Below are positions 1-64,000 of a DNA stretch of 64,000 nucleotides, in pieces. Below the pieces are notes generated by a model. The model was not told the origin of the DNA. It worked only from the letters and a program-made list of their open reading frames with translations, and ran no database searches. The translations under genes were made by a program, and so were the position numbers. Position 1 is the first letter of the stretch. Every line of letters starts with the position of its first letter. The stretch is from Deltaproteobacteria bacterium (lineage in GTDB: Bacteria > Myxococcota_A > UBA9160 > UBA6930), in NCBI GenBank assembly GCA_029261795.1, contig JAJDAP010000022.1, positions 1 to 64,000 on the forward strand, in the 5' to 3' direction.

Positions 1-446
1 CGCACCTGGGTCGGTGTCTTCAACACCACATGGTGATACCGGTCCTTCAGGACCGGTCCAGAGCGCGCGAACACGCGATTTACCGCCCGCGCGAGGCGCG
101 CGCCCAGTGACTTCATCCCACGCCCCAGCGCGTCCGCATCCTTCGTCTCCACCAGCAGATGGACGTGATTCGCCTGGATCGAGCAGTGCGCGAGCCGGAA
201 GTCCCCGCGATCACAGGCCCTCGCCCAGGAGCGTTCGAGCTCTCGTACGAGCTTGACGGTTCGAAGGGAAGGCACGCCATCGCGCACCTTCAGGGTGACG
301 TGGCAGGGATACCGGGAAGCCAGCCCGGTTCGGCGGAGATGCGGGATGCCGGACCCCGCTTGCGGCCTTCGGCCGGCGCCAGCCCGCTTCCCGCCCCACC
401 CGGAGTGCCGCAGTTCGAGCTGTGTTCCGGATACCTTACGCCGCAT
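1..446 (-). CDS. REP-associated (Y1/IS200-like) tyrosine transposase, C-terminus cut by window edge
   Basis: The frame opens at an ATG whose complement lies at 444-446 and stays open to base 1. About 148 codons are visible and the C-terminus is outside the window. The N-terminus reads WGGKRAGAGRRPQ, a basic lead-in often seen in this family. It is followed by YPCHVTLKVRDG and then by QANHVHLLVE, which carries the HUH-type His-x-His metal motif of Y1 transposases. The segment LKDRYHHVVLKTP is also typical. The catalytic Tyr is expected in the missing part or near its edge. Enzymes of this type nick and join single-stranded DNA at palindromic REP-like repeats. A long perfect hairpin at 7992-8070 is a possible substrate, but that link is inference. 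Confidence 0.85.
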   Translation of the reverse strand, partial: MRRKVSGTQLELRHSGWGGKRAGAGRRPQAGSGIPHLRRTGLASRYPCHVTLKVRDGVPSLRTVKLVRELERSWARACDRGDFRLAHCSIQANHVHLLVETKDADALGRGMKSLGARLARAVNRVFARSGPVLKDRYHHVVLKTPTQV

Positions 447-628
447 GGAATTGAATATAGCGCTCTTGGACTATCAAGCAAGAGAAATCGTCGTCACATC
501 TCCGAAACACGGTTCGACTCGCCCCACGCCCGCTCACGCCCTCGACCCTGACCCGGACACCTAACATCCGCGCGAATCACCCCCCTCAAGAGCCCTCCGG
601 GACCCAACTCGACCCGAGAGGGATCGTC

Positions 629-1541
629 GTGGCCGGGGCGCTCGGCGTGGTGGGCCGTGCGGTCGTGGAGCGGATCGACTCGCTTGGCGGCGATGACGCG
701 GTGGTCGCGCTCTCGCGCCGGGCGCCGGACTTCGAGAGCCGCGCTCGCTCTCTGTCGGTTGACCTGCGGGACGCGGGGCGGACGCGTGCCGAACTCGAAG
801 ATCATCGCGACGCGACGCACCTCGTCTATGCGGCGCTCCACGAGAAGCCACAGCTGATCCGGGGCTGGTTCGATCCGGACCAGATCGAGAGCAACCGGCG
901 CATGCTCGAAAGCACGCTCGACGCCTTGCCTGGCCTCGAGCACGTGACACTGCTCCAGGGCACCAAGGCCTACGGCGCCCACCTCGGCGTGCCGATTCGT
1001 GTTCCCGCGCGAGAGGTCGCGCCGCATCGGGACCACGCGAATTTCTACTGGGAGCAGGAGGATCTGCTTCGCACCCGGGCCGCTCGCGACGGCTTCCGCT
1101 TCACGATCTTCCGCCCCCAGATCGTCCTGGGCCTCGCTTCCGGGAGCGCCATGAACCCGATCGCGACGTTGGGGGCGTTCGCCGTGCTTCGGCGCGAGCT
1201 CGGCCTGCCCCTGGTACATCCCGGGCACCCCCATGCGCTCACCGAGTGCACGGACGCCCGTCTGCAAGCGCGCGCCATCGAGTGGGCGTGGCCACAGCGC
1301 GCTGTGGCGACGAATGGCCGAGCGCGAGGGACTCACGGAACCGGACCTGGAGGCCTGGATCGGACTCTCCTGGCAGTACGCCGACGTGCTGTGGGCGAAC
1401 CCCGTTCTCCCCGAGAGACCTGCGCTGGTCTCCACGATCAAGCTCCGTCAAGCCGGCTTCGGCGATTGCATCGATACCGAACGCTCGATCCTGGATGGGA
1501 TCGATGCCTGCCGCCGCGCGGGCTATCTCCCGCCTCGTTAG
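629..1541 (+). pseudogene. Decayed NAD(P)-binding SDR-family reductase (PRISE/epimerase-like): frameshift and internal loss
   Basis: The first part, from GTG 629, reads AGALGVVGRAVVE (Rossmann glycine motif), then LQGTKAYGAHLG and NFYWEQEDLL. These are typical of extended SDR reductases related to progesterone 5-beta-reductase. Near 1285-1310 this frame loses family resemblance. The expected C-terminus (MAEREGLTEPDLEAW, LSWQYADVLW, VSTIKLRQAGF) continues in another frame to a TAG at 1541. The stretch that normally joins the two parts is short or missing. No ATG precedes the first beta strand: GIVV lies just upstream of the GTG, so the N-terminus may be clipped too. The 3' end overlaps the convergent DUF899 gene by 4 bases. 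Most likely a pseudogene; a sequencing error would explain the frameshift but not the missing block. Confidence 0.75.
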
Positions 1542-2194
1542 GCGCCGTAGTCCTTGCTGGGGAAGAACTCGCCGCGGCCTTCGGGCGTCAGGTCGAAGTA
1601 GTTCCACACCGGGCTCAGCAGATCCATCATCCGCCCGCCCTCCGGACCGAAGGCGCGCGACGAATAGAAGTGCCGCAGGGTTCCGTCCTCGGCGCGTTCG
1701 TAGACCGAGACGCCCGGGAACTGCTCACCAGCTTCGTTCTCGAACGCCAGCTCGAGCTTCAGTGACGAGGAAGCCGCCGAAACCACCCGCAGGTTCCGCC
1801 AGCCCCGCTCCCTTGCATACGCTTCGAACGCGCCGACGTCACCGGCGACGAGGACGGCGAAGTTCACGCGCTGGCGCAGGTGAGGGATTGCACCGTCATA
1901 GCCATCAGCCCAGAGTGTGCACATCGGGCACGGCGAGCTCTGGGCCTTGCCGAACATGAAGTGCATCAACACCAGCGGCTTGTGCGGATCTTCGAACAGC
2001 TCCGAGAGCCGCAGCTCGCCGGGTTGGCCGTCGACGAACTGTTCGAAGATGCAATCTTCGGCCGGGGTGTCCCTCGGCAGGGAGCGACGGAGTGCGGCCA
2101 CCCGCTCGCGTTGATCGCGAAGCGCGACCTCGGCCTCGTAGAGTTCGCCGCGAACCTTCTGGTACTCGGGCGATGCGTTCGGATGCTGCGTCAT
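1538..2194 (-). CDS. DUF899 family thioredoxin-like protein
   Basis: A 218-residue protein from an ATG. The N-terminal third is charged and helical. The core reads LVLMHFMFG, then CPMCTLWADGYDG, a thioredoxin-fold signature with a CxxC pair at about residues 95-98. The C-terminus reads WNYFDLTPEGR, which is characteristic of DUF899. Members are small cytosolic thioredoxin-like proteins, presumed to be redox enzymes, with no settled substrate. Its stop overlaps the end of the convergent decayed reductase by 4 bases. It lies downstream of the SDR gene on the same strand with a 73-base gap, so co-transcription is possible. Confidence 0.85.
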   Translation of the reverse strand: MTQHPNASPEYQKVRGELYEAEVALRDQRERVAALRRSLPRDTPAEDCIFEQFVDGQPGELRLSELFEDPHKPLVLMHFMFGKAQSSPCPMCTLWADGYDGAIPHLRQRVNFAVLVAGDVGAFEAYARERGWRNLRVVSAASSSLKLELAFENEAGEQFPGVSVYERAEDGTLRHFYSSRAFGPEGGRMMDLLSPVWNYFDLTPEGRGEFFPSKDYGA

Positions 2195-2267
2195 TCGAAT
2201 CTCCTCAGTCGATGTTCAACCATTCGATTCAATCCACCACGATCGGGGGAGCAGCGACGGCCCTCGC

Positions 2268-3032
2268 CTAGCCATGCATCGAGAGCCCACCCGAGACGCT
2301 CAGTACCTGTCCGGTGATGTAGCCCGCATCGTCCGAGAGCAGGAAGGCGACGATGCCTGGATAGTCCGCAGGTTGGCCCAGCCGACGCATCGGAATGGCG
2401 CGTTCGAGCGCCTTCGCGAGCCCTCCCCCAGGATCGAAGTTCCGGAAGAGCGGCGTGTCCGTGGGCCCCGGCGACACCACGTTGAGGGTGATGCCCTGGC
2501 GCGCGAGTTCGCGGGCGACCGATTTCGAGAAGGCCACGATCCCGCCCTTGCAGGCGGCGTAGACGGACTCGCCGGAAGACCCGACCCGGCCGGCGTCGGA
2601 AGCGATGCTCACCACTCGACCACGCCCCGCGGCGGCCATCCGGCCGAGTACCGCGTGGCTCACGTTCAAGGGCCCCATCAGGTTGATCTCGACGACCTTC
2701 CGCCAGAGTTCTGCATCGGTCTCGAGGAACGGTTTGGCGACGTCCCAGCCAGCGTTGTTCACCAGCCCCTGGATTCCGCCGGCACGCTCGGCGAACGCGG
2801 CGACTGCGGACTCCACCGCCGCCGCGTCGCTGATGTCGACCTCGAAGCTGAGCGCCACGGCGCCCACACCACGAATCTGCTCCGCCGTCGCTTCGGCACC
2901 GGCCAGATCGAGGTCCAGGATGCCGACGACCGCGCCCTCTTCCCCGAGGCGAACGGCGATCGCGCGGCCGATCCCGCTGGCCGCCCCGGTGACCAGGATC
3001 GAACTTCCGTCTAGTCCACGAAATCCCGGCAA
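2268..3032 (-). CDS. SDR family NAD(P)-dependent oxidoreductase
   Basis: A 254-residue classical short-chain dehydrogenase. Visible motifs are TGAASGIG for cofactor binding, NNAG, a Ser in DAGRVGSSGES, and the YAACK catalytic Tyr/Lys pair. The PGPTDTP and GQVLSVSGG segments complete the fold. The ORF is open upstream, but TTG at 3030-3032 is chosen as start because AGGAGG lies 5-6 bases before it and the next residues lead straight into the first strand. An Asp-rich strand end (DLDLAG) suggests preference for NAD(H). The substrate cannot be read from sequence; 3-oxoacyl reductases and 2,3-diol dehydrogenases look similar. Confidence 0.88.
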   Translation of the reverse strand: MPGFRGLDGSSILVTGAASGIGRAIAVRLGEEGAVVGILDLDLAGAEATAEQIRGVGAVALSFEVDISDAAAVESAVAAFAERAGGIQGLVNNAGWDVAKPFLETDAELWRKVVEINLMGPLNVSHAVLGRMAAAGRGRVVSIASDAGRVGSSGESVYAACKGGIVAFSKSVARELARQGITLNVVSPGPTDTPLFRNFDPGGGLAKALERAIPMRRLGQPADYPGIVAFLLSDDAGYITGQVLSVSGGLSMHG

Positions 3033-3256
3033 CGGTTCCTCCTGGCGAATCCAGGCGACACGGTACCTTAGGCGACCTCCACGGCGACGGTGGGGACCCC
3101 AGGCAGCGAGGCCGTCTGAGCCTTCTGGCGGGAGCCTTCGAGCGCCGCCGCCTCGTGCAGGGCAATTCCGCAAACACCTGCCACGGTTGGTGAATTCCAC
3201 TCTCCCCCGGTGGGGCCGCTGCGCGCTTGGCGCTTCGGCGGCTATGCTTGGTGGCC

Positions 3257-5236
3257 ATGTTGCGTCGTACCTCTCACGCCTCTGGCGCCCTCCTCGCCCT
3301 CGTCTTCGCAGCTCTGTTGTTCGCGGGCGAAGCCCAGGCCGCGCTCAGCTGTGCCGACCTCCCGGACATGACCACGCTCTTCTTCCAGAAGCACGTGCAG
3401 CACCGGAAGCTCACACCGGAAATTCGCGACCGCACGGTCGAGAACTACTTGCGCGCCCTCGATCCACAGCGCGTGCTGTTCCTCGAGGCAGAGGCCGAGA
3501 AACATCAGCGCGAGTTGCGGAACGTGTTTCATGAGACCCGCGCCGGGGACTGTCGCCGCTTGCGCAAGGCCCACGAAGCCGCCGTCGCCCGTAGCCGCGA
3601 AATCGAGGGCTTCGTCCGGGGCTTCGTCGGAGACGTTGGTTATGCGCTCGACGAGAGCGCAACGCTGGTGGTCGACCCCGAGGACCGCGGACACCCGGCC
3701 ACCGCGGAGAAGCGCGACGCGCTGCTTCGTGCGCTCGTCCACTTCCAGATCTCGAACTACACGTCGGGGGATCTCGATCTCGAGGAAGCCCGCCGCAAGC
3801 TGATCCACCGCTACGAACTGCGAACCAAGCGCGCCGAGGAACTGGAGGCTGAGGATCTATACGCCCTCTACCTCGACAGCTTCGCGCGAGCGTTGGATCC
3901 CCACTCGAATTTCCTGTCCGCCGACTTCTTCGAGGATTTCAGGATCCAGATGCAGCTCTCGCTCGAGGGGATCGGTGTCGCCCTGAGCGAAGAGGACGGC
4001 TATTCGATCGTTCGGGAGATCATTCCCGGCGGCGCCACCGATCGAGCCAAGGCGCTGGTGCCGGCCGATCGCCTCATCGCGGTCGCAGAGGATGGTGCCG
4101 AGGCCGTCGACATCATCGACATGGCGCTTAGCGACGTGGTGCGGTTGGTGCGCGGCAAGAAGGGCACGAAAGTCCATCTGACGGTCTTGCGGGAGAACGA
4201 GCGGCTGCACGTCACGATCGTACGCGACCGGATCGACCTCGAGCAACAGGCCGCGAAGCTCGAGATCCGCGAAGTCGAAACCGCCGGAGGCAGCCTCAAG
4301 CTGGCTGTACTCGACCTTCCCTCCTTCTACGGTGACGGCGACCCGCGCCAACGCCAGGGTTCGCGGGATGTGCGAAAGCTGTTGTTCGAAGCCCGCAAGT
4401 CCGAGATCGATGGCCTGGTCCTCGACCTCTCTCGCAACGGCGGTGGACTGCTCGAGGATGCCGTGAAGATCACGGGATTCTTCCTGCGCGATGGCGGCAT
4501 CGTCTCCGTGCGCGACACTGCGGCGGCCAGCCGCGTCCACAAGGACCCGGATCGGGGCATTCTCTACTCGGGGCCCATGGTCGTGCTGACCTCGCGGGTC
4601 AGCGCTTCGGCATCCGAGATCCTGGCGGGCGCCATGAAGGACTACGGTCGCGCCGTGATCGTCGGCGACGACCACACCTTCGGGAAGGGCACGGTCCAGA
4701 GCATGCTGCCGCTGGGCCGCCAGGACGTGGGCGCGCTCAAGGTCACGACCGGGCTCTTCTTCCGCCCCGGCGGCACCTCGACCCAGCTGGCCGGCGTGAA
4801 AGCGGACGTAGTGCTTCCCTCATTGCTTGCCAATGAGCGCATTGGGGAAGCCGTCCACGAGAACGCGCTGTCTCCGGAATCGATCGCACAATTCCGCACC
4901 CCGCAGGATCCCGGGCGACCGGGCTCCTGGAAGCCCGTCGCCCCGGCCGTGCTCGACGAACTCTCGAAGCGCTCGGCACTCCGGGTCGCCGAGGATGAGG
5001 CGTTCCAGGAGATCCTCACGGAGATCGCCACGCGGGAGGAGGACGACGGCGTGTTGCGCCTGGCCGAGATCATGGAAAAGGACGAGGCCGACACCGCATT
5101 GATCAGCGGCTCCCTCGGAGGCGATACGGCCAGCGCAGGTTCCGAGACGGCCGACGCAGAAGACGAAGAGCCGCCGTCACCGCACCTCGAAGAAGCGATT
5201 CGCGTGCTGACCGACCTGATCCAGATCACTTCGTGA
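3257..5236 (+). CDS. prc: Carboxy-terminal (tail-specific) S41 protease, Prc-like
   Basis: A 659-residue periplasmic protease. Residues 1-28 form a signal peptide ending in EAQA. A Tsp-type N-terminal domain follows (about 30-220). A PDZ domain (about 230-320) binds C-termini of substrates. The S41 core carries the catalytic dyad: Ser451 in VSASASEI and Lys477 in FGKGTVQ. The length matches the E. coli Prc class rather than short CtpA types. ATG 3257 is preferred over the upstream ATG 3227 because it places the signal peptide at the N-terminus. Expected roles are trimming of periplasmic and outer-membrane proteins and of cell-wall enzymes. It overlaps the next small gene (GTGA), so the two are translationally coupled. 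Confidence 0.93.
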   Translation: MLRRTSHASGALLALVFAALLFAGEAQAALSCADLPDMTTLFFQKHVQHRKLTPEIRDRTVENYLRALDPQRVLFLEAEAEKHQRELRNVFHETRAGDCRRLRKAHEAAVARSREIEGFVRGFVGDVGYALDESATLVVDPEDRGHPATAEKRDALLRALVHFQISNYTSGDLDLEEARRKLIHRYELRTKRAEELEAEDLYALYLDSFARALDPHSNFLSADFFEDFRIQMQLSLEGIGVALSEEDGYSIVREIIPGGATDRAKALVPADRLIAVAEDGAEAVDIIDMALSDVVRLVRGKKGTKVHLTVLRENERLHVTIVRDRIDLEQQAAKLEIREVETAGGSLKLAVLDLPSFYGDGDPRQRQGSRDVRKLLFEARKSEIDGLVLDLSRNGGGLLEDAVKITGFFLRDGGIVSVRDTAAASRVHKDPDRGILYSGPMVVLTSRVSASASEILAGAMKDYGRAVIVGDDHTFGKGTVQSMLPLGRQDVGALKVTTGLFFRPGGTSTQLAGVKADVVLPSLLANERIGEAVHENALSPESIAQFRTPQDPGRPGSWKPVAPAVLDELSKRSALRVAEDEAFQEILTEIATREEDDGVLRLAEIMEKDEADTALISGSLGGDTASAGSETADAEDEEPPSPHLEEAIRVLTDLIQITS

Positions 5237-5493
5237 AAACGCTGGGGACGCTGCTGGCGATCGCGGCCTTCGCCGCTGTCGTGGCCTACGCCATGGCCCA
5301 GCAGGGCCAGGTCCGCTGTGAGGTCTGCGTCAACTACAAGGGCCAGACCCGCTGCAAGACCGTGGCGGCGCTGACCGCCGAAGACGCGCTGGCCTCGGCC
5401 CGCAGTGGCGTCTGCGGCGAGATCTCGGGCTCGATGACCCGCGACCTCGAATGCATGAGAGTCGAGCCCATTTCCTCTTCCTGCGAGGAATAG
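5233..5493 (+). CDS. Small exported or membrane-anchored cysteine-rich protein, unknown function
   Basis: An 86-residue protein starting at GTG 5233 inside the stop of the protease gene. Residues 4-22 are hydrophobic (LLAIAAFAAVVAYAMA) and act as a signal peptide or single anchor. The rest is hydrophilic and holds seven Cys, starting with CEVC and ending SSSCEE. Such spacing fits disulfides or metal binding in the periplasm. I do not recognise the family. Coupling to the Prc-like gene suggests a partner, adaptor or substrate, which is inference only. Confidence 0.75.
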   Translation: MKTLGTLLAIAAFAAVVAYAMAQQGQVRCEVCVNYKGQTRCKTVAALTAEDALASARSGVCGEISGSMTRDLECMRVEPISSSCEE

Positions 5494-5577
5494 CCGCAGC
5501 AGCCGCTGCGCGTGCCCGAGCGGCCTCGTTCGTTACCTTCGCGCGCTCGCTACCCCGCATTCCATCGGGAGACCCCC

Positions 5578-6513
5578 ATGTCCCTGGACCCCACCGTCCG
5601 CGAACGCCTCGATCAACTGGTCGGCTCCGATGCCGTCGTGCTCTTCATGAAGGGCCAGCGCGGCGCACCCCAATGCGGTTTTTCGGCGACCGTGTGCCAG
5701 ATCCTCGATGGCTTCGTCCCCGAGTACACCACCGTGGATGTGCTCGCAGACCCGTCCATTCGCGACGGCATCAAGCAATACTCGGAGTGGCCGACGATTC
5801 CGCAGCTCTATGTGGACGGCGAGTTCATCGGCGGTTGCGACATCATCCAGGAGATGGCCGGCGATGGATCGCTCGCGCCCGCGCTCGGGATCGACGTCGT
5901 GGCCGGCGACGCTCCCGCAATCACCATCACCGCGGCCGCTGCCGAGGCGCTCACGCAGATCGCGGCCCAGCAGCCGGCCGCTCGGGCACTGCACCTGCGC
6001 ATCGACGCGCGCTTCCAGGCCGGGCTCTACTTCGGGCCGGAGGAAGAAACCAGCCACCTGGTCGAATCTGGCGGCATCAAGCTCTTCGTGGACCCGCTCT
6101 CGGCCACCCGCGCCGACGGCATGACCATCGACGCCGTGGATACCGGCGATGGCCCGGGCTTCCAGATCGACAACCCGAACGCACCGGCGCTGGCAGAAGT
6201 CGGCGAAATGACCGTGAGCGAACTTCAGCAGTTGATCGCCTCGGACACGCCCTACCAGCTCTTCGACGTACGAACCCCGGACGAACGCGCGATCGCCCAT
6301 ATCGACGGCGCGCGGCTCCTCGATGAGGAGGGAACCGCGCTACTCGAAGGGCTCGATCGCGGCACGATGCTCGTCTTCCATTGCCATCACGGGGGCCGCA
6401 GCGCATCGGCAGCCAAGCACTTCGCCGACCAGGGCTTCACGAACGTCTGGAATGTGACGGGCGGGATCGACGCCTGGGCTCGCGAAGTCGATTCCTCGGT
6501 TCCCCGCTACTAG
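5578..6513 (+). CDS. Three-domain fusion: CGFS monothiol glutaredoxin, Cys-less A-type carrier domain, rhodanese
   Basis: A 311-residue protein from ATG 5578. Residues 1-105 are a Grx4-type glutaredoxin with FMKG, QCGFS and the WPTIPQLY/GGCDI glutathione site; CGFS proteins carry [2Fe-2S] clusters. Residues about 115-205 look like the HesB/IscA fold (ITITAAAAEAL, GFQIDNPNAP) but have none of the three cluster-ligand Cys. Residues about 210-311 are a rhodanese with the active loop HCHHGGRS. The fusion could link cluster handling with sulfane sulfur. BolA follows 16 bases later and DusB after that, so an operon is likely. A separate stand-alone Grx4 lies at 54487. Confidence 0.88.
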   Translation: MSLDPTVRERLDQLVGSDAVVLFMKGQRGAPQCGFSATVCQILDGFVPEYTTVDVLADPSIRDGIKQYSEWPTIPQLYVDGEFIGGCDIIQEMAGDGSLAPALGIDVVAGDAPAITITAAAAEALTQIAAQQPAARALHLRIDARFQAGLYFGPEEETSHLVESGGIKLFVDPLSATRADGMTIDAVDTGDGPGFQIDNPNAPALAEVGEMTVSELQQLIASDTPYQLFDVRTPDERAIAHIDGARLLDEEGTALLEGLDRGTMLVFHCHHGGRSASAAKHFADQGFTNVWNVTGGIDAWAREVDSSVPRY

Positions 6514-6529
6514 CATCAAGGAGAGCGCC

Positions 6530-6802
6530 ATGACCCTGCAGATCATGAGCGAGCCGCCGCCGGAGCCGGCCGAGATCGCCGACAAGATGCGCACGGCGAT
6601 CGAACAAGAGATGCCCGGCGCCAGCGTCACGGTCACGGCGGTGAGTGCCGGACACTTCGAGGTCGATGTTCTCGCAGCGGAATTCGAGGGCCTCACGCGG
6701 GTGAAGCAGCAGCAGCGGGTCTATGCCGCCATCCAGGAACTGATGGCCGGCGACAACGCCCCGGTCCACGCCATCGACCGGATGGTCACGCGGACGGCAT
6801 AG
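6530..6802 (+). CDS. BolA family protein
   Basis: A 90-residue BolA-like protein. The fold is visible as a helix (EIADKMRTAIEQ), a strand segment GHFEVDV, the KQQQRVYAAI helix and the C-terminal His in APVHAID. That His can serve as cluster ligand in Grx-BolA complexes. CGFS glutaredoxins and BolA proteins form [2Fe-2S]-bridged heterodimers used in iron sensing and cluster delivery. Here the gene directly follows a CGFS fusion gene (16-base gap), which supports a physical partnership. The specific subfamily (BolA versus IbaG) was not resolved. Confidence 0.88.
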   Translation: MTLQIMSEPPPEPAEIADKMRTAIEQEMPGASVTVTAVSAGHFEVDVLAAEFEGLTRVKQQQRVYAAIQELMAGDNAPVHAIDRMVTRTA

Positions 6803-6809
6803 GCCCGGC

Positions 6810-7991
6810 GTGCAGGCCGAATACCGCAGCGAGCTGAATCGCGAGACCCCGCTCGCGCGGTCGGGCGAGTTCGCGCCGCTCGAACTGGGGCCGCTGCGGG
6901 TCGACCCTCCGCTGGTGCTCGCACCGATGGCGGGCGTGACGAACGCGCCCTTCCGTTCGCTATGCCGTGGCTACGGCGCCGGGCTCTACGTCAGTGAGAT
7001 GATCACCGCACGGGCCCTGGTCGAGGGCAATCCGAAGACGCTGAAGCTCGCCGCCTTCGCCCCGGACGAAACACCGCGCAGCCTCCAGCTCTACGGCACC
7101 GATCCGAAGTACACCGGCGAAGCGGTGGCTCGCCTGGTGGGCGAGGACCGCGTCGACCACATCGACCTCAACTTTGGCTGCCCGGTACGGAAGGTGACGC
7201 GCAAGGGCGGCGGCGCCGCGATCCCGTTGAAGCGTGGGTTGTTGCGGAACATCGTGCGCGCCTCGGTCGCCAACGCCGGCGCCGTACCGATCACGATCAA
7301 ATTCAGGATCGGGATCGACGACGAGCACACGACCTACCTCGATGCCGGGCGCATCGCTGAGGAGGAGGGTTGTGCGGCGGTCGCGCTGCACGCCCGCACC
7401 GCCGCCCAGCTCTACGACGGGGAAGCGGATTGGAGCACCATCGCGCGGCTCAAGGATGCCGTGCAGAGCATTCCGGTCCTTGGCAACGGAGACATCTGGG
7501 AAGCCCACGACGCGCTGCGCATGATGCGCAGCACCGGCTGCGACGGTGTCGTTGTCGGGCGCGGCTGCCTGGGCAGGCCTTGGTTGTTCGGCGACCTCGC
7601 CAGGGTCTTCAGCGGCCGCGAACCGGAAGAGCCTCCGACACTGGGTGGTGTCGCCTCCGTCATGCAGGACCACGCTGCGCGACTGTGCGCGCACTTCGGA
7701 GAGAGGTCCGCGATTCGCGCGTTCCGAAAACACGCGACCTGGTACACCAAGGGATTCCCCGGCAGTGCCGCGATGCGTTCGAAGTTGATCCAGGTCTCGA
7801 CACTCGCCGAACTCGAAGAGGTGCTCGCTAGCCTCGATCCCGATCTTCCCTTCCCGCAGAGCGCGATGCGCGTTCCCCGCGGCAAGAAGAGCGGCCGCCA
7901 ACGCGTAGCCCTCCCCGACGGCTACCTCGACGCCCTCGACGACGACACCCCCCCGGACCCAAGCGCCGAAGACCCAAGCTCAGGAGGTTAG
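6810..7991 (+). CDS. dusB: tRNA-dihydrouridine synthase, DusB-like
   Basis: A 393-residue FMN enzyme that reduces uridine to dihydrouridine in tRNA, from GTG 6810 eight bases after bolA. The TIM-barrel start is LAPMAGVTNAPFR. The catalytic Cys is in LNFGCPVRKVTRKGGGAA, the dihydrouridine synthase signature. FMN-phosphate binding is seen in GNGDI and VVGRGCLGRPW. The C-terminus FRKHATWYTKGFPG matches the helical tRNA-binding domain of the DusB group. The last 40 residues are low-complexity and acidic. The stop codon is followed at once by the large hairpin at 7992. Confidence 0.9.
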   Translation: MQAEYRSELNRETPLARSGEFAPLELGPLRVDPPLVLAPMAGVTNAPFRSLCRGYGAGLYVSEMITARALVEGNPKTLKLAAFAPDETPRSLQLYGTDPKYTGEAVARLVGEDRVDHIDLNFGCPVRKVTRKGGGAAIPLKRGLLRNIVRASVANAGAVPITIKFRIGIDDEHTTYLDAGRIAEEEGCAAVALHARTAAQLYDGEADWSTIARLKDAVQSIPVLGNGDIWEAHDALRMMRSTGCDGVVVGRGCLGRPWLFGDLARVFSGREPEEPPTLGGVASVMQDHAARLCAHFGERSAIRAFRKHATWYTKGFPGSAAMRSKLIQVSTLAELEEVLASLDPDLPFPQSAMRVPRGKKSGRQRVALPDGYLDALDDDTPPDPSAEDPSSGG

Positions 7992-8070
7992 GCGGGGACG
8001 GACTCCTCAAGTTTCAAGATAGCAAGTTTGAAAAACTTGCAATCTTGAAACTTGAGGAGTCCGTCCCCGC
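7992..8070. repeat. 79-bp near-perfect hairpin, REP-like element or bidirectional terminator
   Basis: Arms 7992-8020 and 8042-8070 are 29 bases each and perfectly complementary. Inside, 8022-8029 and 8033-8040 pair as an 8-bp stem around a 3-base loop, with a single A/A mismatch between the two stems. The element occupies almost the whole gap between convergent stop codons (7991 and 8073). The GC-rich base (GGGGACGGACTCC) and AT-rich upper stem are unlike the neighbouring coding DNA. It could end transcription from both sides. Its length and symmetry also fit a REP-type repeat mobilised by a transposase like the one at 1-446. Confidence 0.85.
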
Positions 8071-8072
8071 TC

Positions 8073-9611
8073 CTATTCCAGGTTCGTCAGGAAGTTTCGG
8101 GCGACTTCGGCCGGGGTCTTGCCGGCGTCATCGACTTCGAAGTTCATTTGCTGCATGCGCGCTTCGTCGATGGTATTGGCCAGGGACCCGAGCGCGGTCA
8201 GCACGTCGGGGGCCTCTCGTGCCAGCCGTGCACTCGTGAGGACGATCGCGTCATAGGGTGGGATGACCGCGCGGTCGTCCTCCAACAGCACCAGGTCCAT
8301 CGAGGCGATGCGGCCGTCCGTCGAGTAGGCGCTGATCACGTCGACCTGGCCTGCCCCGACCGCCTCGTACATCAAGGCCGGGTCCATGGTCCGCTCGGCG
8401 CGGAAGTGGAGACCATACTCGGATTCGATCGCGTCCCATTCGGCGCGGTCGAAGAAGACGTAGTCGCCGCCGATCTCGAGGCGCGGCGCGACGCGAGCCA
8501 GGTCCGAGATCGTACGAACCCCGAGTTCCTCGGCCCGGGCCCTGCGCATGCCGAGGGCGTAGGTGTTCTGGAAGCCGAGATTGCCGACCACGTGCAGACC
8601 CTGTTCGCCCTCGAGCCATTCCGTGACGCCGGCGAGCACCGCCGCGCGACCGGGAAGATCCTCTCTTCCCATGAACTCGGCCCACACGGTGCCGGAGTAG
8701 TCGACGTAGATGTCGACGTCCCCGGTGACCAGGGCATCGAACAAGACGGTCGTCCCGAGCGATTGCAGGCCCTCGGCGCGCTGATCCGTCCGCGCCTCGA
8801 CCCACTGGCCCAACACTTCTGCCAGGATGTATTGCTCCGTGAAGGATTTCGACCCGATCACGACGGAACGCGTGTCGTCCGACCGATCCTGCCACCAGGC
8901 TCCTGCCGCGACAGCCACCAGCCCGCCGAGGACGATGGTCGAGACGGCCACCAACGCCCGGCGACGATCGCGAAGGCCGACCTCGAGGCCGCGGATCACC
9001 TGATCCAGCACGATCGCGAGCCCGGCCGCCGCGAGGCAACCGACCAGGATCGCGGCGTTGTTCCGGGTCTGGAGCCCGGTAAAGATGAAGTTCCCGAGGC
9101 TCGTCGCCCCGACGGGGGTCGACAGCGTGGCGGTGCCCACCACCCAGACCGTGGCGGTTCGCAGCCCGGCGACGATGACCGGCATCGCTAGCGGCAGTTC
9201 GACCCGGCGCAGGCGCTGGCCGGGCGTCATGCCCACACCACGCGCGGCCTCATGCAGCGCCGGATCGACGCCGAGAATCCCGGCCACGGTGTTTCGCAGG
9301 ATCGGGAGCATGCTGTAGAGCGAGAGGGCGATGATCGCCGGCAGGTAGCCGATGCTGCGCAGCTCGATCCCGAACTCCTCCGCGGTCCCAGCCAACGCCG
9401 CGAGCGTTGGCACCATGATCGCGAGCAGAGCCAGGCTCGGGATCGTCTGGATCACCGCCGCCACGCCTAACACCGGCCCTTCGAGGGCCCGCCGGCGGGT
9501 CACGAACACACCGAGCGGAACCGACAGGCCCGCACCGAGAAGCAGCGCCACCAGCGTGAGCTGGAGGTGCGCCGTCAGGTAGCCCGGCAACAGCGCGAGT
9601 TGCTCACTCAC
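8073..9611 (-). CDS. Glycine betaine/choline-type ABC transporter, permease fused to substrate-binding domain
   Basis: A 512-residue fusion of an OpuCB/ProW-type permease and an OpuCC/ProX-type binding protein. Residues 1-215 hold about six membrane helices and the inner-membrane EAA-like loop (EAARGVGMTPGQ). After a linker helix at about 225-245, residues 250-512 form the binding domain, starting GSKSFTEQYILAE. SSFDP-like motifs such as VDYSGTVW and FDRAEWDA match the OsmF/OpuC group. Compatible-solute uptake (betaine, choline or similar) is the usual role. The GTG start overlaps the stop of the ATPase gene upstream, so the two form one transcript. Confidence 0.9.
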   Translation of the reverse strand: MSEQLALLPGYLTAHLQLTLVALLLGAGLSVPLGVFVTRRRALEGPVLGVAAVIQTIPSLALLAIMVPTLAALAGTAEEFGIELRSIGYLPAIIALSLYSMLPILRNTVAGILGVDPALHEAARGVGMTPGQRLRRVELPLAMPVIVAGLRTATVWVVGTATLSTPVGATSLGNFIFTGLQTRNNAAILVGCLAAAGLAIVLDQVIRGLEVGLRDRRRALVAVSTIVLGGLVAVAAGAWWQDRSDDTRSVVIGSKSFTEQYILAEVLGQWVEARTDQRAEGLQSLGTTVLFDALVTGDVDIYVDYSGTVWAEFMGREDLPGRAAVLAGVTEWLEGEQGLHVVGNLGFQNTYALGMRRARAEELGVRTISDLARVAPRLEIGGDYVFFDRAEWDAIESEYGLHFRAERTMDPALMYEAVGAGQVDVISAYSTDGRIASMDLVLLEDDRAVIPPYDAIVLTSARLAREAPDVLTALGSLANTIDEARMQQMNFEVDDAGKTPAEVARNFLTNLE

Positions 9612-10372
9612 GGACCGGCCTCGAGAATCCGCTCGACGGCTTCACTTTGTCGGCGCGGGCTCGCGATCAGTCGCGCCACCCGGTCGTCGGCCGGCGACGT
9701 CAGCAGCTCCCGCGGCGTTCCGACCTGAACGATGGCGCCCTGATCCATCACGACGATCCGATCGGCGAGCAACAGGGCTTCGGCCATGTCGTGCGAGACG
9801 AACAACACCGTCAGATCCAGACGCGCCCGGATCTCCGAGAAGCGTTGCTGCAGGAGATCGCGGGTGAGCGGGTCGAGGGCCCCGAAGGGCTCGTCGAGCA
9901 GCAACACTTCGGGCTCCGCGGCGAGTGCCCGCGCCAGACCCACCCGCTGCTGCTGGCCTCCCGAAAGTTCGTGCGGCAGCCGCAGCCGATATTCCGCCGG
10001 GTCGAGTTCGACCAGCTCGAGCAATTGGTCGACGCGCTCTCTGATGCGCGCCGCATCCCAGCCCAGCAGGTCCGGTGTCACGCCCACGTTCCCGGCCACC
10101 GAGAGGTGTGGGAACAGGCCGACCTGCTGGAAGCCGTAGCCGATTCGCCGCCGCAGCAGGTGGGGTTCGAGCGTTTGCGTGTCTTCACCGCCAAGCAGCA
10201 CCCGGCCGCTCGTCGGTTCCACGAGACGATTGACCATCTTCAGGGTGGTCGTCTTGCCGCAACCCGAACCGCCAACCAGGAAGACGCACTCGCCACGGGG
10301 AACTTCGAGCGAGAACCCATCGACGGCCACGGTCGTTCCGTAGCGCTTCGACAGGTCATGCAGCACAATCAC
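9608..10372 (-). CDS. ABC transporter ATP-binding protein, OpuCA/ProV type
   Basis: A 254-residue ATPase. Motifs in order are Walker A GGSGCGKTT, Q-loop YGFQQVGLFPH, signature LSGGQQQR, Walker B VLLLDEP and H-loop SHD. It lacks the C-terminal CBS domains of canonical OpuCA/ProV, so ionic-strength sensing through CBS is absent. GTG 10372 is taken as start because it leads directly into VLHDLSKRYG; the longer open frame upstream has no family match. Translation is coupled to the permease/binding-protein gene. The gene diverges from rarD by about 25 bases, so promoters must overlap. Confidence 0.88.
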   Translation of the reverse strand: MIVLHDLSKRYGTTVAVDGFSLEVPRGECVFLVGGSGCGKTTTLKMVNRLVEPTSGRVLLGGEDTQTLEPHLLRRRIGYGFQQVGLFPHLSVAGNVGVTPDLLGWDAARIRERVDQLLELVELDPAEYRLRLPHELSGGQQQRVGLARALAAEPEVLLLDEPFGALDPLTRDLLQQRFSEIRARLDLTVLFVSHDMAEALLLADRIVVMDQGAIVQVGTPRELLTSPADDRVARLIASPRRQSEAVERILEAGP

Positions 10373-10396
10373 GCGCCCGAGAGTAACAGGGCCTCC

Positions 10397-11290
10397 ATGA
10401 ACCCCGCCGGTGTCAGCTACGCACTCCTCGCATACGGGGCATGGGGGCTCGTCCCTGTCTACTGGAAATGGCTCACGCATATCGCGGCGCCGGAATTGCT
10501 GTCGCATCGGGTGCTTTGGACCGTCGTGGTCTGCTCGCTGTTGCTGACCGGCCTGCGGCGCTGGAACGAAGTGCGCGACTCGCTGTCAGGACGCCGGGAG
10601 CGACTCGTGCTGATCGCGGCCGCGCTCCTGCTCGGCTCGAACTGGCTGGTCTTCCTCTGGGCCGTGGCCAACGACCAGATCATCGCGACCAGCCTCGGCT
10701 ACTACTTGAACCCGCTCTTCAGTGTCGTGCTTGCCGTCGCCTTGCTCGGCGAGAGGCTCAGGCGCGTCCAGGGAATCGCGGTCGCGATCGCGGCCATGGG
10801 CGTTCTTGTCCTTGTCATCGACCACGGCGGCCTGCCCTGGGTGAGCCTTGCCCTGGCGGCCACGTTCGGGCTCTACGGTTTCGCGCACAAGGTAACCTCC
10901 GTGCGCCCCATCCCGAGGCTCTGGATCGAGACCACGGTACTCGCTCCGCTCGGAGCGGGCTTCCTGCTGTTCTTCCTCGAGCCTCCCGGCGGCGCGCTGA
11001 TGACCGAACCATCCGGGATTCGAGCCCTGATGATCGGTGCCGGACCCGTGACCGCGCTCCCGTTGCTCTGGTTCGCCAGCGCCGCGCGCCGGCTCCCGCT
11101 CTCGACGCTGGGACTCTTCCAGTACATCGCACCGACGATCTCGCTGCTGATCGCGGTCTTCGTCTACGACGAGGCGTTTACCCGCGCCCACGGCATCGCG
11201 TTCTCCTGCATCTGGCTGGCGCTCGGGATCTACACCTGGGATTCGGTGCGGGATGCTAGGCAGAGAGAAGGCGCTCCCGGAACAGCGTGA
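10397..11290 (+). CDS. rarD: EamA-family transporter RarD
   Basis: A 297-residue inner-membrane protein with about ten predicted helices. The RarD signature is clear: WGLVPVYWKW near the N-terminus, SHRVLWTVVV, LGSNWLVFLWAV, SLGYYLNPL and GLFQYIAPT. RarD proteins belong to the drug/metabolite transporter superfamily, and the natural substrate is uncertain. ATG 10397 is chosen because all family similarity begins there; the frame upstream runs through the opposite-strand ATPase gene. The 3' end overlaps the convergent hydrolase gene by 35 bases. Confidence 0.9.
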   Translation: MNPAGVSYALLAYGAWGLVPVYWKWLTHIAAPELLSHRVLWTVVVCSLLLTGLRRWNEVRDSLSGRRERLVLIAAALLLGSNWLVFLWAVANDQIIATSLGYYLNPLFSVVLAVALLGERLRRVQGIAVAIAAMGVLVLVIDHGGLPWVSLALAATFGLYGFAHKVTSVRPIPRLWIETTVLAPLGAGFLLFFLEPPGGALMTEPSGIRALMIGAGPVTALPLLWFASAARRLPLSTLGLFQYIAPTISLLIAVFVYDEAFTRAHGIAFSCIWLALGIYTWDSVRDARQREGAPGTA

Positions 11291-12053
11291 GTACCCGATC
11301 GAGCGCCACGCGCGTCGGGTGCCCGGCTTCGTCGACGAGATCGGTGGTGACGACGCTGTGCGCCAGCGCCGCGATTCCATGAGCATTGCCTGGCGAGGAG
11401 TCGATCTCGATGCCCTCGAAGCCGGCTCCGAACGTCTCTCGGAGCGCCTTGAAGCGCTCGGCGCGGCAGAGCGGATCGTTCGAGAAGCGCATGCCGAGGA
11501 TGGTCGTGCCCGAAGCACTCCGTGCCTTGGCGTTGGCGAGCTCTTCCGGCGTCACATGAAGGGCGGCGCGTTTTTCCGCGCTCACGCCGAAGGGCAACGA
11601 CGGCTGGGACAGCACCGGCGCCAACAGGCACGGTTCCATCATCAACGAGAGCGCAAAGTTTCCGGTCAGACACATTCCGATCGCGCCGATGCCGGGACCG
11701 CCGACTTCCTCATGAAGGGTCCGCGCCAGCTCACGCAACCAATCCGTGATCGGGCTCGACCGATGCGAGGCGAGCACGTGGAACTCACGGCTGATACAGG
11801 CTCGAATCATCTGGCCGGCGAGATAGCCATTCGAAAGAGGCTTCCCCGGCGTCCCGAACAACACCGGGACAGCCACGCTGAAGCCCTCGTCGGCAACGCG
11901 CCGGGCGAAATCGGCGACCTGGGGGGTGATGCCGGGAATTTCATGCATCACGAGAACACCGGGGCCGGTGCCACGGCGATAGACCGTGCGCTCGGTTCCG
12001 AGGGCGGAGAAGAGCGTCGTTTCGAAACCGTCGAGGGGGGTCGCGTCAGACAT
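11256..12053 (-). CDS. Dienelactone hydrolase family protein
   Basis: A 265-residue alpha/beta hydrolase from ATG 12053. The nucleophile elbow is GMCLTG, with the Cys nucleophile typical of dienelactone hydrolases. VLVMHEIPGITPQV marks the oxyanion region, and the late NAHGIAA segment supplies the His. Proteins of this family hydrolyse dienelactone or other small esters and lactones in aromatic breakdown. The frame is open further upstream but without similarity. The gene is convergent with rarD, with a 35-base overlap of coding ends. Confidence 0.85.
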   Translation of the reverse strand: MSDATPLDGFETTLFSALGTERTVYRRGTGPGVLVMHEIPGITPQVADFARRVADEGFSVAVPVLFGTPGKPLSNGYLAGQMIRACISREFHVLASHRSSPITDWLRELARTLHEEVGGPGIGAIGMCLTGNFALSLMMEPCLLAPVLSQPSLPFGVSAEKRAALHVTPEELANAKARSASGTTILGMRFSNDPLCRAERFKALRETFGAGFEGIEIDSSPGNAHGIAALAHSVVTTDLVDEAGHPTRVALDRVLTLFRERLLSA

Positions 12054-12111
12054 CGGCACAGCATACCGTGGGACGGCGGCTGCCCGGAATCGGACCCGCA
12101 GAGTGCCCCGC

Positions 12112-13395
12112 CTAGCTGGCGCGCAGCGGGGTCGGCTTGCCGAAGAGCCAGCCCTGGCCGAAGGCGATCCCGAGTTCGCCGAGCATCTCGAGTTCCTCGA
12201 GGCGGTCGAGCCCCTCGCCAATGATCTGCGAGCCCATGCTCTCGGCGACGTCCTGGAAGGCCCTCAACATCGTCTGCTTGCCGGGGTCTGTATCGAGGCC
12301 GGCCACGAACGCGCGATCGACCTTGATGAACTCGGGCTGGAGCTGGAGTACGGCCTGGAGGCTCGCGTAACCAGCGCCGGTGTCGTCGAGGGCGAAGCGG
12401 AAACCGAGGCTTCGATACTCGTCCCGAATCTCGCGGAACGCGTCGAAGTTGACGATCGACTCCTGCTCCGAGATCTCGAAGACGACGTTCCGGGGACTCA
12501 GCCCGCTGCGTTCGAGCGTTCGAATCACAGCGTCCGGTCGGAAGTTGGGATCGTGGATCGTGGTGGGCCGAACGTTCAGGAAGAGATTCGTGCCGCTCGA
12601 AAGTTCCTCGGCTCCAGCCAGCCCGCTCTGTCGGCACAGACAGTCGAGCTCGAAGACGAGACCCTGCTCCTCGGCGGCACCGAATAGCGCCATCGGCGAG
12701 TGAAACCGGGTTCCCTGGGGACCCCGTGCAAGTGCTTCGTAGCCGAAGACCGTGCGATCTTCGACGGACACGATGGGTTCGTAGACCGAGCTGACGCGCC
12801 CGCCGAGCAGGACACCCATGAAGTCTCGGCGTGTGGCCCGAAGAGCGATGCCTCGCGACAGTGCCGCGTCGGCCCGGGCCTCTTCGAGAGCGCCGCGCAG
12901 CTGGGTATCCGCGCCGAGAACCGGATTTCGCATCATGGCGCTGAGCCCCACACCGAGCACTGGATCTTCCCGGGTGTACGGGTAGACGATGCGATTGCCG
13001 CGACTCTCTATGGTGCGCTGGAGGGTGCGTACGAAGTCGATCAGGTCGTTGCGGTAGAAGCTTCGCTCGTCGAGTTCTCGATACACCAGCACCGCGACTT
13101 CGAGGCGACCGGTCTCACCCGCCACCACGATATCGCCATCACCCAACAACTCACCCGCCACCGAACGCACGATGGCCCCCAGGTTGGCGAGCACCCCATC
13201 GCGTGCCTCGTGCCCATGCGCCAACTCGACCCCAGCGAGAGGTGTCGCATCCACCAGCACGACGCCGAGAATCGGCTTGCTGGCGAAGCGCTCGATGACC
13301 GCGTCCAGGACCTCGCCGAGGCGAGGCAGGAGCACGGCTCCCCCGTCAGGCAGTTCGTCGTGCAGCGCCGCCGCGTCCTTCTCAGGCTCCAACAT
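12112..13395 (-). CDS. EAL-domain cyclic-di-GMP phosphodiesterase with degenerate N-terminal sensory/GGDEF-like region
   Basis: A 427-residue cytoplasmic protein. Residues about 190-427 are an EAL domain with E220-A-L, FLNVRP, FEISEQ, the DDTGAGYAS loop (metal-binding DD retained), KVDR and GEGLD. All main catalytic acids and the Lys appear present, so c-di-GMP hydrolysis is plausible. Residues 1-185 have no clear GGDEF motif but carry a remnant-like pattern (ELDERSFYRNDLIDFVRTL). No membrane segment or receiver domain is seen. The gene diverges from the HAD gene at 13487. Confidence 0.85.
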   Translation of the reverse strand: MLEPEKDAAALHDELPDGGAVLLPRLGEVLDAVIERFASKPILGVVLVDATPLAGVELAHGHEARDGVLANLGAIVRSVAGELLGDGDIVVAGETGRLEVAVLVYRELDERSFYRNDLIDFVRTLQRTIESRGNRIVYPYTREDPVLGVGLSAMMRNPVLGADTQLRGALEEARADAALSRGIALRATRRDFMGVLLGGRVSSVYEPIVSVEDRTVFGYEALARGPQGTRFHSPMALFGAAEEQGLVFELDCLCRQSGLAGAEELSSGTNLFLNVRPTTIHDPNFRPDAVIRTLERSGLSPRNVVFEISEQESIVNFDAFREIRDEYRSLGFRFALDDTGAGYASLQAVLQLQPEFIKVDRAFVAGLDTDPGKQTMLRAFQDVAESMGSQIIGEGLDRLEELEMLGELGIAFGQGWLFGKPTPLRAS

Positions 13396-13486
13396 CTCGC
13401 CTCCTGCAGTGTCATCGGTGAGGCGCCCACCGATATTGAGGCCGGCAGGTCGCGGGGCCGGCGGCCTTCGCTAGGGTCCGTCTTCC

Positions 13487-14107
13487 ATGGGGATCCGAGC
13501 CGTCATATTCGATCTCGGGGGCGTCGTGATCGACTCGCCCCTCCACGCCATCGCCCGCTATGAGCAGGAGCTGGGGATTCCGCACAACTTCGTCAACCGG
13601 GTGGTGGTGGATACGGGGCCGAGCGGCGCCTGGTCCCGACTCGAGCGCGGCGAGGTCTCGATGGCCGCTTTCCACGCGGATTTCGAGCATGAGTGCCGCG
13701 CCGCGGGACACGAGATCTCAGCGGCCACGATGATGGCCCGAATCGCCGAGTGCGGTCCCCGGCCGAAGATGATCGCGGCGATCCGCACGCTCAAGGAAGC
13801 CGGGTTCCGAACGGCCGCACTCACCAACAACTGGGCCAACGATGAGGGCGGCAGGGACAACTCCGAACTGCGCGGGTACTTCGACGCATTCGTCGAATCC
13901 GCGGTAACCGGCCTCCGCAAGCCCGACCCGCGCATCTACGAGCACGTGTTGGGCGCACTAGAGGTCGCCGCCGCCGAGGCGGTCTTTCTCGACGACATCG
14001 GCGGCAATCTGAAGACCGCTCGCCAGATGGGGATGATCACGATCAAGGTCGACGACCCCGACGTCGCCCTGCGCGAACTCAGCGAAGCCGTCGGTCTCTC
14101 GTTCTAG
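13487..14107 (+). CDS. HAD-superfamily hydrolase (ACAD10/epoxide-hydrolase N-domain-like)
   Basis: A 206-residue class-I HAD protein. Motif I is FDLGGVV: the nucleophilic Asp is present, but the usual second Asp (DxD) is Gly. This occurs in the group related to the N-terminal domain of soluble epoxide hydrolase and ACAD10. Motif II is ALTNNW, motif III GLRKPDPRIY, and motif IV FLDDIGGN. The substrate is unknown; small phosphate esters are usual. The MATE gene starts 8 bases after its stop, so both are probably on one transcript. Confidence 0.87.
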   Translation: MGIRAVIFDLGGVVIDSPLHAIARYEQELGIPHNFVNRVVVDTGPSGAWSRLERGEVSMAAFHADFEHECRAAGHEISAATMMARIAECGPRPKMIAAIRTLKEAGFRTAALTNNWANDEGGRDNSELRGYFDAFVESAVTGLRKPDPRIYEHVLGALEVAAAEAVFLDDIGGNLKTARQMGMITIKVDDPDVALRELSEAVGLSF

Positions 14108-14115
14108 GCAGGACC

Positions 14116-15477
14116 GTGGAGAACCGAGGCATCATCCGCCGCGAAGCCAAGCGGCTGCTCACGCTGGCCTGGCCGGTCGCCGTGGCGCAGGCCGCCACGA
14201 TGCTGATGGGATTCGTGGATCTCCTGATGGTCGGTCGCCTCGGTGGAGACGCCTTTGCTGCCATCGGCCTCGCCAACCCGTGGATCTTCGGAACCATGTT
14301 CTTCGCAATCGGGATGATCTCGGGGATCGATCCCCTGGTGACCCAGGCCCATGGCGCCGGCGACGGTGACCGTGCGGCGCGTGCCCTGCAGCGGGGGATC
14401 CTGCTGGCGTTGGCCCTCTCGATCCCGTTGCTCTGGTCTTGGACGCGAACGGGAGCCTTCCTCGCCTTGTCCGGCCAGGACCCGGCCCTCTCGGAAGCCG
14501 CCGAATCCTACGTCCTGGTCCAGCTTCCGAGCATCCCATTCTTCCTGCTGAGCGGTGCACTCCGCCAATACCTGCAAGGCCGTGAGCTCGTTCGCCCGGC
14601 GATGTGGGTCGTCGCCATCGCGAACGTCTTCAACGTCCTGTTCAACTGGGTGCTCATCTTCGGGAACCTGGGTTTCCCCGCACTCGGCCTCGAGGGCGCC
14701 GGGATCGCCACAGCGCTGACCCGTGTGTTGTCGTTCTTCGCGCTGCTCGCGTTCATCCGAGGCTTCCGCCTCCACGCCGATGCCTGGATTCCGTGGAGCC
14801 GGGAGATTCTCCGCTGGCCTGGATTCCGACAGTTGTTAGGCCTCGGCATCTTCATCGCCATCCAGAGTTCTCTCGAGATGTGGGCCTTCGGGGCTTCGAA
14901 CTTGATCGCTGGGCGACTCGGCCCGGACGCCCTCGCGGGCCACGTGATCGTGATGCACATGGCTTCACTCTCATTCATGTTCGTGCTCGGCATCTCCCAG
15001 GCCACGACCGTGCGCGTCGGCAACCTGCTCGGCTCCGGGCGCCCGCGCGACGCCCAACGTGCCGGCAACGTTGGCATCGTCCTCGGCGGTTCGGTGATGG
15101 CGCTATTCGGAGCCGTCTTCCTGATCGGGCGCAATGTGATCCCGACGATCTATCTCGACGATCCCGCCGCCGTCGCTGTCGCGATCTCGATCGTGCCGAT
15201 GGCGGCGGCATTCCAGATCTTCGACGGACTGCAGAACACGGCCTGCGGCGTGCTCCGCGGCATGGGACGTCCCCTACCTGCGGTCGTTGCCAACACCCTC
15301 GCGTACTGGGTGATCGCCCTGCCGCTCGGCTACTGGCTCGCGCTGCGCAGCGACGCAGGCCTGCAGGGCCTCTGGATCGCCCTGACCGTCGGCCTGGTCG
15401 TGGTCGGAATCGGGCTGGTCTTGTGGACTCAACGCCGTGGCCCAGCGACGGTGAGCGCGCTCGCAAGCCACGGTTGA
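14116..15477 (+). CDS. MATE family efflux transporter
   Basis: A 453-residue inner-membrane protein with twelve predicted helices in two related halves. N-terminal features include LAWPVAVAQAATMLMGFVD and MVGRLGGDAFAAIGLA, typical of NorM/MATE pumps. The second half repeats the pattern at WAFGASNLIAGRLG and GISQATTVRVGNLLG. These proteins expel cationic drugs and metabolites using Na+ or H+. GTG 14116 is used; it follows the HAD gene closely and starts a charged N-terminal tail. Confidence 0.9.
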   Translation: MENRGIIRREAKRLLTLAWPVAVAQAATMLMGFVDLLMVGRLGGDAFAAIGLANPWIFGTMFFAIGMISGIDPLVTQAHGAGDGDRAARALQRGILLALALSIPLLWSWTRTGAFLALSGQDPALSEAAESYVLVQLPSIPFFLLSGALRQYLQGRELVRPAMWVVAIANVFNVLFNWVLIFGNLGFPALGLEGAGIATALTRVLSFFALLAFIRGFRLHADAWIPWSREILRWPGFRQLLGLGIFIAIQSSLEMWAFGASNLIAGRLGPDALAGHVIVMHMASLSFMFVLGISQATTVRVGNLLGSGRPRDAQRAGNVGIVLGGSVMALFGAVFLIGRNVIPTIYLDDPAAVAVAISIVPMAAAFQIFDGLQNTACGVLRGMGRPLPAVVANTLAYWVIALPLGYWLALRSDAGLQGLWIALTVGLVVVGIGLVLWTQRRGPATVSALASHG

Positions 15478-15499
15478 TCGCTTGTCTTGCGAGCCCGGG

Positions 15500-16093
15500 T
15501 CAGGCGGCCGGCGCAGCCAACGAGCCCAACGCCTTGCTGTCGGCCAGCAACGCGAGAACGCCAGTGCAGGTCCGAGCGCCGAGGTCGAGCTTCAGCTCGG
15601 CGGTGAGCAGCGAAGTGTCCGGCGGAGCGTGGCTGCCGTGCAAGGTGGTCACCAGGGCGTCCTATTCGAGTGCGTCGCAAGCATCAGCCTCCAGCCCGAA
15701 AACACCCAGTGCGGCCTCGGCAAGCGCGCGGGTGCCGCGCCGATAGCAGCCGAGCGCCTGTTCGCCGCGTAGTGGGCCAGACGACCAGGCAGGAATCAGC
15801 GCCAGCGCCTGATCGGGAGGAAACGATACGAACGCCGTCGCAGAGAGGCCTGTCACAGGCACCACCAGCGTCGCCATCATATCCGGATCCGGCAGCACGG
15901 CGCCTTCGGGATAGTCGCCCAGCATGACGCTCGTGATCCGGGTGACGCGGGCGATGCCGGTGCTCGAGAGTCGATCCATACAGCCGACGAGCGCCTCGCC
16001 GAGCGAGGTCGCAAGGTCGGGTGTCACATGGCGGCCGAGGTCGGGGAGGGCTTTGGATGTCAGTGTGTCGGCTCCGGGTTGAGCGATATCCAT
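15500..16093 (-). pseudogene. CheC-like protein gene interrupted by an in-frame amber codon
   Basis: From ATG 16093 the frame encodes 143 residues and meets TAG at 15662-15664. The same frame continues with 53 coherent codons (DALVTTLHG, TAELKLDLGARTCTG, LALLADSKALGSL) to TGA at 15500. The part after the TAG looks like the end of the same fold rather than random translation. The pattern (paired short helices, GPLRGEQALGCYRRGTRALAEAALG, amphipathic strands) recalls CheC-type chemotaxis phosphatases, but similarity is weak. The gene diverges from the PilZ gene at 16274. Either the gene was killed by a nonsense mutation or the short form is used; TAG argues against selenocysteine. Confidence 0.6.
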
Positions 16094-16273
16094 CGGTTGG
16101 CGCGCGCACAGAATGAGTGATTTTCCCCTCACTTGACGGGATCGTGTGGCACCCTTGCCTCTGTTTGCCGATCCCTTGCCGGTGCGTTGCGGCACGTGAC
16201 GGAGATCACTTGCTCGCCGGCGCCCATCGACCGATACGAGGCAACACAGTCCAACCAATCGAGGAGACGGGCC

Positions 16274-17005
16274 ATGCGTAGAAAACGCAGCGTGCTGATC
16301 GTCGACGTGGGCGCCGAGCCCCTCTCGGCGCTCGCTATGCGACTCGCCCAGCTCGGCTTCCATGCGTTGCGTGCGAAGACGGCCGAGCAGGCCTTCGAAA
16401 CCTTGTCCGACGACCGCTACGACGTGGGCGTCGTCGTACTCCCCGACGATCTCCCGGTATTCGACCTCGATCGATCACTCGCCGCATTCCGCCGTGCTGG
16501 TGAACTCGAAGCACCCGGTCTCATCGTGACCGGCACGTGCCCGGACGCCGATCGACGCAACCGGCTACGGCGTGCTGGTGTGGAGTTGGCCCTCTGGAAT
16601 CCCGTCGACGACCACACCCTGCGCTTTCAGCTGAACGCGGCCCTCACCGGCGAAGCGCGCATCTTGCGCACGCGCCACAGTCAGCGCGTTCCGACCAACT
16701 GGCCGGTTCGGCTGCGCGCGGGCGGGCGCCTCAAACCAGCCAAGATCTACAGCCTCTCCAGCCGGGGCGCCTTCCTGGCCACGTCATCGCCCTCGATGCC
16801 GAAGTCCGTGGTGTTTCTAACGATCCCCCTGCCCGACGAGGACGCGCTGGTCTCCGCGGAAGTGGTGATGACCAACGTTCCGGGCAACCTCGCGAAGAAG
16901 AACCTGCCGATCGGGATGGGCGTGCGGTTCCGCGCGGTCGAACCCGAGATCTGCCAGGCGCTGCAAGCCTACGCCGAGGAACGCGCCGGTCAGCTTCGAC
17001 TGTGA
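16274..17005 (+). CDS. Receiver-like plus PilZ domain protein
   Basis: A 243-residue protein from ATG 16274, preceded by GAGGAG. Residues 5-125 have the fold pattern of a response-regulator receiver (VLIVDVG, VGVVVLPDDLP, GLIVTGT), but the acidic pocket and phospho-acceptor Asp are replaced, so it is probably a pseudo-receiver. Residues about 135-243 are a PilZ domain with an RHSQR motif. The second PilZ motif, normally (D/N)xSxxG, reads SLSSRG, so its first residue is altered. Binding of c-di-GMP is likely but needs testing. It sits opposite the interrupted CheC-like gene; both point to a motility or surface-signalling role. Confidence 0.82.
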   Translation: MRRKRSVLIVDVGAEPLSALAMRLAQLGFHALRAKTAEQAFETLSDDRYDVGVVVLPDDLPVFDLDRSLAAFRRAGELEAPGLIVTGTCPDADRRNRLRRAGVELALWNPVDDHTLRFQLNAALTGEARILRTRHSQRVPTNWPVRLRAGGRLKPAKIYSLSSRGAFLATSSPSMPKSVVFLTIPLPDEDALVSAEVVMTNVPGNLAKKNLPIGMGVRFRAVEPEICQALQAYAEERAGQLRL

Positions 17006-17067
17006 TTCGACGCTGAGGGTCCGGCGCATCGGGCGACCGATCGGGCTTCGATGTACCGTCTCTCCCC

Positions 17068-17769
17068 ATGACGGACATCATTCAGTACGAGCGTGACGAA
17101 GCGGTCTCGATCATCCGCCTCGACGATGGCAAGGCGAACGCAGTCTCCCCGCAACTCTTGCAAGGGATCAACGAGGCACTCGATCTGGCCGAGAAAGAAG
17201 GCGGCGCCGTTGCCTTGCTCGGGCGGCCGGGAAGATTCTCCGCAGGCTTCGATCTCGCGACGCTGGCGAAGGGCCCCGATGCGGCTCGCGCGTTGGTCGG
17301 AGGCGGCGCCGAGTTGTTGGCACGAATGCTTCGCTCACCGTTGCCCATCGTCGCCGGCTGCACCGGCCACGCGATGGCGATGGGCGCGTTGATGCTGCTC
17401 GCCTCGGACTTGCGGATCGGCGCCGACGGGCCAGCCAAGATCGGCCTGAACGAGGTCGCCATCAAGATGGTGCTTCCCACGTTCGCCGTGAAGCTCGCCC
17501 AGGAACGCATCTCGCGGCGCCACCTGCTCCGCGCCACGACCACGGCCGAGATCTACTCGCCCTCGGGTGCGGTCGACGCCGGCTATCTCGATCGCCTCGT
17601 CGACCCGGACGCCGTCGAAGCCACCGCGCGAAGCGAAGCCACTCGTCTGGCCGCTCTCCCGCAGCGCGCATTCGCCGGGACCAAGCACCACCTACGTTCG
17701 GCCGTCGCAGACGACATGCTTGCCGGGCTCGCAGCGGACATGGATCAGCTGGCGCCCCGATCCTCGTGA
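17068..17769 (+). CDS. Enoyl-CoA hydratase/isomerase (crotonase) family protein
   Basis: A 233-residue crotonase. The N-terminal strand reads SIIRLDDGKANAVS, and the oxyanion-hole segments are FSAGFDL and GHAMAMGALMLLASDLRIG. The family average is about 260 residues, so the C-terminal helical part is short. The position usually held by the catalytic Glu is not obvious, so the reaction (hydration, isomerisation or other acyl-CoA chemistry) cannot be assigned. Its stop overlaps the GTG of the alkaline phosphatase gene (GTGA), though a functional link is not evident. Confidence 0.85.
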   Translation: MTDIIQYERDEAVSIIRLDDGKANAVSPQLLQGINEALDLAEKEGGAVALLGRPGRFSAGFDLATLAKGPDAARALVGGGAELLARMLRSPLPIVAGCTGHAMAMGALMLLASDLRIGADGPAKIGLNEVAIKMVLPTFAVKLAQERISRRHLLRATTTAEIYSPSGAVDAGYLDRLVDPDAVEATARSEATRLAALPQRAFAGTKHHLRSAVADDMLAGLAADMDQLAPRSS

Positions 17770-19415
17770 GACCCATCGCAGTCGCGTTCGCACTCGCCCT
17801 GCTCCTGGCCGCACCGGCCGTCGCCGAAACCGCGTCCCAGGATGCCGATCCCTGGTTCGTCGATGGACGCGCCGCCGTTGCCAAACGAAGAGCCCACACA
17901 CAGACGCCGGGCCCTGCGCGCAACGTCGTACTCTTCCTCGGCGACGGCATGGGGATCTCGACGGTGACGGCGGCCAGGATCTTCGACGGCCAGCAACGAG
18001 GAGCGCCCGGCGAAGAGGGCGCCCTGGCGTTCGAGTCGTTTCCCGTCGTCGGCCTGGTCAAGGTCTACAACACGAACCAACAGGTTCCCGATTCCGCCGG
18101 GACGATGACCGCGATCATGAGCGGTGTGAAAACCAAGGCGGGGATGCTCGGCGTCAACGCCAGCGTCATTCCGGGCGACCATCGAAGTGTTTCCGAGAGC
18201 CGTGTACCAACGCTTCTCGAGCATGCCGAGGACCGCGGTCTCGCTACAGGAATCGTCACGACCGCACGAATCACCCATGCCACGCCGGCGGCTTGTTATG
18301 CCCACGCGGCCAGCCGAGGCTGGGAACACGACGCCACCCTGAGCCCGGCCGCCCTGAAGGACGGCTTCCCGGACCTCGCCCGCCAGCTGGTCGAATTCCC
18401 TCACGGCGATGGCGTGGACGTCATGCTTGGTGGCGGACGGCGCGCTTTCCTGGGCGCCAACCAGGTCGATCCCGAAGACCCCGAGTTGACCGGCGTGCGC
18501 TGGGACGAGCGAGACCTCCTGAGCGAGTGGCAGAGTGCGGCCCCCGGCCGCGCCACCGCATGGAACGCTGCGCAGCTGAGCGCCCTCGCGAGTGGTGAGG
18601 CTCGCCAGGTTCTCGGCCTCTTCGAGAACGACCACATGGCATTCGAGCACGATCGTGCGGACGACCGCGGCGGCGAACCCAGCCTGGCACGCATGACCGA
18701 ATTCGCCTTGCGCCAGTTGGGGCGACAAGCGGAAGGCTTCGTACTGGTCGTCGAGGGCGGACGCATCGACCACGCGCATCATGCCAACAACGCGCAGCGC
18801 GCGCTCAGCGAAACGCTGGCGTTCTCGCGCGCGGTCGAGGTCGCCATCGAGCTGACCGATCCCGCCAAGACCTTGATCGTGGTGACGGCCGATCATGGCC
18901 ATCCGCTCACGATGGCCGGCTATGCGACGCGCGGAAACCCGATCCTGGGTCTCGTGCACGAGAACGATTTCTTTACCGGGGTTCGCAAGGCGGAGCCGGC
19001 TCTGGATGGCATCGGCGTATCCTACGCGACCCTCCAGTACGCCGTTGGGCCCGGCCATCACGCCCCGACGGACGCCCAACAGGAGGGGACCAAGCGCTTT
19101 CCGCACGAGCCCCTCGAAGTACACGCGCCGACGTCGCCTGGCCGCCCGAACCTGACGGACGAGGCTGCCGTTGATCCGAATCGGTTGCAGCAGTCTGCGG
19201 TACCGCGCTTTGCGGGCGTTCACTCCGGTGAGGATGTCGCGGTGTGGAGCACGGGGCCTGGCGCGCACTTCTTTTCCGGCTCGCTCGAGCAGAGCGCGCT
19301 CTTCCACGGGATGACCGCGGCCCTGGGTTGGGATGCAGCCCCAGCCGACCCGGCGCCCGAGGCGTTGACCACACCCGCCGAAGCGTCAGTGGCAAACGAC
19401 ACCCTGACGGAATGA
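17766..19415 (+). CDS. Periplasmic alkaline phosphatase, PhoA-like
   Basis: A 549-residue exported phosphomonoesterase. Residues 1-20 form a signal peptide ending in AVAE. Metal and active-site motifs are FLGDGMG, PDSAGTMTA (catalytic Ser110), EGGRIDHAHH, VVTADHGH and HSGEDVAVWSTGPGAHFF. These ligands correspond to the two zinc and one magnesium sites. The length is greater than E. coli PhoA because of extra loops around residues 215-270. It releases phosphate from organic esters outside the cytoplasm. The start overlaps the crotonase stop, and its own stop overlaps the aminopeptidase start, giving a three-gene coupled set. Confidence 0.92.
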   Translation: MRPIAVAFALALLLAAPAVAETASQDADPWFVDGRAAVAKRRAHTQTPGPARNVVLFLGDGMGISTVTAARIFDGQQRGAPGEEGALAFESFPVVGLVKVYNTNQQVPDSAGTMTAIMSGVKTKAGMLGVNASVIPGDHRSVSESRVPTLLEHAEDRGLATGIVTTARITHATPAACYAHAASRGWEHDATLSPAALKDGFPDLARQLVEFPHGDGVDVMLGGGRRAFLGANQVDPEDPELTGVRWDERDLLSEWQSAAPGRATAWNAAQLSALASGEARQVLGLFENDHMAFEHDRADDRGGEPSLARMTEFALRQLGRQAEGFVLVVEGGRIDHAHHANNAQRALSETLAFSRAVEVAIELTDPAKTLIVVTADHGHPLTMAGYATRGNPILGLVHENDFFTGVRKAEPALDGIGVSYATLQYAVGPGHHAPTDAQQEGTKRFPHEPLEVHAPTSPGRPNLTDEAAVDPNRLQQSAVPRFAGVHSGEDVAVWSTGPGAHFFSGSLEQSALFHGMTAALGWDAAPADPAPEALTTPAEASVANDTLTE

Positions 19416-21973
19416 GCGCGCGTCGCGCCAAGCGCCTGACTGCGGATGTGCGGCCCATCGAGGTCGACCTGCACCTGGAAGTGGACCCAGAGCGGGACGA
19501 CACCTTCAGCGGCAGCGTCCGCATCGAGATCGAACTCGAGCGCGCCAAACGTCAAATCGAACTGCACGCCACGGAGATCGACATCAGCCGGGCGGGTATC
19601 GTGCAGGGCGGCGAAATCCTTCCAGGCACGATCACCGTGGTGCCCGAGCGCGAGACGGTGAAGGTTCGGTTGCCGGCGCTCCAGGGGCCCGGTCGCTGCA
19701 CCCTGGTGTTCGCGTTCAACGGTCGCTTGCGCTCGGACCTCAAGGGTTTCTACCACGCCGCATCGGGTCGCCATCGTTATGCGTTGACCCAACTCGCGGC
19801 CACCCACGCCCGCCGCATGTTCCCGTGCTTCGACGAACCGGCGATGAAAGCAGCCTACAAGGTTTCCGTCACCACGCGGAAGGGTTTGACGGTCCTTTCC
19901 AACCAGCCTGCCGAGCGAGTCGAACCCGCCCGGCGCGGCTTCGTGACCCATCACTTTTCCAGGACCCCGCGGCTCTCGAGCTACCTGGTGGCCATCGCCG
20001 TGGGTCGCTTCGAGGGTTCGCGAACCGTCCGTGTCGGGAAGACGCCGATCCGCGTCTGGCATACGCCGGGGAAGGCGGCGCTGACGCCGTTCGCACTTCG
20101 AGCCGCCAAAGCAAGTCTGGCGCGGCTCGAGAAATGGTTCGGCCTGGCCCATCCGTACCAGAAGCTCGACCTGATCGCGGTACCCGATTTCGAGTTCGGA
20201 GCGATGGAGAATGCTGGCGCCGTCTTCTTCCGGGAGACCGCGCTGCTACTCGACGAAACCACCGCGAGCCCCGCGGAGCGACACCGGGTCGCCGAGGTCG
20301 TCGCCCATGAACTCTCCCACATGTGGTTCGGGAACCTGGTCACGATGGCTTGGTGGGACGACCTGTGGCTGAACGAATCGTTCGCCACCTGGATGGCCTT
20401 CCAGGTCATCGACGATTGGAAACCCGGTTGGGGGATCTGGCGCGAGTTCCAGGATGGAACCGCCACGGCGCTTCGCTTCGACGCGCTTGCGGACACACAT
20501 CCCGTCTACTGCGAAGTCCACGACGTCGATGCGGCGACCGAGAACTTCGATGTCATCACCTACGAGAAGGGTGCCGCCATCGTCCGGATGCTGGCCACGA
20601 CGTTGGGCCCGGATTTCCGCCGCGGCGTACGGCGCTACATCCGTGCGCACTGCGAAGGCAACACGGTGGCCGCCGATCTCTGGCAAGCGCTAGGCGAGGC
20701 ATCGGGCCGAGACGTACTGCGCATGGCCGGTGCCTGGATCGAGCGCCCGGGCCACCCGATCGTCGAACTGACACGTTCGCGAGACGGTGGCCGCATCCAA
20801 CTCGCACAGCGCCCCTTCCGCATGGGCCGTCGCCGGGGCGCAGTCGATCCGGAATCCCTGTGGCCCGTGCCATGGGCGGGCCGCGCCCTGTCAGCCAGTG
20901 GGCGAACACGACGAATCGAGGCGACGCTGGCTCGCAGTCGCACGCGGGTGGACGTTCCCGCCGGCACGAAGGGCCAACCCGTCTACGGAAACGCAAATCA
21001 GGGCGGGTTCTTCCGAACCCTCCACGCCCCCGAAGAACTCGCCGAGATTGCCAGTCGCGCCAGCGGGCTGACCGCGATCGAGCGGATGGGACTCATCGAC
21101 GATGCCTGGGCACTGGCGCGCGCCGGCGAACTCCCGCTCGTCGCCTTTCTCGAGCTGATACCGGCGATCGGCGCGGAAACCGACCCAGCCGTGCTGCGAA
21201 CGCTCGCCGGTGCGGTTCACGCGCTCTCAGATGATGTCAGACATCTGCTCGAAGCCGAAGCGATCGCGATCTGGCGCAAACGCCTTCAACAGATCTTCGG
21301 CCCGCTCCGGGGAGATCCCTTCGAGATGAGACGCGGCAGCGACGACAGCCGGGATGCCCGGGCGCAACGCCTCGGAATCCTGGGCGCGGATGCGGCCTGC
21401 CCGCTCGTCATCGAGGCCGCCAAGCAGGCCTGCCGGCGCTATCTGGCGCGGCCCGCTTCGCTGCATCCCGCTTTCGCCGATGTCGCGGTCTCGCTCGCCG
21501 CCGAGCACGGCCACGCTGCGCTGTTCGATCGCCTGGAAAGAACCTGGCGCACCGCCTCGACACCGCAGCTCGCTCGCCGAGCGCTGATGGCCCTGGCCGG
21601 GTTCCGCGATGCCGAGCTTCACGATCGGGCCCTGGCCCACACCCTCGGGCCCGAACTCGCGAGCGGCGATGTCGCCATCGTACTGGTCCGTGGACTCAGC
21701 AACCCACACAATCCCGAACGAACCTGGCGTTTCATCAAATGCCACTGGTCGGCCCTCGAGAAACGGATTGGCGGCATGCTCGTCACGCGGATCATCGACG
21801 CCACACCCGCTCTCGCAACCGCCGCCGCCCGTCGCGACGTAGCCGCATTCTTCCAGGCGCACCCGGTCCCGACCGGAGAACGAGCCATCCGCCAGGCCCT
21901 GGAACGCTTCGAGCTGATCGCGGCCTTCCGCCGCCGCGCCGCGCCCGAGCTCCGCGCCTGGCTCTCGACCTGA
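19412..21973 (+). CDS. M1 family zinc aminopeptidase (PepN/ERAP-type)
   Basis: An 853-residue metallopeptidase starting at ATG 19412 inside the previous stop (ATGA). Exopeptidase specificity motif FGAMENAG precedes the zinc site HELSH (His299, Glu300, His303) with the third ligand Glu322 in LWLNE. The N-terminal beta domain (1-190) and the ERAP1-like C-terminal helical domain (from about 510) are both present, so the protein is full length. It removes N-terminal residues from peptides. No signal peptide is seen, so it is probably cytoplasmic. Confidence 0.92.
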   Translation: MSARRAKRLTADVRPIEVDLHLEVDPERDDTFSGSVRIEIELERAKRQIELHATEIDISRAGIVQGGEILPGTITVVPERETVKVRLPALQGPGRCTLVFAFNGRLRSDLKGFYHAASGRHRYALTQLAATHARRMFPCFDEPAMKAAYKVSVTTRKGLTVLSNQPAERVEPARRGFVTHHFSRTPRLSSYLVAIAVGRFEGSRTVRVGKTPIRVWHTPGKAALTPFALRAAKASLARLEKWFGLAHPYQKLDLIAVPDFEFGAMENAGAVFFRETALLLDETTASPAERHRVAEVVAHELSHMWFGNLVTMAWWDDLWLNESFATWMAFQVIDDWKPGWGIWREFQDGTATALRFDALADTHPVYCEVHDVDAATENFDVITYEKGAAIVRMLATTLGPDFRRGVRRYIRAHCEGNTVAADLWQALGEASGRDVLRMAGAWIERPGHPIVELTRSRDGGRIQLAQRPFRMGRRRGAVDPESLWPVPWAGRALSASGRTRRIEATLARSRTRVDVPAGTKGQPVYGNANQGGFFRTLHAPEELAEIASRASGLTAIERMGLIDDAWALARAGELPLVAFLELIPAIGAETDPAVLRTLAGAVHALSDDVRHLLEAEAIAIWRKRLQQIFGPLRGDPFEMRRGSDDSRDARAQRLGILGADAACPLVIEAAKQACRRYLARPASLHPAFADVAVSLAAEHGHAALFDRLERTWRTASTPQLARRALMALAGFRDAELHDRALAHTLGPELASGDVAIVLVRGLSNPHNPERTWRFIKCHWSALEKRIGGMLVTRIIDATPALATAAARRDVAAFFQAHPVPTGERAIRQALERFELIAAFRRRAAPELRAWLST

Positions 21974-22553
21974 GCGCACCGGAAGCTCCGCACAGGCGGC
22001 CCTGAGTGCATTCCGGGCGGAGAGGTAGAGGCACTGCTTCGAACCGGTGGGGGTGGCCGCTTGCTGCCAGGTAGATCGGGGCATGGCCGAGGGTGCGCGC
22101 GCGCGTCGGGAGACCCGAACGATGTCTCGAGGAGGCGATGTCGGCCCTTTCGAACGGAGCTGGGTCCCGGAGGGCTGTTGAGGGGGTGCTCCGCGCGTGA
22201 CCTCGTGATCGAGGCACGAGGAAGGCCCGAAACGCGCGCCGTCGTGTTCACGCACACCTGGCTGCTCAACGAAGGCTGGAAGAGAGCCGGTCCACTCCTG
22301 GACCCCGCTGCCGCTCCGGGCTGAACCGTCCCCGGGGCCCCGCCCGGCATTCTCGCGTGCAGGCAGCGCTCGTCCGCACGTCCTCGATCCAAGCAGACCA
22401 CCCGTAAGAGCAACCCGCAAAGCCTCCTCCGAGGGTCGAGAGCCACCCCACCCCTCAAGACCGTCCGCCGCCACGCGAATGCTCGAACCCAACACCTGGG
22501 AACTCACCCCATTCCGATCACCGTCGTAGGGAGGTGCTCCGTGCAGAGGTTCC
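21974..22553. other. 580-bp intergenic stretch without a supportable gene
   Basis: The stretch lies between the aminopeptidase stop and the convergent HupE gene end. Several open frames cross it on both strands, but none shows family motifs or a good start. I see no terminator with a U-run, no tRNA-like cloverleaf and no clear IS ends. It may hold decayed coding DNA. Confidence 0.5.
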
Positions 22554-23756
22554 CTACGCGTAGGCGCGCTCGACCATCCAGTAGAAGCCCATCGCGCAGA
22601 TCGCGGCAGTCCCGACTTCCATGACCACGCGATGTGGCCGACCGCTAGCGAGCCGCGAGAGGCCGAGTAGCAAAGGCCAGATCAAGGCGACGATCGCGAG
22701 CTGGCCGACCTCGACGCCGACATTGAAGCCCAGGAGTGCCGGCAGGAGCCTGCCTTGCGGCAGTGCGATTTCGGTCAGGACACCAGCAAAGCCGAAGCCG
22801 TGCACCAGACCGAAGCAGAATGCGATCGCGGCTCGAAGGCGGGCAGGACGTTCCACCCGATCCAGGAGGGCGAAATAGCAACCGCTGAAGAGGGCGAGGC
22901 CGAAGAGGGTGATTGCCGAGATCGCGCCCACCCCGGCCATGGCCAGCAGTCCGGACAGCGCTAGCCCGGCGACGACCACGCGCGGAACGATCAGGCGTCG
23001 GCCGGACAGATGCCAACCATTCTCCGCGGCCACGATCACGATCGAGCATCCGATCAGGGCCTCGACCGCAGCTGCCTCCGGCTGCAACCGCCCGAGCGCG
23101 GCCAGCGCGAGCGTGATGCTATGCGCGATCGTGAAGCCGGTCACGATCGTGACGACCTCGCCCAACCGAGCCGCGAGCAGCAGCAGCGCCAGCAGGAACA
23201 CGATGTGGTCGTAGCCGGTCGCGATGTGCTCGATTCCGACGCGGACGTAGGACGCAATCGAGCTACCCCCCTCGCTGGTCCCGTCCGTAGCGCCGAGCTG
23301 CCAGACGCGCTCGGTGTTGGACAGGACACGCTCGGTGATCCCTCCGCCGGAGCGAATCCGAGCGAAATGCAGGTGACTCGGAGCGACCTCGAGCATCAGT
23401 TCACTTCGAATCGCCAGGGCGCCCGCCGACGGACAGGAGACCCGCCACTCGATCAAGGCCCGATCGTTCGGCGCAGCCAACGCGCGGACCGGGCCGACCA
23501 CCGCGCAGACGACACCACCGGCCTCTAGCCTCAGAACGTCCGGCAGGTACGCTGCGAGCTCGGGCTGCAACGCCGGCGGCGACACGATGCCCCATGGAAG
23601 CCGAGTCAACTCGAGCTGCGTGATTCGGAAACGAATCCGAGCGTCGCGCCCCTCGATCTCCCAACTGGAGTAGGAAGTACTCCGCGTATGGGCTGTGGCG
23701 GGCTCTGCAATACCCACTGATAAGGCGAAGGCCGCGGCCAGCCACAGCGCCAGCAT
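22554..23756 (-). CDS. HupE/UreJ-family membrane protein with exported N-terminal domain
   Basis: A 400-residue protein from ATG 23756. Residues 1-23 form a signal peptide (MLALWLAAAFALSVG). Residues about 25-200 are extracytoplasmic and rich in beta strands. Residues about 205-400 are a HupE/UreJ-type membrane domain with GIEHIATGYDHIVFLLAL, FTIAHSITLALA and LVHGFGFAGVL. The conserved His and Asp residues in these segments fit metal-ion (Ni or Co) permease-like proteins, but function in this subgroup is unproven. The gene lies 27 bases downstream of the PPIase gene on the same strand, a pairing I recall from other genomes. Confidence 0.88.
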   Translation of the reverse strand: MLALWLAAAFALSVGIAEPATAHTRSTSYSSWEIEGRDARIRFRITQLELTRLPWGIVSPPALQPELAAYLPDVLRLEAGGVVCAVVGPVRALAAPNDRALIEWRVSCPSAGALAIRSELMLEVAPSHLHFARIRSGGGITERVLSNTERVWQLGATDGTSEGGSSIASYVRVGIEHIATGYDHIVFLLALLLLAARLGEVVTIVTGFTIAHSITLALAALGRLQPEAAAVEALIGCSIVIVAAENGWHLSGRRLIVPRVVVAGLALSGLLAMAGVGAISAITLFGLALFSGCYFALLDRVERPARLRAAIAFCFGLVHGFGFAGVLTEIALPQGRLLPALLGFNVGVEVGQLAIVALIWPLLLGLSRLASGRPHRVVMEVGTAAICAMGFYWMVERAYA

Positions 23757-23782
23757 CCATGCCGATACGCAGCGCGGGAAGA

Positions 23783-24685
23783 TCAAGGGAGCGCTTCGCG
23801 AACGACAACGTCGGCGTCCCGGCGCAGTCCATCGAGATAAGCGCGCAACGCATCGTCTCCTGAACGTCGCACCCATTCTGCTCGGACCTGTTCACGGATC
23901 TCTTCGAACGCGGGCACGCGTTCTCGCTCGCGCTCACGGAGCACGAACACGTGGTAGCCGGTTCCCGACCTCACCGGACCACTGATCTCGCCATCCGAAA
24001 GTGACATCACCGCTCGTAGCGCGGTGGGGCCTACATACTCGCGAAGCTTCGCCGGTGGCAGCATCGCGTTCGGAACCGTCGAGACCTCCCGATCGCCGTC
24101 TTCCGCGCGAACCGTTTCGAGGGCCACGCCCTCGCGCAGCCGATCCCGTGCCGATTCGGCGCGTTGCCGCACCTCTTCGTCCATGCCCGGGGAGGGCACG
24201 CGGAAGAAGACCTGACCGACACGCACGCGACCCGGCTGGGTAAAGAAGGCCGCCTCGCGCTCGTGGAAGGCGATGAGTTCCGCCTCGGTCGGCGGCGTGT
24301 CTTCCGCCTCCAGCACCACAGAACGGATCATCGCCGATGTGATATCCGCACGGACCCGGCGATCGCTCTCGGCGAGCCCCAGCTCGAGACCGCGCTGCAC
24401 CAGCAGCTCTTCGTCGATCATCCGATCGAGGACGCGCCTGCGCAGCTCCGGGGTGATCGGCTCGCGGGTGTCGGCGTCCAGGCCGGCAACGAGCCGCTCA
24501 TACCCGTTGCGGTCGATGAAGTCCCCGTTGACGGAGGCCACCACACCGTCCGGCAGTAACCCGATTTCACTCCCGCCACCGACCAGGCCGTACGCGCCGA
24601 GCAGGAGCCCGAGTGCGGCACCGATGCCGAGCAGCAGCAGGGCGCGCCGTTGCATTCGTCGTTCATCCGCCTGCGGCTGACTCAT
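23783..24685 (-). CDS. Membrane-anchored parvulin-type peptidyl-prolyl cis-trans isomerase
   Basis: A 300-residue protein from ATG 24685. A basic N-terminus is followed by one membrane helix (about 12-34). A SurA-like N-terminal chaperone segment comes next (DGVVASVNGDFIDRNGYERL and RRVLDRMIDEELLVQRGLELGL). The parvulin domain at about 150-265 shows RVGQVFFRVP, the GEISGPVRSGTGYHVFVL strand and a charged helix. The protein should act on the outer face of the inner membrane. It precedes the HupE-like gene and may help fold its exported domain (inference). Confidence 0.88.
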   Translation of the reverse strand: MSQPQADERRMQRRALLLLGIGAALGLLLGAYGLVGGGSEIGLLPDGVVASVNGDFIDRNGYERLVAGLDADTREPITPELRRRVLDRMIDEELLVQRGLELGLAESDRRVRADITSAMIRSVVLEAEDTPPTEAELIAFHEREAAFFTQPGRVRVGQVFFRVPSPGMDEEVRQRAESARDRLREGVALETVRAEDGDREVSTVPNAMLPPAKLREYVGPTALRAVMSLSDGEISGPVRSGTGYHVFVLRERERERVPAFEEIREQVRAEWVRRSGDDALRAYLDGLRRDADVVVREALP

Positions 24686-24700
24686 CGGATTCGGAACCCT

Positions 24701-24764
24701 AGCAGGCTGCGGAACAACCCACTCCCGTCGCCGGGGACCGCCCGGGATTCTTCCGCAACCTGCT
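24701..24764. repeat. 64-bp imperfect palindromic element in a divergent intergenic region
   Basis: Arms 24701-24714 (AGCAGGCTGCGGAA) and 24751-24764 pair with one mismatch, and CCCG/CGGG segments inside add to the symmetry. It sits between the divergent PPIase and histidine kinase genes. AGCAGGCTGCGG-type inverted repeats are common ends of REP-like or IS-derived elements in high-GC genomes. A regulatory site is the alternative. Confidence 0.55.
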
Positions 24765-24842
24765 GGGAGGCCGCTCGAGAGGCGGAACACGACGCAAATT
24801 CGCCGATCAATTGCGCTCTCCGATGCGCCGATCAGACAACCC

Positions 24843-26654
24843 GTGCCCACTCTCCTATCGAGCCACAGCGCACTGCTCCTCGCGATGGGGGTCAGTCTGA
24901 CCCTCGCCGTCCTCCATTTCTGGAGCGCCGGGCGGGATCGAAATGCAGACCTCTGGGTCGCTAGCTGGGCAGGCCTGGCCGTGGTGTTCGAGATGGCGCG
25001 CTGGGTCGAGATCCACACCGAAGATCGCCAGACGGTGATCGAGGCCACGCGCGTCCAGGTGGTCGTCGCGCCGCTGCTGATCTGCACCCTGGTCGGCTTC
25101 GTGCGCCGGATGTCCGGGCGCGTCCTGAACGGTGCCGCCCTCTACTTCGCGATCGCCAACGTGGGCTTCGCCATCGCCGCGGCGACGACCCCGTGGTTCA
25201 TGACCAACGAAACGGTCTGGCTCCACGATGCGTTCGGTCGACCCTATCAGACCGGCGTGACGACCGAGGCCATCGGTCTGATGGCGCTCGCCATTCCGGT
25301 CGCGCTGATCTGGATGGCACGCGACATCGTGCGCGCATCCAGCCTCGATCTGCGCGAGAAGGCCCTGCTCCTCGGTAGTCTGGTCAGCTACGCGCTGCTC
25401 GGTCTGACATCGATCGCAACGGCGATCGGGTCCGACGTCGTTCCCGGTCTCGGCGAATACGGTCCCCTGGTCATGGCGTTCAGCCTCTCGTACCTGCTCG
25501 TCATGCAACGCCGCCGACTCGAACTCGAACTCGAGGGACTGTTGGTCGAGCGCAGTCACGCACTGCTGGCCAGTGAACAGCGTTTCCGGAACCTGTTCGA
25601 CCAGGCACCGATCGGGGTCTTCATCATGGGTCTCGATGGTTGGATCGAGAGCGTCAATCCGCGCCTGCTCGAGATCGTCGGTTCTCCATCCGGGCAAGCC
25701 GTTGATGGAAACAACGTACTCAGCTCCGAAACGATGGCTCGGGCCGGGATCGCCGATGCTGTGCGGCATTGCCTCGAGACCGGCGAGGTCGTGACCGGCG
25801 ACCACGACTACACGTCGGGCTGGTCCAAGACTTCCCGATTGCGGCTGATTCTCACACCCGCCCGGCATGGCCGGGAGCAGGTGGGCGTGCTGGGTCTGGT
25901 GGAGGACATCACCGAGCGCACGGCCCTCGAGGGCCAGCTGCGCCACTCCCAGAAACTCGAATCGCTCGGCCAGCTCGCTGCCGGCCTGGCGCACGAGATC
26001 AACAATCCGATGGCCTACGTCCGCACCAACCTCGGCCTGCTGCGCTCCGATTGGGATGCGATGCAGAAGGAACTCGGAGGCGCCGACCCCGAGGTGAATG
26101 AGCGGTCGAGCGAGATGGAGGCCCTGATCGACGAGTCGATGGAAGGCGTCAACCGGACCATCGCCATCGTTCGAGACATGCGCGAGTTCGCCCACTCCGG
26201 AGAAGAGGACCGCGTGGAAACCGACGTCGATGTCGTGGTCGAGAGCTGCATTCGCGTGGCCGGGACGCATCACAGGCAAACGACACGGATCGAAGAGTGC
26301 TACGGCGAGCCGCCGTCGGTGCTGGCCTCGCGCGGCCAGCTTCAGCAGGTCGTCGTCAATCTGGTGATGAACGCACTCCAAGCGGTCGGCGACGCGGGAC
26401 GGGTCAAGGTCCAGACCTCTTGCGAGGCGAACGAGACCGTGATCGCCGTCGACGACAACGGGCCGGGCGTCGCCCCGGAGAATCGCAACCGACTCTTCGA
26501 TCCGTTCTTCACCACGAAGGGCGCGGGTGAAGGGACCGGCCTTGGACTCTATATCTCCTACCAGATCATCCAGGCCCACGGAGGCACACTCACCCTGGGC
26601 GAGAGCACCGAGGGTGGGGCACGCTTCGAGGTGCGACTTCCCGTGCTGGCCTAA
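24843..26654 (+). CDS. Membrane-bound PAS sensor histidine kinase
   Basis: A 603-residue kinase with seven predicted N-terminal membrane helices (about residues 8-225). A PAS domain follows at about 245-355 (RFRNLFDQAPIGVFIMGLDG). The dimerisation/phospho-acceptor box is LAHEINNP with His384. The ATPase domain has an N-box (NLVMNALQA), G1 VDDNGPGVAP, an F-box (DPFFTTK) and G2 GEGTGLGLYI. The His-box type resembles NtrB/AtoS-like kinases. No response regulator is adjacent, so it is an orphan; the regulator at 43105 is too far away to pair by position. Confidence 0.88.
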   Translation: MPTLLSSHSALLLAMGVSLTLAVLHFWSAGRDRNADLWVASWAGLAVVFEMARWVEIHTEDRQTVIEATRVQVVVAPLLICTLVGFVRRMSGRVLNGAALYFAIANVGFAIAAATTPWFMTNETVWLHDAFGRPYQTGVTTEAIGLMALAIPVALIWMARDIVRASSLDLREKALLLGSLVSYALLGLTSIATAIGSDVVPGLGEYGPLVMAFSLSYLLVMQRRRLELELEGLLVERSHALLASEQRFRNLFDQAPIGVFIMGLDGWIESVNPRLLEIVGSPSGQAVDGNNVLSSETMARAGIADAVRHCLETGEVVTGDHDYTSGWSKTSRLRLILTPARHGREQVGVLGLVEDITERTALEGQLRHSQKLESLGQLAAGLAHEINNPMAYVRTNLGLLRSDWDAMQKELGGADPEVNERSSEMEALIDESMEGVNRTIAIVRDMREFAHSGEEDRVETDVDVVVESCIRVAGTHHRQTTRIEECYGEPPSVLASRGQLQQVVVNLVMNALQAVGDAGRVKVQTSCEANETVIAVDDNGPGVAPENRNRLFDPFFTTKGAGEGTGLGLYISYQIIQAHGGTLTLGESTEGGARFEVRLPVLA

Positions 26655-26661
26655 CCTCGCG

Positions 26662-28128
26662 TCAGGACGCGTCGGAAGGGAGCACCGTCACGGTAGCTCC
26701 CCGCATCGGCGCCTGATCGAGGTGCGGGAGGCACAAATACTCGTAGGTCCCCGGTTCCGCGAAGACGTGGGAGTAGCTCCCACCCTGCATCAAGAAGCTC
26801 GAGGAGAGGGGGGCGTGGGTCGGCGTCGCGCCATTGCCACTCGTGACCGTGTGCGCGACGGCATCCTCGTTCAACCACGCCACCCTCTGGCCGGCCTTCA
26901 CGGTGACATGGCGCGGCTCGAAGCGCATGGCGCGAATGTGGACCTGCGCGTCGGCGTTCGCCAAGCCGGGTTCTTCGGGCGCAACGCTTCCGGAAACTAC
27001 ACCGGGAGCGGGTGCAGCCCTGGAGCCCTGTCGAGCTGACGCCTCCCACTCCTGTCGTACTGAGGAACGATCCCCGAACCAGGAGCAGGCGCGCAGGGGA
27101 ACGCCTCCTCGGGTGACGGCGTCGGAGAGGTCGGCACAATTGTCGCTCCCAGTGCCATCCCAGGCGAAGTCGCCACCTCCGCCATAGCCTTCGACCACCG
27201 ACGGATCCGGATCCAGGCCATTGCCCGAAAGATAGTTGCGCCCGATCCGATTGCGGTCGGGGAGGGGTTCCTGCTCGGGATCCCGGGCGGCTTCGGGTTC
27301 GCCGAGACGAACCAGGCCGATCCCGACCGAACGGTTGTCCTTGATCCAGTTGTTCTCGACCAGCGTCTCGTCTGCGCCCATCACCAGCACGCCGATTCCC
27401 GGCGGAAGCTGGCCGACGATCGACACCGGGTCACCGAAGTTGTCGAGGTTGTTGCGCACCACCCAGTTCCGATGCACCCGGTTCCGGCGCGCTTCCTTGT
27501 GGATCTTGCCGGGCAGCACGAACACGAGAATGCCAGCGGTATTGTCGAACGTCAGGTTGTCGCGAACCTCGGCGTCGTTCGTGTTCTCGATCTCGATCCC
27601 GGCGACGTTGTGGTGGACTTCGTTGTAGGCCACCAGCGCGCGGTCACTGTCTCCGACGTAGATGGCGGCATCCTTGATCCGCGTGATCGTGCAATGGGTC
27701 ACCGTCACGTTCCGGGACTGGATCGGATAGACCCCGTAGAGGCCCGTATCGTCGATCTCGAGATCGTCGAAGCGGGCACCGTCCACGCCCTGGGTCGTGA
27801 CGCCGTTGCCCTTGTAGTGACGAATCGCGAATCCCGTGATCTCGAAGGGGCTACCCGACGCGATGACGCCATCGTTCAACTCATTGCGTCCATCGAGAAT
27901 CGGCCGTTGGTCGCCACGCACGATTCCACGCAACGTAATCCCAGGCACATCCACCGTGAGCGCTTCGTGATAGACACCCGGTTCGACCTCGATGATGGTG
28001 CCAGGCGTTGCACGCTCGAGGGCCGCCGCGATCGACTCGCCCGCATCGACTCTCACGACCTCTGCCAGGGCAGCGTTGGTCACGAGCACGAAAGGAAGCA
28101 GCAGCAGCACGGGCGCACGCCAATTCAT
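26662..28128 (-). CDS. Periplasmic right-handed beta-helix protein with C-terminal cupredoxin domain
   Basis: A 488-residue exported protein with a signal peptide (1-22). Residues about 30-330 are parallel beta-helix repeats (GITLRGI, GNGVTTQG, NVTVTHC, ALVAYNEVHHN) like the NosD/CASH group. Residues about 395-488 are a plastocyanin-like domain with type-1 copper ligands: His in AVAHTV and Cys, His and Met in CLPHLDQAPM. The gene directly follows the di-heme peroxidase gene with an ATGA overlap, so copper electron transfer to or from the heme protein is likely. The polymer or ligand bound by the helix is unknown. Confidence 0.88.
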   Translation of the reverse strand: MNWRAPVLLLLPFVLVTNAALAEVVRVDAGESIAAALERATPGTIIEVEPGVYHEALTVDVPGITLRGIVRGDQRPILDGRNELNDGVIASGSPFEITGFAIRHYKGNGVTTQGVDGARFDDLEIDDTGLYGVYPIQSRNVTVTHCTITRIKDAAIYVGDSDRALVAYNEVHHNVAGIEIENTNDAEVRDNLTFDNTAGILVFVLPGKIHKEARRNRVHRNWVVRNNLDNFGDPVSIVGQLPPGIGVLVMGADETLVENNWIKDNRSVGIGLVRLGEPEAARDPEQEPLPDRNRIGRNYLSGNGLDPDPSVVEGYGGGGDFAWDGTGSDNCADLSDAVTRGGVPLRACSWFGDRSSVRQEWEASARQGSRAAPAPGVVSGSVAPEEPGLANADAQVHIRAMRFEPRHVTVKAGQRVAWLNEDAVAHTVTSGNGATPTHAPLSSSFLMQGGSYSHVFAEPGTYEYLCLPHLDQAPMRGATVTVLPSDAS

Positions 28129-29162
28129 CGACGGTTCTCCAGAACGGGAAGCCCGGACGGTACCTGTTCCGGAACCCGCGGTCTCGCGCGTTCATCGGTG
28201 AGACTGTGAAGGAAGGCCACGAGATCGTGGGCCTCGTCGTCACCGATTTCGAACGCCCGCACATGGCCATGAATTCGCTCTGCGGAAACGCCGTGTGCTC
28301 GGCCGCCGCCCTTCCGATAGAAATCGATGACCTCGTCCAGCGTTTCGAGGGAGCCGTCATGCATGTAGGGCGCCGTGCGGGCGACGTTCCGAAGCGTCGG
28401 AATGCCGAACTGACCGAGCTGTCCGGCGCTACCCGAGATCGCGCCGACACCGGGATCGTCCGAGGGAACGCCGATGCCCATCGAGAGCGGAGCGTCGAAG
28501 GTGGGCAAGTGATGGCACTCGAAGCAGCGCGTATTGAGCGAGCGAAACAGCGCCAACCCGCGGCGTTCAGCAGCGTCGAGGGCAGATCGATCTCCCGCCG
28601 CGAAACGATCGAAGCGCGAGTCGCGCGATACCAAGGTGCGCTCGAACGCGGCAATCGACCGCGCGACCGTGTCTACCGAAAGCGCCTCGTCCGGAAACGC
28701 CAGCGCGAAGAGCGCGCGGTAGCGGGGGATCGCGGCCAACCGCGCCACCAGGCGGCCCGGGTCCGCGCCGAGTTCTTCTTTGCCGAACAACGGGAGTAGA
28801 ACCTGTTGCTCGAGTGAAGCGGCTCGGCGATCCCACATCAACTTCGCCTTGAAGCCCACGTTGTAGAGCGTCGGTGTATTGCGAGCGAGCGGCTGGCCAC
28901 CCCGCCCGAGCGCTGTGCGACGGCCATCGCCGAGGCCGCGATCGGGCCGATGACAATGGGCGCAGGAGAGACTCCCATCCGCCGAGAGCACCGGGTCGAA
29001 GAACAGGAGTCGTCCGAGTTCCACGCGATCCGCAGTCGGCGACTCTCCGGCTTGTTGCGGAAATGGACGCGCGAGACCGGTGGCCGCGGCCACCAGACCG
29101 GCGGCGGCGCCGACTGCGCCGAGCAGACGCAACGTCTTCCGTCTGCTCGCGCGCGGATCCAT
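28125..29162 (-). CDS. Di-heme cytochrome c peroxidase/MauG-family protein
   Basis: A 345-residue exported protein. The N-terminus has a twin-Arg-like start (SRRKTLRLLG) and a hydrophobic segment, so export by Tat or Sec is possible. Two heme c sites are visible, CAHCH (about 71-75) and CFECH (about 217). The distal helix pattern NTPTLYNVGF and the late PYMHDGSLETLDEVIDFY are typical of CCP/MauG. Such enzymes reduce H2O2 or oxidise protein side chains. Its stop overlaps the start of the beta-helix/cupredoxin gene, so they are co-translated. Confidence 0.9.
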   Translation of the reverse strand: MDPRASRRKTLRLLGAVGAAAGLVAAATGLARPFPQQAGESPTADRVELGRLLFFDPVLSADGSLSCAHCHRPDRGLGDGRRTALGRGGQPLARNTPTLYNVGFKAKLMWDRRAASLEQQVLLPLFGKEELGADPGRLVARLAAIPRYRALFALAFPDEALSVDTVARSIAAFERTLVSRDSRFDRFAAGDRSALDAAERRGLALFRSLNTRCFECHHLPTFDAPLSMGIGVPSDDPGVGAISGSAGQLGQFGIPTLRNVARTAPYMHDGSLETLDEVIDFYRKGGGRAHGVSAERIHGHVRAFEIGDDEAHDLVAFLHSLTDERARPRVPEQVPSGLPVLENRR

Positions 29163-29222
29163 GAGGCGGAAGCGTATCCGCCGGCTCCCGGCGCGCTACC
29201 TTGACGTGCCGCAGGAGGAACC

Positions 29223-30476
29223 ATGGGCGAAGTACTCGAGCTGGCAGAACGTGCCTGGGCAGGAGACCTGACCGAGTCGCAGGTGCACCCGGGCCGTGCG
29301 CTCGTCGGATTCGAGGCGTTTTCCGATTCGCTCGGCTTCATGTCTGCGTTTTCGAACGTGGCCGTGCTCCGGACGGAAGAAGGACTGGTCTTCCTCGATA
29401 CTTCGAGCCACTTCCACGCGAGCCGCTTGTTCGCGTCGGTGCGGGAGTGGTCCCCGCAGCGCGTCCACACGGCCGTCTACACCCACGGCCACGTCGACCA
29501 CGTCTTCGGCCTCGGCCCATTCGAGGCGGAGGCGCGCGAAGCCGGCCAACCGCTCCCCCACGTCATTGCACACGAGAACTGCCCCGCGCGTTTCGATCGT
29601 TATGTGCTGACCAACGGTTACAACGCCGTGATCAATCAGCGGCAATTCGATTTCCCTAAGCCCGTCTTTCCCAGGGAGTACCGACAACCGGATCAGACCG
29701 TCGGGGCCAGCCACGCATTCGAGGTCGGCGGCGTCCGCGTCGAGCTCTATCACGACAAGGGCGAAACCGACGATGGGCTCTGGTGCTGGATTCCGGAGCA
29801 GCGCGCGATCTACACCGGTGACCTCTTCATCTGGGCCTCACCGAACTGTGGCAACCCGCAGAAGGCCCAGCGCTACCCCCGCGAGTGGGCCGTCGCCCTG
29901 CGCCGGATGGCGGACCTCGAAGCAGAACTGCTGCTGCCGGGCCACGGCCCCCCGATCGTGGGTGGCGAGCGCGTACGCCAGGCCCTCGAAGAGAGCGCGA
30001 GCCTGCTCGAGATCATCACCGAACAGACGTTGAAGCTGATGAACGAGGGGGCGCGTCTCGATGATGTGATTCATGCGGTGTCGTTCCCCGAGGCGCTGTT
30101 GGCGCGGCCCTACCTCCGTCCCAGCTACGACGATCCGCGCTTCATCGTGCGCAATCTCTGGCGGCTCTACGGCGGCTGGTATGACGGAAACCCGGCTCGT
30201 CTGAACCCGGCACCGGACGCCGACCTGGCCGGTGTGGTGGCGACGCTTTCGGGCGGCGTGGCTGCCCTGGTCACGGCGGCGGAGCGGGCGGCCAACGACG
30301 AGCGCCTCGACCTGGCTTGCCAACTGGCGGAATGGGCCGTTCAGGCCGATCCTGCCTCGCGCGATGCGCATGGGATCCGAGCCGCCGTCTACAAACAACG
30401 CGTCAGCATCGAAACCAGCCTGATGGCGCAAGGCATCTACGGCGCGGCTGCGCGCGAGAGCGACAGCGAGAATTGA
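29223..30476 (+). CDS. MBL-fold metallo-hydrolase with alkyl-sulfatase-type dimerisation domain
   Basis: A 417-residue protein, AGGAGG-like site upstream (CAGGAGGAACC before ATG 29223). The metallo-beta-lactamase motif is YTHGHVDHVFG (HxHxDH). Later zinc ligands are in ETDDGLW, YTGDLF and LLPGHG. Residues about 250-400 match the helical dimerisation domain of SdsA1-type alkyl sulfatases (RPSYDDPRFIVRNLWRLYGGWYDGNP). The C-terminal SCP2-like domain of true alkyl sulfatases is missing, so the substrate may differ. A VOC gene follows 17 bases later. Confidence 0.88.
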   Translation: MGEVLELAERAWAGDLTESQVHPGRALVGFEAFSDSLGFMSAFSNVAVLRTEEGLVFLDTSSHFHASRLFASVREWSPQRVHTAVYTHGHVDHVFGLGPFEAEAREAGQPLPHVIAHENCPARFDRYVLTNGYNAVINQRQFDFPKPVFPREYRQPDQTVGASHAFEVGGVRVELYHDKGETDDGLWCWIPEQRAIYTGDLFIWASPNCGNPQKAQRYPREWAVALRRMADLEAELLLPGHGPPIVGGERVRQALEESASLLEIITEQTLKLMNEGARLDDVIHAVSFPEALLARPYLRPSYDDPRFIVRNLWRLYGGWYDGNPARLNPAPDADLAGVVATLSGGVAALVTAAERAANDERLDLACQLAEWAVQADPASRDAHGIRAAVYKQRVSIETSLMAQGIYGAAARESDSEN

Positions 30477-30493
30477 GGAGCAAGCAAGGAACG

Positions 30494-30913
30494 ATGCGAT
30501 ACCTGCACACGATGGTCCGCGTGACCGACATCGAGGCTTCCCTCGATTTCTATTGCAACAAGCTGGGCCTCGAGGAGCAGCGCCGCATCGACGTCGAGGC
30601 GGGACGCTTCACGTTGGTCTTCCTCGGCGCACCGGACAACCCGGATTCCCAGGTCGAGCTCACCCACAACTGGGACCCGGAACCCTACGATGGCGGCCGG
30701 AATTTTGGTCACCTCGCCTACGCGGTGAAGGACATCTACGCGGTTTGCCAGCGACTCCAGGATGGCGGTGTGATGATCAACCGGCCGCCGCGCGACGGGC
30801 ATATGGCGTTCGTGCGCTCACCCGACGGCATCTCGGTGGAGTTGCTCCAGGACGGGCCTCCGCTGCCGGCCCAGGAACCCTGGGCTTCGATGGAAAATAC
30901 CGGGGAGTGGTAG
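30494..30913 (+). CDS. Lactoylglutathione lyase-like VOC protein (glyoxalase I type)
   Basis: A 139-residue single VOC module pair from ATG 30494. Features are LHTMVRVTDIEASLDFY, VELTHNWD, the metal His in FGHLAYAV and the Glu in VELLQDG. These match glyoxalase I, which isomerises the methylglyoxal-glutathione hemithioacetal. The upstream frame overlaps the MBL gene and is not used. The MBL gene just before could be glyoxalase-II-like, but its dimerisation domain points elsewhere. Confidence 0.87.
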   Translation: MRYLHTMVRVTDIEASLDFYCNKLGLEEQRRIDVEAGRFTLVFLGAPDNPDSQVELTHNWDPEPYDGGRNFGHLAYAVKDIYAVCQRLQDGGVMINRPPRDGHMAFVRSPDGISVELLQDGPPLPAQEPWASMENTGEW

Positions 30914-30922
30914 ACCCAGTCG

Positions 30923-32569
30923 TCAGGGTTCGAGGACGGCTTCCCGATCGCGGGCGACGAAGCGGGCGCGAATCTCTCGCACGTCTTCCGGGGTGAGCGG
31001 GCGGTAGCTCGCGTCCTCGCGCAGCCAGAGTTCATCGTCGCATTCCCAGCGTTCGCGACGCAGGATGCGCTTCAGGATCTTGTTGGTCTCGGTGCTGGGG
31101 AGTGCGGCCGCCACGCGCACGTAGCGCGGCGCGCACTTGGTGCCGAGGTCGGGTTCGCCGGCCAGGAACGTCGCGAATGCTTCGGGCTCGAAGCGCTCAC
31201 CGGGTTCCAGGATCAGGGCCGCCATGACCTGGTCGCCGACCTCCTCGTCCGGCACGCCGTAGACGGCAGCCAGCGACACCGCGGGGTGGCGGGTGAGAAT
31301 GCGCTCGACCGGAGCTGCTGCGAAATTCTCGCCATCGACGCGCAGCCAGTCGAAGTCGCGCCCTGCGAAATAGATGAAGCCTTCGCTGTCGCGATAGCCG
31401 AGATCACCGGTCCAGTAGACGCCGTCGCGGATCCGAGCCGAGTTCGCCTCGTCGTTGTCGTAGTAGCCCTCGAACGTGAAGGCGGTCTGGCGGTTCGCGA
31501 TCTCGCCGACGCACGACTCTCCATTTGTTAGGCGGCCGGTCTCGTCGAAGACCGCCGGCGGACATTCGACGCCGGTCTCGGGATCGAGAATCTGGGTGCC
31601 CGGGATCCCGACGCCCAGCGCGCCCTTCGGAGTCTCTGGCGTCCGACCGATCGAGACGGACCCTTCGGTGGAACCATAGGAATCGAGCACGGCACAGCCG
31701 AAGCGCTTCGAGAACCGCTCGAGATCGTGCTCGGCAGCTTCGTTCCCGAAGGCCACGCGCAGGGTGTTGTCCGCGTCGTCCGGCTGTTCCGGCGTCGCGA
31801 GGATGTAGGTCAGCGGTTTCCCGACGTAGTTCATGTACGTCACACCGAACTTCCGAACGTCTGACAAGAACCCGGACGCCGAGAACTTCCGACGCAGGGC
31901 CAGCGTGGCGCCAGCCTCGAGCGTTGGCGCCCAGCCAGCCATCAGTTGATTCGAATGGAACATCGGCATAGAGCAGTAGGCAACATCGTCTGGCGTGAGA
32001 TTCCAGCGCTCCCGCAGATTCGTGGCGATCGCTGCAATGCGAGCCTGGCTGCAGATCGCGGCCTTCGGGTGTCCCGTGGTACCGGAGGTAAAGATCAGCA
32101 GGTAGGGCGCGCTGGCATCGAGGTCGACGTCCGGGTCGTTCTCTCCGGCGTAGGGGGCCAGCGTCTCCGACCACTCGGCGCTTCCTACCACGTGGAGTGA
32201 CTCTCCTGCCGGGCCCAGGTCGAGGCCGGCAAGGTCCGCCTGATATTTCGCTTCGGTCACGAGCACTGCGCACGCGGTGTGCTTCACGTCCCGCTCGAGT
32301 TCGGCACCACGGCGAGTGGGATTGATGCCCACGATCGTGGCCCCCGCGAACGCGGCCGCGCCCAACAAGAACGAAAACTCGGGAACGTTGTCGAGCAAGA
32401 CACCGACGTGGAACGGACCATCGGTGGGCTTGCGTGCCAGCAGCCAAGCGGCACGATCGAGCGAGGCCTCGACGTGTTGCCGCCAGCTGTAGCGCTCGTC
32501 GTCGAACAACACGGCGGTGCCGTCATCGTTGGCACGGGCCCGAAACAGCGCTCGAATGTCAGCGGCCAT
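30923..32569 (-). CDS. AMP-dependent acyl-CoA synthetase/ligase
   Basis: A 548-residue adenylate-forming enzyme. The P-loop-like motif is FTSGTTGHPKAA, the A5 motif is DSYGSTEGS, and A7 is YWTGDLGYRD. The C-terminal catalytic Lys lies in TNKILKRILRRE. Long-chain fatty-acid or steroid/aromatic acid CoA ligases look like this. It is the last gene of a minus-strand run with an FAD monooxygenase, an LLM flavoenzyme and an FAH-family hydrolase, suggesting catabolism of a hydrophobic carboxylic acid. Confidence 0.88.
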   Translation of the reverse strand: MAADIRALFRARANDDGTAVLFDDERYSWRQHVEASLDRAAWLLARKPTDGPFHVGVLLDNVPEFSFLLGAAAFAGATIVGINPTRRGAELERDVKHTACAVLVTEAKYQADLAGLDLGPAGESLHVVGSAEWSETLAPYAGENDPDVDLDASAPYLLIFTSGTTGHPKAAICSQARIAAIATNLRERWNLTPDDVAYCSMPMFHSNQLMAGWAPTLEAGATLALRRKFSASGFLSDVRKFGVTYMNYVGKPLTYILATPEQPDDADNTLRVAFGNEAAEHDLERFSKRFGCAVLDSYGSTEGSVSIGRTPETPKGALGVGIPGTQILDPETGVECPPAVFDETGRLTNGESCVGEIANRQTAFTFEGYYDNDEANSARIRDGVYWTGDLGYRDSEGFIYFAGRDFDWLRVDGENFAAAPVERILTRHPAVSLAAVYGVPDEEVGDQVMAALILEPGERFEPEAFATFLAGEPDLGTKCAPRYVRVAAALPSTETNKILKRILRRERWECDDELWLREDASYRPLTPEDVREIRARFVARDREAVLEP

Positions 32570-32608
32570 GAAGCTCTCCCGAAGCTCGGAGCCGCAGCAT
32601 ATCGAAGC

Positions 32609-33820
32609 TCAGACCTCGAGCCTCACTTCTTCGGTCCCATTCAGGAACAACCCGATCGGCCCCAGCGCCCGCGCCCGGCCGAAGGGTGTGTTGACGGCTC
32701 GGGCAACGAAGGCACGCGCCCAGCTGTGGAAGAAGCGCGTGCCGAGAATCACGCGGGGGGGGAGTGCAGCGAGCCGTTGGATCGCATCGATCTCGGGTCC
32801 TCGCTGGAACTCCACCCTGGCTGCAGCCTCGTCCAGCTCCGCGCCATCGCGGAGCACCGGAACCAGGCAGTTCGCGGCGACCACGGCGTCGCGCATCGCC
32901 ACGTTCAAGCCCTGGCCGCCGACCGGAGACATCGTGTGGGCCGCGTCCCCGATCACCAGTGAGCCCGGTCGAGCCCAGCCCTGCACCCGATCGGTGACGG
33001 CATCGAGCAGGAAGGGTCGCGAGATTTCGGAGATGTGGCCTAGCAAGTGGGCACCCAGCTCCTCGTCCACGTGCTCTACCATGGCACGACACCAATCCTC
33101 GATACCGCGACTGCGAAGATCGCCGTAGGTTCCCTTCAGGATCACCCAGGCCATCTGGAGACGGCCGTCTTCGCCGGCGGGAAACGCGATCAGCAGATGG
33201 CCGCCACCGATGTAGAAGCGGAACTCGCCCTGCGGAAACCGCTCGGGCCATGGCAGCTTGGCCCAGACGATGTCCATGGGTGTGCCCAGTTGCCGAGACG
33301 GGAGCCCTTGCTTGCGCCGCACCACCGAGGCACGGCCGTCGGCACCTACGACGAGCCGAGCCCGGATCCGTTCTTCTCCGCTTTGACCCTGGACACGGAC
33401 GCCCGTGATTCGATCCCCATCGCGCAACAGGTCACGCACCGCGGCACCGCGTAGAAACCGGAAGCTCCCGTGTGCTTCACTTGCCGTGACCAGGGTCTCG
33501 AGCAGATGGGGCTGCGAGACACTCAACGGCAGCTGCTCCAGCCCCTCATCGAGTGCCAACTCGAAGAACTGCTGGCCGGCCCGGTAGCCCCGGAACTGGC
33601 GCGGCTTGATATGCGGAATCTTGGCGATCTCGATGCCGGCCGCATCCAACATCGCGAGGCCGCCGGGCATCAGGATCTCGCCGCGGAACTCGCGATCGAA
33701 ATCCGTCTGGCGTTCGATGAGCGTCGTCTCGACGCCGCGGCTGGCCAGCAAGTAGGCGAGCAAGGCACCGGCTGGGCCTCCGCCCACCACGAGGACATCA
33801 CAGGCGTGCGAATCTGACAT
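32609..33820 (-). CDS. FAD-dependent aromatic-type monooxygenase
   Basis: A 403-residue PHBH-fold flavoprotein. The dinucleotide motif is VVGGGPAGALLAYLLASRG. The middle DG motif appears in VVGADGRASVVRR, and the GD motif in LVIGDAAHTMSPVGGQGLN. These proteins hydroxylate aromatic rings or similar substrates with NAD(P)H. The gene lies between the LLM gene (27-base gap) and the ligase gene (39-base gap). Confidence 0.88.
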   Translation of the reverse strand: MSDSHACDVLVVGGGPAGALLAYLLASRGVETTLIERQTDFDREFRGEILMPGGLAMLDAAGIEIAKIPHIKPRQFRGYRAGQQFFELALDEGLEQLPLSVSQPHLLETLVTASEAHGSFRFLRGAAVRDLLRDGDRITGVRVQGQSGEERIRARLVVGADGRASVVRRKQGLPSRQLGTPMDIVWAKLPWPERFPQGEFRFYIGGGHLLIAFPAGEDGRLQMAWVILKGTYGDLRSRGIEDWCRAMVEHVDEELGAHLLGHISEISRPFLLDAVTDRVQGWARPGSLVIGDAAHTMSPVGGQGLNVAMRDAVVAANCLVPVLRDGAELDEAAARVEFQRGPEIDAIQRLAALPPRVILGTRFFHSWARAFVARAVNTPFGRARALGPIGLFLNGTEEVRLEV

Positions 33821-33847
33821 GGCCGCTCCGTCGTCGTTTCCCTGAGC

Positions 33848-34843
33848 CTAGCGTGCTGCCGCCGACAGTCTCGGTCGCACCTTCGCGTCGAACAATTCGA
33901 CAGCCTGCCAGGCGAGATCCGGTGGAATGCCACCACAGAAGGGGTAGAGCAGGAGATTGCCGTGGCTGCCCAGTCCCTCGGCGTAGTCGACGCAGGCATC
34001 CGGCGTCAGGATCTTGTACAGCCCCTCGGCCTCCATCTCGGCAAGCGTGGTGGCATGCGACTGCATCGCGGAACCCTGTTGCCAGGAGGGCTGCCAGCCG
34101 GCGTAGGTCAAGGCATCGTGCAGGAGATAGGGACCCAGTTGGCTCCAGGCACGTTCGGGATCCTCGGCGACCCAGATCATCTCACCGGTCCCCGGCGGAA
34201 ACAGCAACGGCTCGTGGCCGTTCGCCTCACATTCCGAGATGTAGAGCGCGTTCATCTCGTCGTCGTTGTTGGCCGGTTGATAGGGCAACCCAAAGTGCGC
34301 GGCGCGGCGTGCCGCGGTCTTGCTCTGGCCACCCATGAGAAGTGGCGGATGCGGATCGGTGTACGAGGCGGGCGTGACGCGTACCTGCCGTCCGCGCCAT
34401 TCGAACGCCTCCCCCGAGAATGCGCGCAGCAGGACACCCACGTACTCCTCGAGGATCTTGAAGCGCTGGCCGTGCTCGACGGCGAACATCTCGAACTCGG
34501 TCAGGCGATAGCCGGTCCCTGCCGTCGTCACGACGCGGCCCTCGGAGATGTGATCGACGAGGATCAGATCCTCGGCGAGCTTGATCGGGTCGTACATCGG
34601 GAGCAACAGGGCCGAAAGGGAGATTCTCAAGCGCTTGCTGCGCGCGGCAACGGCGGCGGCCATCGGGACCGGCGACGGCAGGTATCCATCCTCGGCGCCG
34701 TGATGCTCACTCAGGCTGACGCCGTCGAAGCCGTGCGTGTCCGCCCAGGACGCCATCGCGAGCGTCGCCTGTACGATCTCGCTGGTAGAGACCGGCGCAG
34801 CTTCGGGGGCCCGGACATCGAAGCGAAGCGTCGTGCGGGTCAT
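33848..34843 (-). CDS. LLM-class flavin-dependent oxidoreductase
   Basis: A 331-residue bacterial-luciferase-like TIM barrel. Visible are the DGVSLSEHHG strand-loop, LPMYDPIKLAEDLILVDHISEGR, and GQSKTAARRAAHFG. The DHISEGRV segment binds the flavin phosphate in this class. It uses reduced FMN or F420 from a partner reductase. Its ATG overlaps the stop of a 37-codon crotonase remnant upstream, so its translation is coupled to that stub. Confidence 0.88.
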   Translation of the reverse strand: MTRTTLRFDVRAPEAAPVSTSEIVQATLAMASWADTHGFDGVSLSEHHGAEDGYLPSPVPMAAAVAARSKRLRISLSALLLPMYDPIKLAEDLILVDHISEGRVVTTAGTGYRLTEFEMFAVEHGQRFKILEEYVGVLLRAFSGEAFEWRGRQVRVTPASYTDPHPPLLMGGQSKTAARRAAHFGLPYQPANNDDEMNALYISECEANGHEPLLFPPGTGEMIWVAEDPERAWSQLGPYLLHDALTYAGWQPSWQQGSAMQSHATTLAEMEAEGLYKILTPDACVDYAEGLGSHGNLLLYPFCGGIPPDLAWQAVELFDAKVRPRLSAAAR

Positions 34844-34953
34844 TCGTGCATCTCGCCGACACCGCCCGCCGTCAGCGTATGCGTCGGCGCGTTCGAGAGG
34901 GTGATCGCCGCGACCCCATCGCTGCGCACCAGATCGACCTGCTGATTGCTCAT
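34840..34953 (-). pseudogene. 37-codon crotonase N-terminal remnant coupled to the LLM gene
   Basis: An ORF of 37 codons from ATG 34953 with GAAGGAG seven bases upstream. It reads VDLVRSDGVAAITLSNAPTH and then TLTAGGVGEMHE, matching only the first strand pair of enoyl-CoA hydratases. Its TGA overlaps the LLM start (ATGA). It looks like a crotonase gene whose body was deleted so that the next gene is fused to its ribosome-binding region. The stub may survive because it drives translation of the LLM gene. A short real peptide is the alternative. Confidence 0.7.
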
Positions 34954-35029
34954 CACTTCTCCTTCCAAGTCCGGTGGTGTCCCAGGCTGCCAGAACCGCA
35001 GGGCCAGGCGCAGCGGTGGCCCGTGTCTA

Positions 35030-35896
35030 CTACAGCAGATCCGTCGCCGGTTCTTCGATCACGGGGTTCTCGATCGCACCGAGGCCTTCGATCTCGACAC
35101 GGACCCGATCGCCCGGAACCAGCCAGCGTGGCGGCTTCATGGCGCCCGCGACGCCACCGCAGGTACCGGTGGTGATGATGTCGCCGGGCTGTAGCGTGAA
35201 TGCCGTGGAAAGATGCGCAATGAGGTCGAAGCAATCGAAGATCAGTTCCTTCGTGTTCGAATGCTGTCGCAGCTCGCCATTCACGATCGTCTTCAGCTCA
35301 TGGCCTGAAGGCGTGCCCCCGATCTCGTCGGCAGTAACGAGCGCCGGGCCCAGCGGACAATGCGTGTCGAAGGATTTGCCCATCGTCATGGTCGGAGAGC
35401 GTCGTTGCCAATCGCGGACGGAAACGTCGTTGCAGATCGTGTACCCGGCGATGACCTCGTGCGCCCGGGCCCTTGGCACATGGCGACAGCGCCGGCCGAT
35501 CACCAGCGCCAACTCGCCCTCGTAGTCGAGCGCCTCGGAAACCCGGGGCCGATGGATCGGATCGTGGGGCCCCGTGACCGAAGTGACTTGTTTGTTGAAG
35601 ATCAACGGAATCGTCGGGGTCTCGCGCCCGGTTTCTGCCACGTGGTCGGCATAGTTGAGGCCGACCGCCAGGATCTTCGGCGGATCCGGAATCGGCGCGT
35701 CGAGGCGGACCTCGGCAAGTGAGAGGCGCGGCCCGACGGCGGAGGCGGCCGCCTCGAGCGCACCCGCCTCCAACAGTGATCGCATCGAGTCCCCCATCGG
35801 ACCCGGCAGGCCGCCGGCGCCCAGATCGACGATCTCATCGCTTTCGAGTCGTCCGACACGGGCCCTGCCGCCTTCGCTGAAGGTGACCAATCGCAT
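35030..35896 (-). CDS. Fumarylacetoacetate hydrolase family protein
   Basis: A 288-residue hydrolase. Residues about 1-70 are the N-terminal subdomain. The FAH core starts at ILAVGLNYADHVAETG and carries metal ligands in LDYEGELALVIG. Conserved segments GYTICNDVSVRDWQ, GKSFDTHCPLGPALV and LQPGDIITTGTCGG follow. Usual reactions are C-C hydrolysis of acylpyruvates or hydration/decarboxylation in meta-cleavage pathways. It is the promoter-proximal gene of the minus-strand catabolic run ending at 30923. Confidence 0.9.
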   Translation of the reverse strand: MRLVTFSEGGRARVGRLESDEIVDLGAGGLPGPMGDSMRSLLEAGALEAAASAVGPRLSLAEVRLDAPIPDPPKILAVGLNYADHVAETGRETPTIPLIFNKQVTSVTGPHDPIHRPRVSEALDYEGELALVIGRRCRHVPRARAHEVIAGYTICNDVSVRDWQRRSPTMTMGKSFDTHCPLGPALVTADEIGGTPSGHELKTIVNGELRQHSNTKELIFDCFDLIAHLSTAFTLQPGDIITTGTCGGVAGAMKPPRWLVPGDRVRVEIEGLGAIENPVIEEPATDLL

Positions 35897-35975
35897 GGGG
35901 ATCCTCCTCTACGCGCAACGCGCGGGGCCGACTATATTCCACAACGACGCTCGCCGTTGCCTCTGAGGAGACTGC

Positions 35976-36566
35976 ATGCCGAAAGCCCCGAGTCCGGCCC
36001 GAGTACGCGGAAAGATCGCACCCGCGAAATTCGCACACTTCGTGATTCGCACCCGGAACTTCGAGCCCATGGTCCATTGGTACAAGACGGTCCTCGAGGC
36101 AGAGCCCGTCTTCGAGAACCCGTTCATCTGCTTCCTCACCTACGACGATGAGCATCATCGCGTCGCGATCGCGGCGAATCCCAACCTCGAAGATCGCCCG
36201 CTGAACGCGGTCGGCGTCGACCACGTCGCGTTCACCTACGCGGACCTGGACGACCTGTTGTCGACCTACGCTCGATTGAAGGATGCTGGGATCGCGCCGT
36301 CGACGACGATCCATCACGGCCCGACGCTCTCCCTCTATTATCTCGACCCGGATCTCAACCAGGTCGAACTCCAGATCGACGCCTTCGAAACGTTGCAGGA
36401 TTCGATGGATTGGCTGGCCACCGAGCAGTTCCAACGCAACCCCATCGGCGTCCTCTTCGATGTCGACGATCTCGTGAAGCGCTGGCAAGAAGGTGAGCCG
36501 GTCAGCGAATTGCAAAAGCCGATCGAGGGCCCGTTCCCCGGGCCCGATGCCTTCCCCCCGCACTAG
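35976..36566 (+). CDS. VOC-family protein, extradiol-dioxygenase-like
   Basis: A 196-residue protein preceded by GAGGAG. A VOC module starts at KFAHFVIRTRNFEPMVHWY. Likely metal ligands are the His of FAHFVI, the His of GVDHVAF and the Glu of NQVELQ, which together match the 2-His-1-Glu pattern. The C-terminal tail (about 150-196) is not part of the fold. Substrate unknown; related proteins are annotated as biphenyl-diol dioxygenase-like. The selenoprotein gene starts 22 bases after its stop on the same strand, so the two are probably one operon. Confidence 0.85.
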   Translation: MPKAPSPARVRGKIAPAKFAHFVIRTRNFEPMVHWYKTVLEAEPVFENPFICFLTYDDEHHRVAIAANPNLEDRPLNAVGVDHVAFTYADLDDLLSTYARLKDAGIAPSTTIHHGPTLSLYYLDPDLNQVELQIDAFETLQDSMDWLATEQFQRNPIGVLFDVDDLVKRWQEGEPVSELQKPIEGPFPGPDAFPPH

Positions 36567-36588
36567 CAGCCCCGGACTGGAGTCTACT

Positions 36589-37659
36589 TTGTCCCTCGAA
36601 CCGTTCCCGATGACCGAGGCCGCGCTCGAAGCCCAGTGGCCCACGATCGGCCAGGCCGGCGATTGTTGGAGCGGCGCCGAGCGCGTCGACATCGTCGCCG
36701 AGGCGCGCGCCGCCGAGAACTGCTCGTTATGCGCGCGGCGGAAGACCGCACTCTCACCCTATGCGGTCGAAGGAACGCACGACACCGCGACCGATCTCGC
36801 CGGCGCGGCGATCGACGCCATCCACAGGATCGTGACGGACCCTGGCCGCTTGTCCTCGCACTGGTTCGAACAATGCCAGGAGGAAGGCCTTGCCCCGGCC
36901 CAGATCATCGAGCTCGGCGGCATCGTCGCCACGGCGACGCTGGCCGACACGTTGGCCCGCGCCCTCGATCGGCCGCGACTTGCGCTGCCGCCGGTCGAAG
37001 CTGGGCAACCCGCTCGCAAGCTGCCGTCGGGCCTCGAGATTCGTGGCGCCTGGGCGCCGATGGTAGTTCCCGAGCGCGCCGAGGGAATCATGAAGACGAT
37101 GTACGAAGGCGTCGCAGGCAGCGCCGGCTTCGTCTTCAACGTCGTGCGTGCGCTGTCCTCCGCACCCTCGGCCTGGTCGCTGTTCCTTCAGACCTTCCTG
37201 CCGAACTATGCGACCAGTGGGCCGATGCCGGAGGGCGGCTTGTCTCGGGTCCAGGTGGAGCTGCTCGCGTCCTCGACTTCGGCGTTCAACGATTGCTTCT
37301 ATTGAACGACCGCACACGCCACGCTGCTCCGTGAGAGCAGCCAGCAAATGGATCTCGACCTCGACCTGCGCGTTGTCACCGGGATGGCCGAGCATGCCGA
37401 TGGCGGCGTCGAGCACGGTGCCCTGCTGCGCAGGCTCGCCCACGCCATCCTCGGACACGGCGACCTCGGCGCGGCACGCGCGGAAGCCATCGCGACCCTC
37501 GGCGAGCGAAGGACCGTTCACGCCTGCCAGATCGTGGCCGCCTTCGATGGCATCAATCGCGTGGCGGACGTGGCGGGAATCCGCACCGACCCCGAAATGG
37601 GCGAACGCGCGGCCGAAACGGTGGCGACCCTGGATATCGCGTCGATGGCCTCGCACTAG
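36589..37659 (+). CDS. Selenocysteine-containing AhpD-like (carboxymuconolactone decarboxylase family) protein, UGA 37303 read as Sec
   Basis: Read through the in-frame TGA at 37303-37305, the frame runs 356 residues from TTG 36589 (GGAG six bases upstream) to TAG 37659. The active-site motif is CFYU-TTAH: Cys236, Sec239, His243, which matches the CxxC-x3-H of AhpD with the second Cys as Sec. The frame stays coherent after the UGA for 117 codons (LRVVTGMAEHADGG and onward). A SECIS-like hairpin lies 18 nt past the UGA. The N-terminal half holds its own C45-x2-C48 pair (NCSLCARRK). AhpD-like proteins act as peroxidases or peroxiredoxin reductants. Ending at the UGA would remove the catalytic pair and a third of the protein. 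SelD is encoded at 48559-50769. Confidence 0.9.
37323..37341 (+). promoter_or_regulatory. Bacterial SECIS hairpin
   Basis: Stem 37323-37329 (GCTGCTC) pairs perfectly with 37335-37341 (GAGCAGC) around the loop CGTGA. The loop starts 24 bases after the UGA, inside the 16-37 base window usual for bacterial SECIS. The second loop base is G, as expected for SelB binding. The hairpin lies within coding sequence, as bacterial SECIS elements do. Confidence 0.82.
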
Positions 37660-37698
37660 GCACCCGTACGCAGCGCCGGGCAGGGCCGCGCGACGACG

Positions 37699-38844
37699 TC
37701 AGGCGCTCACGTCGAAGCGTGCCAGGTAGTCGGCGAAGCGCTCGAGCACGCGTCCCTCGCTGAGGCCGTACGCCTCGAGGCCGTAGTCGTGGCGGCCGTG
37801 CTTGTCTTTCGGATTGGCACCGACATGTGAGGCGAGGTCGGAGCCGATCGGGGCAACGTCCAACCCGAAGCGTTCGTAGACGCGCATCGCGATGGAGAGC
37901 GGAGCCGCCACGAACTCGTCGTGGGTCACATCGACGACGCGATCGGCCCCGAGCCTCTCCCGAACAGCGAGCCCGCGTTCGAGAGAACGCGCATAGAACT
38001 CCATCACGCGCGGACCGAGTTCGCTCGGATCGACGCCATCGACCTGACGCATCAGGGTCGCCGTCATCGAGCAGATCGATGCGACGCAGAGTCTGGGATC
38101 GCGATGGTTCCAGACGATGGCCGCATCGGGGAAGCTCTCGAGGAGCGAGTCGAGTCCCCACATGTGGGCGGGCGCCTTCAACAGCCAACGCTCGCCGGGG
38201 CGCTGCCAATCGAGCATCTGCATGTACTGCTTCTGGTGGGCATACACCGTAGTGAGTCGGTCGAGATTCGCCTGGTACCAACTCGCATAGGGCTCGAGAA
38301 AGATCTCGATGCCGTACTGGACGCCATGGAACGCAAAGAGATGCAGCAGCACGCACTCCTCGGGCGTGTCGGCGTGGGTCTGGTGGATCTTGTTCCACTC
38401 GGGGTTCGTCTCGCGCCCCTTCTCGTAATAGGCCCGGATGGCCTCGTGACGAGGGTCGGGCTGGGCTGGATCGTGGCCCTCGAGGGGCTCGGGAAACTGC
38501 GTCTCCCAGAGCAGCAGGGGCCTGGCCGCCGGGTCTGCGGCCAACAGGTTGAATAGCGCCGAGGTTCCGGACCGTGGGAGGCCCGTCAAGAACACCGGTC
38601 GACGGATTTCGCGTTGCTCGATATCCGGGTGGCTGGCCAGGACCGCCTGGGCACGTAGGCGGGTTGCCGCAGCACCCACCATCCGGTTGCGATTGCGCCG
38701 TCGGCGCTTCTCGTTGAAGGCGTTGCTCTCGTAGGTGGCCAACAGGGCGTCGAGGCCATCCTGGAACCAGAGTTCGCCAAGATCCTCGAACTCCGCCTGG
38801 GCGCGCGCCTCGTCGAGGACGGCCTTCGAAAGGCGTTCGCTCAT
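37699..38844 (-). CDS. Sulfotransferase family protein
   Basis: A 381-residue protein from ATG 38844, whose start overlaps the DUF1214 stop (ATGA). The PAPS 5'-phosphosulfate loop is FLTGLPRSGTSALFNLL. The 3'-phosphate site is near WNHRDPRLCVAS. Length and the motif WLLKAPAHMWGLDSLL match a bacterial group often found beside lipid or steroid catabolic genes. It transfers sulfate to a hydroxyl acceptor that is not identifiable. The longer open frame upstream overlaps the DUF1214 gene and is rejected. Confidence 0.87.
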   Translation of the reverse strand: MSERLSKAVLDEARAQAEFEDLGELWFQDGLDALLATYESNAFNEKRRRRNRNRMVGAAATRLRAQAVLASHPDIEQREIRRPVFLTGLPRSGTSALFNLLAADPAARPLLLWETQFPEPLEGHDPAQPDPRHEAIRAYYEKGRETNPEWNKIHQTHADTPEECVLLHLFAFHGVQYGIEIFLEPYASWYQANLDRLTTVYAHQKQYMQMLDWQRPGERWLLKAPAHMWGLDSLLESFPDAAIVWNHRDPRLCVASICSMTATLMRQVDGVDPSELGPRVMEFYARSLERGLAVRERLGADRVVDVTHDEFVAAPLSIAMRVYERFGLDVAPIGSDLASHVGANPKDKHGRHDYGLEAYGLSEGRVLERFADYLARFDVSA

Positions 38845-39950
38845 CCCCGCAACTCCGCGAGCTTGACGACCCGCGCCTGGGGATCCGGGTGTTCCTTGGC
38901 CCGGATCCAGCGTGCGCACATCGTGCCCTCGCCATGGCCACAAGGATCGAGCCAGTTCTCGTGGCCCGGGTCCTCGTGCGCCACCACGATCTGCACCGTG
39001 CCATCCTCGCGATACACCGCCGTGTGTTTGTTCACGTGGATCTTGTGGTAGCGGTAGTCGAGGCTCTCGAGCCAGTGGTTCGCCAACTGGAAGTTCCAGA
39101 AATCGCACTCGGGCGGAGCCAGTTCGACGACGAGCGCTTCATCCGGCGCCAGTTTCCAGTGGCTGTGGTAGTAGGCGATGTTCGGATCGCCACCGGCCGC
39201 GAACGCCTTCTCGTGGGGGAAGCGCGGTAGCTCGTTGGTATGCGCTCTGAAGCTCGCGGACCAATCGTTGAACAGGTTGGCGCAACCGGAAACGAAGCCA
39301 GCGGCCCCTTGCAGCATCCGGTCGAAGCGCGCGGGATCGAGAGGCCGCGGTTGGTTCGGAGCGTCGATCCGCCGGATCCGGACTTCCGCGATGCGCTCCC
39401 TGGCGTGGTCGAGACGCGTCTGACGGATCTGGACCATGCGCGTCTCCGGCGCCATCGGCAGCCAGTTCGGAGCATCGTCGGGTCGCTCACTGCTGACGAC
39501 GATTTCGAAACTGCCGTCGTCCTCGATCACCATGTCGCCGGCCTCGAGATACCCGGTGGTATCGAGGCTTCCGGTCGAACCGTAGTTGCCCGACTGTGTG
39601 CCGAAGCCGAGGTAGTGCACGGTTCCGCGGCTCCCGCTGATGCGGTAGCGGAAGCCGCCGTTCACGGGCGCGTTCAGGTAGACGTTGTCCGGGCTATCCA
39701 TGCCCATCTTCACGGTCTCGCCGGTGGTGCGTTGGAATTCCGGCGCGGAGGAATCCGAGGCTTCGACGAAGGTCTCGAGTGCGGCGCGGGTCAATCGTGT
39801 CAGGTAGCGATAGCCCTCGGCGCGTTCGAACGGGTCTTGCGGCGTCGTCTCGGCAAGCACGACCGCGCCGGCCGCCTTCAGGCTGTCGCAGAAGTCTTCC
39901 CAGCTCCGTCCGTCCTGGATGCGCTGCAGTGCTTCATCTCGATTGGCCAT
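38841..39950 (-). CDS. DUF1214 domain-containing protein
   Basis: A 369-residue protein without signal peptide. The N-terminal half (SWEDFCDSLKAAG, PFERAEGYRYLTRL) belongs to the region that often precedes DUF1214. The C-terminal DUF1214 is visible as LAPDEALVVELAPPECDFWNFQLANHWLES and HEDPGHENWLD, cut here into shorter motifs: FWNFQLANHW and GHENWLD. Function is unknown. In many genomes these genes sit beside sulfotransferases and CoA-dependent catabolic genes, as here with the coupled sulfotransferase. Confidence 0.85.
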   Translation of the reverse strand: MANRDEALQRIQDGRSWEDFCDSLKAAGAVVLAETTPQDPFERAEGYRYLTRLTRAALETFVEASDSSAPEFQRTTGETVKMGMDSPDNVYLNAPVNGGFRYRISGSRGTVHYLGFGTQSGNYGSTGSLDTTGYLEAGDMVIEDDGSFEIVVSSERPDDAPNWLPMAPETRMVQIRQTRLDHARERIAEVRIRRIDAPNQPRPLDPARFDRMLQGAAGFVSGCANLFNDWSASFRAHTNELPRFPHEKAFAAGGDPNIAYYHSHWKLAPDEALVVELAPPECDFWNFQLANHWLESLDYRYHKIHVNKHTAVYREDGTVQIVVAHEDPGHENWLDPCGHGEGTMCARWIRAKEHPDPQARVVKLAELRG

Positions 39951-40037
39951 GCGTCCACCATCCTCTCGCTGCTCGCGGAATGGTCCATTCTACCCGAGCG
40001 CCCCTGCCGTATCATTCGCGCACTCTTGGGAGATTGC

Positions 40038-40802
40038 ATGCCGAAGCCGATCGCCGTCCAGCTCTACTCCCTGCGCGAAGCAGCGGTACGCGACCTCGAG
40101 GCGACGTTGATGCGACTCGGCCGCATCGGCTTCCAAGGCCTCGAACCCGCACACTTCCATGGGCTGACACCTGAAGCCTTTCGCACCCGGGTGGAAGCTC
40201 ATGGTATGGAAATCTGCTCCTCCCACGGCATGCCGTTCGGCGACGAGGCGGCCGCGATCCTCGACCAGGCAATGCTCGTCGGGAGTCCGCTCGTCATCGT
40301 CCCCTTCGCCGCGCCGGATCGATTCCATAACGAAGCAGGTATTGGCGCTCTCGCCGACGAACTGAACGCGGCGCTGCCCCTCGCCCAGGAGCGCGGACTC
40401 GGACTCGGCTACCACAATCACTTCTGGGAGTGGACCGAACTCCCGGACGGGCGCCCCGCCTTCGAGTTGTTGCTCGAGCGCCTCGACCCGGCGGTCGTGA
40501 TCGAACTCGACGTGTATTGGGCGCAGGTCGCCGGCCAGGATCCGGCCAGCCTGCTCGCGAAGCTGGGCGAGCGCGTCACTCGACTACACCTCAAGGACGG
40601 CCCCGCCGACCTCCCGGAGTCCGCCATGACGGCGGCCGGAGAGGGCCACGTCGACCTGGCGGCGGCAGCTTCCGCGTCGCCCGCAGCCTGGCACATCGTC
40701 GAACTCGACCGCTGTGACGGCGACATGTTCGACGCCATCGAGCGAAGTCACGCCTACCTCACCGGTGCGGGCATCTCGCTAGGCCGGCTAGCGAACGACT
40801 AG
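40038..40802 (+). CDS. Sugar phosphate isomerase/epimerase family TIM-barrel protein
   Basis: A 254-residue xylose-isomerase-like TIM barrel from ATG 40038 (GGGAG site). Core strands are IAVQLYSLREA, GFQGLEPAHF, GLGYHNHFWEW, VVIELDVYW, RLHLKDG and WHIVELDRCDGD. The His, Glu and Asp at these strand ends form the usual metal site. Substrate cannot be assigned; 2-keto-myo-inositol dehydratases and hydroxypyruvate isomerases share the fold. Its TAG stop shares CTAG with the stop of the convergent dehydrogenase gene. Confidence 0.86.
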   Translation: MPKPIAVQLYSLREAAVRDLEATLMRLGRIGFQGLEPAHFHGLTPEAFRTRVEAHGMEICSSHGMPFGDEAAAILDQAMLVGSPLVIVPFAAPDRFHNEAGIGALADELNAALPLAQERGLGLGYHNHFWEWTELPDGRPAFELLLERLDPAVVIELDVYWAQVAGQDPASLLAKLGERVTRLHLKDGPADLPESAMTAAGEGHVDLAAAASASPAAWHIVELDRCDGDMFDAIERSHAYLTGAGISLGRLAND

Positions 40803-41896
40803 ATCTCCAGCACCGTCCGCACGCCGCGGCTTGCCCGCACGTCGTCGAATCCCTCGTTGATCTCCGACAGCGGCCGGCGCTGGGTGATCATCGTATCGAG
40901 GTCGAGCCGGCCGTTCTGCCACAGAGCGATCAGGCGCGGGACGTCGCGCACCGAGTTGCAGCCTCCGAGAAGCGTCCCCTTCAAGGTCTTGGCGCCGACG
41001 GTAAAGAGGGCGGCCGGCGCGATGTGAATCGCCTGGTCGATCGGGGGCGCACCCACGCACACGATCGTCCCGCCGTTTCGCGTGGCGAAATAGCCCTGGG
41101 TGACGAGGTCTGCGACGCCGGCGGTCTCGAAGGCATAGTCGACACCGATCCCGCCAGTCAGATCCCGGGCCGCCGTGACGACGTCGTCGTGTGTCGGGTC
41201 GAGGGTATGCGTTGCGCCGAGGCCCATCGCCATCTCGCGGCGTCCAGCGACCGGGTCGGACACGATGATCTTGGCGGCGTTTGCCAGCGAAGCGCCTTGC
41301 ACCGCGGAGAGCCCGATTCCGCCGAGGCCCATCACCAGGACGGTCGCGCCCTCCTCCACCCCGGCCGTATTGAGCACCGCTCCGACGCCGGTCTGCACCG
41401 CACAACCGATCACGCAGGCAATCTCGACGGGCGTGTCCTCGGGAACGCGGATCGCACCGTGGGCCTGGGTCACCGTGTACTCGGCGAAGCCGGCAACGTT
41501 GAGTCCGCGGTAGACGGCCTGATCCCCGCGGCTGAGACCCGTGGTTCCGTCGGGGAACGTGTTGGTCATGATGCCGCTGGTCTGCTCACAAAGGCTGAAC
41601 TCGGCGCGTTGGCACCAATAGCAATGGCCGCATGGCGGTGCCGGCGTGAGCACGACCTTGTCGCCGACGGCGAGATTCGAGACGCCAGCCCCAAGCTCCT
41701 CGACGACGCCGGCGGCTTCATGCCCCAGCACGATCGGCATGGCACCGCCGAGCCCATCGGCCACGCTCACGTCCGAGTGGCAGATACCGCAGTTCTTGAC
41801 GCGAACCAGGACTTCGCCGGATCGCGGTCCGCGAATCTCCAGATCATCCACGATCTCCAAGGGTTTTCCGACCTCGGTCAGAATGGCTGCGCGCAT
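40799..41896 (-). CDS. Zinc-dependent alcohol dehydrogenase (MDR superfamily)
   Basis: A 365-residue MDR enzyme. The catalytic zinc site is NCGICHSD with GHEAAGVVEELG. The structural zinc lobe is CGHCYWCQRAEFSLC. The cofactor motif is VMGLGGIGLSAVQGA, and the Asp in IIVSDP points to NAD. The length and pattern resemble the class III/benzyl-alcohol type. The substrate is not known. It ends against the isomerase gene with a 4-base shared stop region. Confidence 0.88.
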   Translation of the reverse strand: MRAAILTEVGKPLEIVDDLEIRGPRSGEVLVRVKNCGICHSDVSVADGLGGAMPIVLGHEAAGVVEELGAGVSNLAVGDKVVLTPAPPCGHCYWCQRAEFSLCEQTSGIMTNTFPDGTTGLSRGDQAVYRGLNVAGFAEYTVTQAHGAIRVPEDTPVEIACVIGCAVQTGVGAVLNTAGVEEGATVLVMGLGGIGLSAVQGASLANAAKIIVSDPVAGRREMAMGLGATHTLDPTHDDVVTAARDLTGGIGVDYAFETAGVADLVTQGYFATRNGGTIVCVGAPPIDQAIHIAPAALFTVGAKTLKGTLLGGCNSVRDVPRLIALWQNGRLDLDTMITQRRPLSEINEGFDDVRASRGVRTVLEI

Positions 41897-42012
41897 GTGC
41901 TCTCCCGGTTCGTCGAAGTGGGCGGACGATTGTAGCCGGACCGGACAGAGCGGGAAGAGCGCGCGAATTCATGGGGCGCGATAGGCTCGGCGATGGCAGA
42001 AAAGGAGCCGCA

Positions 42013-43035
42013 ATGAAAGTTCTGGTCACCGGGGGTACCGGATTCACCGGTTCGCACACGGTCCAGGCGTTCGTCGATGCGGGCCACGAAGTCCGCTTAC
42101 TGGTTCGCGATCGCGAGAAGGTTCGCCGCGTCTTCGACCCTCGTTCCATCGCGATCCCTGAAGCCGACGTGATCGTCGGCGACATCACCGACGAGAGCAG
42201 CGTCGAACAAGCCATGGCCGGCTGTGACGGGGTCTTCCATGGCGCCGCGCTCGTCGATCTGCGCCGCTCCATGGCCGGTACCGTGCTGCGCACGAACGCG
42301 CGAGGCGTCGAGCTGGTGGTCGGAGGCGCGGCGCGGCGCGGCTTGCCCTCCATCGTCTACGTCTCGAGCCTGGCGATCTTCTTCGTCCCGGGATGTGAAC
42401 CGCTACACCCGGAGATGGCGATTGCGCCCGCCACGACCTCCTACGCCAGGAGCAAGGCGGAGGCCGAGCGAAAGATCCGGCGCATGCAATCGGCGGGCGC
42501 ATCGATTCGCGCCTCCTACCCGACTGGCATCATCGGGCCCGATGATCCCGGCATGACCGACGCCAACCATGCCGTCTATTCGTTCTTCAAGGACACCGGC
42601 CTGACGACGTCGAGCGGTTTCCAGACGGTCGATGTGCGCGATCTCGCCACACTCCATCTTCGCCTGCTCGAATTGCCAGCTGGGCCCGAACGATATACGG
42701 CTGCCGGCGAGTTCCTCTCATGGTCGGACACCTACGCACTGCTCGAGCGGCTTACGGGAACCCGGGTCCGGCAGCCGAGGATTCCCGGGCCCGCGCTTCG
42801 CATGCTCGGCAGCATCGGAGATGTGGTCAAGCGGGTCTATGACTTCAACTATCCGCTCACCCGCGATTCGATGGAATTCGCCACCCAGTGGCCGGGTGCC
42901 TCCGGAAACGAGACGACGGAGCAGCTCGGTGTGCAGTTCCGCCCGGCAGAGGAGAGCTACCGGGACACGCTCCGCTGGATGTTCGAAGCCGGGCATTTGA
43001 ATGCGGGCCACATCGGCCACCTAGCTGAGGGTTGA
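42013..43035 (+). CDS. NAD(P)-dependent epimerase/dehydratase (extended SDR)
   Basis: A 340-residue protein from ATG 42013 with AAAAGGAG upstream. The cofactor motif is VTGGTGFTGSHTV. The catalytic site is SYARSK, with Ser in VYVSSLAIF. The C-terminal half (WSDTYALLERLTGTRVRQP) fits dihydroflavonol reductase-like or sterol 3-beta-dehydrogenase-like SDRs. Substrate is not readable. An in-frame ATG at 41971 exists but lacks a ribosome site. Confidence 0.87.
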   Translation: MKVLVTGGTGFTGSHTVQAFVDAGHEVRLLVRDREKVRRVFDPRSIAIPEADVIVGDITDESSVEQAMAGCDGVFHGAALVDLRRSMAGTVLRTNARGVELVVGGAARRGLPSIVYVSSLAIFFVPGCEPLHPEMAIAPATTSYARSKAEAERKIRRMQSAGASIRASYPTGIIGPDDPGMTDANHAVYSFFKDTGLTTSSGFQTVDVRDLATLHLRLLELPAGPERYTAAGEFLSWSDTYALLERLTGTRVRQPRIPGPALRMLGSIGDVVKRVYDFNYPLTRDSMEFATQWPGASGNETTEQLGVQFRPAEESYRDTLRWMFEAGHLNAGHIGHLAEG

Positions 43036-43104
43036 ATCCCCCACCCGTTTGCGTGACCCAGTGCGGGCTCAAGCCGCCCTCCCTCGAAGTCGAAAAGCGA
43101 CGGG

Positions 43105-45246
43105 ATGGCAACGGCTTACGACAACGATCCGCGCACCGCAGTCGAGCGCCTCAAGCAGCCGCTCGTTCTGGTGATCGACGACGATCCCGGTGCGCGCCGC
43201 GCCATCGGCCGTGCCGTGGAACGCGAAGGGCTCGAAGTCTGCAGCGCCGAGGATGGTGAAGCGGGGCTATCCGCTTTCAACGTTCGCATTCCGCAGGCGA
43301 TCTTGCTGGATGTACAGATGCCCGGGCTGTCCGGCTTCCAGGTTTGCGAGGAAATCCGAAGCCGACCCGGTGGCGCCGAAGTCCCGATCGTGATGATGAC
43401 CGGCCACGACGACGAAGCTTCGATTCGCCGCGCCTACGACGTCGGCGCCACGGACTTCCTGACCAAGCCGATCCAACCGCTGATCCTTCAGCATCGGCTG
43501 CGTTACCTGCTGCGCGCGAGCGCCACCATGACGGCGCTTGCCCGCGGCGAGCGCCAGCTCGGCAATGCACTCGAACTCGCGCGCATGGGAAGCTGGCAGC
43601 TCGACATCGCGACCGGCGCCTTCTCGATCTCGCAGCAGTTGCTGGCACTACTCGGCCACGAAGGCAACAACAACTTCACCGTCGAACAGTTCGGCCAACT
43701 CATCGTCGAAGAAGATCGATCGATTCTTCACGAGGGCGTGCGAGATTGCATCACCCATCGTCGCACCGTCGGATTCGACCATCGAATACTCCGTCCTGGC
43801 GGCATCGAACGCGTCATGCAGTGCCAGATCCGGCTGACGCTGGACGAAGATGGTGAACCCGAAGCGCTCGAGGGAATCGCCCAGGACGTTACCGAGCGAC
43901 GGCGAACCGAAGAACAGGTGCAGTACCTGGCGCTTCACGACGAGCTGACCGGCCTCGGCAATCGCAAGCTATTCGAACAACGCCTGTTCCTGGCCGTTCA
44001 CGATGCGCGACGAGGCGGGACGCCGCTCTCCGTCCTCGTCGTCGACCTCGATCATTTCAAACGCATCAACGATAACCTCGGCCACTCGGCCGGCGATCGC
44101 TTGCTGCGTGGCGCTGCCAGCAGGCTGACGGACTGTCTGCGGGAGACCCCTACCGTCGGGGACTCCCTCGAGCATGCCACGACCGCGCGACTCGGCGGCG
44201 ACGCATTCATCATCCTGCTGCCCGAGGTCGGCGATCCCGGTGCACTCGACTCGTTGGCGCGGCGCATCTCGGAATCGCTCGCGTCACCCTTCCACCTGAA
44301 CGACCACGAGGTCTCGGTCGGCACGAGCATCGGAATCGCGGTCTTCCCTGGCGATGGCAGCGACGTAGAGACATTGCTTCGCAATGCCGATGCCGCGCTC
44401 TCCCACGCCAAGGCCGAGGGGCGCTCGAACCATCAGTTCTACAACGAAACGATGAACTCGGTGGGCCTGGCTCGGCTGATCATCGAATCGAAGTTGCGCC
44501 GGGCCCTTACGAACGACGAATTCGAGCTCTACTACCAACCCAAGCTCTCGCTCGAAACGGGCCGGATCGTGGGCTTCGAGGGCTTGCTGCGCTGGTTCGA
44601 TTCGGATCTGGGCATGGTGATGCCCGCGGACTTCATTTCGATCGCCGAAGAAACCGGACTCATCGTCCCGATTGGCGAGTGGGTCATGCGGGAAGCGTGT
44701 CGTCAATCGACATGCTGGCGCCGAGCCGGAAGCGTCGATGTGCCGATCGCGGTGAACTTCTCACCGGAGCAGTTCCGACACGACGACATCGCCGCGACCG
44801 TACGTCGCGTACTGGCGGAGGAAGGTGCTTCCGCGTCGAGCCTCGGCGTCGAGATCACCGAGGGCGTGGTGCTTCACGATGCCGAGCGAGCGATCCGCCA
44901 GCTCGAAGAACTCCGAGCGCTCGGCATCGAGATCGCACTCGACGATTTCGGGACCGGCTACTCCTCACTTTCCTACTTGCGGACCCTGCCCGTCGACATC
45001 GTCAAGATCGATCAATCTTTCGTGAGGGAAGTGGGCAGCCGCGATCACAGCTCGGCACTGACCGCCTCGATCATCCAGATGGCCAAGGCGCTCGGATTGC
45101 GCGTCATCGCCGAGGGCGTAGAAGACACTGCCCAGCGGGACCTGTTGGCGAGCTGGGGCTGCGATCAGATGCAGGGCTACTTGTTCAGCCCCCCGGTCTC
45201 CGCCGAGGCCGCCGAGCAGCTCTGGCAAGAGAACACCTCCGACTGA
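43105..45246 (+). CDS. Response regulator with PAS, GGDEF and EAL domains
   Basis: A 713-residue protein. A receiver domain (about 15-135) has LVIDDDPG, phospho-acceptor Asp69 in LLDVQMPG and the Lys in FLTKPI. A PAS fold (about 150-270) follows. The GGDEF domain (about 275-445) reads VVDLDHFKRINDNLGH and RLGGDAF; the signature Glu is Ala, so cyclase activity is doubtful. The EAL domain (about 460-710) has FEGLLRW in place of EAL, with VEITEG, DDFGTGYS, KIDQSF and AEGVED kept, so phosphodiesterase activity is likely. A phosphorelay-controlled c-di-GMP phosphodiesterase is the best reading. No kinase is adjacent. Confidence 0.88.
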   Translation: MATAYDNDPRTAVERLKQPLVLVIDDDPGARRAIGRAVEREGLEVCSAEDGEAGLSAFNVRIPQAILLDVQMPGLSGFQVCEEIRSRPGGAEVPIVMMTGHDDEASIRRAYDVGATDFLTKPIQPLILQHRLRYLLRASATMTALARGERQLGNALELARMGSWQLDIATGAFSISQQLLALLGHEGNNNFTVEQFGQLIVEEDRSILHEGVRDCITHRRTVGFDHRILRPGGIERVMQCQIRLTLDEDGEPEALEGIAQDVTERRRTEEQVQYLALHDELTGLGNRKLFEQRLFLAVHDARRGGTPLSVLVVDLDHFKRINDNLGHSAGDRLLRGAASRLTDCLRETPTVGDSLEHATTARLGGDAFIILLPEVGDPGALDSLARRISESLASPFHLNDHEVSVGTSIGIAVFPGDGSDVETLLRNADAALSHAKAEGRSNHQFYNETMNSVGLARLIIESKLRRALTNDEFELYYQPKLSLETGRIVGFEGLLRWFDSDLGMVMPADFISIAEETGLIVPIGEWVMREACRQSTCWRRAGSVDVPIAVNFSPEQFRHDDIAATVRRVLAEEGASASSLGVEITEGVVLHDAERAIRQLEELRALGIEIALDDFGTGYSSLSYLRTLPVDIVKIDQSFVREVGSRDHSSALTASIIQMAKALGLRVIAEGVEDTAQRDLLASWGCDQMQGYLFSPPVSAEAAEQLWQENTSD

Positions 45247-45255
45247 CCCGCGGGC

Positions 45256-46008
45256 TCAGCCAACACGGTGATCGGCGGCTCGCAGTTCGGCGGCCTGCAG
45301 AACGGTCTCGGAGAATTCTCCAGCTTCGAGCGCGACCCGTTTTCCGAAAGCGGCTCGCAGTGCGTCGAGAACCTCGGACGTCGTCACGCCGGGAACCTCG
45401 TCCTCGACGGCGCCGACCGTGGCCGGATCCCACTCGAAGCCCATGGCGTCGTAGACCGGGATGAGCGGATCGCGCACCCGATCGCTGCCGCCCACCACGA
45501 TCACGCCGCCCACGTGGGCGGAGCCACGAACGATTCGCTGACCGACGCCCATCAGCTTGGTCCGGCCGCCGGCATTCACGCTGTGCGCGCCGGGACAGTA
45601 TTCGCCCGGAACTTCGCCGACGCGAGCATCGACACCGAGAGAAGACAGCGCTTCGGCGATGATTCCGGCCGTCTCCTCGAAGCGTTCGCGGATCCGGGTG
45701 CGTGGCTCGGGATCAGCCGTGCACCAGGCAAAGGCGATCGTCTGGTCGTGGAACACGGCTGCCCTTCCGCCCGCCAGCCGAAGAATCGCACCGAAGCCGG
45801 CGGCCCGGGCCGCGGCGACGGCCTCCTCGAAGCCGGCGCGGGCGCGGTCGAGCACCGAGAACGCAACGACGTCGCCGGGAACGTGCAGGCGCAGGGCCTC
45901 GCGCTCGCGGCCCGCCGCCACCTCCTCGAGGAGCGCGCGCGACAGCCCCGTATCGAAGGCTGGGCGATCGGCGAAGGACGACTCGAACAGTGTGGCGGTG
46001 CGAGGCAC
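45256..46008 (-). CDS. Lipoate-protein ligase A/octanoyltransferase-type (BPL/LPL) protein
   Basis: A 250-residue protein of the biotin/lipoate ligase fold. The glycine-rich site reads LRLAGGRAAVFHD, equivalent to RRxxGGGxVxH. The conserved Lys sits in TKLMGVGQR. No C-terminal lipoate-ligase accessory domain is present, so it may be LipM-type or a scavenging LplA. Lipoyl proteins such as pyruvate dehydrogenase E2 or GcvH are the usual targets. Confidence 0.83.
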   Translation of the reverse strand: MPRTATLFESSFADRPAFDTGLSRALLEEVAAGREREALRLHVPGDVVAFSVLDRARAGFEEAVAAARAAGFGAILRLAGGRAAVFHDQTIAFAWCTADPEPRTRIRERFEETAGIIAEALSSLGVDARVGEVPGEYCPGAHSVNAGGRTKLMGVGQRIVRGSAHVGGVIVVGGSDRVRDPLIPVYDAMGFEWDPATVGAVEDEVPGVTTSEVLDALRAAFGKRVALEAGEFSETVLQAAELRAADHRVG

Positions 46009-46080
46009 GGCCCCAGGATACCGGCGCCGATCCCAGCGCGAACGGGGTAACGTTGGCGATTCGCGCTGGAGGAGTATGCG

Positions 46081-47283
46081 ATGGGTCCGATGGAAGGCAT
46101 CAAGGTCGTCGAGATGGGTGTCTGGGTTGCGGGGCCGGCCGCCGGCATGATCCTCTCGGATTGGGGTGCCGACGTCGTCAAGATCGAGCCGCCCGGGATC
46201 GGCGACCCCGCGCGTCTGTTCCAGAAGATGTTGGGCGGCGATCTGCCGTTCAATCCGCCCTTCGAGATGGACAACCGCAACAAGCGCTCGGTCGTCATCG
46301 ATCTCACCACCGACGAGGGCAAGGCCATCGGGTTCGAACTGATCGATCAGGCGGACGTCTTCATCACCAACATCCGCCCGGCGGCGCTCGAGCGACTCGG
46401 CTACGGACCCGATGCCCTGCTCGCGCGAAACCCGCGGCTGGTCTACGGGCTACTCACGGGCTACGGGCTCGAAGGACCGGAGAAGGACACGGCCGCCTAC
46501 GACATTGCCGGGTTCTGGGCGCGCTCGGGCATCGCACACATGCTGAGCCAACCCGGCAGTCACCCACCGTTCCAACGGGGCGGGATGGGAGACCACGGCA
46601 CCGGGATGGTGCTGGCCGGTGCCGTCTCGGCCGCGCTCTTTGCGCGCGAGCGCACCGGCGAGGGGCAACTGGTCTCTTCGTCGCTGTTGCGCCAGGGCAT
46701 CTACACCCTCTCTTTCGATGTGGCGACGGCGCTTCGCTTCGGCGTCGGCCTGGCGGTCGGTAACCGCAAGACGATGGGAAACCCGTGCATCAACAACTAC
46801 CAGGACAAGGATGGCCGCTGGTTCTGGATCGTCGGGCTCGAGGGCGAACGCCATTGGCCCCCGCTCTGTGAGGCCGCCGGGCACCCCGAATGGCTCGAGG
46901 ATCCCCGTTTCGCTGGTCCGGCCGAGCGTGCTGCAAACGCCGAGGCGTTGATCAGCCTGATCGACGAAGCCTTCGCAACCCGGAGCCTGGCCGAATGGCG
47001 CCCGATCTTCGATGGCACGGAGAACTTCTGGTGGGCGCCGGTACAAGACCTCGACGAGGTCATGGCCGATCCGCAGGTCCGCGCCGCTGGCAGCTTCATC
47101 GAAGTGCCCGACGGCCCGGCGACGACCACGCTGCCTGCCAGCCCGGCAGATTTCCATGGCACACCCTGGACACCCCGTTCGATGGCGCCCGGTCACGGAG
47201 AGCACACCGACGAGATCCTGCGAGAACTCGGCCGGGACGACGAAGCCTTGAGCGCGCTGCGCGAGAAGGGCGTGATCGGTTAG
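46081..47283 (+). CDS. Class III CoA-transferase (CaiB/BaiF family)
   Basis: A 400-residue enzyme preceded by GGAGGAG. Typical segments are VVEMGVWVAGPAAGMILSDWGADVVKIE, shown as GADVVKIEPP, NKRSVVIDL, FITNIRPAALERLGYG and RLVYGLLTGYG. The catalytic Asp is expected near GMGDHGTGM. Family members move CoA between acids such as bile-acid, carnitine or succinyl compounds. The C-terminus (FWWAPVQDLDEVMADPQVRA) is also diagnostic. Substrate not known. Confidence 0.9.
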   Translation: MGPMEGIKVVEMGVWVAGPAAGMILSDWGADVVKIEPPGIGDPARLFQKMLGGDLPFNPPFEMDNRNKRSVVIDLTTDEGKAIGFELIDQADVFITNIRPAALERLGYGPDALLARNPRLVYGLLTGYGLEGPEKDTAAYDIAGFWARSGIAHMLSQPGSHPPFQRGGMGDHGTGMVLAGAVSAALFARERTGEGQLVSSSLLRQGIYTLSFDVATALRFGVGLAVGNRKTMGNPCINNYQDKDGRWFWIVGLEGERHWPPLCEAAGHPEWLEDPRFAGPAERAANAEALISLIDEAFATRSLAEWRPIFDGTENFWWAPVQDLDEVMADPQVRAAGSFIEVPDGPATTTLPASPADFHGTPWTPRSMAPGHGEHTDEILRELGRDDEALSALREKGVIG

Positions 47284-47321
47284 GCGTCTTCCGTCGAGCG
47301 CCAAGTGTCGAGCGACGGGCG

Positions 47322-48533
47322 TCAGGCCGCGAGCGCCCTTCGCGTGCGGCGGCGATGCCGCCATCCCGCGATCGGCAGCAGCACGAGGGCGAGTTCGAAG
47401 CCGATTCCGCAGGCGCCCTTGTCGATCGGGAAGAAGTGGACATCGGGCTCGAACGCGTTCGCGTACTTCGGGCGGAGGAAGCTCTGATAACGCAGGTCGT
47501 TCAGCAGGAAACGGCGGAAGTAGGAGACGCCGTACAGGTTCTGGATGCGTTCGACTTCGGCCAGCGGAAAAGCCGGCGGGACACAGGTGTCGAACCAGGG
47601 CTGGATCAGCGCATCCGCCCCGACGGCCGGCCACAAGTTCGGCGTCAGTTGGACGGAGATCAGGGCGTTCCCGATATCGCAGATGATGTTCGCGAAGTGC
47701 GTGTGGGTCGCACCGATGACGTCGGCGCGAAACACGTCGGTGGGAACCAGGGAGAAAGGCCGCGTCGTGTTGTCGTCGATGGGCGTTGTCGTGTCCAGGG
47801 TCCCGGACAGGAGCATCAGCGGCCGATCGAAGCCGCGGAAAGCGTCGTCATCGATCAGGCCGGATGCGGGCGCGACCGCCATCACGGCGACGATGCGGTC
47901 GTCTGCCGGGGCGCTGATGAAGCCGGTACGCATCGCCAGCGCCGTGTAGCCACCGAAGGAATGGCCGGCGACGCCGAAGCCATCGCGGCGGACGCGGGCC
48001 TCGAACGGATCTCCGAGTGCTTCGCTGCGCGCAAGTAACGTATCGATCACGAAACTCACGTCCTGGGGGCGGTCGACCGCCGACTCGATAAAGCCGACAG
48101 CGGTCCCGTTCTGGACATCGTCGGTGGTGTTGCCCGTGTGGTTCGGTGCCGCCACGATGAATCCGTGGCTCGCAAGGCCCTCGCATAACGTCGTCGACTG
48201 CGTGTTGATGCCACCCGACCCGTGGGAGAACACGATCAACGGATGCCGCCCCTGGGCCACCGGCAGGTCGTCGATGGCCAGCTGTGAGGTCACCGTGATC
48301 ACACCGATGACCGGATACTCCGTCGGCGCTCCGACGTAATCCTCCGGATCGACCGGATACCAGACACGGAGATCGAGCGGCCGGTTCGAGCGGGCTGCGT
48401 CCGTCACGGCGAACTCGGTATGTCCGACGCCGAAAGGACCCGGCGCGTCCGGTGCAGGCGGGCCATCGGCCAGGGCGGCCGTGGCGATGCCGAAGGTCAG
48501 CGTCACCAACAAGAGAGAACGCGCGAACCGCAT
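47322..48533 (-). CDS. Exported alpha/beta hydrolase (PAF-acetylhydrolase/chlorophyllase-like) with C-terminal membrane tail
   Basis: A 403-residue protein with a signal peptide (1-22, ends TAALADG). The hydrolase core has VIVFSHGSGG-like oxyanion segment (LIVFSHGSGG) and nucleophile elbow AGHSFGGYTAL. The late His is in THTHFANI. The C-terminus has a small Gly/Cys stretch (GACGIG), a hydrophobic helix and an Arg cluster (WRHRRRTRR). That layout resembles C-terminal sorting signals of the PEP/MYXO-CTERM kind, though no exact motif match is claimed. Substrate unknown; esters of lipids are plausible. Confidence 0.84.
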   Translation of the reverse strand: MRFARSLLLVTLTFGIATAALADGPPAPDAPGPFGVGHTEFAVTDAARSNRPLDLRVWYPVDPEDYVGAPTEYPVIGVITVTSQLAIDDLPVAQGRHPLIVFSHGSGGINTQSTTLCEGLASHGFIVAAPNHTGNTTDDVQNGTAVGFIESAVDRPQDVSFVIDTLLARSEALGDPFEARVRRDGFGVAGHSFGGYTALAMRTGFISAPADDRIVAVMAVAPASGLIDDDAFRGFDRPLMLLSGTLDTTTPIDDNTTRPFSLVPTDVFRADVIGATHTHFANIICDIGNALISVQLTPNLWPAVGADALIQPWFDTCVPPAFPLAEVERIQNLYGVSYFRRFLLNDLRYQSFLRPKYANAFEPDVHFFPIDKGACGIGFELALVLLPIAGWRHRRRTRRALAA

Positions 48534-48558
48534 CGGGGCACTCCAGATTGTGGGGAGC

Positions 48559-50769
48559 TCACCCTACCACTTCGAGCATCGGAATACGTGACTCCGCCGC
48601 ATCCAGGACGACCCCGATCGTTCTGGCCTCCTGATTTCCGGCCGCTACCAGTGCGCCGAGCAGGGCGCTCTCGCGCTCCGCGGCAATGCCGATCAGCAGG
48701 CCGCCGGACGTCTGCGGATCCAGCAGCAGTGCACTCTCGGGGCCGTCGGCACGATGCAGCGGCCCCCAGATGCGAAGCGCGGCGGCCTCATTCTGTGGAT
48801 GGAAGCTGCTCCGCAAGCCGCGGGCGAGCGCTTCACGCGCTCCCGGGAGAGCGGGGACCGCTTCGACCGAGATCTGCGCGCGGACGCCGGATGCCCCTAG
48901 CATCTCGCCGAGATGAACGGCCAGGCCGAAGCCGGAGATGTCGGTGACCGCACTGGCCGCGTGCTCACGGGCCAGTTCCGCAGCACTGGCATTTCCCGAC
49001 AACATGGCGCGATGAACCTCGCTGACCTGCGCACCACTCGCGCGTCCCTGCATGTCGGCCGCGAGCAACACCCCGGTCCCGAGCGGCTTCGTCAGTACGA
49101 GTCGGTCGCCGGGGCGAAGCCCAGCCTTGCTGAACGGAAGCTGCCCGGCGCCGAGACCGCCCAACACGGTGAGACCGACCATCAACTCAGGACCGACGGT
49201 GCTATGTCCGCCGACGAGCGAGATCTTCCGTGCGTCGAGTTCACTCCGCACGCCGGCCATCACCTGGAACAGCGTCTCTTCGGAGTGTCGCTCGTCGGAA
49301 ACCGTGACCCAGGCGAGGGCATGACGGGGCGTCCCGCCGCTGGCATCCACGTCGCTCACCGCATTCTGTGTGGCGACCCGCCCGACGAGCCACGGATCGT
49401 CGGTGAAACCCCGGAAACCGTCGACGGTGGCCAGCACGATGTCGCCACTCGGGGTCGCGATGGCGGCGGCATCGTCGGGCTCTACCAGCCCGACGCGAAC
49501 GCTCGGATCCGGTACTGCCGGTTCGAGCCGCGACAGGGCCTGGGCAAGGCCGCCGGCCCCGACCTTGGCTGCGCAGCCTCCGCAGGCCATCTCCTCCATT
49601 CCCATCGATTCCGGTGACGGGAACGCCAGGGCGTCACTGCCGTCTGGGGCCAGGACCTGGAAGCGTTCCATGAAGCGGCGATCGATCCGATCTTTCAATG
49701 CGAAAACGGCAGGACCGGCGAAGGCCATGCCCCACTTGCCGCCGAGTGCGCGCCCGCCGCCGAGGTTCAGCAGCGAGAGGAAATCGCGCTGGGGTCGGTA
49801 ACGCCGGAGGGAGCGACCCGCGAGCCGCGCGCGCAGGTTTGCGTCGAGAACCGGCCCCTGGCGCACGGCGTATACGCCGGCACGGGGAATCCACGGGTGG
49901 GCGTCCGATGCGGCGCAATCACCCGCGGCAAAGACGTCATCGTCGTCGACACTTTGAAGTGTTTCGCGTACACGGAGGAAGCCGGCCGGGTCGCGGCCGA
50001 GTGGGATGGACGCGAGCAGGGGAAGGGGTGTCGCGCCCGTGGCCCAGATGACGCGATCGAACGCGAGCGACTCGCCGGCTTCGAGCACGAGCCCATCGCG
50101 TGTCACCGCCTGGACGGTCGTCTGGTTTCGCACGGGAATTCCACGTTCGGCGAGGATTCCCGACGCGCGCCGGCGAAGCGCGCGGGAGGCGCCGGGCAGG
50201 ATCTCGGTTCCCGATCCGAGCAGCTGAATTTCGGGAGCGCTTCCGCTCGCGCGCAGCCGTGCCTCCAGGCAGAACGCCAGCTCGATACCGGCGGCGCCGG
50301 CACCCACGACGGCAATGCGTCTCGCGCCCGCACCCGCGTAGGCGTCGAGCGCTGCCACGAATCGGCCGATCGGTCGCGTCGCGAGGGCGTGCTCCCGGAC
50401 GCCGGGCAACTCGGCGCCGATCACGGTCGAGCCGACGTCGAAACTGATGACGTCGTATCCGATCGGCGGACGGCCGGCGAGTTCCAGCCGGCGGGCCCCG
50501 GGGTCGAGGCCGATCGCGGCAGCCAGGATCACCCGCGCACCCGCCCGGCGGGCCAGCGGAATGCAGTCGATCTCCAGTTCGGCCGCCTGGTAGTCGCCGG
50601 CAACGAAGCCGGGAACCATCCCGGAATAGACCGCGTACGGGCGATCCAGGACCAGCGTCAGCCGAACCCCGGGGGCCGGCTTCATCATCCAGCGGCGCAG
50701 CACCTGGACGTGGGCATGGCCGCCCCCGACAAGGACGAGATCGGACTGGATCGGATCAGCGCGAATCAG
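48559..50769 (-). CDS. selD: Selenophosphate synthetase SelD fused to N-terminal FAD-dependent oxidoreductase domain
   Basis: A 736-residue fusion. The flavin motif LVLVGGGHAHV is followed by a pyridine-nucleotide-disulfide-reductase-like domain to about residue 380 (VVGAGAAGIELAF, FAAGDCAA). The SelD domain starts at EEMACGGCAAK, with catalytic-loop Cys396, Cys399 and Lys402. It continues with VDGFRGFTDDPW, GGHSTVGPELM and the C-terminal LLDPQTSGGLL. SelD makes selenophosphate from selenide and ATP for Sec-tRNA synthesis. The start is uncertain: no ATG, GTG or TTG precedes the flavin motif in frame, so CTG 50769 is proposed (ATT 50775 is another option). The first ATG with a good ribosome site (50815) lies in another frame. 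Confidence 0.9.
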   Translation of the reverse strand: MIRADPIQSDLVLVGGGHAHVQVLRRWMMKPAPGVRLTLVLDRPYAVYSGMVPGFVAGDYQAAELEIDCIPLARRAGARVILAAAIGLDPGARRLELAGRPPIGYDVISFDVGSTVIGAELPGVREHALATRPIGRFVAALDAYAGAGARRIAVVGAGAAGIELAFCLEARLRASGSAPEIQLLGSGTEILPGASRALRRRASGILAERGIPVRNQTTVQAVTRDGLVLEAGESLAFDRVIWATGATPLPLLASIPLGRDPAGFLRVRETLQSVDDDDVFAAGDCAASDAHPWIPRAGVYAVRQGPVLDANLRARLAGRSLRRYRPQRDFLSLLNLGGGRALGGKWGMAFAGPAVFALKDRIDRRFMERFQVLAPDGSDALAFPSPESMGMEEMACGGCAAKVGAGGLAQALSRLEPAVPDPSVRVGLVEPDDAAAIATPSGDIVLATVDGFRGFTDDPWLVGRVATQNAVSDVDASGGTPRHALAWVTVSDERHSEETLFQVMAGVRSELDARKISLVGGHSTVGPELMVGLTVLGGLGAGQLPFSKAGLRPGDRLVLTKPLGTGVLLAADMQGRASGAQVSEVHRAMLSGNASAAELAREHAASAVTDISGFGLAVHLGEMLGASGVRAQISVEAVPALPGAREALARGLRSSFHPQNEAAALRIWGPLHRADGPESALLLDPQTSGGLLIGIAAERESALLGALVAAGNQEARTIGVVLDAAESRIPMLEVVG

Positions 50770-50815
50770 GGCAATCCCCGGTCGGAGCGTGCCCGTTCTG
50801 TCGCGTCCTGGTCAT
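50756..50815 (-). CDS. 19-codon ORF overlapping the selD start: leader peptide or shifted N-terminus
   Basis: ATG 50815 has GGGGAGG five bases upstream, the best initiation site before selD. It encodes 19 residues and stops at TGA 50756-50758, overlapping the first selD codons in another frame. It could be a coupling leader. It could also be the original start of selD, cut off by a one-base indel in the 46 bases before the flavin domain. No similarity is recognised. Confidence 0.35.
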   Translation of the reverse strand: MTRTRQNGHAPTGDCPDSR

Positions 50816-50852
50816 CGCGGCCTCCCCTGCGCGCTGGGACCATACAACGGGA

Positions 50853-50884
50853 TTGACATATTCTATATTTCCAATATATTGGAA
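50853..50884 (+). promoter_or_regulatory. arsR promoter with 16-bp palindromic operator
   Basis: TTGACA at 50853-50858 and TATATT at 50875-50880 form a -35/-10 pair with a 16-base spacer. A perfect palindrome, TTCCAATATATTGGAA, spans 50869-50884 and covers the -10 box. The expected transcript start falls at the arsR ATG (50887), so the mRNA may be leaderless; only GGAA at two bases' distance precedes the ATG. Self-repression by ArsR released by As(III) is the natural model. Confidence 0.7.
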
Positions 50885-50886
50885 TT

Positions 50887-51201
50887 ATGGAAAAGCAAGA
50901 GATCCTCGCCAGCCTCGGCGCGCTCGCCCAGGAGACCCGACTCGATGTCTTCCGTCTGCTCGTCGAAACGGGCCCCGCGGGCCTCTCGCCCGGCGCCATC
51001 GGCTCCGCTCTGGAGCTGCCGCCGGCCACCCTTTCCTTCCACCTGAAGGAGCTGAAGAGTGCCCAGATCGTGAGCTGCAAGCGCGAGGGGCGTTCCCTTC
51101 GCTACGCGGCGAATTTTCCACGCATGGAGGCGCTGGTGCGTTTCCTGACCGAAAACTGCTGCCGTGGTTCGAACTGCAACGAACCGCGCCCGAGCGCCTG
51201 A
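50887..51201 (+). CDS. arsR: ArsR-family metalloregulator
   Basis: A 104-residue winged-helix repressor. The recognition helix region is LPPATLSFHLKELKSAQIV, typical of ArsR (SFHLKEL). A C-terminal Cys cluster, ENCCRGSNCN, gives a likely As(III) site of the kind found in ArsR proteins with Cys near the C-terminus rather than in helix alpha-3. It is divergent from selD and 10 bases upstream of arsI. A palindromic operator overlaps its promoter. Confidence 0.9.
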   Translation: MEKQEILASLGALAQETRLDVFRLLVETGPAGLSPGAIGSALELPPATLSFHLKELKSAQIVSCKREGRSLRYAANFPRMEALVRFLTENCCRGSNCNEPRPSA

Positions 51202-51211
51202 AGGAGAACCC

Positions 51212-51640
51212 ATGAGACTGCAACTCGCCCTGAACGTGAGCGACCTCGAGGCCGCCGTCGCTTTCTACTCGAAGATGTTCGGAGCAACCGTCAACAAGCG
51301 GGAGCCCGGATATGCCAACTTCGCGATCGATGAGCCGCCGCTGAAGCTGGTCCTGTTCGAGGCCCCGGGCGCCGCCGATCGGATCAATCACCTCGGCGTC
51401 GAAGTCTTCGAGGATGAAGAAGTGACGGCCGCCACCGAGAGACTGAAGGCCGGGGACCTGGAATGCCTGGTCCAAGACGAGACCACCTGTTGTTATGCCA
51501 AGCAGGACAAGGTCTGGGCGGAGGAGCCCGACGGACTGCGTTGGGAGTGGTATCGGATTCTCGAGGACAGCCGGACCTTCGGTGAGGAGCCTGGCGAGAT
51601 CGCAGCGACGCCAGCGCCCGCACCTCGGAGTTGTTGCTAG
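51212..51640 (+). CDS. arsI: ArsI-like C-As lyase (VOC family)
   Basis: A 142-residue VOC protein from ATG 51212 with AAGGAG upstream. It begins LQLALNVSDLEAAVAFYSKMFG, and the substrate-binding vicinal Cys pair sits in DETTCCYAKQDKVW followed by EPDGLRWEWY. This matches ArsI/CadI, the nonheme-iron dioxygenase that cleaves C-As bonds of trivalent organoarsenicals. The metal ligands (His in INHLGVEVF, Glu in WEW) are present. The C-terminus ends SCC. It forms a two-gene unit with arsR; no arsenite efflux gene is present nearby. Confidence 0.88.
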   Translation: MRLQLALNVSDLEAAVAFYSKMFGATVNKREPGYANFAIDEPPLKLVLFEAPGAADRINHLGVEVFEDEEVTAATERLKAGDLECLVQDETTCCYAKQDKVWAEEPDGLRWEWYRILEDSRTFGEEPGEIAATPAPAPRSCC

Positions 51641-51692
51641 GCGGCGGTTCGCGGCGGTGAACTCGCCGCTCAACCACCGACCTGGTACATCT

Positions 51693-51716
51693 TATTGAAA
51701 CTCAATGATTTCAATA
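51693..51716. repeat. AT-rich inverted repeat between convergent genes
   Basis: TATTGAAA (51693-51700) and TTTCAATA (51709-51716) form an 8-bp inverted repeat with an 8-base gap. It is clearly more AT-rich than its surroundings. It lies between the ends of arsI and the methyltransferase gene, so it is not upstream of either. It may be a weak terminator or the relic of a regulator site such as a Fur-like box. Confidence 0.4.
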
Positions 51717-51793
51717 GGTTACGGTCGTTTAGGGGCGTGAGTTTGCGTCAAGCCGAGCCGCAAAGCTCACCGTCTCCTATTCAGCCTGGCTCG

Positions 51794-52573
51794 CTATTCG
51801 GACAAATCCACGGAGTCCATGAAGGAGTGCGGTACGTCCGCGATCTTCTTGCCGCCGAGCGCGAAGTAATAGAGTGGATTCCCTTCGATGGAGAATCGGT
51901 GCCGGTATCTCTCCAGGTGATGGAGATCGAGATACTCAGAAAAAATCAACTCCCGAACGAGCTGTGAGAATCCTGAGTCATCGCTCCGATCGAGAAAGGT
52001 CTCCTTGACGTTGAAGGCGACGAACCCGTCCTTGCCAACCATGTTGAACGCTTCCAAGAATGCCAATGCCGGAATGTCGCCGAATCCGAGCGCCGCGACC
52101 GAAATCAAGCAGTCGAAGGACCAGAGCTTCAGCTCATCTCGATCGTCGTCGTTGAGCGAACAGAAATCCATCACATAGAAGGCGTCGTAGACTCCTGGCC
52201 GGTCCCGTTCGGTGGCCGCTTGCGCCTCGGGAATGATGTCTACTCCGACCAGCCTCGAGACGCCCTGCTTCTTCAGCTCTTCGCCGACGACCCCATTTCC
52301 CGCGCCGAGGTCGAGCACCCGCAGCTCGTTGATCCCCTGCTGACATTGCGCGACCGAGGAGCGCAGAACATCTACAACGGTTGTGGGCGACTGGCACTTC
52401 AACCGCTCGTAGACGACCTGCTCGTACAGGCCCGGAACGTCGAAGATGCGTTCGTAGTCATGCAGCCGAATCTTCTCCTTCGAATCCCCGTCCAGCAGAT
52501 AGAAGTAGACCTCGTCTTGACACAGCTCGCGCACATCGGCGGGCGGAAACTGAATTCGATGTCTCTTTGGCAC
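51794..52573 (-). CDS. Class I SAM-dependent methyltransferase
   Basis: A 259-residue protein from GTG 52573 (GAGGGA upstream). The SAM motif I is VLDLGAGNGVVGEEL and the acidic end of strand 2 is GVDIIP. The N-terminal 80 residues (DEVYFYLLDGDSKEKIRLHD) form a cap. The gene is visibly lower in GC than its neighbours and uses A/T-ending codons more often, which suggests recent transfer. The substrate is unknown. It is flanked by two gene-poor stretches. Confidence 0.83.
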   Translation of the reverse strand: MPKRHRIQFPPADVRELCQDEVYFYLLDGDSKEKIRLHDYERIFDVPGLYEQVVYERLKCQSPTTVVDVLRSSVAQCQQGINELRVLDLGAGNGVVGEELKKQGVSRLVGVDIIPEAQAATERDRPGVYDAFYVMDFCSLNDDDRDELKLWSFDCLISVAALGFGDIPALAFLEAFNMVGKDGFVAFNVKETFLDRSDDSGFSQLVRELIFSEYLDLHHLERYRHRFSIEGNPLYYFALGGKKIADVPHSFMDSVDLSE

Positions 52574-52870
52574 TCTCTTCCCTCGCTTTCATGACTGTCG
52601 GACCCGCCGCAGACCAGTTGGGGGGGCAGATCAGAGATTGCAATCGCGTCGTCGGCGGACAGCAGCCTCCTGCGCGGCCACCTAATGGGCGAAGCCATAT
52701 GCCCGCGCGGCGGCCCTCCCCAAAAGGGTCGCTCGACGTCTTTACGTCGGAATACGGCGGGGACCGGAAGGTGGACAGTCGATGAGTAGTCCCGGACCCG
52801 GAGTCTAGCAGCCTGTCAGCCAAGCCTGTGATTGCAGGAAGAATCGGGGGCGTGATCAACAACGTACAGC
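52574..52870. other. 297-bp stretch without a supportable gene
   Basis: It lies between the methyltransferase start and the moaA end. No ORF shows motifs. A TCTAGCAGCCTG segment near 52805 faintly resembles the end of the palindrome at 24701. The promoter of the methyltransferase gene should lie at its left end. Confidence 0.45.
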
Positions 52871-53923
52871 TCACCCCCCGATCTGGAACATCTCCACCTT
52901 GCGGCGGGCCCTCGCCGGGGCCCGTTCGGCGCGCTCCTCGCTGTAGCGGTCGCGACGACGGAGCCAGGTTCCCGCGATACGTTCGAGCAGGGCTTCGTCG
53001 CTGGCGCCTTCGCGCAAAGGTTCGCGGAGGTCGCGTCCTTCCGAACCGAACAGACAGGTAAAGAGCTTTCCGTCGGCAGAAATCCGCGCGCGCGTGCAGC
53101 CGCCACAAAAGGGTTGGGAGACGGAAGCGATGATTCCGATCTCGCCGCCGCCATCGCTGTACCGATAGCGGCGGGCCACCTCCCCGGCATAGTTCGGGTC
53201 GACGGGCTCGATGGCGAAGGCTTCGCCGATCCGTTCGAGGATCTCGCTCGCAGGCACGACCTGGGACAGATCCCAGGAGTTCGTGGTGCCCACATCCATG
53301 TACTCGATGAAGCGCAGGATGTGACCGGTCCCGTGAAAGCGGCGAGCAAGCGGAACGATCTGATCCTCGTTGGTGGCGCGCTGAACCACGCAGTTGATCT
53401 TGATCGGCGTCAGCGAAGCGCGTTCGGCGGCCGCGATGCCGTCGAAGACCTGTTCGGGGTCGCCGCGCCCTCCGCTCATGCGCCCGAACACCTCCGGATC
53501 GAGCGCGTCGAGGCTGATCGTGACGCGATGCAGACCGGCCGCCTTCAAGGCATCGGCGTGGCGCGGCAACAACACGGCATTCGTCGTGAGGGCGACGTCG
53601 CGGATGCCGTCGAGGCCGACCAGTTCTTCGATCAGGCGGGGAAGCTGCGCACGCAGCAGCGGTTCACCGCCGGTCAGTCGGAGCTTCTCGACGCCCAGTG
53701 ACGCGAAGAGCCGTGCCAGGCGCACGATCTCTTCGAAGCGCAGGATCTCGCCGCGCTTCTGGAACGGGAAAGCCTCATCGAAGATCTCTTCCGGCATGCA
53801 ATACGGGCAGCGGAAGTTGCAGCGGTCGGTGACCGAGATGCGGAGGTCACGGAGTGCACGCCCGAATTCGTCGCGCGGGTTCGCACCCGGCCCAGCGACG
53901 GCTTCGGCCGTGGTTTCGGTCAC
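52871..53923 (-). CDS. moaA: GTP 3',8-cyclase MoaA
   Basis: A 350-residue radical-SAM enzyme for the first step of molybdenum cofactor synthesis. The N-terminal cluster site is CNFRCPYC. The SAM/GTP core shows [10 protein letters not shown] and TTNAVLL. The second cluster is bound by the C-terminal [18 protein letters not shown]. The last residues, QIGG, match the double-Gly tail needed for activity. GTG 53923 is used; it overlaps the ferredoxin stop (GTGA). Confidence 0.93.
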
Positions 53924-54273
53924 TCGGTGAAGCCCCACTTCTCCTTGTTCTTCTGCACTTCCTCGGGCGAGGGCTTGTCCTTGTCCTCGACCTCGGGGAC
54001 TTCGAAGTCGTCCTTGGCGTCGACGATCTTGGCGTTGAGCGCCGTGTCGTCGGCGAAGACACCGGGGACCCGCTCGTCCTCGAAGATGGCTTCCCACGGG
54101 CACTCCGGCTCGCAGACGCCACAATCGATGCACTCTTCGGGATCGATGTAGAGCTGATTCGGGAACGTCGCGGCGTCGCTCCCCTTGTATTCGTAAATGC
54201 AATCGACGGGACAAACCTCGACGCAGGCTTGGTCAACACAATCGCGGCAGAGGCTCGTGACTACCCAGGGCAT
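53920..54273 (-). CDS. FdxA-type ferredoxin (7Fe/8Fe) with acidic C-terminal extension
   Basis: A 117-residue ferredoxin. The first cluster site reads [18 protein letters not shown], which fits a [3Fe-4S]-type first cluster as in FdxA. The second is [13 protein letters not shown] for [4Fe-4S]. Residues 75-117 form an acidic Lys/Glu/Asp tail. It is translationally coupled to moaA, so it may supply electrons to MoaA (inference). A role in general low-potential electron transfer is the alternative. Confidence 0.92.
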
Positions 54274-54486
54274 CGCTCTCGATTCCTTCTCTGTGGCGCG
54301 CGGATCTTGGCGCGTTCATCCTCGCGGTCCCATCCACCGGGATCCGCGGCGGGCAGGAACATATCCCCTCCGGTTTGCCCGCGCCTCCGTTTGTGGCGGA
54401 AGCCTTTACGAATCTTGACTCATCAGTACAGTTTACGCCCCGCGGCTACCGCCGACGGAGTGCCTGCGCCCAGGAGATCAGTGCCA

Positions 54487-54813
54487 ATGCCGCTCGAAGC
54501 CGCGATCCGCGATCGGATCCAACAACTGGTCGATGGCACACCCGTGCTGCTCTTCATGAAGGGAACCCGCAGCCAGCCCCAATGCGGATTCTCTGCCCAA
54601 GTCGTCGGCGCCCTCGAGAGCCATGGCGCCGAATACCAGACCCTCGACGTGCTGGCCGATCCCGAGCTGCGCGAGGGGATCAAGGCGTTCTCCGAATGGC
54701 CGACCGTGCCCCAGCTTTACATCCAGGGCGAGTTCATCGGTGGCTGCGACATCATCACCGAGATGGACGCCAGCGGCGAGCTGCGGCACGCGCTCGAGCG
54801 CGCCGGCAGCTAG
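54487..54813 (+). CDS. grxD: Monothiol glutaredoxin, Grx4 family
   Basis: A 108-residue protein from ATG 54487. Key motifs are LFMKGTRSQPQCGFS (Cys of CGFS), SEWPTVPQLYI and GGCDIITEM. Such proteins bind a [2Fe-2S] cluster with glutathione as dimers and pass it to apo-proteins or BolA. Its sequence closely follows the first domain of the fusion at 5578, so the window carries two CGFS proteins. A thioredoxin-TPR gene follows 11 bases later, probably on the same transcript. Confidence 0.92.
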   Translation: MPLEAAIRDRIQQLVDGTPVLLFMKGTRSQPQCGFSAQVVGALESHGAEYQTLDVLADPELREGIKAFSEWPTVPQLYIQGEFIGGCDIITEMDASGELRHALERAGS

Positions 54814-54824
54814 GCTCGCGGACC

Positions 54825-55712
54825 ATGTCGTTGCCGCCCTCGGAACTGCCGGCCAGCTTCGTCATCGATGTCGTCGACGCGGATTTCGTCGCCGCGGTCG
54901 TCGATCGTTCCCATCAGGTTCCCGTCGTCGTCGATTTCTGGGCGCCCTGGTGCGGCCCGTGCAAGAACCTGGGCCCGATCCTCGAGCGGCTCGCCGGCGA
55001 GTATGCAGGCCAGTTCATCCTCGCCAAGGTCAACATCGACGAATCCCCGGCCGTCGCCCAACAGCTCGAGATCCGTAGCATCCCGCTCGTGATGGCCTTC
55101 CGCGATGGCGCCGCCGTCAGCGAATTCGAGGGAGCACAGCCCGAAGGCGCAGTGCGCCAGTTCCTCGATACGCTGGTCCCCAGCGCCGCGGACACAGCGG
55201 CCCGGTCTGGCAGCGAGGCGCTCGCCCTCGGCGATGCGGTCGAAGCCGAGCGCCAGTTCTCGATCGCCCTGGCCGAGGACCCGCGCCATCCCCAGGCGCT
55301 GATCGGTACGGCGCGCCTCCAAGGCAGTCGCGGCGAAAGCGAGGTCGCGCTCGCCACGCTGGCGCGGATGGGCATGGCACCGCGCGCCCTCGAGCAGGAA
55401 GCCGAACACCTCGCCGCCGAGCTGCGGAGTGCGACACCGGCCGCCGACGCGCCGGATCTCGAGGAACTTCGCGCCGCGGCCACGGCCAGCCCGGACGATC
55501 TCCAGATCGCGCTCGATCTGGCCAAGGCGTTGACCGCCTCGCGGCGCTACGACGAGGCTCTCTCCGCCCTGGTCGAGCTCGTCTCGCGCGACAAATCCTT
55601 CGCCGACGAAGCCGCCCGCAAGACGATGCTCGACGTGTTCGAGATCCTGGGCCCGGCCCATGAACTCACCCAGGCGTATCGCTCGAAGCTGGCGCGAGCC
55701 CTGTTCGTCTGA
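54825..55712 (+). CDS. Thioredoxin-TPR co-chaperone, YbbN/CnoX-like
   Basis: A 295-residue protein from ATG 54825. Residues about 15-115 are a thioredoxin domain with WCGPCKNLGP. The rest has TPR-like helical repeats (EALALGDAVEAERQFSIALAEDPRHPQAL and later ones). E. coli CnoX also has a thioredoxin-plus-TPR layout but with SxxC; here the CGPC site is complete, so thiol reduction is likely. It holds unfolding proteins for DnaK or GroEL. It follows grxD by 11 bases. Confidence 0.9.
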   Translation: MSLPPSELPASFVIDVVDADFVAAVVDRSHQVPVVVDFWAPWCGPCKNLGPILERLAGEYAGQFILAKVNIDESPAVAQQLEIRSIPLVMAFRDGAAVSEFEGAQPEGAVRQFLDTLVPSAADTAARSGSEALALGDAVEAERQFSIALAEDPRHPQALIGTARLQGSRGESEVALATLARMGMAPRALEQEAEHLAAELRSATPAADAPDLEELRAAATASPDDLQIALDLAKALTASRRYDEALSALVELVSRDKSFADEAARKTMLDVFEILGPAHELTQAYRSKLARALFV

Positions 55713-55740
55713 GTCCCGGCCACCCCGGTAGAATGCCGGG

Positions 55741-58041
55741 GTGACCCACGGATTCATCGTCCACCCGACCTATCGCGTCCGCGATGGGGTGCCCGTGGTG
55801 CAGCTCTTCGGGCGCCTCGAGAGTGGCGACCCGTTCCTGGTCGAGGAGACGCGCTACCGACCGGCCTTCTTCGTTCCCGAACGCGAAGCGCGCCAGTTCG
55901 AAGACGAGGCCAATGCCACCGTCGAGCCGACGGATCTGCTCGACATGGAGGGGAACCCGGTCGTGCGCATCAGCGCGCCGGTGCCTGGTGATATACCCCG
56001 GCTTCGGGACCGACACCGCGAGCGCGGCGGCCATCCCCAGGAAGCCGATGTCCGCTTCCCCTACCGCTTTCTCACCGACAGGAGGATTCGCGCGACATGC
56101 CATATCCGGGGACGGGGGATCCAACGTCCGGACGGTCTGGTCGTCTTCCGGAATCCCGAACTCGAACCCGGCCCGGCGCGGGTCGCACTGCGCACGCTGT
56201 CGATCGATCTCGAGACGACCCTCGACGCGAAGCTGATCTTCTCGGCCGCGCTCGTATGCGGCGGCGTGGAAGAGGTCCACCTGGTCGCAGACCACCAGGT
56301 AACCGGCGCAATCGTACATCCTGAAGAACCTGCCTTGTTATTCGCCGTGATGGAGCGAATCCGCAGCCTCGATCCAGATATGATCATCGGCTGGAACGTG
56401 ATCGATTTCGACCTGCGGGTTTGGATGGAACGTTGCGAAGCCAACGGGATCCCCTGCAACCTCGGCCGCACGCCGGACCGGCCCCGCCTTATCGAGCCCC
56501 AGGGCCGCGGCCGGAGCCGCTTCGAAATCGCTGGCCGCATGGTGCTCGACGGAATCCCGATCGTGCGCGAGGCGATCCGGCTGACCGACTATCGACTGGA
56601 AACCGTGGCTCGCGAGATCCTCGGCCGGGGCAAGAAGATCGACCACGAGGCACCCGACGCCGGCGAAGAGATCCAGCGGATGTGGCGAGAGGATCCGGAA
56701 TCCCTCGTCGCCTACAACCTGGAGGACGCACGCCTGGTTCCCGAGATCCTGGCGCACGAGGGGTTGCTCGATCTCGTCGAGCAGCGCAGCCGACTGACGG
56801 GGATGCAACTCGATCGGGTGACGGGCTCGGTCGCGAGCTTCGACCTGGTGTACCTGCCCGAACTCCGCGCCCGCGGCTTCGTCGCACCGTCGGTGCCTCC
56901 GGGTCGTGAGAACGTCTTCGTAAAGGGCGGTGCCCTGCTCGACCCCCAGCCGGGGGTTCATCCACGGGTGGCCGTACTCGATTTCAAGAGCCTCTACCCG
57001 AGCCTGATCCGCACCTTCCAGCTCGATCCATTGGCTCACGCCCGCGCCGAAGAGGACCCGGACCCGATCGAAGCGCCGAACGGCGCACGCTTCGCTCGCG
57101 AGGGCGCGGTACTGCCTGGCATCATCCTGCGGCTGATGTCGAGCCGCGACGAGGCCAAGGCCAGGGGCGATGCGCACGCCAGCCAGGCCATCAAGATCCT
57201 GATGAACTCGATGTTCGGCGTTCTCGGCACACCCTCGTGCCGGTTCTTCGACCCCGACGTCGCCAACGCGATCACGAGCTTCGGGCAACAGACCCTGCAC
57301 TGGACCCGTGAGGCCTTCGACGAGATCGGCGTGCCGGTCCTCTATGGCGATACGGATTCGCTATTCGTGCAGCTTCCCGAAGCCCCCGACCCCTACGCAC
57401 TCCGCGCCATCGCCGAAGAACTCCGCGAGCAGGTTCAAGAGACGGTGACCTCGCGTATCCGCGCGACCTATCGCCTCGAGCCGCGCCTCGACCTCGAACT
57501 CGAGAAGATCTACGACCCGTTCTTTCTGCCGCGGGTCCGCGGTGGCCGCAGTGGAAGCAAGAAACGCTATGCGGGCTGGAAGGACGGCAGCCTCGAAATC
57601 GTGGGGCTCGAGGCCGTGCGCCGGGATTGGCCCACCATCGCTACGCGTCTGCAAGAGGGCATGCTCGAGCGCCTCTTCACCGGGCGCGACCCGGTCCCCT
57701 TTGCCATCGAACTGGTCGATGCGCTTCGCAGGGGCGCCCTCGACCGGGAACTCGTCTACGTGAAGCGCATCCGCAAGGGTTCCCTCGACGACTACAAATC
57801 CAACGCGCCCCATGTCCAGGCTGCGCGCAAGGCGGGCCCGCACGCGGGCCGGGTCATCCAGTACCTGATCACACGCAGCGGCCCGGAACCGGTCCTGGCC
57901 GGGCGCCCGCTCCCGACCGGGATCGAATACGAGCACTACGTCGAGAAGGTGTTGCGGCCGGTCGCCGATTCGATCCTGAGAGAGGTCGGCCGCAACTTCG
58001 GCGAAGTTCTCGGCGAGCCACAGCAACTGTCGATGTTCTGA
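55741..58041 (+). CDS. polB: DNA polymerase II (family B)
   Basis: A 766-residue B-family polymerase from GTG 55741. The exonuclease carries DLET (Asp156, Glu158), IIGWNVIDFD and YNLEDARL. The polymerase sites are DFKSLYPS (Asp414), KILMNSMFGVLG and YGDTDS (Asp537, Asp539). The C-terminus ends QLSMF, where the QLxxF form fits a beta-clamp-binding peptide (QQLSMF). It supports repair and replication restart. All catalytic acids appear present. Confidence 0.94.
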   Translation: MTHGFIVHPTYRVRDGVPVVQLFGRLESGDPFLVEETRYRPAFFVPEREARQFEDEANATVEPTDLLDMEGNPVVRISAPVPGDIPRLRDRHRERGGHPQEADVRFPYRFLTDRRIRATCHIRGRGIQRPDGLVVFRNPELEPGPARVALRTLSIDLETTLDAKLIFSAALVCGGVEEVHLVADHQVTGAIVHPEEPALLFAVMERIRSLDPDMIIGWNVIDFDLRVWMERCEANGIPCNLGRTPDRPRLIEPQGRGRSRFEIAGRMVLDGIPIVREAIRLTDYRLETVAREILGRGKKIDHEAPDAGEEIQRMWREDPESLVAYNLEDARLVPEILAHEGLLDLVEQRSRLTGMQLDRVTGSVASFDLVYLPELRARGFVAPSVPPGRENVFVKGGALLDPQPGVHPRVAVLDFKSLYPSLIRTFQLDPLAHARAEEDPDPIEAPNGARFAREGAVLPGIILRLMSSRDEAKARGDAHASQAIKILMNSMFGVLGTPSCRFFDPDVANAITSFGQQTLHWTREAFDEIGVPVLYGDTDSLFVQLPEAPDPYALRAIAEELREQVQETVTSRIRATYRLEPRLDLELEKIYDPFFLPRVRGGRSGSKKRYAGWKDGSLEIVGLEAVRRDWPTIATRLQEGMLERLFTGRDPVPFAIELVDALRRGALDRELVYVKRIRKGSLDDYKSNAPHVQAARKAGPHAGRVIQYLITRSGPEPVLAGRPLPTGIEYEHYVEKVLRPVADSILREVGRNFGEVLGEPQQLSMF

Positions 58042-58051
58042 GACGGCTAGC

Positions 58052-58123
58052 CGTCGGCAAGGCCGGAGTCGTCGGCAAGGCCGGAGTCGTCGGCAAGACC
58101 GGAGCCGTCGGCCAGGCCGGAGT
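58052..58123. repeat. Four tandem copies of an 18-bp unit between convergent genes
   Basis: Units CGTCGGCAAGGCCGGAGT at 58052-58069 and 58070-58087 are identical. The next two (58088-58105, 58106-58123) differ at two and one positions. A partial fifth copy runs into the metallophosphoesterase stop. The unit length is a multiple of three but no gene covers it. It could vary by replication slippage. Confidence 0.85.
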
Positions 58124-58125
58124 CG

Positions 58126-59394
58126 TCAGCGCTCCGCCAGCGTCAGCTCCATCAGCGACGCCTCGCCGGGAACGCCGATCCGGAGCGGGAAACCGTAGAA
58201 GCCCGTGCCGCGATGGACGTAGAGCCGCGAACGGCCATGGCCGAACAGGCCGTGATCGGGCCAGCGGGAACGCGTCAGAACCGTCCAATCGAGGCCGAGC
58301 GAGACCAGTCCGATCTGCCCGCCATGGGTATGGCCGGACAGGGTCAGGTCGGCCTCGCCCTTGGCGATGTCCCGGAAGTGCAGCGGATCGTGAAGCAGCA
58401 GGATGCGGAGGTGATCGTCGATGCGCGGGTGGGCCTCGAAGAGTTCGGCGAGTCTCTCCTCTCGCTCCCCCCGATGATAGTCGGCGCCCAGAATCTGGAT
58501 CGGACCCACCGGCGTCTCGGTCACAACGCCATCATCGACGAGGAGCCGGATCCGGTTCGCGGCCATCGCCGCCCGAACCTCCTCGGGTGCTTCGTGATCG
58601 TGATTCCCGAAGCAGGCGAAGCAGCGCCCCTCCATCTGCCTCAAGGGCGCAAGCGCCTCGGTCAGACAACCCGGCGTCCCATTCCCCTCCATGGTGAGGA
58701 AGTCGCCGGTCAACAGCACCAGATCGGGGTCGTGCGCGATGAACTCCTCGAGCCGGTTGCGTAAGCGGTGGATCGGTTGCCAGGGTCCGATGTGTGGATC
58801 CGTGATCTGCACGATGCGGAGCGGTCGACCCTCGATCGTGGGCGCCCTACGGCGGTGGCGCTGAACCGGCATGCGACGAATCTCGTCGGGCCCCTCGCCG
58901 CCCAGATCGAAGCGCACGATCTCCCGGCGCAACGTGAACGAACTCACGATCGAGGCGGCGATCACGACGACGGGCAACAGGTCGAGCCAGACCAACCTCT
59001 CGAGTGTCACTTCGGCGCCCGTCCACCAGAGGACGCCGCGGATCGGCAACATCACGACGAAGTAGGGCAACGAGATCGCGCCGAGCGCCTGGAGCGCCAT
59101 ACCCGGGAGGCTGACCGCATAGCGGTAGATGCGCGGGCGAAGCTTCGCGTTCACCAGACGCATCGCGTGCAGACCCGCTGCGCCGAAGCCGTAGACGAAG
59201 AGCCAACCCACGACGGGTCCCACCAGATCTTGCAAGCGGATGGCGAGCACGACCGCCATCGGAAACGAGATCAACACCATCACCGCGGTGAAGATCGCGT
59301 ACTGACGACCGCGGGCCCGCCAGGCGTAGATCGGAAGCGCTACGGCAATCAGGGCGCCGAGCGACGGGATCAACCAGGGAGGCGGAGCAGGCAC
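58126..59394 (-). CDS. Membrane-anchored metallophosphoesterase (YkuE-like)
   Basis: A 422-residue protein from GTG 59394. Four hydrophobic helices fill about residues 5-160. The calcineurin-like domain spans about 200-422, with TDPHIG, LTGDFL, GNHDHEAP, LLLHDPL and LSGHTHGGQIG, the full set of metal ligands. Related YaeI/YkuE enzymes act on UDP-diacylglucosamine-like or other phosphate esters at the membrane. The longer open frame upstream runs across the hemF region and is rejected. Confidence 0.88.
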   Translation of the reverse strand: MPAPPPWLIPSLGALIAVALPIYAWRARGRQYAIFTAVMVLISFPMAVVLAIRLQDLVGPVVGWLFVYGFGAAGLHAMRLVNAKLRPRIYRYAVSLPGMALQALGAISLPYFVVMLPIRGVLWWTGAEVTLERLVWLDLLPVVVIAASIVSSFTLRREIVRFDLGGEGPDEIRRMPVQRHRRRAPTIEGRPLRIVQITDPHIGPWQPIHRLRNRLEEFIAHDPDLVLLTGDFLTMEGNGTPGCLTEALAPLRQMEGRCFACFGNHDHEAPEEVRAAMAANRIRLLVDDGVVTETPVGPIQILGADYHRGEREERLAELFEAHPRIDDHLRILLLHDPLHFRDIAKGEADLTLSGHTHGGQIGLVSLGLDWTVLTRSRWPDHGLFGHGRSRLYVHRGTGFYGFPLRIGVPGEASLMELTLAER

Positions 59395-59466
59395 GGGGGC
59401 GGAGGATAGGAGAACCGTCGCTGCTGTCGCCCTGCGGCCTGGCTTCGAGTAGATAGAATCTGGCCC

Positions 59467-60384
59467 ATGAGCAATCCGGATCCCCAGGCACTTCACGAAT
59501 TCCTCACGGGCCTCCAGGACCGCATCTGCGCGGCGCTCGAGCGCGAAGACGGCCGCGCTCGCTTCAGGGAGCAGCTGTTTCCCGGTGATGATGGAACCTT
59601 CGCTCGGCCGCGGGTCCTCGAAGGCGGCGCCGTGATCGAAAAGGCGGCCGTGAACTTCACCCACAGCCGAGGGCCGAAGTTGCCGCCGGCCGCGACGGAA
59701 CGGCGCCCCGAACTCGTTGGCGCCTCGTTCGAGGCCGTCTCGCTCTCGATGATCGTGCATCCGGAGAACCCCTACGCGCCCACCACACACATGAACATGC
59801 GCGGCTTCGTCGCGACACCCGAAGCGGGGGATCCGGGCTGGTGGGTCGGCGGCGGCTTCGATCTCACGCCCTACTACGGCTTCGAGGAAGACTGCATCCA
59901 TTGGCATACCCAGGCGAAGGCCGCCTGTGCGCCCCTCGGCCGCGGAACCTACGCGCGCTTCAAGAAGGACTGCGACGACTACTTCTACCTGCCCCATCGC
60001 AACGAACCACGCGGCATCGGCGGCATCTTCTTCGACGATCTCAACGAACCCGACTGGGAACGATGCTTCGCGCTGCTCCAGAGCGCGGGCGATCGATTCG
60101 TGCCCGCCTACCTGCCGATCCTGCAGCGCCGCCGCGCAATGAAATGGGGCGAACGCGAACGAGATTTCCAGCTCTGGCGCCGCGGACGTTATGCCGAGTT
60201 CAATCTCGTCTGGGACCGGGGCACCAGGTACGGTCTCCAGTCGGGCCGTCGCATCGAGAGCGTGCTCGCTTCCATGCCGCCGGTGGCGCATTGGCGCTAC
60301 GACTGGCAGGCGGAGCCCGGCAGCCGCGAAGACCGGCTTGTCAGCGATTTCCTCGAACCGCGGGATTGGGTCGAACCCGACTGA
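59467..60384 (+). CDS. hemF: Oxygen-dependent coproporphyrinogen III oxidase
   Basis: A 305-residue enzyme of heme synthesis that decarboxylates coproporphyrinogen III with O2. Diagnostic segments are NFTHSRGPKLPPAATERRPEL (ending in the family pattern), SLSMIVHPENPYAPTTHMNMRGF, GGGFDLTPYYGFEED, PHRNEPRGIGGIFFDDL, and RRGRYAEFNLVWDRGT; quoted here in part as HPENPYAPTTHMN and YAEFNLVWDRGT. The His, Arg and Asp set is complete. It implies aerobic life. An ArfB gene follows at 3 bases. Confidence 0.95.
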   Translation: MSNPDPQALHEFLTGLQDRICAALEREDGRARFREQLFPGDDGTFARPRVLEGGAVIEKAAVNFTHSRGPKLPPAATERRPELVGASFEAVSLSMIVHPENPYAPTTHMNMRGFVATPEAGDPGWWVGGGFDLTPYYGFEEDCIHWHTQAKAACAPLGRGTYARFKKDCDDYFYLPHRNEPRGIGGIFFDDLNEPDWERCFALLQSAGDRFVPAYLPILQRRRAMKWGERERDFQLWRRGRYAEFNLVWDRGTRYGLQSGRRIESVLASMPPVAHWRYDWQAEPGSREDRLVSDFLEPRDWVEPD

Positions 60385-60387
60385 GCC

Positions 60388-60828
60388 ATGGCAGAACTTC
60401 GTGATCTTCGGATCGGCCCGCGACGGCTGATCCCGGCGCGCCACCTGAGCGCGCGTGCCGTGCGTTCGAGTGGACCCGGCGGTCAGAACGTCAACAAGGT
60501 CTCGACACGGATCGAGTTGACGCTGGACCTCGAAGCGGCGGCGCCGGAGTTGGGCGCAACCGGGGCAGCGCGCATTCGCGCGCGTTGGCCGCGGCGCCTC
60601 GATGCCGAGCGCAACCTCGTGGTGCGCTGCGACCGCACGCGCAAGCGTGGGCGCAACCTCGAGCTCGCCCAGGACCGGATGGAGGAGCTGCTCCGCGATG
60701 CCCTGGCCCCGCCGCCGCCGGCCCGGCGTCCGACCAGGCCCAGCAGCGGCAGCCGACGCCGGCGTGTCGACGACAAGCGACGCCGCGGCGACACGAAGCG
60801 CCTCCGAGGCCGCCCGAACGACGACTGA
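60388..60828 (+). CDS. arfB: Peptidyl-tRNA hydrolase/ribosome-rescue factor ArfB
   Basis: A 146-residue protein. The GGQ motif is SSGPGGQNVNKVSTRIEL, and the C-terminal tail is very basic (RRRRVDDKRRRGDTKRLRG). This matches ArfB/YaeJ, which enters stalled ribosomes through its tail and frees the peptide. The gene starts 3 bases after hemF. Its stop lies one base from the convergent OsmC stop. Confidence 0.92.
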   Translation: MAELRDLRIGPRRLIPARHLSARAVRSSGPGGQNVNKVSTRIELTLDLEAAAPELGATGAARIRARWPRRLDAERNLVVRCDRTRKRGRNLELAQDRMEELLRDALAPPPPARRPTRPSSGSRRRRVDDKRRRGDTKRLRGRPNDD

Positions 60829-60829
60829 C

Positions 60830-61237
60830 TCAACGCCAGTCGAACGTGGCGTCGACCTCGACCTCATCGCCGAGGCTCTTGCAGACCGGACACGTGTACG
60901 CGGCACGCTCGAGAATCGGGCGAGCCTCCTCGGGAATCTCCGGGGCCATCTCGAAGCGAACGCCGAGGCGTCCGATCCGGCGCACCGGCGTCGCGACCAT
61001 CTCCTTCTCCACCGAGACGGTCGAACCCTCCATGGGCCACTCGTGTCGCCGCGCCACGATGCCCATCACCGTCATCATGCAGGAACCGAGTGCGGTCGCG
61101 ACGAGATCGGTCGGCGAGAACGCTTCGCCGCGGCCCTGGTTGTCGAGCGGTGCGTCGGTATCGAGCTTCGCCCCGGAAGGATGCTCGGCGCTCGTATGTA
61201 GCTCGCCGTCGTAGCGGAGTTCGATGCGGACCGTCAT
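60830..61237 (-). CDS. OsmC family peroxiredoxin-like protein
   Basis: A 135-residue OsmC-fold protein. Motifs are FSPTDLVATALGSCMM, with the active-site Cys, and a late Cys pair region AYTCPVCKSLGDEVEV. OsmC/YhfA-type proteins reduce organic peroxides or bind acyl thioesters. It starts within the stop of the esterase gene (ATGA), so both are co-translated. Confidence 0.9.
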   Translation of the reverse strand: MTVRIELRYDGELHTSAEHPSGAKLDTDAPLDNQGRGEAFSPTDLVATALGSCMMTVMGIVARRHEWPMEGSTVSVEKEMVATPVRRIGRLGVRFEMAPEIPEEARPILERAAYTCPVCKSLGDEVEVDATFDWR

Positions 61238-61911
61238 GAGGCCGCCTTGGTCGCTGCCGCCGTCAGGCGAACCACGCGGTCGTCCATCAGGATCCGGGTT
61301 CCCATCTTGTTCATCACGTATCCGAAGCCCATCCGGCGCTCGGGGTCGGCATAACCGAAGGAGCCACCGGCACCCGGGTGCCCGAATGCGCCGTCGCCTA
61401 GCGCCGAGCCGCCGTTCGGGTGATCGAGCGGAATCATGAAACCCAGACCGAAACGTGTTTCGACGCCGAGGACACTGTCCGGTCCGCGTGAGTTCGCATC
61501 CCAGTCGAACAATGCCTCGTTCGGCAGCAGTGGCTTGATTGCGGCCAGACCCGCGCGATGGGCCATCAGGTAGCGCACCGGCAGCTCGGCCTTGCCCGCC
61601 TGCTCGAACTCCGGCCAGTAGTGGGCCACCGGTGCATCGACGTCGAGTTTTCCGGCCGCAGCGAGCTGATGGGCGCAGAGCGCGGTCATCCCCTTCGTCG
61701 TCGAGAACACATTGACCAGTGTGTCTCGCTCCCAGGCGGAAGTACGTGCTGCATCGGCATGACCGCCCCAGAGATCGACGACGCGCTCACCGTCGATGTC
61801 GACAGCGCAGCCGGCGCCCAGTTCATGGCCGTCCCGGAAGTTCGCCTCGAACGCGTCCCGGACCGTGGCGAAGGCTTCGTGACAGGTACCGTGGATCTCG
61901 GCTTCACTCAT
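61234..61911 (-). pseudogene. Beta-lactamase-fold esterase with internal in-frame deletion
   Basis: A 225-residue ORF. The N-terminus is a standard EstB-type serine hydrolase with GHADAARTSAWERDTLVNVFSTTKGM; the SxxK motif is Ser70-Thr-Thr-Lys73. After LFDWDANS the sequence jumps to GVETRFGLGFMIPLDHPNGG, which normally lies much later. The middle of the family, which holds the YxN motif, is gone, and length is about 60 percent of the usual 380. The frame is kept, so a protein could be made, but it should be inactive. It is coupled to the OsmC gene, which may explain its survival. Confidence 0.65.
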
Positions 61912-61953
61912 CTGGCGTCCTCACTTCTCGGCGAATGGGTGGCGCCAGCGAAG

Positions 61954-63363
61954 CTACCAACTCGTCGGCCAACGCGGATGCCAGGGTTGCTCGCGCTGGA
62001 ATGCAAAGGCGGCACGCAGGACCAGATCATCCCGGTGACGCGGGCCCACGATCTGCAGGCCGACGGGAAGACCCGCGTCGGACAGGCCCGCCCGCATCGT
62101 GGCAGCGGGATGCCAGGACCAGTTGAAGGGAATCGTGAAGGCGGCCACACCGGCGGGCGGCTGTCGTCTGCCCTCGGTCTCGTCCGGGAACGGGCCCTTC
62201 GCCGGGGGCGGGTCGTAGGGAACGGTCGGGGTCAGCAGAAAATCCACATCGCTGAAGATCGACTGGCACCAGCCGTTCAGTTCCATGCGCTTGCGGGCCA
62301 TCTCACCCCAGGCTTCGGCACTCACCTGCTTCATCGCCTGGACTCCGCGGATGAAGGTCCGACCGAACTCGTCCTCCCGATCTGGCAGGTACCGATGCAG
62401 TTCCGACGCCATCTCGAAGCCGCCTAGCAAGCCCCATTCTCGCCCGAGGCCCGGCGGACCGCCGCTCACAGGGACGAGCGTGTGGCCCATCGCCTCGAAG
62501 GATCGGGCTGCGGCTTCGACCACCCGGGCAACGTCGGACTGAACCACCCCGTGTCCGAGATCGGGCGAATAACCGAAGCGCGTTCCCGCTGGGAGATCCT
62601 CGGCCAGGGCTTCCAGGTAGGAAAATCCCGGATGCGGCAGCGAGTTCGGATCTTCCGGCGCAGCGCCGCAGGTGAGGTCCAGTTGGAGTGCCGCATCCTC
62701 CACGGTCTTCGTCAGCGGCCCCGAGACCGATTTGTCGTCGAACTCCCACTGGCCGAAGGGGCCTCGCGCCACGCGACCCTGGGAACCCTTGAGACCGAAG
62801 GCGCCGACGAAGCTGGCTGGAATGCGGATCGAACCGCCGCCGTCGCTTGCAGTCACCAGGGGACACACACCGCCAGCGAGGACCGCGGCAGAGCCACCGC
62901 TCGAACCGCCCGGTGTCAGGTCCAGGTTCCAGGGCGAACGCGTCACGCCGTAGACGAGGTTCTTGGTGATCGCGGTGTAGCCGAACTCCGGGGCATTCGT
63001 CTTGCCCACCACGATGGCGCCGGCCGCCTTCAAGCGCCCCACCTGCACCGTATCGCGCTGCGAGATGCGTCCCTTGTGGATCAGGCTGCCCTCGGTGTTC
63101 GGCAGTCCGACCGTATCCTCGAGATCCTTGACGCCAAGGGGAATCCCCTCGATCGGCCGCGCCTCGCCACGCGCGATCCGCTCTTCGGCGCTTCGCGCAT
63201 CGGCCAGAAGCTTCTCGCGATCGTGTAGTGCGACGAACGCGTTCAGGTCGGCGTGGGTGGCGTCGATCCGATCGAGCACCGCGTCCATCAACTCGACGGG
63301 CGATACCTTCTTCTGCTCGAGATTCGCGACGAGATCGGTCAGGGAGAGGCTGAGGAGTTCCAT
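61954..63363 (-). CDS. Amidase signature family hydrolase
   Basis: A 469-residue amidase. The Ser-cisSer-Lys triad is visible: Lys in GIPLGVKDLED, cis-Ser in TPGGSSGGSAAVLAGG, and nucleophile Ser in DGGGSIRIPASF. The N-terminus and C-terminus (LPVGLQIVGP) match the family. It may act on small amides; a GatA role is unlikely because no gatB or gatC is adjacent. It is on the same strand as the partial LLM gene upstream. Confidence 0.9.
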   Translation of the reverse strand: MELLSLSLTDLVANLEQKKVSPVELMDAVLDRIDATHADLNAFVALHDREKLLADARSAEERIARGEARPIEGIPLGVKDLEDTVGLPNTEGSLIHKGRISQRDTVQVGRLKAAGAIVVGKTNAPEFGYTAITKNLVYGVTRSPWNLDLTPGGSSGGSAAVLAGGVCPLVTASDGGGSIRIPASFVGAFGLKGSQGRVARGPFGQWEFDDKSVSGPLTKTVEDAALQLDLTCGAAPEDPNSLPHPGFSYLEALAEDLPAGTRFGYSPDLGHGVVQSDVARVVEAAARSFEAMGHTLVPVSGGPPGLGREWGLLGGFEMASELHRYLPDREDEFGRTFIRGVQAMKQVSAEAWGEMARKRMELNGWCQSIFSDVDFLLTPTVPYDPPPAKGPFPDETEGRRQPPAGVAAFTIPFNWSWHPAATMRAGLSDAGLPVGLQIVGPRHRDDLVLRAAFAFQREQPWHPRWPTSW

Positions 63364-63405
63364 CCGGGAACTATACTTTGGCTGAGCGAAACCCGAACAC
63401 CGCGT

Positions 63406-64000
63406 TCAGCGGGCGCGGGACAAGGGCCCGTGGTTGAGATTCGGGAGCACATCGCGCGCAAACAGATCGGCCTCGTCCGCGTGGGGATAACCCGAGAGGA
63501 TGAAGGCCTCGATCCCGAGTTCGGCATAACGGTCGAGCTTCGCGAGGATCTGATCCGGGTCGCCGACCAGCGCAGCACCGCAGCCGCTGCGCGCGCGGCC
63601 GATCCCGGTCCACAGATTCGGCTCCACGTAGCCCTCGTCATCGGCCACTCCGCGAACCTCGGCCTGACGGCGCACACCGGCGGAACCGTGATCGAGGGAG
63701 CGCCGGCGAATCGCCTCACCGCTCTCGTCGTCGAGGCGGGAGACCAGCTGGCGCGCTGCCTGCTGGGCGGCGGCTTCGCTCTCGCGCACGATCACGTGGA
63801 CGCGGTACCCGAAGCGGAGCGTTCGACCGTGCCGGGCCGCTCGCTGCTTCATGTCCGCCATCGTCTCCTGCACCATTTCGATCCGGTCCGGCCACATCAA
63901 GAAGACATCGGCCGCCCGTGCCGCTGCCTCCCTGGCGTCTTCGCTGAAGCCGCCGAAGTAGAAGAGCGGACAACGGCCCGAGACCGTGCGCAGCCGCGGC
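63406..64000 (-). CDS. LLM-class flavin monooxygenase, alkanesulfonate-monooxygenase-like, N-terminus outside window
   Basis: About 198 codons up to the window edge. The visible part starts [31 protein letters not shown]; the FGGFSE and ADVFLMW segments match SsuD-type enzymes. It continues [14 protein letters not shown] and ends [12 protein letters not shown]-like ([23 protein letters not shown]). These monooxygenases use reduced FMN to cleave C-S or related bonds. The ATG at 63900 is internal, since the frame is open and conserved upstream. Confidence 0.87.

Follow-up and report, generated by a model that had tools for sequence, protein, structure and literature searches.

What kind of element is the long, nearly perfect hairpin that lies at positions 7992-8070 between two convergent genes, and how do its two arms stay alike? 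The window, by which we mean the whole stretch of 64,000 nucleotides that was analysed, comes from contig C22 of a 5.74-Mb MAG of 139 contigs. A listing of inverted repeats in this window has 17 entries, and the hairpin exceeds all others in length. Its left arm (7992-8029) and right arm (8033-8070), both given on the plus strand, are 38 nt long and 97% complementary, with one mismatch (8021 versus 8041), and they are separated by a 3-nt gap, the loop GAA at 8030-8032, which appears both in the fold and in the inverted-repeat listing. The fold consists of 29 bp, one A.A mismatch and a further 8 bp beneath the loop, in agreement with the 29-base perfect arms and 8-bp upper stem described in the initial annotation. 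Its predicted energy is -75.6 kcal/mol, compared with a mean of -27.4 for shuffled sequences (z -14.1; 0 of 200 shuffles as stable). The core GGGGAC...GTCCCC occupies 7994-8068 and, as argued below, the whole would be a solo palindrome, a miniature element of two terminal inverted repeats (TIR-TIR) that has no strand of its own.

The hairpin is, as had been claimed, sealed between two stop codons. On the plus strand, dusB (tRNA dihydrouridine synthase, 6810-7991) ends with a TAG at 7989-7991, immediately 5' of the hairpin start at 7992, and on the minus strand a gene for a single protein with an ABC permease and a glycine-betaine-type binding domain (8073-9611) ends with a TAG at 8073-8075, two bases past 8070. 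The right outermost tetranucleotide, GCTC at 8069-8072 (GAGC on the minus strand), matches the consensus of the family described below, and the left one, AGGC at 7990-7993, is a variant of the terminal GAGC and overlaps the dusB stop. The GC content is 66% for the window and falls to 29% over the hairpin's inner 45 nt. Between 7700 and 8400, we found neither a terminator-like site (a stem with a T-run), in line with the earlier remark that a U-run is missing, nor a promoter-like site, and an intrinsic terminator with a GC-rich stem and a T-run was thus rejected. A search of Rfam with the hairpin gave nine matches, all under the gathering scores. Elsewhere in the window, an AT-rich palindrome at 50861-50892 lies just upstream of an ORF that by eye resembles a regulator of the ArsR type, and it is possibly the operator of that gene.

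The genome was searched with the 15-nt hairpin end GGGGACGGACTCCTC. Exact copies numbered 66 on the forward and 64 on the reverse strand of the whole genome, compared with 0 and 0 for the reversed control, and at up to two mismatches there were 95 and 89, compared with 8 and 10. Forty-five complete hairpins fitted the fixed-end pattern GCGGGGACG-N40-70-CGTCCCCGC (control 0), and 23 hairpins with the fixed ends had an interior of 20-50 nt. The hairpin is therefore multi-copy, and the single-copy outcome that, according to the initial annotation, would have favoured a terminator was not what the search returned. The solo copies that we inspected were 72-92 nt long, except for L065, a place at a contig end with a doubled end and 101 nt. 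Places at up to two mismatches that were counted but unlisted were left unfetched, save four found through the pattern with the 20-50 nt interior. Flank, gene and repeat statistics were based on 42 internal copies in which both ends are present, of which 41 are solo and one is autonomous; one-ended or contig-end places were excluded (L001, L006, L008, L016, L019, L053, L055, L063, L065, L069, L072, L074, L076, L079, L080, L084, L085, L092, L096 and one right-end-only place in L077). Contigs of this genome (G000) that end near a hairpin, at L019, L053, L065 and L080, carry the other flank in mirror image, apparently an artefact of fold-back during assembly.

A likely autonomous partner of these hairpins lies on contig C79, where 1,053 nt (C79:21073-22125) read as the hairpin split by a gene: left half, minus-strand ORF, right half. 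The initial annotation had pointed to a hairpin flanking a transposase gene as something to look for, and this is the arrangement found here, with the two halves around a Y1 ORF. The ORF, at C79:21096-22019 on the minus strand between ends at C79:21073 and 22125, is the candidate cognate Y1 transposase gene. Its 308-aa product (P0001) carries a Y1_Tnp domain (PF01797, 31.2 bits, cut-off 23); it scored 63.4 bits against the NCBI model REP_Tyr_transpos, under the cut-off of 80, and a profile built from 16 of its relatives matched TnpA-REP (PDB 4er8) with an E value of 0.0017. The motifs N61 H62 x H64 (NHxH) and Y121 xxx N125 (YxxxN) are invariant in 16 aligned sequences of this transposase type, the TIR-associated TIRYT; we take the N61/H62/H64 HUH motif and Y121 to be the catalytic residues of the C79 protein. 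TIRYTs of subclass 2.1 (RAYT group 1) are marked by a helix-turn-helix extension at the C terminus; here, a C-terminal extension aligns in 14 of the 16 sequences, the other two being short matches, and P0001 had no Pfam match to an HTH domain. This TIRYT is the sole one found in its own genome, and its TIRs are imperfect, with two inner halves that differ. The TIR, GGGGACGG, departs from the motif GGGGWSAS by one base, at position 7, and many relatives begin with (G)GGGACG. Locus L077 of C79 (positions 1001-8042) brings together a solo hairpin, a right half-hairpin and the autonomous element in about 7 kb.

The initial annotation had assigned the hairpin to a Y1 transposase at 1-446 of the window, and only part of this explanation stands: the kind of explanation was right, namely, a multi-copy palindrome tied to a REP-type tyrosine transposase and not a plain terminator, and the transposase named was not. 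The gene at 1-446 (minus strand) is a fragment cut by the contig start, with its first ATG at 446 and PF01797 at 66-251 (24.5 bits), and it belongs to a different high-copy kind that is not part of the hairpin element. PF01797 matches the genome at 30 places, and 28 of these have scores of 22.9-28.4 bits, similar to that of the window fragment; seven of these weak-scoring copies that we compared are about 84-90% identical in DNA over about 1 kb. A complete copy of the window kind (L044, 230 aa) shares 24% identity with P0001 over 71 aa, and exact GGGGACGGACTCC or its complement occurred in none of the 18 fetched loci of that kind (L033-L050). The window gene was rejected as the cognate of the hairpins on these two grounds; it appears to represent a sister Y1 family, and the idea that it drives the hairpins is not supported. 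Many of the 28 weak-scoring places, which include the window fragment and L033-L050, lie near contig ends. A third, single Y1 kind at L031 (G000:C39:760-1113, minus strand) scores 138.7 bits with PF01797 and is unlike the other two.

Related transposases with flanking inverted repeats were also found outside this genome. Among 79 genomes of the order, a TIRYT homologue at E<=1e-20 was present in 19, the own genome included, and 60 had none at that threshold. An exact inverted repeat surrounds the gene in 22 of 25 homologous loci (the own locus left out; the exceptions are L111, L114 and L127), and 16 of these 22 start with (G)GGGAC, both counts being read by eye from a list, without a control. 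In named species genomes, for which the best 80 of 548 loci were kept and 64 had enough flank for the test, an exact flanking TIR of at least 12 nt was found at 46 of the 64 loci, compared with 3 of 64 when the right flank was swapped from another locus. The fixed-end hairpin pattern was absent in 65 of the 79 genomes of the order; among the 14 positive genomes, some had single non-hairpin matches (for example, G030, G077 and G078). In G013, one match to the hairpin end was found, with no second arm nearby. One solo-hairpin pattern sought in six named genomes was found in none of them, and only four of the six have the TIR in question.

Di Nocera et al. (2013, PMC3733652) introduced the name TIRYT for TIR-flanked RAYTs and TIRtron for the elements to which these belong. 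They describe moderately abundant TIR families, with a self-complementary one in S. maltophilia at ORF 1152, and state that the GGGGWSAS motif is common to some TIRs only and not strictly defining (PMC3733652). The hairpin family has the features of a TIRtron with its TIRYT, namely, a Y1 gene between long TIRs and a TIR dispersed in the genome, and self-complementary TIRs also occur in some TIRtrons. It differs in the TIR, here one base off GGGGWSAS, and in its solo copies, palindromes of 72-92 nt in which both TIRs are joined and which often abut stops; the MAGs that carry it are probably of Myxococcota. In an HUH survey, 20 of 26 TIRYTs and 291 of 292 RAYT group 1 sequences fall in subclass 2.1 (PMC6006769). 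REPINs, as outlined by Bertels and Rainey (2011, PMC3116915), have paired inverted ends and a variable self-complementary spacer with common compensatory changes. The present family resembles REPINs and RAYTs in its inverted ends, covarying spacer and link to a REP-type tyrosine transposase, but its ends are not GTAG-footed REPs and its transposase appears to resemble the TIRYT kind, so that we regard it as working like a REPIN without filing it as one. A GTAG REP was rejected as well, as a short hairpin with an unpaired GTAG foot does not fit ends that carry GAGC in 67 of 84 cases. GTAG REPs are described as often supplying TAG stops to flanking genes (PMC3733652); here, too, ends abut genes and supply a stop, with the difference that there TAG comes from GTAG and here TGA comes from T plus GAGC. 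In the literature searched (titles and abstracts, with most subscription journals outside), we found no description of this hairpin family and no comparison of TIR palindromes between orthologous positions. Families of this sort are on record; what is added here is the clear joint change of the arms over time, which recommends the hairpins for work on palindrome copying.

The congener G001 provides a view of the sites before insertion. It had no exact hairpin ends, no TIRYT at E<=1e-20 and, in the loci fetched from it, no 13-nt end even at up to two mismatches. At the dusB junction, both genes are adjacent and 73-76% identical, the hairpin is absent, the dusB stop falls at the aligned position and the two stops overlap in one CTAG. 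At the sites of L086, L073 and L089, both flanks are likewise in order and the hairpin is absent. All four sites with both flanks found in G001 (4/4) thus lack the hairpin and retain the genes, which we take as recent insertion; for L058, just one flank was found and the site stands outside this count. At the Dus sites of G002, G005 and G013, no precise empty site was obtained. The hairpin family is apparently recent, and it is absent from the one congener examined. A direct repeat of at least 3 nt at the ends was found in 0 of the 42 internal copies, as is expected of HUH single-strand transposition, and a MITE with target duplication was rejected on this count. Complementary flanks at L057, L064, L082 and L083 had raised the idea of insertion into pre-existing stems. 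Over the 42 copies, a weak effect appeared from the fifth to the ninth base of the flanks (positions 5-9; 86 of 210 complementary versus 70.0 in right-flank shuffles, with 34 of 2000 reaching the observed value), and positions 10-25 showed no excess. The match at positions 5-9 could equally reflect mirroring that spills into the flanks.

Going outward from GGGGAC, the ends of the 42 copies have C at 84 of 84, G at 77, A at 78 and G at 68, and the complete tetranucleotide GAGC, inverted at both sides, is present at 67; on this sequence pattern, GAGC is likely the true end of the element. CTGAGC at 35 of 84 ends, together with the CTAG of the empty site, suggested one insertion motif such as CT^AG, a candidate weakened by the finding that CTGAGC is on both sides in only 9 of 42 copies. 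Genes were called with a home-made caller that uses codon log-odds trained on the window and a score threshold. A confident gene was found at 73 of the 84 ends and pointed toward the element at 51, and a stop lies within 15 nt of the element at 40 of these 51. Among the 22 stops with a two-base offset, 20 are TGA, composed of T and the GA of the element, and at other offsets within 15 nt, TGA accounts for 4 of 18; eight stops are TAG or TAA, placed four bases before GGGGAC. TGA makes up 24 of the 40 near stops versus 22 of 42 for the genes that the caller placed in the window (TAG 16, TAA 4), and the excess of TGA is positional and not clearly overall. At L086 and L073, inspection by eye shows the right-hand gene stopping with TAA in G001 and with TGA in G000, two cases that fit an element supplying GA.

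Two genomes of the same taxonomic family, G005 and G009, contain sister hairpins, with 37 and 19 fixed-end pattern matches, respectively (control 0). In the two families that they form (A and B, L164-L202; the sequences are GCGGGGACGGGGTTTACAATTGACTTG... and GCGGGGACGTTCTTTCCG...), the outer arms are conserved and the centres vary yet stay symmetric. The TIR of the TIRYTs in G009 and G005 (L116 and L117) is CGGGGACGTTCTTTCCGCTGTTTCCGTT, which recurs as the arm of solo hairpins there, so that the arms match the TIR of the own TIRYT in one of the two families; an in-frame stop interrupts the G005 copy, L117. A stop occurs within 15 nt outside GCGGGGAC at 29 of 46 gene-facing ends in family A and 11 of 15 in family B, and 12 gene-facing ends in family A read through to a TGA inside the arm. 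Palindromes of family A also run on into their flanks (GTCAAC..GTTGAC), where variable bases are often mirrored within a copy.

In all of these families, the two arms of a copy resemble each other far more closely than they resemble the arms of other copies. For 40 solo copies of the own genome, the mean arm difference was 0.6 within a copy versus 5.2 between copies; the most degenerate solo copy, L090, was left out of this figure and of the 41-row alignment, and its inclusion (41 copies) gives 0.85 versus 5.42. The corresponding values were 0.48 versus 7.95 in family A (27 copies, L192 being dropped because its right flank is cut) and 0.36 versus 6.24 in family B (11 copies). L063 was kept in the 41-row alignment, and L008 and L053 were kept in the 14-row alignment. 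Changes on both sides were found in 10 of 36 pairs of the 75-nt class (2.3 in shuffles, 1 per slid control) and in 5 of 39 pairs of the 82-nt class (2.1 in shuffles, 0-2 in slid controls). Counted by cells (468 in each class), 16 changed on both sides and 13 on one in the 75-nt class (11 unpaired, 2 G-U), and 14 on both sides and 6 on one, all unpaired, in the 82-nt class; G-U pairs, 2 of the 19 single-arm changes, are thus not favoured. The outer 13-15 nt of the arms scarcely vary, and mirrored insertions AAAG/CTTT occur in 5 rows of the 41-row alignment, perhaps from one event.

The most direct evidence comes from sites shared between species. Among 19 of 19 G009 hairpins and 20 of 37 G005 hairpins, six sites were orthologous, with flanks 84-92% identical. 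Over these six sites, the within-copy arm distances total 8, and the distances between the same arms of the two species total 50. Arms that had been independent since the split would show a within-copy distance at least as large, and we therefore read the sums as a sign that one arm has been rewritten from its partner at the site itself. Where the hairpins of both species have equal length (four pairs), 13 changes on the left and 12 on the right include 10 exact mirror images (chance of such overlap per pair, 0.0001 to 0.02); in L165/L197, the centre was replaced yet is symmetric. Between species, the arms changed by about 10%, according to our arithmetic, compared with 8-16% in the flanks. 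This re-copying of the arms seems to take place at the DNA level, with template switching as the probable mechanism; some of the likeness could also stem from conversion by another copy or from copying in the course of transposition. Template switching at quasi-palindromes is reported, for RNA genes, to produce compensatory changes of several bases at once, by which perfect stems are restored or created (PMC8794818); the difference is that those cases are RNA genes, and the present ones are mobile DNA palindromes at orthologous sites.

The covariation has another possible explanation, namely, selection on the hairpin, exerted by the transposase or on an RNA, and this we hold to be a serious alternative with somewhat less than an even chance. 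The near-constant outer 13-15 nt look like a transposase site, single-arm changes do occur beside two-sided ones (13 versus 16 in the 75-nt class, 6 versus 14 in the 82-nt class), and REPIN spacers are reported to show common compensatory changes (PMC3116915). On the other hand, exact mirror images make up 10 of the 13 left and 12 right changes, the AAAG/CTTT insertions and the new symmetric centre of L165/L197 are hard to reach by single compensations, and G-U pairs are not favoured in single-arm changes. The symmetry might also be produced by short-read assembly, from collapsed or chimeric inverted reads, a suspicion fed by the contigs that end in a hairpin and a mirrored flank at L019, L053, L065 and L080. 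It is very unlikely to be the cause, because the 42 copies analysed are some 1 kb or farther from any contig end, each with two unlike flanks, copies of 72-92 nt fit inside one ordinary read, mismatches persist in several copies, and the separate assemblies G005 and G009 have near-perfect palindromes at six shared sites.

As regards the junction itself, the hairpin might be a bidirectional terminator or a stabiliser of mRNA 3' ends between convergent genes, selected for its RNA fold. Such a role would suit the great stability of the fold and the gene settings of the 42 copies, 17 of which are confidently convergent (18 without the score threshold) versus 10 of 41 neighbouring pairs in the window. 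The remaining copies are tandem (13), divergent (2) or unclear (10), and this, together with the lack of a T-run site in 7700-8400, the retention of the genes at the four informative congener sites where the hairpin is missing, the transposase gene held by one copy and the low share of G-U pairs (2 of 19), makes the role improbable as the reason for the family; once inserted, a hairpin may nevertheless influence transcripts. That the hairpin is a structured small RNA gene is scarcely credible: the Rfam matches that suggest one are mostly to long-hairpin microRNA models, nine of nine fall below the gathering score, the best appear on both strands, as a long hairpin would, and no promoter-like site was found in the same interval.

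Taken as a whole, these data suggest that the hairpins are very probably non-autonomous miniature elements, each made of two TIRtron TIRs joined by a short loop; we infer their activity and the action in trans. The autonomous copy on C79 carries the same ends around a Y1/HUH transposase of the TIRYT type, and this TIRYT would act in trans on the GAGC-GGGGACGG ends. IS200/IS605 and TnpA-REP are regarded as moving single-stranded DNA, and the present element presumably moves in this form as well. Elements would be found beside stop codons because insertion there spares the upstream gene: the terminal GA may complete a TGA after T, or the native TAG or TAA may stay just outside the element. After insertion, intrastrand template switching in replication would copy arm onto arm and so keep the palindrome near perfect while the inner sequence drifts. 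A bolder version, which we put forward tentatively as rather unlikely, is that the TIRYT aims insertion at stop codons, with the GA of the element restoring the stop, and that the arms are rewritten by DNA-level copying, possibly within the transposition cycle through single-strand fold-back and not by chance replication error; private symmetric centres would follow, and mirroring may spill a few bases into the flanks. The family could also be a relic or be driven from elsewhere. Between convergent genes, the hairpin may also affect the 3' ends of mRNAs.

The analysis adds an abundant, apparently recent family of TIRtron-derived palindromes, with its partner transposase identified and with two genomes of its taxonomic family carrying sister families. 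It also shows how a hairpin fits into a tight convergent junction with both neighbours keeping their stop codons. Orthologous copies in two species serve as a natural experiment for the question of how the arms of a long palindrome remain so similar, and such hairpins make the choice between templated copying and selection directly testable.

Follow-up and report, generated by a model that had tools for sequence, protein, structure and literature searches.

A divergent member of the AhpD-related selenoprotein family NF041238, predicted in a Myxococcota-type bacterium, and its conserved gene neighbourhood

Introduction

Selenoproteins with a CxxU redox motif of the AhpD type are represented by several described families. 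The one closest to the gene considered here was reported in 2005, from the Sargasso Sea selenoproteome, as "hypothetical protein 1" (PMC1088965) and appears in a 2026 review as "AhpD-related protein, NF041238, CxxU" (PMC13188914), the corresponding NCBIfam model being NF041238, "AhpD_rel_CFYUT, alkylhydroperoxidase-related (seleno)protein", an equivalog with a curated cut-off of 175 bits. AhpD-like 1 and AhpD-like 2 selenoproteins (COG2128, PF02627) found in Global Ocean Sampling data are likewise CxxU proteins of the AhpD type but form separate families, distinguished by the domains that the published tables assign to them (PMC2398784). In the Cys enzyme of M. tuberculosis (Mtb AhpD), the attack on Cys61 of AhpC comes from Cys133, and Cys130 is partly buried; the B. 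thailandensis enzyme may differ (PMC6626918). As to the RNA element, the bacterial SECIS (bSECIS) model includes an apical loop of 3-9 nt, an upper stem of 4-16 bp, G in the first two loop positions, a distance of 16-37 nt between UGA and loop and a minimum free energy <= -7.5 (PMC13188914).

Here, we compare with these systems a gene at 36589-37659 of a 64,000-nucleotide stretch of DNA (hereafter the window; contig JAJDAP010000022.1 of assembly GCA_029261795.1), for which the initial annotation had proposed an AhpD-like product with Sec and a SECIS of the bacterial type, the in-frame UGA hiding the gene from standard annotation. The core of that proposal is borne out by homologues spanning the UGA, by the Sec machinery of the genome and by the conservation of the hairpin; the gene is nevertheless not hidden, since a curated model exists and the literature already knows the protein as "hypothetical protein 1". 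Knowledge of this selenoprotein family goes back to 2005, and the window gene is a well-supported additional, divergent member of it.

Results

The frame (36589..37659, plus strand) opens with the candidate start codon TTG at 36589, 6 nt downstream of a GGAG motif (36579..36582, plus strand) that reads as the likely ribosome-binding site, meets TGA at 37303-37305, continues over 117 sense codons and closes with TAG at 37657-37659, exact to the base as initially reported. The residues around the TGA, C-F-Y-[UGA]-T-T-A-H, also agree with the first reading and place the prospective Sec at codon 239 (37303..37305, plus strand) of 356, as the last residue of the CxxU motif C236-F-Y-U239, an assignment that follows from comparison with homologues. 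Calling of ORFs with table 11 splits this region into 36493-37305 and a separate 103-codon ATG ORF at 37348-37659, which speaks for UGA as a true stop, with what follows being a gene of its own or the remains of a decayed one, and a truly decayed copy from the same subfamily does exist (L110 in genome G049). This reading is nonetheless highly improbable: a single NF041238 profile runs uninterrupted through both halves, the read-through protein reaching 352.8 bits with residues 10-354 placed on positions 6-356 of the 357-position model; GC3 3' of the UGA still equals 0.83; invariant residues lie downstream; and the stem described below is under selection. The family motif CFYUT is present as CFYUTTAH, with TGA 37303 at the position of U. 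More general models respond less: PF02627 (CMD) narrowly misses its cut-off (22.8 vs 23), and the read-through protein with 62.4 bits does not reach the cut-off of 81.8 for TIGR01926 (peroxidase-related enzyme).

Homologues continue past the UGA, and all of them carry TGA at the identical alignment column. Matches over the NF041238 cut-off were obtained in 57 of 98 related genomes, and each of these 92 matches contains exactly one in-frame TGA, as does a second family member in the genome of the window itself (C134:12272-13336). Since TGA recurs in every homologue, a read error replacing TGC or TGT at 37303 is excluded. Search of GTDB loci with an alignment query gave 292 related loci (a single-protein query gave no matches), and the best 80 of them all have one in-frame TGA and CxxU (80/80), even though CFYC was written into one of the two search patterns, a bias towards Cys forms; by record titles these 80 belong to Myxococcota/Deltaproteobacteria, Gammaproteobacteria, Alphaproteobacteria, Acidimicrobiia, Binatia and Thermoanaerobaculia. 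Some family members lie next to each other as pairs in which both genes have a UGA, in tandem in L190 (at 3217 and 4463) and on opposite strands elsewhere (G010:C12:603855-606096; G042:C80; G073:C267). One TIGR01926-like match with a TGA (C50:1185-1445) was dropped for want of the CxxU-x3-H motif.

Most selenoprotein families include many Cys members. The expectation that homologues would show Cys at position 239 was not borne out among close relatives, Cys being confined to more distant AhpD families: 379 genomes of the phylum, 369 of the class of G379 and 397 of the phylum of G381 yielded no Cys member over the NF041238 cut-off. The lack of over-cut-off Cys forms across a sample of >1,200 genomes is unusual for selenoprotein families and suggests that the chemistry may be selenium-dependent. 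"Sec-only" holds for the NF041238 cut-off and this sample and is no proof, because the 2005 study, by its own definition, assigned "hypothetical protein 1" 7 + 5 homologues with Cys (PMC1088965).

Relative to the described family, the window copy is alike in its full-length profile match, in CxxU within CFYUT, in a bSECIS directly after the UGA and in a length of ~357 residues. It differs by its divergence (344-353 bits, the paralogue in the same genome scoring 463), by the absence of the ~35-residue C-terminal tail typical of the main clade and by the conserved, catabolic-type neighbourhood of its clade.

The genome was expected to contain selA, selB and selC if the UGA is decoded as Sec, and all three were found over curated cut-offs: selA scores 503.2 bits, selB 312.8 bits, and selC is represented by tRNA-Sec with the anticodon UCA. 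The selenophosphate-supplying selD (48559..50703, minus strand; 262.3 bits with TIGR00476, likewise over its cut-off) lies inside the window, 11 kb from the Sec gene, and encodes a Cys-form fusion of an Ndh-like pyridine nucleotide-disulphide oxidoreductase with SelD (Pyr_redox_2 + AIRS + AIRS_C), an arrangement already known. Among the 98 relatives, selA accompanies the family in 56 of 57 genomes and is found in 31 of 41 genomes devoid of the family (Fisher p 6e-4), the sole family-bearing genome without selA being G007, 85% complete. The same data bear on genome-wide reassignment of UGA, for instance to Trp or Gly, which has the readable frame in its favour and nothing beyond. We consider it scarcely credible, given the complete Sec machinery including tRNA-Sec (UCA), the correspondence of the UGA column of the family to a Cys of AhpD and the ordinary table-11 character of the other window genes. 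A window-wide scan for in-frame TGA with coding signal on both sides listed 14 places and no other convincing case; the remaining places look like antisense shadows or same-frame neighbouring genes (the one at 32611, minus strand, lies between two genes).

The hairpin noticed at the outset (37323..37341, plus strand) has the composition then given: a 7-bp stem of GCTGCTC (37323-37329) and GAGCAGC (37335-37341) enclosing the loop CGTGA (37330-37334), with 24 nt from UGA to loop. Every published bSECIS constraint agrees with it, namely the 5-nt loop CGUGA, 7 bp, G at loop position 2, the 24-nt distance and the folding energy of -13.1 kcal/mol calculated for 37300-37350. Taken from a single sequence, the hairpin is by itself only suggestive, with a z of -1.68, 14 of 200 shuffles folding equally well and ~1% of synonymous recodings retaining 7/7 pairs; an Rfam search of the region gave no SECIS match, only a chance match to Mcr7. 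Across homologues, the evidence for its conservation beyond coding constraint is overwhelming. In 148 distinct genes the mean number of pairs formed is 6.77 of 7, whereas resampling of synonymous codons gives 3.88 (sd 0.11); full 7/7 stems are formed by 80% of these genes vs 3.8% after resampling. An alignment of 86 rows, with the stem in columns 18-24/30-36, has 98.2% of its cells paired and 25 double-change cells vs 5.7 in shuffles, while displacing the partner by one base lowers pairing to ~28%. One stem pair undergoes a compensatory switch from C-G to A-U in 21 sequences and to U-A in 1 (22 of the 86 rows).

Codon usage within the element points in the same direction. For the Arg codon of the loop, 142 of 142 cases use CGU or CGG; CGC is absent there, although it accounts for 47.5% of the Arg codons in the remainder of these genes. 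The Ser codon of the 3' arm is AGC or AGU in 140/140. Through the C-G to A-U switch at columns 19/35, which fall in the 7th and 12th codons past the UGA, Leu or Met on one side of the loop co-varies with Gly/Ser vs Ile/Val on the other; the two codons contribute one base pair to the SECIS stem, so that pairing in the RNA seems to steer which residues occur. Since UGA, hairpin and machinery are all conserved in comparison, SelB together with Sec-tRNA(UCA) would bind the hairpin at 37323-37341 and decode UGA 37303 as Sec. That 36589-37659 encodes a 356-residue selenoprotein of the NF041238 family we hold, on this comparison of sequences, to be very nearly certain.

The active site of the AhpD type is assigned to 37258..37317 (plus strand) from invariant alignment columns and the residues of Mtb AhpD: Glu224, Cys236, Sec239 and His243 are invariant (columns E221, C233, C/U236 and H240, the first row starting at residue 4), and their spacing of 12, 3 and 4 residues is identical to that of Glu118, Cys130, Cys133 and His137 in the mycobacterial enzyme. 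Tyr238 stands at the place of His132 of that enzyme, and Tyr is also found in PA0269. Sec had been proposed to substitute for the resolving Cys, which needs correction: Sec239 aligns with Cys133, the attacker of AhpC Cys61, and not with the resolving Cys130, so that Sec replaces the reactive Cys.

The predicted structure is all-helical (AlphaFold mean pLDDT 92.6). Its best Foldseek match is D. radiodurans AhpD 6k40 (prob 1.00, TM 0.73 by target, 195 columns), although Foldseek E-values are modest, the best being 1.3e-3; other peroxidase-related AhpD proteins also match the C-terminal part. Profile matching by sequence gives E 1.6e-15 for 6k40 and 0.008 for Mtb AhpD 1gu9. An AhpD fold in the C-terminal 200 residues is thus predicted with high confidence. 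Compared to Mtb AhpD, 6k40 and TIGR01926, the protein has the same all-helical AhpD fold over residues ~150-340 with equally spaced Glu, CxxC(U) and His, but it has Sec for the second Cys, and its N-terminus is extended by a domain of ~150 residues in which another CxxC occurs.

This second conserved CxxC (CSLC; residues 44-48, 36718-36732) is lost in some subfamilies. Comparison of the N half (CSLC) with the C half (CFYU) by hhalign placed the two halves in register over 139 columns (P 0.012, probability 1.6%). Sestrin2 has tandem AhpD-like domains and aligns with the predicted protein over most of its length in Foldseek (5dj4_D, prob 0.60), yet the resemblance is one of structure and is low (rmsd 13-20 A over ~400 columns). 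These observations hint that the AhpD fold may have been duplicated, the overall layout then being sestrin-like.

Seven genes from the same bacterial order, the window copy among them, form a well-supported subfamily (SH-aLRT 100). Upstream of the window copy, a VOC/glyoxalase-family gene (35976..36566, plus strand; PF00903), whose orthologue adjoins the Sec gene in G011, ends 22 nt before the TTG and is possibly co-transcribed with the Sec gene. On the minus strand lie an FAA_hydrolase-family gene (35030..35896; PF01557), a sulfotransferase-family gene (37699..39033; PF13469), a DUF1214 gene (38841..39950), the 3' end of which overlaps the sulfotransferase frame when mechanical starts are applied, and a zinc alcohol dehydrogenase (ADH) gene (40799..41896; PF08240/PF00107). 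The neighbourhood also includes a TIM-barrel protein gene and, beyond, an epimerase-like ORF, so that the whole cluster spans 35030-43035, with counterparts in L052, L054 and L055. In G005, G011 and G013 the FAA-hydrolase, sulfotransferase and ADH genes are kept as neighbours, and the VOC, DUF1214, LLM and epimerase genes partly so. With an identity of 71-73% in these three genomes, FAA-hydrolase and ADH are better conserved than the Sec protein itself (~50%); the sulfotransferase reaches 55-57% there, and DUF1214 73% in G011. The decayed copy L110 (G049:C62:272900-274300) has suffered an internal deletion spanning the UGA region and has TAG in the remaining frame; its genome still has selA. 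Around members of other subfamilies lie unrelated genes, among them those for ATP synthase, thiolase and UvrA.

Discussion

The cluster at 35030-43035 probably represents a catabolic pathway, and because these neighbours are conserved within the subfamily and unrelated elsewhere, recruitment of the window subfamily to such a pathway is suggested. By analogy with Mtb AhpD, Glu224, Cys236, Sec239 and His243 would constitute a CxxU redox centre in which Sec239 acts as the attacking nucleophile and Cys236 resolves the selenenyl-sulfide. The most likely activity would be reduction of a small molecule derived from the adjacent catabolic cluster, either an organic hydroperoxide or a related compound that is oxidised or electrophilic, and the centre would be recycled through a donor of thiol or thioredoxin type. 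Hydroperoxide reduction is the reaction to which this analogy with moderate confidence points for the candidate enzyme, although simple peroxide defence may not explain everything, given the conserved catabolic neighbours. Another putative peroxide-related gene, which by eye resembles a di-haem cytochrome c peroxidase with its CAHCH motif, is situated 8 kb from the Sec gene (28125-29162, minus strand).

A different chemistry for a selenoprotein of this subfamily is conceivable, namely a non-peroxidase reaction on a compound of the neighbouring cluster, such as reductive dehalogenation or a Sec attack that reduces an electrophile. Retention of catabolic neighbours in G005, G011 and G013 by the seven-row subfamily is consistent with it, and so is the presence of the AhpD-fold debrominase Bmp8 among the structural matches (6ohi, prob 1.00, TM 0.71 by target), an enzyme that has been likened to thyroid deiodinase, itself a Sec enzyme. 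Bmp8, however, resembles the protein by its fold and is structurally a weaker match than peroxidase-related AhpD proteins, other subfamilies have unrelated surroundings, and no genes for halogenated substrates were recognised; we regard this reading as unlikely. A more specific proposition, in which the window subfamily is no peroxidase but would perform a Sec-dependent step (e.g., reductive dehalogenation or electrophile reduction) of the catabolic pathway encoded by the FAA-hydrolase, VOC, sulfotransferase, DUF1214 and ADH genes in uncultured Myxococcota-type bacteria, Sec being effectively obligatory in the family, is a distinctly doubtful one.

A guess made from raw sequence has become a well-tested selenoprotein call, for which homologues leave little ambiguity, and the neighbourhood of the subfamily offers a testable pathway context for a family that is biochemically uncharacterised.
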